Source of the DNA: Nitrospira sp.
GTDB taxonomy: Bacteria; Nitrospirota; Nitrospiria; Nitrospirales; Nitrospiraceae
Assembly (NCBI GenBank): GCA_015904045.1
Contig: JABMDG010000278.1
Location: 1-8,433, forward strand
Reading direction: 5' to 3'
Length of the DNA: 8,433 nucleotides
Numbering within the stretch: position 1 is the stretch's first letter; every line of letters starts with the position of its first letter. The notes under the pieces were generated by a model. It saw nothing but the letters and a program-made list of their open reading frames with translations, had not been told where the DNA came from and did not search any database. The position numbers and the translations under genes were made by a program. Positions 1 to 8,433 of this stretch are shown here, piece by piece.

Positions 1-29
1 GAAAGAAGCCTTTCCGTTCGATAGGGCGG

Positions 30-45
30 TGGCACCAAGTTTGCC
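30..45 (+). promoter_or_regulatory. sigma-54 (-24/-12) promoter of the secreted Pro/Lys-rich protein
   Basis: The sequence TGGCACCAAGTTTGCC matches the sigma-54 consensus TGGCAC-N5-TTGC exactly, with the GG and GC dinucleotides at the required spacing. Transcription would start near 56, giving a leader of about 58 nt before the ATG at 114. Any activator-binding site would lie upstream of the window start and cannot be seen. The same promoter class precedes the two small membrane-protein genes further right. Confidence 0.8.
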
Positions 46-59
46 TATTGGATGGCGGG

Positions 60-73
60 AGTGGCACGCCACT
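60..73. promoter_or_regulatory. short palindrome at the start of the leader
   Basis: AGTGGC-AC-GCCACT is a perfect 6-bp inverted repeat starting about 4 nt after the predicted sigma-54 transcription start. It could be a 5'-end-protecting hairpin or a protein site. It contains a second TGGCAC, but no GC follows at the -12 position, so it is not itself a sigma-54 promoter. Confidence 0.3.
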
Positions 74-113
74 TTATGGCTCAACCTCACACACTCGCAC
101 AGAAAGGATCAGT

Positions 114-482
114 ATGACGATCAAGATTATTTCAACTGTCACCGCGGCTGCGGTGTTACTGGCATTCTCCAATGTGTTCGCTCAAAGTGAAGCTCCGACA
201 CCGGCTGTTCCAACCCCGCCTCCCGCATCGACGCCGGCGCCTGTTCCGGTCCCTGCCCCTGCCCCTGCGCCTACAATGGAAGGTGAGAAGAAAGCTGAAA
301 AGCATGAAGATGGAGCGGAAAAGGAAGGGAAGGGCCGCGGGAAAGGAAAACACAAAGGGAAGGATCGTGAAAAAGGCAGTGACAAAATGCGTGGATTAGA
401 TCGGGCGGACGAAATGGCCGGTGAGCATGGCAAACAGGGGCGTGACAACGCCCGCAGCCGTGGAAAGCGAGGCAAGGACTGA
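114..482 (+). CDS. small secreted protein with Pro/Ala-rich linker and highly charged Lys/Glu/Gly tail
   Basis: This 122-aa protein starts at the ATG at 114, which is preceded by an AGAAAGGA ribosome-binding site. The longer open frame from 48 would put an unlikely hydrophilic stretch ahead of the signal peptide. Residues 1-23 are a clear Sec signal peptide ending VFA. Residues 26-53 are Pro/Ala/Val/Thr rich, with a PAP/PVP pattern typical of extended periplasmic linkers. Residues 56-122 are almost entirely Lys, Glu, Gly, Asp and Arg and are probably disordered. No enzymatic domain is visible. The layout suggests a periplasmic or extracellular polyelectrolyte-like protein, perhaps binding polyanions or the cell wall, but this is inference. 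A strong sigma-54 promoter upstream implies activator-dependent expression. I do not recognise a named family. Confidence 0.8.
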   Translation: MTIKIISTVTAAAVLLAFSNVFAQSEAPTPAVPTPPPASTPAPVPVPAPAPAPTMEGEKKAEKHEDGAEKEGKGRGKGKHKGKDREKGSDKMRGLDRADEMAGEHGKQGRDNARSRGKRGKD

Positions 483-532
483 CCGCGTATCCTCCGTAAG
501 TAGTATCGATTCTCATGGAGAGTTGATAGAAA

Positions 533-561
533 GCGGCTGGCCCATCATGTGGGCCGGCCGC
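533..561 (-). terminator. strong hairpin between the secreted-protein gene and the first membrane micro-protein
   Basis: A 12-bp stem with one G-U wobble (533-544 paired with 550-561) and a 5-nt loop lies between two convergent genes. Read on the - strand it is followed by TTTCTATC, a weak U-tract. It is therefore more likely to end the leftward transcript, though it could also slow the rightward one, whose stop codon is 50 nt away. Rightward there is no U-run. Confidence 0.4.
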
Positions 562-718
562 ATGTCATTGCCTCGTGAATCGATTGAAAGAGAAGGAATG
601 TTCCTGCTTTCAGATAGATTCCCCGCCTTTAGAGCGGGAGCTCTATCGCTTGTGGCCGGCACGATGAAGCTGATCTTCGGTAGCCCGCTGCACGGGTGAC
701 AGTGCGCGAGAAGACCCG
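562..718. other. intergenic sequence without a gene
   Basis: Open frames here are short, lack ribosome-binding sites and have no recognisable protein features. Apart from the flanking hairpins I see no repeat or promoter. It probably contains the 3' end of the leftward micro-protein transcript. Confidence 0.4.
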
Positions 719-747
719 TGTGCGCCGGCCTGCGTACCCGGCGCACA
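719..747 (-). terminator. conserved 3' hairpin of duplicated unit A
   Basis: TGTGCGCCGG pairs perfectly with CCGGCGCACA around a 9-nt loop. The same element sits at the equivalent place in unit B. There one stem pair is changed on both sides (G727-C739 here, A1495-T1506 there), so pairing is preserved although the sequence differs. It lies about 90 nt downstream of the micro-protein stop. No good U-tract follows on the - strand, so it may be an mRNA 3' stabiliser or processing signal rather than a simple terminator. Confidence 0.45.
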
Positions 748-837
748 ACTGGTTCATGATCTATCAGTTTGAGGGGGACACAGGGGATCGATCGGTAGGT
801 AGATGAGGACCTCTGATCGGATCAGGCTGACAGACCA

Positions 838-1035
838 TCACGCGGCGCGTTGGAGCGCTACCCTCCGCCTGACTGGATAGATCACGCCGATGTTCCTGTC
901 TCGAGGTTGCGTGACCTCTCTTGCGGCATGCGCAGGACCTTCCTCAAGCGACTGTGCGAACCAACTTCCACCGATATAGCCGAGAACGCACATACAGATT
1001 AGTGCTGCAGCAGAGACAACCAGTATCGTTTCCAT
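838..1035 (-). CDS. 65-aa single-span membrane micro-protein, EEGPA/IYPxRR family, copy A
   Basis: The ATG at 1035 is chosen because a strong GGGAGG ribosome-binding site lies just before it; the upstream in-frame extension has no such support and would cross the promoter. Residues 4-26 form one hydrophobic transmembrane segment. A cytoplasm-facing basic tail is likely because the C-terminus is Arg-rich. Two motifs are shared with the paralog at 1605-1787: SWFAQSLEEGPA directly after the membrane span and NIGVIYPVRR near the end. Conservation of these motifs between otherwise diverged copies supports real coding. A sigma-54 promoter lies about 36 nt upstream by predicted start site. Function is unknown. 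Phage-shock-type small membrane proteins are an analogy in size and promoter class only. Confidence 0.75.
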   Translation of the reverse strand: METILVVSAAALICMCVLGYIGGSWFAQSLEEGPAHAAREVTQPRDRNIGVIYPVRRRVALQRAA

Positions 1036-1081
1036 GACACCTCCCTGGGCAGTTTCTCGATTCTGAAGTCGATCTTCTTTG

Positions 1082-1097
1082 AGCAAAAGGAGTGCCA
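1082..1097 (-). promoter_or_regulatory. sigma-54 promoter of micro-protein A
   Basis: On the - strand TGGCACTCCTTTTGCT is a perfect TGGCAC-N5-TTGC with correct -24/-12 spacing. Predicted transcription start is near 1071, leaving a 36-nt leader before the ATG at 1035. A candidate activator site lies 165 bp further upstream. Confidence 0.85.
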
Positions 1098-1261
1098 ATT
1101 AGGCCGTTCGGTTGACTCTGGAAGTCGAAGAGGCAGAGGGGATGATCTGGCAAGAATGAGCATCAACGACCAACCTGAATGGGGTCTTGTGTTGTATTGC
1201 TGTAGAGAACTTTGGCAGAGGCGACTGCAATGTGCTCTGGAGACGGGACAGGCTACGCAGT

Positions 1262-1285
1262 TTTTGTCGGCCTCCGACAAACTTG
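1262..1285 (-). promoter_or_regulatory. candidate upstream activator site, unit A
   Basis: TTTGTCGG (1263-1270) and CCGACAAA (1274-1281) make a perfect 8-bp inverted repeat with a 3-nt spacer, followed by CTTG. It begins 165 bp upstream of the sigma-54 promoter, the usual distance for a bacterial enhancer-binding protein site. A related sequence is found 162 bp upstream of the second promoter. The binding protein is not in the window. Confidence 0.55.
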
Positions 1286-1486
1286 TTCAGCGGGTTGCGG
1301 AGGGGCCGGATCTCCGTAGCCAAGTCTGATTCGGGTGAGGAAGTTCAATGGGCCAGCAGCGAACAGGGAAAAGGCGATTGACCTCCTGGGACATTCAGTT
1401 ATTAGGATCAGGTAGCCCCGATTGATAGGTTGCCGACTGCCCCGTGAAGAAGAACCGGGCTCAGAAGTCGTGCAGGAGAAAACCAC
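1286..1486. other. intergenic spacer between the duplicated units
   Basis: I see no coding sequence here. The short frames lack start signals and protein character. A CCTCCTGGGA patch near 1383 resembles the ribosome-binding region of unit A in reverse, but no ORF or promoter goes with it. This is probably spacer, possibly a remnant of another copy. Confidence 0.35.
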
Positions 1487-1514
1487 TGTGCGCCAGCCGG
1501 GGCGCTGGCGCACA
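1487..1514 (-). terminator. conserved 3' hairpin of duplicated unit B
   Basis: TGTGCGCCAGC pairs perfectly with GCTGGCGCACA (11 bp) around a 6-nt loop. On the - strand it is followed by GTGGTTTTCTCC, so a short U-tract is present a few bases after the stem. It may terminate the micro-protein B transcript. The compensatory base pair relative to unit A supports selection on RNA structure. Confidence 0.5.
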
Positions 1515-1604
1515 ATCTGGTAATGATCTGTCAGTTTGAGTGAGGGTCACAGGGGATCTATTCGTGTATAGATGGGGACCTCTGACCGGATCAGACTGAG
1601 GCGA

Positions 1605-1787
1605 TCACACGCGTCGCGATTCCGCCCACCGCCTAGTCGGGTAGATTATCTCGACGTTGCCAGGGCGAGACTTTTCTACCGTAGCAGCAGGACCTTCCTC
1701 AAAGGTTCTGAGGAACCAGTCCGACACGGTGCGGCTAAAAAACCAGACAAAACCCGTCAATAATGCAAGCCCCAATATAACGCTCAT
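1605..1787 (-). CDS. 60-aa single-span membrane micro-protein, EEGPA/IYPxRR family, copy B
   Basis: The ATG at 1787 has an excellent AAAGGAGG ribosome-binding site. Residues 3-25 are a hydrophobic membrane span rich in Trp and Phe. DWFLRTFEEGPA follows, and NVEIIYPTRR lies near the C-terminus, matching copy A at both motifs. The residues between are diverged and three shorter, and the N-terminal span shares character rather than sequence. The predicted leader from the sigma-54 start is about 51 nt. The charged C-terminal tail should face the cytoplasm. I do not recognise a named family. The conserved EEGPA and IYPxRR patches may be contact sites for a partner protein, which is inference. Confidence 0.75.
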   Translation of the reverse strand: MSVILGLALLTGFVWFFSRTVSDWFLRTFEEGPAATVEKSRPGNVEIIYPTRRWAESRRV

Positions 1788-1848
1788 GATGCCTCCTTTA
1801 GGAACTCCCTATTCCACAGCGTTCTACAACCGATCCTGGCTGTGGCAG

Positions 1849-1864
1849 TGCAAGGGTGGTGCCG
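1849..1864 (-). promoter_or_regulatory. sigma-54 promoter of micro-protein B
   Basis: On the - strand CGGCACCACCCTTGCA differs from TGGCAC-N5-TTGCA only at the first base, and the GG/GC spacing is exact. Predicted start is near 1838. It occupies the same place relative to its gene as the unit A promoter. Confidence 0.75.
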
Positions 1865-1941
1865 GGGTTGTCCTCTGGCAGGTACGTATGATGAGAAATT
1901 GATACAATCACACGCATGTGCTTGAAGAATGGTGCAAGGTG

Positions 1942-1988
1942 GGCTCTCCAGCTATGTGCGTCTCGGAGGCCCGCTCAGCCGGAGAGCC
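1942..1988. promoter_or_regulatory. 8-bp inverted repeat between activator site and promoter of unit B
   Basis: GGCTCTCC (1942-1949) and GGAGAGCC (1981-1988) are perfect reverse complements separated by 31 nt. Unit A has no visible counterpart. It could help DNA looping or bind a regulator, or it could be chance. Confidence 0.25.
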
Positions 1989-2025
1989 AGTAGATTGCGC
2001 TGTGGGGTGTGACGCTACCTCCACA

Positions 2026-2052
2026 TTTTGTCTCACTGTCTGATCAAACTTG
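2026..2052 (-). promoter_or_regulatory. candidate upstream activator site, unit B
   Basis: TTTTGTC (2026-2032) and CAAACTTG (2045-2052) match the outer parts of the unit A element. In both units a GCTAC word precedes it by a few bases. The dyad is less perfect than in unit A and the inner spacer is 2 nt longer. Its distance to the promoter is 162 bp against 165 bp in unit A. Confidence 0.45.
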
Positions 2053-2215
2053 ACCGTCTGCCTGCCTGAGAATCCTTGACTGGTAAGCCTTCGCAGATGA
2101 AATAGCGTTGGTGTGGAGGCCCCTGCCATGTGCTCAAGAAGGGAGGCGAATGTCTATGCCGGGTATCTCTGGAGGTGCGGAGCTTCGATTTGAGCAGAGG
2201 CAGAACTCTTCGTGC
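2053..2215. other. intergenic sequence without a gene
   Basis: No convincing frame is present here. It lies downstream of the - strand gene ending at 2216 and upstream of unit B. I see no strong terminator hairpin, so transcription of the upstream - gene could read towards unit B. Confidence 0.3.
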
Positions 2216-2647
2216 TTAGGCAGCCGGCAGGGTCAGCAGTTTTTTCATCTCACAGTGGGCCATGACGACGTCCGGAGCCCGTTGCAGCGCCTCATAATAG
2301 CTTCGCTCAAAGCCGTCACCCAATTCGGAGGGCCGGATCAAGGCTCGCACTTCGGTCAGAAGGATGGCTACATCCTCGGTCGCCAGTTCTTCGTCATCGT
2401 CCAACACTTCGTCGATCCGGACCACCATGTTTGACAATGGATGGAGCCAGGTAAACCACGGATCATTCATGACCAATTGCAGTAACTGCCCTGTCGAATC
2501 GACGCGTCCGTAGATCCGCTCGAAGGTCACCTGTTCGGCGACGATCAGAGCTTTGTGCAGGCCCAAGAGCCCTTGCCGCACATCGGTCAGCATCCGGCGG
2601 AGAGGGTTGGTTATCAGAACCCGTGCCTGTTTTGACGATGTCGCCAT
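2216..2647 (-). CDS. conserved-looking hypothetical protein, helical, 143 aa
   Basis: The reading frame is complete and its codon use fits the neighbours. The protein has no signal peptide or membrane span and is probably cytoplasmic. It looks mostly alpha-helical, with a central NDPWFTWLHPLSNMVVRIDEVL segment split by Pro and an acidic DDDEEL patch around residues 84-89. I have an impression of similar unnamed bacterial proteins with a WFxWL...IDE core, but I cannot assign a family or function. There is no clear Shine-Dalgarno before the ATG at 2647. On the - strand TGCTAGAAT (2654-2662) resembles an extended -10 box, which would make the mRNA almost leaderless. It is divergent from the exported protein starting at 2870. 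Confidence 0.7.
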   Translation of the reverse strand: MATSSKQARVLITNPLRRMLTDVRQGLLGLHKALIVAEQVTFERIYGRVDSTGQLLQLVMNDPWFTWLHPLSNMVVRIDEVLDDDEELATEDVAILLTEVRALIRPSELGDGFERSYYEALQRAPDVVMAHCEMKKLLTLPAA

Positions 2648-2692
2648 GCTGTAATTCTAGCAGGTCATTTAAAAAATGGTGGTGCGGGGTAA

Positions 2693-2720
2693 CAGGGGAG
2701 CATTTTGTTGTGCTCCGCTG
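2693..2720. promoter_or_regulatory. hairpin in divergent intergenic region
   Basis: GGAGCA (2697-2702) pairs with TGCTCC (2711-2716), and outside a single G-G mismatch CAG pairs with CTG, enclosing an 8-nt T-rich loop. It lies between divergent genes, so an operator is more likely than a terminator. There is no direct evidence for either. Confidence 0.25.
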
Positions 2721-2803
2721 TGATTTCTTATCGGATTCAAGAGACTGGTCCTGTAATTGGACGGAGAGGAGAACGTCAGACTCTAGAAGCAGTTGAAAAC
2801 TCG

Positions 2804-2832
2804 TTGACTTGCGCCCCTGGCATACGTCCAAT
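2804..2832 (+). promoter_or_regulatory. possible sigma-70 promoter of the 131-aa exported protein
   Basis: TTGACT (2804-2809) and TCCAAT (2827-2832) are separated by 17 bp. The -35 is good and the -10 moderate. Transcription would start near 2839, about 31 nt before the ATG. Confidence 0.35.
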
Positions 2833-2869
2833 GGTAACAAGATGGGCGTCGTTAAGGAGGAGGGACCTG

Positions 2870-3265
2870 ATGCGTTTGCCAAAAAAACAGGGTGCCGCGG
2901 CAGTGCTGGGTATCAGCGTGGCCGTATGGTGCGGTTCGCTCGGCGTGGCGGGCGAACGGGGCGTGCCGCCGCACCTTTCACGGCCGCCCGATATATCCAC
3001 CGAGCGGCTGGATCGTCCTCGTCCGGAGCAAGATCGACCCTTGCTTCGGCAATCGGAGGCGGTCGCGCTGGCCAAAGCGGCGGCGAAACAGGAGCTGGGT
3101 CGTTCGTTCGATGAGTTTGAACTGACGGCGGCGGTGTTCGATCCCACCGAGAATTCTTGGTCGGTCACCTTTCGTCCGAAGCAACCCCGTGTTCCCTCAG
3201 AGGGGTGTGTCGTCGTCTTCGTGCGTGCCGATACGAGAGCCACGGATATTCGCCGGTGCTCATGA
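2870..3265 (+). CDS. exported hypothetical protein, 131 aa
   Basis: The start at 2870 follows an excellent AAGGAGGAGGG ribosome-binding site with a 5-6 nt gap and opens directly into a signal peptide. The longer frame from 2705 is rejected because it buries this signal. Residues 1-28 are the signal peptide, with a probable cleavage near GVAG. Residues 31-58 are a Pro/Arg-rich linker. Residues 60-131 form a small alpha/beta domain: a helix with AVALAKAAAKQ, then strands around TAAVFDPTENSWSVTFRPK, SEGCVVVFVRAD and a C-terminal RRC. This helix-then-WxVxF layout recalls PepSY-like or NTF2-fold immunity-type domains, but I could not confirm either. It is convergent with the NlpC/P60-like gene, with only 15 nt between the stops. 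Confidence 0.75.
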   Translation: MRLPKKQGAAAVLGISVAVWCGSLGVAGERGVPPHLSRPPDISTERLDRPRPEQDRPLLRQSEAVALAKAAAKQELGRSFDEFELTAAVFDPTENSWSVTFRPKQPRVPSEGCVVVFVRADTRATDIRRCS

Positions 3266-3280
3266 CGCGTGATTGCCGCA

Positions 3281-4003
3281 TCAGAAGTCCAAGCGTGTAC
3301 CGAAAAACGAGAACAACTCTCCCGTGAGTCGGCCACTGTCGTCGGGATCGGTGGGGTGTTTACGACGGAGATAGTCGTTCAGGATGCGGCCCTCGGCTGT
3401 TTTGTGGAGATGAGGCATGCTGAGATTCATGCGGTACCGTTGGATGGCGGCGGCCACGCGGCTGATGAAAATCACAGTCCCATCGGGATCAATTTGTTCG
3501 ACGACCCCAACATGTGTAAGGGGATCGTTTAATTCACCGTCTCCATTGAAATCCCAGGTGTTGTTGAAAAACACCAGATCTCCGGGATGGGGGATGGGAC
3601 TCTGGTGAAGCCTGCCGTGTTGCTGCATGTGGGCATGGATCAACCGTACGCCGTTCGCATCGGAGTCCCCGGGATTACCGTCGTACAAGTCGATGCCGTG
3701 CTTCAAGAAGATGGCGCGGGTGACGCCGGCGCAGTCATAAGTGATGCGCCGTCCTTCGCTTGCGATGGTCTTTGCGCCGACGAGCTTGGCCGCCGTTCGC
3801 ACAATTGCTGATCGACTCGGTCCGGGGAGAGCGGCGTGGCAGCATGTGCGTTTCGCCGAAATCGACGGGGTGGGGCGTGTAACCGACACCGTCGGTTCAG
3901 TCGGTTCTGTCGAGGCCGATGTGTTTCGAGGGTGGAGCGGCACGGTCGTGCAGCCCGCGAGTGTCACGATGGCTATGGCGGTCACAATGAACAGGACACG
4001 CAT
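3281..4003 (-). CDS. NlpC/P60- or CHAP-like lipoprotein, putative peptidoglycan hydrolase
   Basis: The start at 4003 is preceded by GGGAG and opens with a lipoprotein signal; Cys18 in LAGC is the lipidation site. The upstream in-frame ATG at 4036 would add a non-signal extension. Residues 20-60 are a Thr/Pro/Ser-rich linker. The catalytic domain carries YDCAGVTRAIF with Cys91 as likely nucleophile, HPGDLVFF at 139-146 and THVGVVE with His164 as likely general base. Between the last two lies DFNGDGELND (151-160), a DxNxDG calcium-loop-like insert. Such cysteine peptidases cut or amidate peptidoglycan peptides, here probably anchored in the periplasm. Substrate and exact bond are unknown. The C-terminal part (RMNLSMP...ILNDYLRR...LTGELFSFFG) looks intact at 240 aa in total. 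A sigma-70-like promoter precedes it, so it is probably transcribed alone. Confidence 0.85.
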   Translation of the reverse strand: MRVLFIVTAIAIVTLAGCTTVPLHPRNTSASTEPTEPTVSVTRPTPSISAKRTCCHAALPGPSRSAIVRTAAKLVGAKTIASEGRRITYDCAGVTRAIFLKHGIDLYDGNPGDSDANGVRLIHAHMQQHGRLHQSPIPHPGDLVFFNNTWDFNGDGELNDPLTHVGVVEQIDPDGTVIFISRVAAAIQRYRMNLSMPHLHKTAEGRILNDYLRRKHPTDPDDSGRLTGELFSFFGTRLDF

Positions 4004-4045
4004 GGGATCTCCCGTGGGGCAGGCGCACAGAGCCATTGGCCAGGA

Positions 4046-4074
4046 ATGGTACCACGCGGGGCGAGTTCGACCAA
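4046..4074 (-). promoter_or_regulatory. sigma-70-like promoter of the NlpC/P60-like lipoprotein
   Basis: On the - strand TTGGTC (4069-4074) and TACCAT (4046-4051) are spaced by exactly 17 bp. The expected start near 4039 gives a leader of about 36 nt before the ATG at 4003. Confidence 0.45.
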
Positions 4075-4144
4075 GAAAAGGAAGGTTTGCGGCTGCGGAA
4101 CGTGACCGTGCGCCGCGCGACGAATCGCGCAGGAATACTGCGGG

Positions 4145-4882
4145 CTAGGTTTTGCCTGGTGCTTCGAGCGCTTTGCCGATCTCACCGATCAAGCGGCGTT
4201 CGATCTCGGCGGTCTCCTCGGCGCTGACACTGAGGAGGCGACCGCCTTGCGCGACCTTTTCAAATTCGGCCTTCACGCCGAGTTTCGTGACATTGGCGGG
4301 TAAGGCCTGAAGTGAGATGAGGTACTGGTTCCGAAAGCCGGCCACTTCCAGTGACGCCGGATTGGAGATCTTGCGGTCCGTGATATAGACGGCTTTCTGC
4401 TCCGTCTTGATACCGACCTTGAGTTGGTAGCCGTTGCGTGAGAGGGCTTCTTCCACCACCTTGGCAACGATGCCGAGCGGGCGCGATAGAGTATCGAACT
4501 GCGCGCCTTTGTCATCAATCTTCACGTTCTGGGCCGCTTGCGCCGCTGCGGTCCGTTGGATCTCCGCGTTCATCCGTTTGGCCTGTGCCAGCTGGTCGTC
4601 CAGGAGTTCGGACAGGCGCGCGGTCGACGCCTTGGCGGACTCGGTGGCTTGTTTGGCGTCGCGGAGTTCCTGATTGAGCAGGTCGATTTGCTGTTGCATG
4701 ACTTTGTTGCCGTCTTGCAGCGAGGTCAACAACGACTCCTGCCTCGACACCTGCTTTTTCAGCGCTTCGTTCTCACCTTTCAGTGGAGACTCGTCAGGCG
4801 CGCAGCCGGATGCAGCCAGGAGGAGCACGAGGAGGCCGAGCGCCCTCGGTCGGCCAGTCGAGGGTGTCTTGTGGTCACACAT
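4145..4882 (-). CDS. coiled-coil lipoprotein, 245 aa
   Basis: A basic N-terminus and hydrophobic segment (14-26) lead to AASGC with Cys27 as lipidation site, so the mature protein is membrane-anchored in the periplasm. Residues 34-120 are heptad-rich (ENEALKKQV, LLTSLQDG, QQIDLLNQEL, ARLSELLDDQL), clearly a long coiled coil. Residues 130-245 form a globular domain with alternating strands (YQLKVGIKT, KAVYITDRK, YLISLQALP, LGVKAEF) and a C-terminal helix. No catalytic motif is visible. The role is probably structural or as an envelope assembly or tethering factor, but I do not recognise a named family. The ribosome-binding site is weak. A good sigma-70 promoter lies just upstream and the gene is divergent from the 207-aa exported protein. 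Confidence 0.8.
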   Translation of the reverse strand: MCDHKTPSTGRPRALGLLVLLLAASGCAPDESPLKGENEALKKQVSRQESLLTSLQDGNKVMQQQIDLLNQELRDAKQATESAKASTARLSELLDDQLAQAKRMNAEIQRTAAAQAAQNVKIDDKGAQFDTLSRPLGIVAKVVEEALSRNGYQLKVGIKTEQKAVYITDRKISNPASLEVAGFRNQYLISLQALPANVTKLGVKAEFEKVAQGGRLLSVSAEETAEIERRLIGEIGKALEAPGKT

Positions 4883-4911
4883 GAGGATGGTTCTCCAAAA
4901 ATGGTCGTCCG

Positions 4912-4940
4912 ATTATCCATGCTTCCCCGCCTCTTGTCCA
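4912..4940 (-). promoter_or_regulatory. sigma-70 promoter of the coiled-coil lipoprotein
   Basis: On the - strand TGGACA (4935-4940) and GATAAT (4912-4917) each match the consensus at 5 of 6 bases, with a 17-bp spacer. Transcription should start near 4905, leaving a leader of about 23 nt. Confidence 0.65.
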
Positions 4941-4954
4941 TGTCGCCCTGGAAA

Positions 4955-4984
4955 TTGACCGCCTCGGAAGCCTGCCGGTATGCT
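4955..4984 (+). promoter_or_regulatory. possible sigma-70 promoter giving a leaderless or near-leaderless mRNA
   Basis: TTGACC (4955-4960) and TATGCT (4979-4984) are spaced by 18 bp. A start 6-7 nt after the -10 box would fall on the ATG at 4991. This fits the absence of a Shine-Dalgarno sequence before that ATG. Confidence 0.4.
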
Positions 4985-4993
4985 GCCGGTATG
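4972..4993 (+). repeat. exact 11-bp tandem duplication at a start codon
   Basis: CTGCCGGTATG occurs twice back to back (4972-4982 and 4983-4993). The second copy ends in the start codon at 4991. The first copy creates an extra ATG at 4980 that opens a 4-codon frame (M-L-P-V) whose TGA overlaps the main start as ATGA. The -10 box candidate lies across the junction. Confidence 0.8.
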
Positions 4994-5614
4994 ACGAAAT
5001 TGGCAACGGTGCTGGTGGTCGCGTGGCTGGCCTGTCCATTGCCTGTCCTTGTGTCAGCCGGTCAAGGGGATTTGGGAACCGGGATTCCTGCCGAAGACTA
5101 TGGGTTGTACGACCAGGTCGTCGAGCGAAAATTTCTCACCTCGCAGACGAAATTGGTGTTGCTCGAACGCGCGACCGTATCCCGGATTTTTCCTGATCAA
5201 ACGGAACCGATGACGGAGGGATGGCTTCACGAGCGGAACTATTTCATGGGCCAATTGCCGGCGGACCTCGTGCGGGATTTTGTCGGTGCCAATCGCACCG
5301 CCTCTCGGCTTGACGCACGGTTCCAGTTCGGCGTTCGGTACCGATTCATGTCGGCTGGTTCCATCGAAGAACCGGAGGTGGCATCAGCGTTGCCCGTGCA
5401 AGCGCCTCCGGTATTGGATCGGCTCGCCTTTTCGCGGGTGGGCCGCACGTTGCGCAACGATCAGGCGCTGCTCTACGTGGAAAATTTTCGGCCGGATGGC
5501 ACCGGGGCTGGGTTTTTGGTCTGGTTTCACCGGCACGAACGCAGCTGGGTGTTGGCCGATACCGAAGTGGTGTGGACTCTTCACGGCCAGGAACGAGCAG
5601 AGGAGAGGTCGTAG
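4991..5614 (+). CDS. exported hypothetical protein with SRVGxT...QALLYVE motif, 207 aa
   Basis: The start at 4991 opens straight into a signal peptide (residues 1-24, cleavage near VSA-G); upstream in-frame ATGs at 4919 and 4940 give poorer signals. The mature protein shows EDYGLYDQVVERKF near its start, VLLERATVSRIFP at 57-68, a central LVRDFVGANRTASRLDARF and a C-terminal block LAFSRVGRTLRNDQALLYVENFRPDGTGAGFLVWFHRHERSWVL (145-188). The pattern SRVG...QALxYV...GxGxxVxxxxxxxxW is familiar to me from unnamed exported proteins in several phyla with no known function. No catalytic residues stand out. There is no Shine-Dalgarno sequence. The next gene follows 39 nt later in the same direction, so co-transcription with the hydrolase is likely. 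Confidence 0.8.
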   Translation: MTKLATVLVVAWLACPLPVLVSAGQGDLGTGIPAEDYGLYDQVVERKFLTSQTKLVLLERATVSRIFPDQTEPMTEGWLHERNYFMGQLPADLVRDFVGANRTASRLDARFQFGVRYRFMSAGSIEEPEVASALPVQAPPVLDRLAFSRVGRTLRNDQALLYVENFRPDGTGAGFLVWFHRHERSWVLADTEVVWTLHGQERAEERS

Positions 5615-5653
5615 CTTGCGTCGTAGCGTACGGGAGCGGTAGCATGCACGGTC

Positions 5654-6295
5654 ATGGCTGCCCTGATTCGAAAGACCTTTTCGGTGCCTCCCCTCGGATG
5701 CAACTGCTCGATCATCGGCGACCCGGTCACTAAGCAAGCCATCGTGATTGATCCGGGCGGAGCCCATGAGCGCATTCTCCACGAAGTCCACCAGCTGGGG
5801 CTCACCGTCAGCCACATCCTGCACACCCATGCCCACTTCGATCATTTCCTGGCGTCCGGTGCGATGAAGCAGGCCACAGGGGCCGTCCTCTGTCTGCACC
5901 AAGACGATCTCGACCTATGGAAGAACCTCGACGTGCAGTGCCGGATGTTCGGCGTGCCGTCAGGGGCCGTGCCGATGCCGGATTATTGGCTTGAGGACGA
6001 GGAGAAACTCTTGCTGGGCGACATTCCTGTGTTTGCCCTGCACACGCCGGGCCATACGCCAGGGTCGATGAGTTTTCATGCGCCGGGCGACAAACTGGTC
6101 TTGGCAGGAGACACGTTGTTCCGCGGCAGTATCGGGCGCACCGATTTGTGGGGCGGCGATTTCGATGCCATCGAGCAGTCGATCAGAGAGCGGCTCTATA
6201 CCCTCGATGACACGACGGTGGTGGTGACAGGCCATGGGCCGGAGACCGAAATTGGCAGGGAGAAGGAATCGAATCAATTCTTTCGCGTGTCGTAA
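5654..6295 (+). CDS. metallo-beta-lactamase-fold hydrolase, type II glyoxalase II-like (GloC/YcbL type)
   Basis: At 213 aa this is the length of short YcbL/GloC-type enzymes, which lack the C-terminal domain of classical glyoxalase II. The metal ligands are all present: HxHxDH at 59-64 (THAHFDH), His134 in GHTPGSM, Asp153 in AGDTLFRGSIGRTDL and His194 in GHGPETEIGREKESNQF. The RGSIGRTDL and GREKxxNxF signatures are typical of this subgroup. The expected reaction is hydrolysis of S-D-lactoylglutathione or a related thioester in methylglyoxal detoxification, in the cytoplasm. The true thiol cofactor in this organism is unknown. There is no good ribosome-binding site within 12 nt of the ATG. Three GTAGC words lie between the preceding stop and this start. 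It is probably in one operon with the exported protein upstream. Confidence 0.93.
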   Translation: MAALIRKTFSVPPLGCNCSIIGDPVTKQAIVIDPGGAHERILHEVHQLGLTVSHILHTHAHFDHFLASGAMKQATGAVLCLHQDDLDLWKNLDVQCRMFGVPSGAVPMPDYWLEDEEKLLLGDIPVFALHTPGHTPGSMSFHAPGDKLVLAGDTLFRGSIGRTDLWGGDFDAIEQSIRERLYTLDDTTVVVTGHGPETEIGREKESNQFFRVS

Positions 6296-6311
6296 TCAGA
6301 AATTGTCGCGG

Positions 6312-6623
6312 CTAGTCTTTCCCCATGCGCTCTTTCAGCCGTTCGAGCCGCCTCTCGGTGGATTGCTTGATGAACGTCATGTTCTCGGCCAAGTGCTGCT
6401 GGGCAGTGATCTTGCCCTCCTCGCGTCTTTTGAGCTGATCGAGCCCGAATTGGGAGATGATCGGGCCATCTTCCAGGTTCAGCTCTTTCCAAATTTCGGC
6501 ACAGCGTGATTGTTTGACAGGCGGATACTTGTCGCACGGAGGATCAACGGGTTTTGCCTCCACGCCGGTGTGAATGGCGAGCCCCAAGAGGACGAAGAAA
6601 ACGATCCGCAGAAATCTGAACAT
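6312..6623 (-). CDS. small exported protein with two cysteines and helical tail, 103 aa
   Basis: The ATG at 6623 is preceded by AAAAGGAA with an 8-nt gap and opens into a signal peptide ending VEA at residue 23. The frame open from 6671 lacks this logic. The mature protein starts KPVDPPCDKYPPVKQSRC, with Cys30 and Cys41 able to form a disulfide in the periplasm. The rest is helical and charged (LDQLKRREEGKITAQQHL, STERRLERLKERMGKD). I do not recognise a family. It is convergent with the hydrolase gene, 16 nt between stops. Its start lies only 16 bp from that of the divergent methyltransferase, so its promoter must lie inside that gene. Confidence 0.75.
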   Translation of the reverse strand: MFRFLRIVFFVLLGLAIHTGVEAKPVDPPCDKYPPVKQSRCAEIWKELNLEDGPIISQFGLDQLKRREEGKITAQQHLAENMTFIKQSTERRLERLKERMGKD

Positions 6624-6639
6624 CGTACGTTCCTTTTCT

Positions 6640-7284
6640 ATGGCTGACCGTTCGACCACGCACCATACCATAACGTATGTCGTCGCGCAGACCCTTCGGA
6701 CCTATGAGAAGGATGCTGAGATCTTTCTCCAACAATGGGGACGCAAGAAGTACAAGCGGCCGGCACTGCTGAAGGAATGGGTGGCGTTGTTGCCCAGCCG
6801 GGCAGTGGTGCTCGATCTGGGCTGTGGTGCCGGTCAAGACGCGCGGTATCTCGCTTCTCTGGGGCACCGAGTCGTCGGGCTGGATCGTACGACCCCGTTG
6901 CTACGATTCGCTAAGGGGCGTAAGGCTGCTTTGCCGTTTGTGCAGGCAGATATGCGGGCCTTGCCTGTTCGAACCGGTAGCTTCGATGGAATTTGGGCGG
7001 CGGCCTCGCTCATGCACGTGCCCAAGCCGGTGGCGCAGCAGGTGTTGAAGACGCTGCGGGACTGCGTACGGCCAGACGGCTTGCTGGCCGCGACCATCAC
7101 GCATGGCTGGCACAGCCGTATCAAAACAGAAGGCTGGATGCCGGGCCGCTACTTCGCGCGGTGGAAAAAGGACGAACTGGCCAAGGCCCTCCATCGTACT
7201 GGCTGGCAGGTCCTGTCACTGCGCGTCGTCAGTAATCGGGAACGGAAGGGTCGGTGGATCAACGTGATCGCGCGGGGAATATAA
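6640..7284 (+). CDS. SAM-dependent class I methyltransferase
   Basis: From the ATG at 6640 the protein is 214 aa. Motif I is VVLDLGCGAGQDARYLASLG (56-75). The acidic residue at the end of strand 2 is Asp82 in VVGLDRT. QADMRALPV (102-110) contacts the adenine region in such enzymes, and FDGIWAAASLMHV (115-127) is the strand-4 motif. The C-terminus has the usual ELAKALHRTGWQVLSLRVV end. This is a Methyltransf_11/25-type fold, likely acting on a small molecule in the cytoplasm; the substrate cannot be inferred. The first 40 residues are atypical and basic (QQWGRKKYKRPALLKEW). The start is uncertain: no Shine-Dalgarno precedes 6640, and a further in-frame ATG at 6574 would overlap the divergent gene. 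Confidence 0.85.
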   Translation: MADRSTTHHTITYVVAQTLRTYEKDAEIFLQQWGRKKYKRPALLKEWVALLPSRAVVLDLGCGAGQDARYLASLGHRVVGLDRTTPLLRFAKGRKAALPFVQADMRALPVRTGSFDGIWAAASLMHVPKPVAQQVLKTLRDCVRPDGLLAATITHGWHSRIKTEGWMPGRYFARWKKDELAKALHRTGWQVLSLRVVSNRERKGRWINVIARGI

Positions 7285-7344
7285 GCTGCATCTTCCTTTC
7301 TCCCATGATCTGTATTCTGCGCCGGCTTTGCGCTGGGGAGATCC

Positions 7345-7373
7345 TTGACAGGATTGTGAAAGCAGATGAGAAT
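7345..7373 (+). promoter_or_regulatory. sigma-70 promoter of the DUF4160-DUF2442 operon
   Basis: TTGACA (7345-7350) is a perfect -35 box. A 17-bp spacer leads to GAGAAT (7368-7373), a 4 of 6 match to the -10 box. The leader would be about 88 nt long. The rest of the 7285-7467 gap shows no gene and no clear terminator for the methyltransferase. Confidence 0.55.
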
Positions 7374-7467
7374 CGCACAACCTGCTCCCAGCTGAGGAGG
7401 CGCGGGATGTGGCGGTCAGTATGCTCATTAGTTAGGCTAGAGCGAGACTCTGCGATAGGGTAAGAGG

Positions 7468-7728
7468 ATGCCGGCGATCTCTATATTTTTTGGAATCATC
7501 ATCAAGATGTTCTACAACGAGCATGAGCCGGCGCACTTTCACGCTGAGCATCAGGGGCAGCGAGGAAAGTTCGACCTCACCGGTCGGATGGTGGTCGGCA
7601 ACATTGGTTCCAGGACGGCTCTGCGTCTGATCAGGCAGTGGGCGAGAGAGCATGAGGCAGAGATCAGAGCGAACTGGCGGCGGATGAAGGCGGGTAAGCC
7701 GCTCGAAATGATTGAGCCGTTGCGATAA
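7468..7728 (+). CDS. DUF4160 protein, possible toxin-antitoxin-type partner
   Basis: The 86-aa protein matches the DUF4160 pattern throughout: the N-terminal ISIFFGIIIKMFYNEHEPAHFHAEH (family pattern ISxFxGIxIxMYxxxHxPPHFHAxY), then FDLTGRMVVGNIG, the helix ALRLIRQWAREHEAEIRANW and the terminal MIEPLR. Length is typical for the family. His and Glu residues in the EHEPAHFHAEH cluster are the most conserved part and could be functional. Start choice fits the family N-terminus. It is followed 19 nt later by a DUF2442 gene, the usual partner of DUF4160. The pairing has suggested a type II toxin-antitoxin-like module, but biochemical function is not established as far as I know, and which member would be toxic is open. 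Confidence 0.88.
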   Translation: MPAISIFFGIIIKMFYNEHEPAHFHAEHQGQRGKFDLTGRMVVGNIGSRTALRLIRQWAREHEAEIRANWRRMKAGKPLEMIEPLR

Positions 7729-7747
7729 TTGTGAGAGAGGAGGCGTC

Positions 7748-8008
7748 ATGAACAGGATCCCGTGTGTGACCAAGGCCGAATATCGGGGCGGCTACCGGAT
7801 TCATGTGACCTTCGATGACAATTCCGAAAAAACGATCGACTGCCGACGCTACCTGAAGGGGCCGGTCTTTGAGCCGCTGAAGAATGTGAAGTACTTTCAG
7901 CGATTCTTCCTCGACGGCTGGACGGTCGCCTGGCCGAACGGTGCGGACATTGCGCCGGAGGAACTGTACGAGTGCGCCGAGGTCGGCTCCGAACGTGGAG
8001 CGGCCTAA
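7748..8008 (+). CDS. DUF2442 protein, partner of DUF4160
   Basis: The ATG at 7748 is preceded by GAGAGGAGG. The 86-aa product shows the DUF2442 order: AEYRGGYRIHVTFDDNSEKTIDCRRYLKGPVFEPLKNVKYFQRFFLDGWTVAWPNGADIAPEELYE, ending in the diagnostic WPNGADIAPEELY motif (about 60-72). It is a small cytoplasmic alpha/beta protein without a catalytic signature, and in such pairs it is the natural antitoxin candidate by analogy only. The frame open from 7712 overlaps the previous gene and is not used. The two genes are surely one transcript, given the spacing and no promoter between them. Confidence 0.88.
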   Translation: MNRIPCVTKAEYRGGYRIHVTFDDNSEKTIDCRRYLKGPVFEPLKNVKYFQRFFLDGWTVAWPNGADIAPEELYECAEVGSERGAA

Positions 8009-8040
8009 CTCGGTCATAGAGGCTGATGTTAACCAACGGT

Positions 8041-8121
8041 ATGACTGATAAAGAAATTCGGAAAAGTAAGTCCAGTGAGTTTAGAAGTGGAGTACGCGCG
8101 GTTAAAGATCTGACCCCATGA
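8041..8121 (+). CDS. possible 26-codon leader peptide overlapping the next start
   Basis: An ATG at 8041 opens a 26-aa basic, hydrophilic frame (MTDKEIRKSKSSEF...) whose TGA overlaps the next ATG as ATGA at 8118-8121. The following gene has no Shine-Dalgarno of its own, so translational coupling is possible. The ribosome-binding site of the short frame is also poor, and it may be chance. A TTAAAGATCTGACCCC stretch sits at its end. Confidence 0.25.
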   Translation: MTDKEIRKSKSSEFRSGVRAVKDLTP

Positions 8122-8433
8122 GTTCCATGAGAGCCCAAGCAGAACGGAAGCTGTACGAGCGGCTAACCGTCTTTCAAAACGATCTTAGTCAAGCTGTCTA
8201 CTTTGCGAACCACCTCCTGAAGAAGGGATGGCACTTCGATCCGTGGGATAGAAAGATAAGGTGGTCCACATACATGCAGCAGGCTGCTTTCACCAGTGCA
8301 TTAGTGTCCGCGTACTGCAGGCCATTCGCAGGAGCGAGGGCTGCTCCAACGCTGTCAATGAAGCTGGCGCCGTACTGTGCGAACGAACGTCACCTTCACG
8401 AAAAGATGAAATCGCTCCGAAATACGGTCTACG
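8118..8433 (+). CDS. partial hypothetical helical protein, possibly HEPN-like, cut by window end
   Basis: The frame stays open from 8118 to the window end (105 complete codons). An in-frame TAA at 8103 fixes the start to 8118 or 8127. No signal peptide or membrane span is present. The sequence is helical and rich in aromatic residues: KLYERLTVFQNDLSQAVYFANHLLKKGWHF, then WSTYMQQAAFTSALVSAYCRPFAGARAAPTLS, then ERHLHEKMKSLRNTVY at the edge. The last segment resembles unnamed proteins in which LRNxxYAH follows, giving an R-x5-H arrangement similar to the HEPN ribonuclease motif; the histidine would lie just beyond the window. Codon use is slightly more AT-rich than the neighbours, which may indicate accessory DNA. 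It follows the DUF4160-DUF2442 pair by 109 nt. Confidence 0.7.
   Translation, partial: MSSMRAQAERKLYERLTVFQNDLSQAVYFANHLLKKGWHFDPWDRKIRWSTYMQQAAFTSALVSAYCRPFAGARAAPTLSMKLAPYCANERHLHEKMKSLRNTVY

Follow-up and report, generated by a model that had tools for sequence, protein, structure and literature searches.

The Psp regulon couples sigma-54 to small membrane proteins, a combination that it has in common with the locus described here and its three genes, A, B and C; however, none of the three matched the PspA, PspB, PspC, PspD or PspG models of Pfam and NCBIfam at the E-values used. Like the Asr acid-shock protein, the gene A product appears to be exported, repetitive and basic, but it scored 17.5 bits on NF033636, whose cut-off is 50 bits, and we know of no sigma-54 control of Asr. 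Nitrospira, the host, are widespread nitrite oxidisers that are hard to grow and manipulate, and to our knowledge little has been learned about their regulons. The PEP-CTERM/PrsK-PrsR regulon, described in Proteobacteria (Haft et al. 2006, PMC1569441), consists mostly of single-gene units for exported proteins. Its activator motif precedes the -24/-12 motif by a mean of 63 nt, and the -24/-12 motif is in turn a mean of 71 nt away from the start codon; its motif 1 ends in TTTACA. The likeness to our locus lies in the single-gene exported units and in a candidate activator motif upstream of the -24/-12 site. The differences are that A, B and C lack a PEP-CTERM sorting signal (no model match in Pfam or NCBIfam) and that the linked regulator considered below, the only one scanned, reached 422.8 of the 502.6 bits needed for TIGR02915. 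That sigma-54 targets concern the cell exterior is a broad comparative theme (Francke et al. 2011, PMC3162934) to which predicted exterior targets such as these would conform, and the available passages of that work give no account of an A-type regulon. A term search of the accessible text of PMC12316311 returned no mention of Nitrospira, and no title or abstract found in a literature search, outside which most subscription papers fell, described the regulon, its elements or its proteins.

The window, meaning the whole stretch of DNA that was analysed, comprises 8,433 nt of Nitrospira sp. (GCA_015904045.1, contig JABMDG010000278.1, positions 1 to 8,433, forward strand). A preliminary description had proposed three sigma-54 promoters in it, each before a small envelope protein gene and all answering to one enhancer-binding protein. 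The promoters and genes are:

30 to 45, plus strand: predicted sigma-54 -24/-12 promoter of gene A, TGGCACCAAGTTTGCC, an exact TGGCAC-N5-TTGC
114 to 482, plus strand: gene A, an ORF of 122 aa with, by reading, a signal-peptide-like start and an Ala/Pro-rich and then Lys/Arg/Glu-rich tail
838 to 1035, minus strand: gene B, a 65-aa single-pass membrane microprotein with one hydrophobic segment (by reading)
1082 to 1097, minus strand: predicted sigma-54 promoter of gene B, TGGCACTCCTTTTGCT, exact, kept at the aligned place in three relatives
1605 to 1787, minus strand: gene C, a 60-aa single-pass membrane microprotein with one hydrophobic segment (by reading)
1849 to 1864, minus strand: predicted sigma-54 promoter of gene C, CGGCACCACCCTTGCA, one mismatch, in the TGGCAC form in G064 and G071

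All three sites have GG at -24, GC at -12 and the fixed spacing between them; TGGCAC-N5-TTGC itself spans 30-44 (plus strand), 1083-1097 (minus) and 1850-1864 (minus), and the third departs from the two perfect ones by its CGGCAC. The predicted transcription start lies 58, 36 and 51 nt from the ATG of A, B and C, respectively, as the proposed range of 36-58 nt had it, and direct reading of the three products agreed with an exported protein for A and membrane proteins for B and C. Allowing one mismatch to TGGCAC-N5-TTGC, five matches were found in the window against a mean expectation of 0.72, and five or more were reached in none of 200 window shuffles; the other two of the five (5379, plus strand; 7598, minus strand) lie inside ORFs. 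The three sites are thereby confirmed; the excess is weak under a looser 16-base pattern with at most two mismatches (eight in the window against 4.5, equalled by 21 of 200 shuffles). A genome-wide scan of relatives gave an excess of perfect sites over control that was positive but mild (10 against 5 in G001, 6 against 3 in G017 and 4 against 3 in G024) and not uniform, since G022 and G012 had fewer than control.

Gene A matched in 43 of 79 genus genomes (E 1e-3, many matches being short and weak) and had 24 database homologues. Sites were scanned in 21 of the 30 returned homologue loci (L024-L044), using weights set from the consensus and not fitted; ten had a strong site, lying 60-80 nt ahead of the ATG, two had a decayed one at 73 nt, and in nine there was no site. 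In the nearest genome, G001, to which the window is 96% identical from base 102 on over the compared stretch, gene A has a strong site, and the window DNA before base 102 gave no blastn alignment to that genome. The B-C pair was found in three of 79 genus genomes (G001, G064 and G071), each with both sites where the alignment puts them: TGGCACTCCTTTTGCT precedes B in the window, G001 and G064 and TGGCATTTCTCTTGCT in G071, while CGGCACCACCCTTGCA precedes C in the window and G001, TGGCACCTCGCTTGCA in G064 and TGGCACCTCGATTGCA in G071. Site conservation, the spacing and an rpoN gene in all six relatives searched for it support the reading that sigma-54 promoters precede these small genes for exported or membrane proteins; the label of an 'envelope response' for the three-gene set is an interpretive one.

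The ten site-anchored A promoters are mostly dissimilar upstream (21-43% identical ungapped, with two pairs at 55 and 67%), yet they have common blocks near -91 and -115. These blocks form a two-part element, a TGAGGC-type block followed by TTYTGCYAC, 96-100 nt before the site, and it was at this distance that the second block scored best in ten of ten promoters, G033 included. A pattern drawn from the A promoters alone was not enriched as a count, because it occurred in four places against six for the reversed control (79 genomes). Two of the four are A promoters; a third, in G027, is followed by a sigma-54 site and the gene for an exported Lys/Glu-rich protein of 78 aa, which is not related to A, and the fourth, in G010, had no sigma-54 site or exported Lys/Glu-type gene alongside. 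A search of 235 genomes of the order for TTCTGCYAC-N75..105-GGCAYN5TTGC gave 90 places, spread over 73 genomes, and its reversed control gave 10 (counted by eye); for the TTTTGCYAC form the figures were 17 and nine. Of the 107 places, 47 were read as loci. GAGGCRGTTT with TTYTGC 25-27 nt further on was present in 22 of them (19 of which a stricter two-block expression accepted), and every one of the 22 has a small exported, charged (Lys/Glu-rich) ORF downstream, 21 as scored by script and one, the frame-shifted L144, by reading frames. Among the other 25 loci, four (L123, L136, L143 and L148) are gene A homologues; the remaining 21 are of other kinds, without a gene of the Lys/Glu-rich family downstream. 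One of the 21, L151, was flagged by the charged-ORF script and encodes a 220-aa protein of another sort; several others have a different block with enzyme-like ORFs downstream. Two members of the Lys/Glu-rich family were scanned and matched no model above cut-off, and A, B and C likewise matched none in Pfam and NCBIfam. The family has at least 1207 database homologues at 1e-3, and among the matches listed (120) the named ones are nearly all labelled hypothetical, several of them from Nitrospira.

A two-part matrix built from the 22 two-block loci matched nine of the ten strong-site A promoters (z 2.4-7.0); no shuffle of 60 scored as well in eight of the ten, and one of 60 did in G095. The G033 promoter (z 0.3) and two A promoters with decayed sites were at background, and among eight other sigma-54 promoters of G001 two reached z 1.5 and 2.0 with six at background. 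The enhancer-to-site range of 80-100 nt is bounded by the pattern used. Since the window holds just 29 nt before the gene A site, the A enhancer of the window strain is not seen; it would lie left of base 1.

Upstream of B and C, a different candidate element occurs:

1263 to 1285, minus strand: candidate enhancer of B, CAAGTTTG-N9-GACAAA, defined after the fact, which contains TTTGTCGG-N3-CCGACAAA
2027 to 2052, minus strand: candidate enhancer of C, CAAGTTTG-N12-GACAAA, defined after the fact

The common form was written CAAGTTTG-N7/10-GACAAA. In the window, the end of CAAGTTTG lies 180 nt from the site for both genes, and GACAAA lies 165 nt from it for B and 162 nt for C. The combination occurred twice in the window, at B and at C, and not at all in shuffles; it was also met in 16 of 173 loci, which count as two genomes and not as sixteen cases because all are B/C upstream DNA of G001 or G064. 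In G071, B and C both retain the CAAGTTTG half, and the full pattern had no match. Local alignment of the B with the C upstream region was no better than shuffles (231 of 300 as good), and alignments among the A, B and C upstream regions (eight pairs) were equalled by 93-297 of 300 shuffles. The element was picked after seeing the sequence and is a candidate for the B/C enhancer; because both genes carry it, B and C may well be under one common activator.

The claim that one enhancer-binding protein serves A, B and C was not borne out, because the A matrix fails at B and C, which carry the other candidate element. At B promoters it was at background in four of four genomes (z -0.1 to 0.4) and at C promoters in three of four, that of G064 being weak (z 2.4, at 79 nt). 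The remaining form of that claim, in which a single activator drives all three genes through B and C sites too degenerate to see, could draw on the three sites lying within 1.9 kb and on G008 and G009, where a convincing site is missing both at A and at a distant B/C-like gene, as if the two had changed together (the distant B/C-like protein genes of G008, G009 and G090 had no convincing sigma-54 site). It could also draw on TGTAGG-N6-GCTACA before C of G064 and G071, which recalls part of the A element; the perfect dyad TGTRGC-N6-GCYACA, suggested by A of G070 and C of G064, was however not above the reversed control in 79 genomes, as counted by eye, and was dropped in favour of the two-part element for gene A. 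With B and C having a common element of their own, we regard a single activator as unlikely.

Comparison gives the sites and shows that they are conserved, that relatives have the A module and that B and C lack it. From it we infer the A module of the window strain, the activators, their signal, the functions of the proteins and transcription itself, and the reading that we prefer, with a probability of roughly 0.7, is that sigma-54 RNA polymerase transcribes A, B and C with at least two activators, one for a regulon of charged proteins that includes A and another for separate control of B and C. Gene A would belong to a regulon in Nitrospiraceae whose products are small, exported, highly charged and, probably, disordered. 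One putative enhancer-binding protein would bind a TGAGGCRGTTTAGC-like block and then a AGCYATTYTGCYACAG-like block (about 26 nt from GAGGC to TTYTGC), some 80-100 nt ahead of the -24/-12 site, and would turn the gene on upon an envelope or nutrient signal. B and C would be tandem paralogues (38% identical as proteins) switched on by another activator acting through CAAGTTTG-N-GACAAA about 165 nt upstream, with transcripts ending in a duplicated hairpin 3' region. The locus probably joins two sigma-54 sub-regulons. Our wider proposal, to which we give about even odds, is of a Nitrospiraceae sigma-54 regulon that is defined by a single compound enhancer and yields small, extremely charged exported proteins. 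These would come from at least two families that are not related, gene A and the Lys/Glu-rich one, and would serve lineage-specific surface or periplasmic conditioning, beside a second sigma-54 system for tandem membrane microproteins. Such a regulon, readable from sequence, offers a testable handle, with a defined enhancer and promoter and a large uncharacterised exported family, and two control systems that look like one at first sight are told apart; if true, nitrite oxidisers would have a dedicated system for conditioning the surface or periplasm.

The hairpin 3' regions raise the question of whether it is the RNA, rather than the peptide, that matters at B and C, the duplicated region of a sigma-54 transcript acting as a small RNA:

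705 to 845, minus strand: 3' region of B, which has two hairpins and duplicates the C region (82% identity across two blocks; fold z -2.9)
1475 to 1612, minus strand: 3' region of C, which has two hairpins, the second of them resembling a terminator (fold z -5.9)

The folds are stable, and the B and C 3' regions are 78-86% identical in the window and G001 as against 70-71% for the coding DNA; in G064, however, the 3' identity is 71%. The terminator stem keeps nine of 11 pairs in seven of seven sequences. The upper stem has many broken pairs, and RNAalifold covariation there is small, with one of 32 pairs changed on both sides, which argues against a small RNA. So does a covariance model of the 3' region, which under stricter filters gave five matches in three of 79 genomes, every one at a B/C locus and none elsewhere. 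Rfam returned two matches in window 1-2700, both far below cut-offs. Gene C, with 16 database homologues, moreover looks protein-coding (dN/dS 0.10, 0.24 and 0.47 for three pairs with few changes; 1.16, 0.40 and 0.32 for B, likewise), and we consider a role as small RNA improbable. Least probable of all, and hardly to be expected, is that the sites are unused and the three genes are expressed from other promoters, a reading that could point to the mild genome-wide excess and to the A homologues without a site but sits badly with site position and sequence being kept while the surroundings diverge and with an enhancer module at a fixed distance.

As the preliminary description had it, no activator gene lies in the window (none in the ORF listing and none by Pfam among ten ORFs scanned). 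Activators, identified by their AAA domain only, were present in six of six relatives searched. One NtrC-like regulator (457 aa), which stayed under all the curated NCBIfam cut-offs shown, was not accepted as the activator. It occurs in 206 of 235 genomes, many of them without sites, and was missing at a 1e-130 cut-off from at least the site-bearing G015, G083, G186 and G192 (54, 83, 99 and 76% complete); nine further genomes also had no match. In the four genomes of genera g25 and g27 that were compared (G149, G154, G158 and G182), a long distance separates site and regulator, or they are on different contigs. With evidence on both sides, the linked regulator is kept as a candidate. It shares a contig with the Lys/Glu-type site in 20 of the 30 genus genomes, at 7.7-10.8 kb, where 15 of the 30 sites were read as loci and the other 15 assumed from the matched string, and the fetched region of G017 had no match to the element expression. 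With gene A it shares a contig in 13 of 18 genomes, at 9.7-19.0 kb.

Between gene A and the gene for the 143-aa protein, the segment that carries genes B and C (tandem paralogues for membrane microproteins) is not constant among relatives. The feature at its far border in the window is:

2216-2647, gene for a 143-aa protein

In the relative G017 (locus L169), only ~110 bp separate gene A from the 143-aa gene, and 1.7 kb with B and C are absent relative to window 480-2217; two further relatives appear, by comparison with the window, to be arranged like G017. As judged from these alignments, the B/C segment would be a variable insertion, or else it has been lost in G017. On the other side of gene A, window 1-101 gave no blastn alignment with the nearest relative, G001, which is elsewhere 96% identical, yet the sigma-54 site before gene A is kept in both despite the non-aligning DNA. 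Recombination at the gene A promoter is possible.

Glutamate synthase genes (by reading) lie close to gene A in G001 (L020 1-3162) and adjoin a B/C-like gene in G009 (L009), and because of this proximity a nitrogen signal is conceivable. Perfect sigma-54 sites in G001 also precede flagellar-rod-like, Hsp20-like and STAS-like ORFs (L064, L063 and L062, named by reading) and, at L060 (contig C24), a 31-aa hydrophobic peptide starting MTRTQWLLLGAVG, read directly off the sequence and followed by a CBS-domain-like ORF.

Eight loci carry a different block, TGTCGCATTTC..GGGCA-like, together with TTYTGCYAC, the second block of the candidate gene A enhancer, and sigma-54 sites:

L107, L113, L115, L126, L128, L138, L139, L141

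The ORFs that follow were named by reading, with no model run, as YbaK-like, CBS, citrate-synthase-like and others; these loci possibly represent another regulon. At L144 (G020), the start codon is out of frame with the exported Lys/Glu-rich reading frame, which is an assembly error or a broken gene. Finally, a pair of small ORFs at window 7468-8008 (+) resembles the DhiT/DhiA toxin-antitoxin pair with scores under the curated cut-offs (34.6 bits versus 100 and 22.4 bits versus 200).
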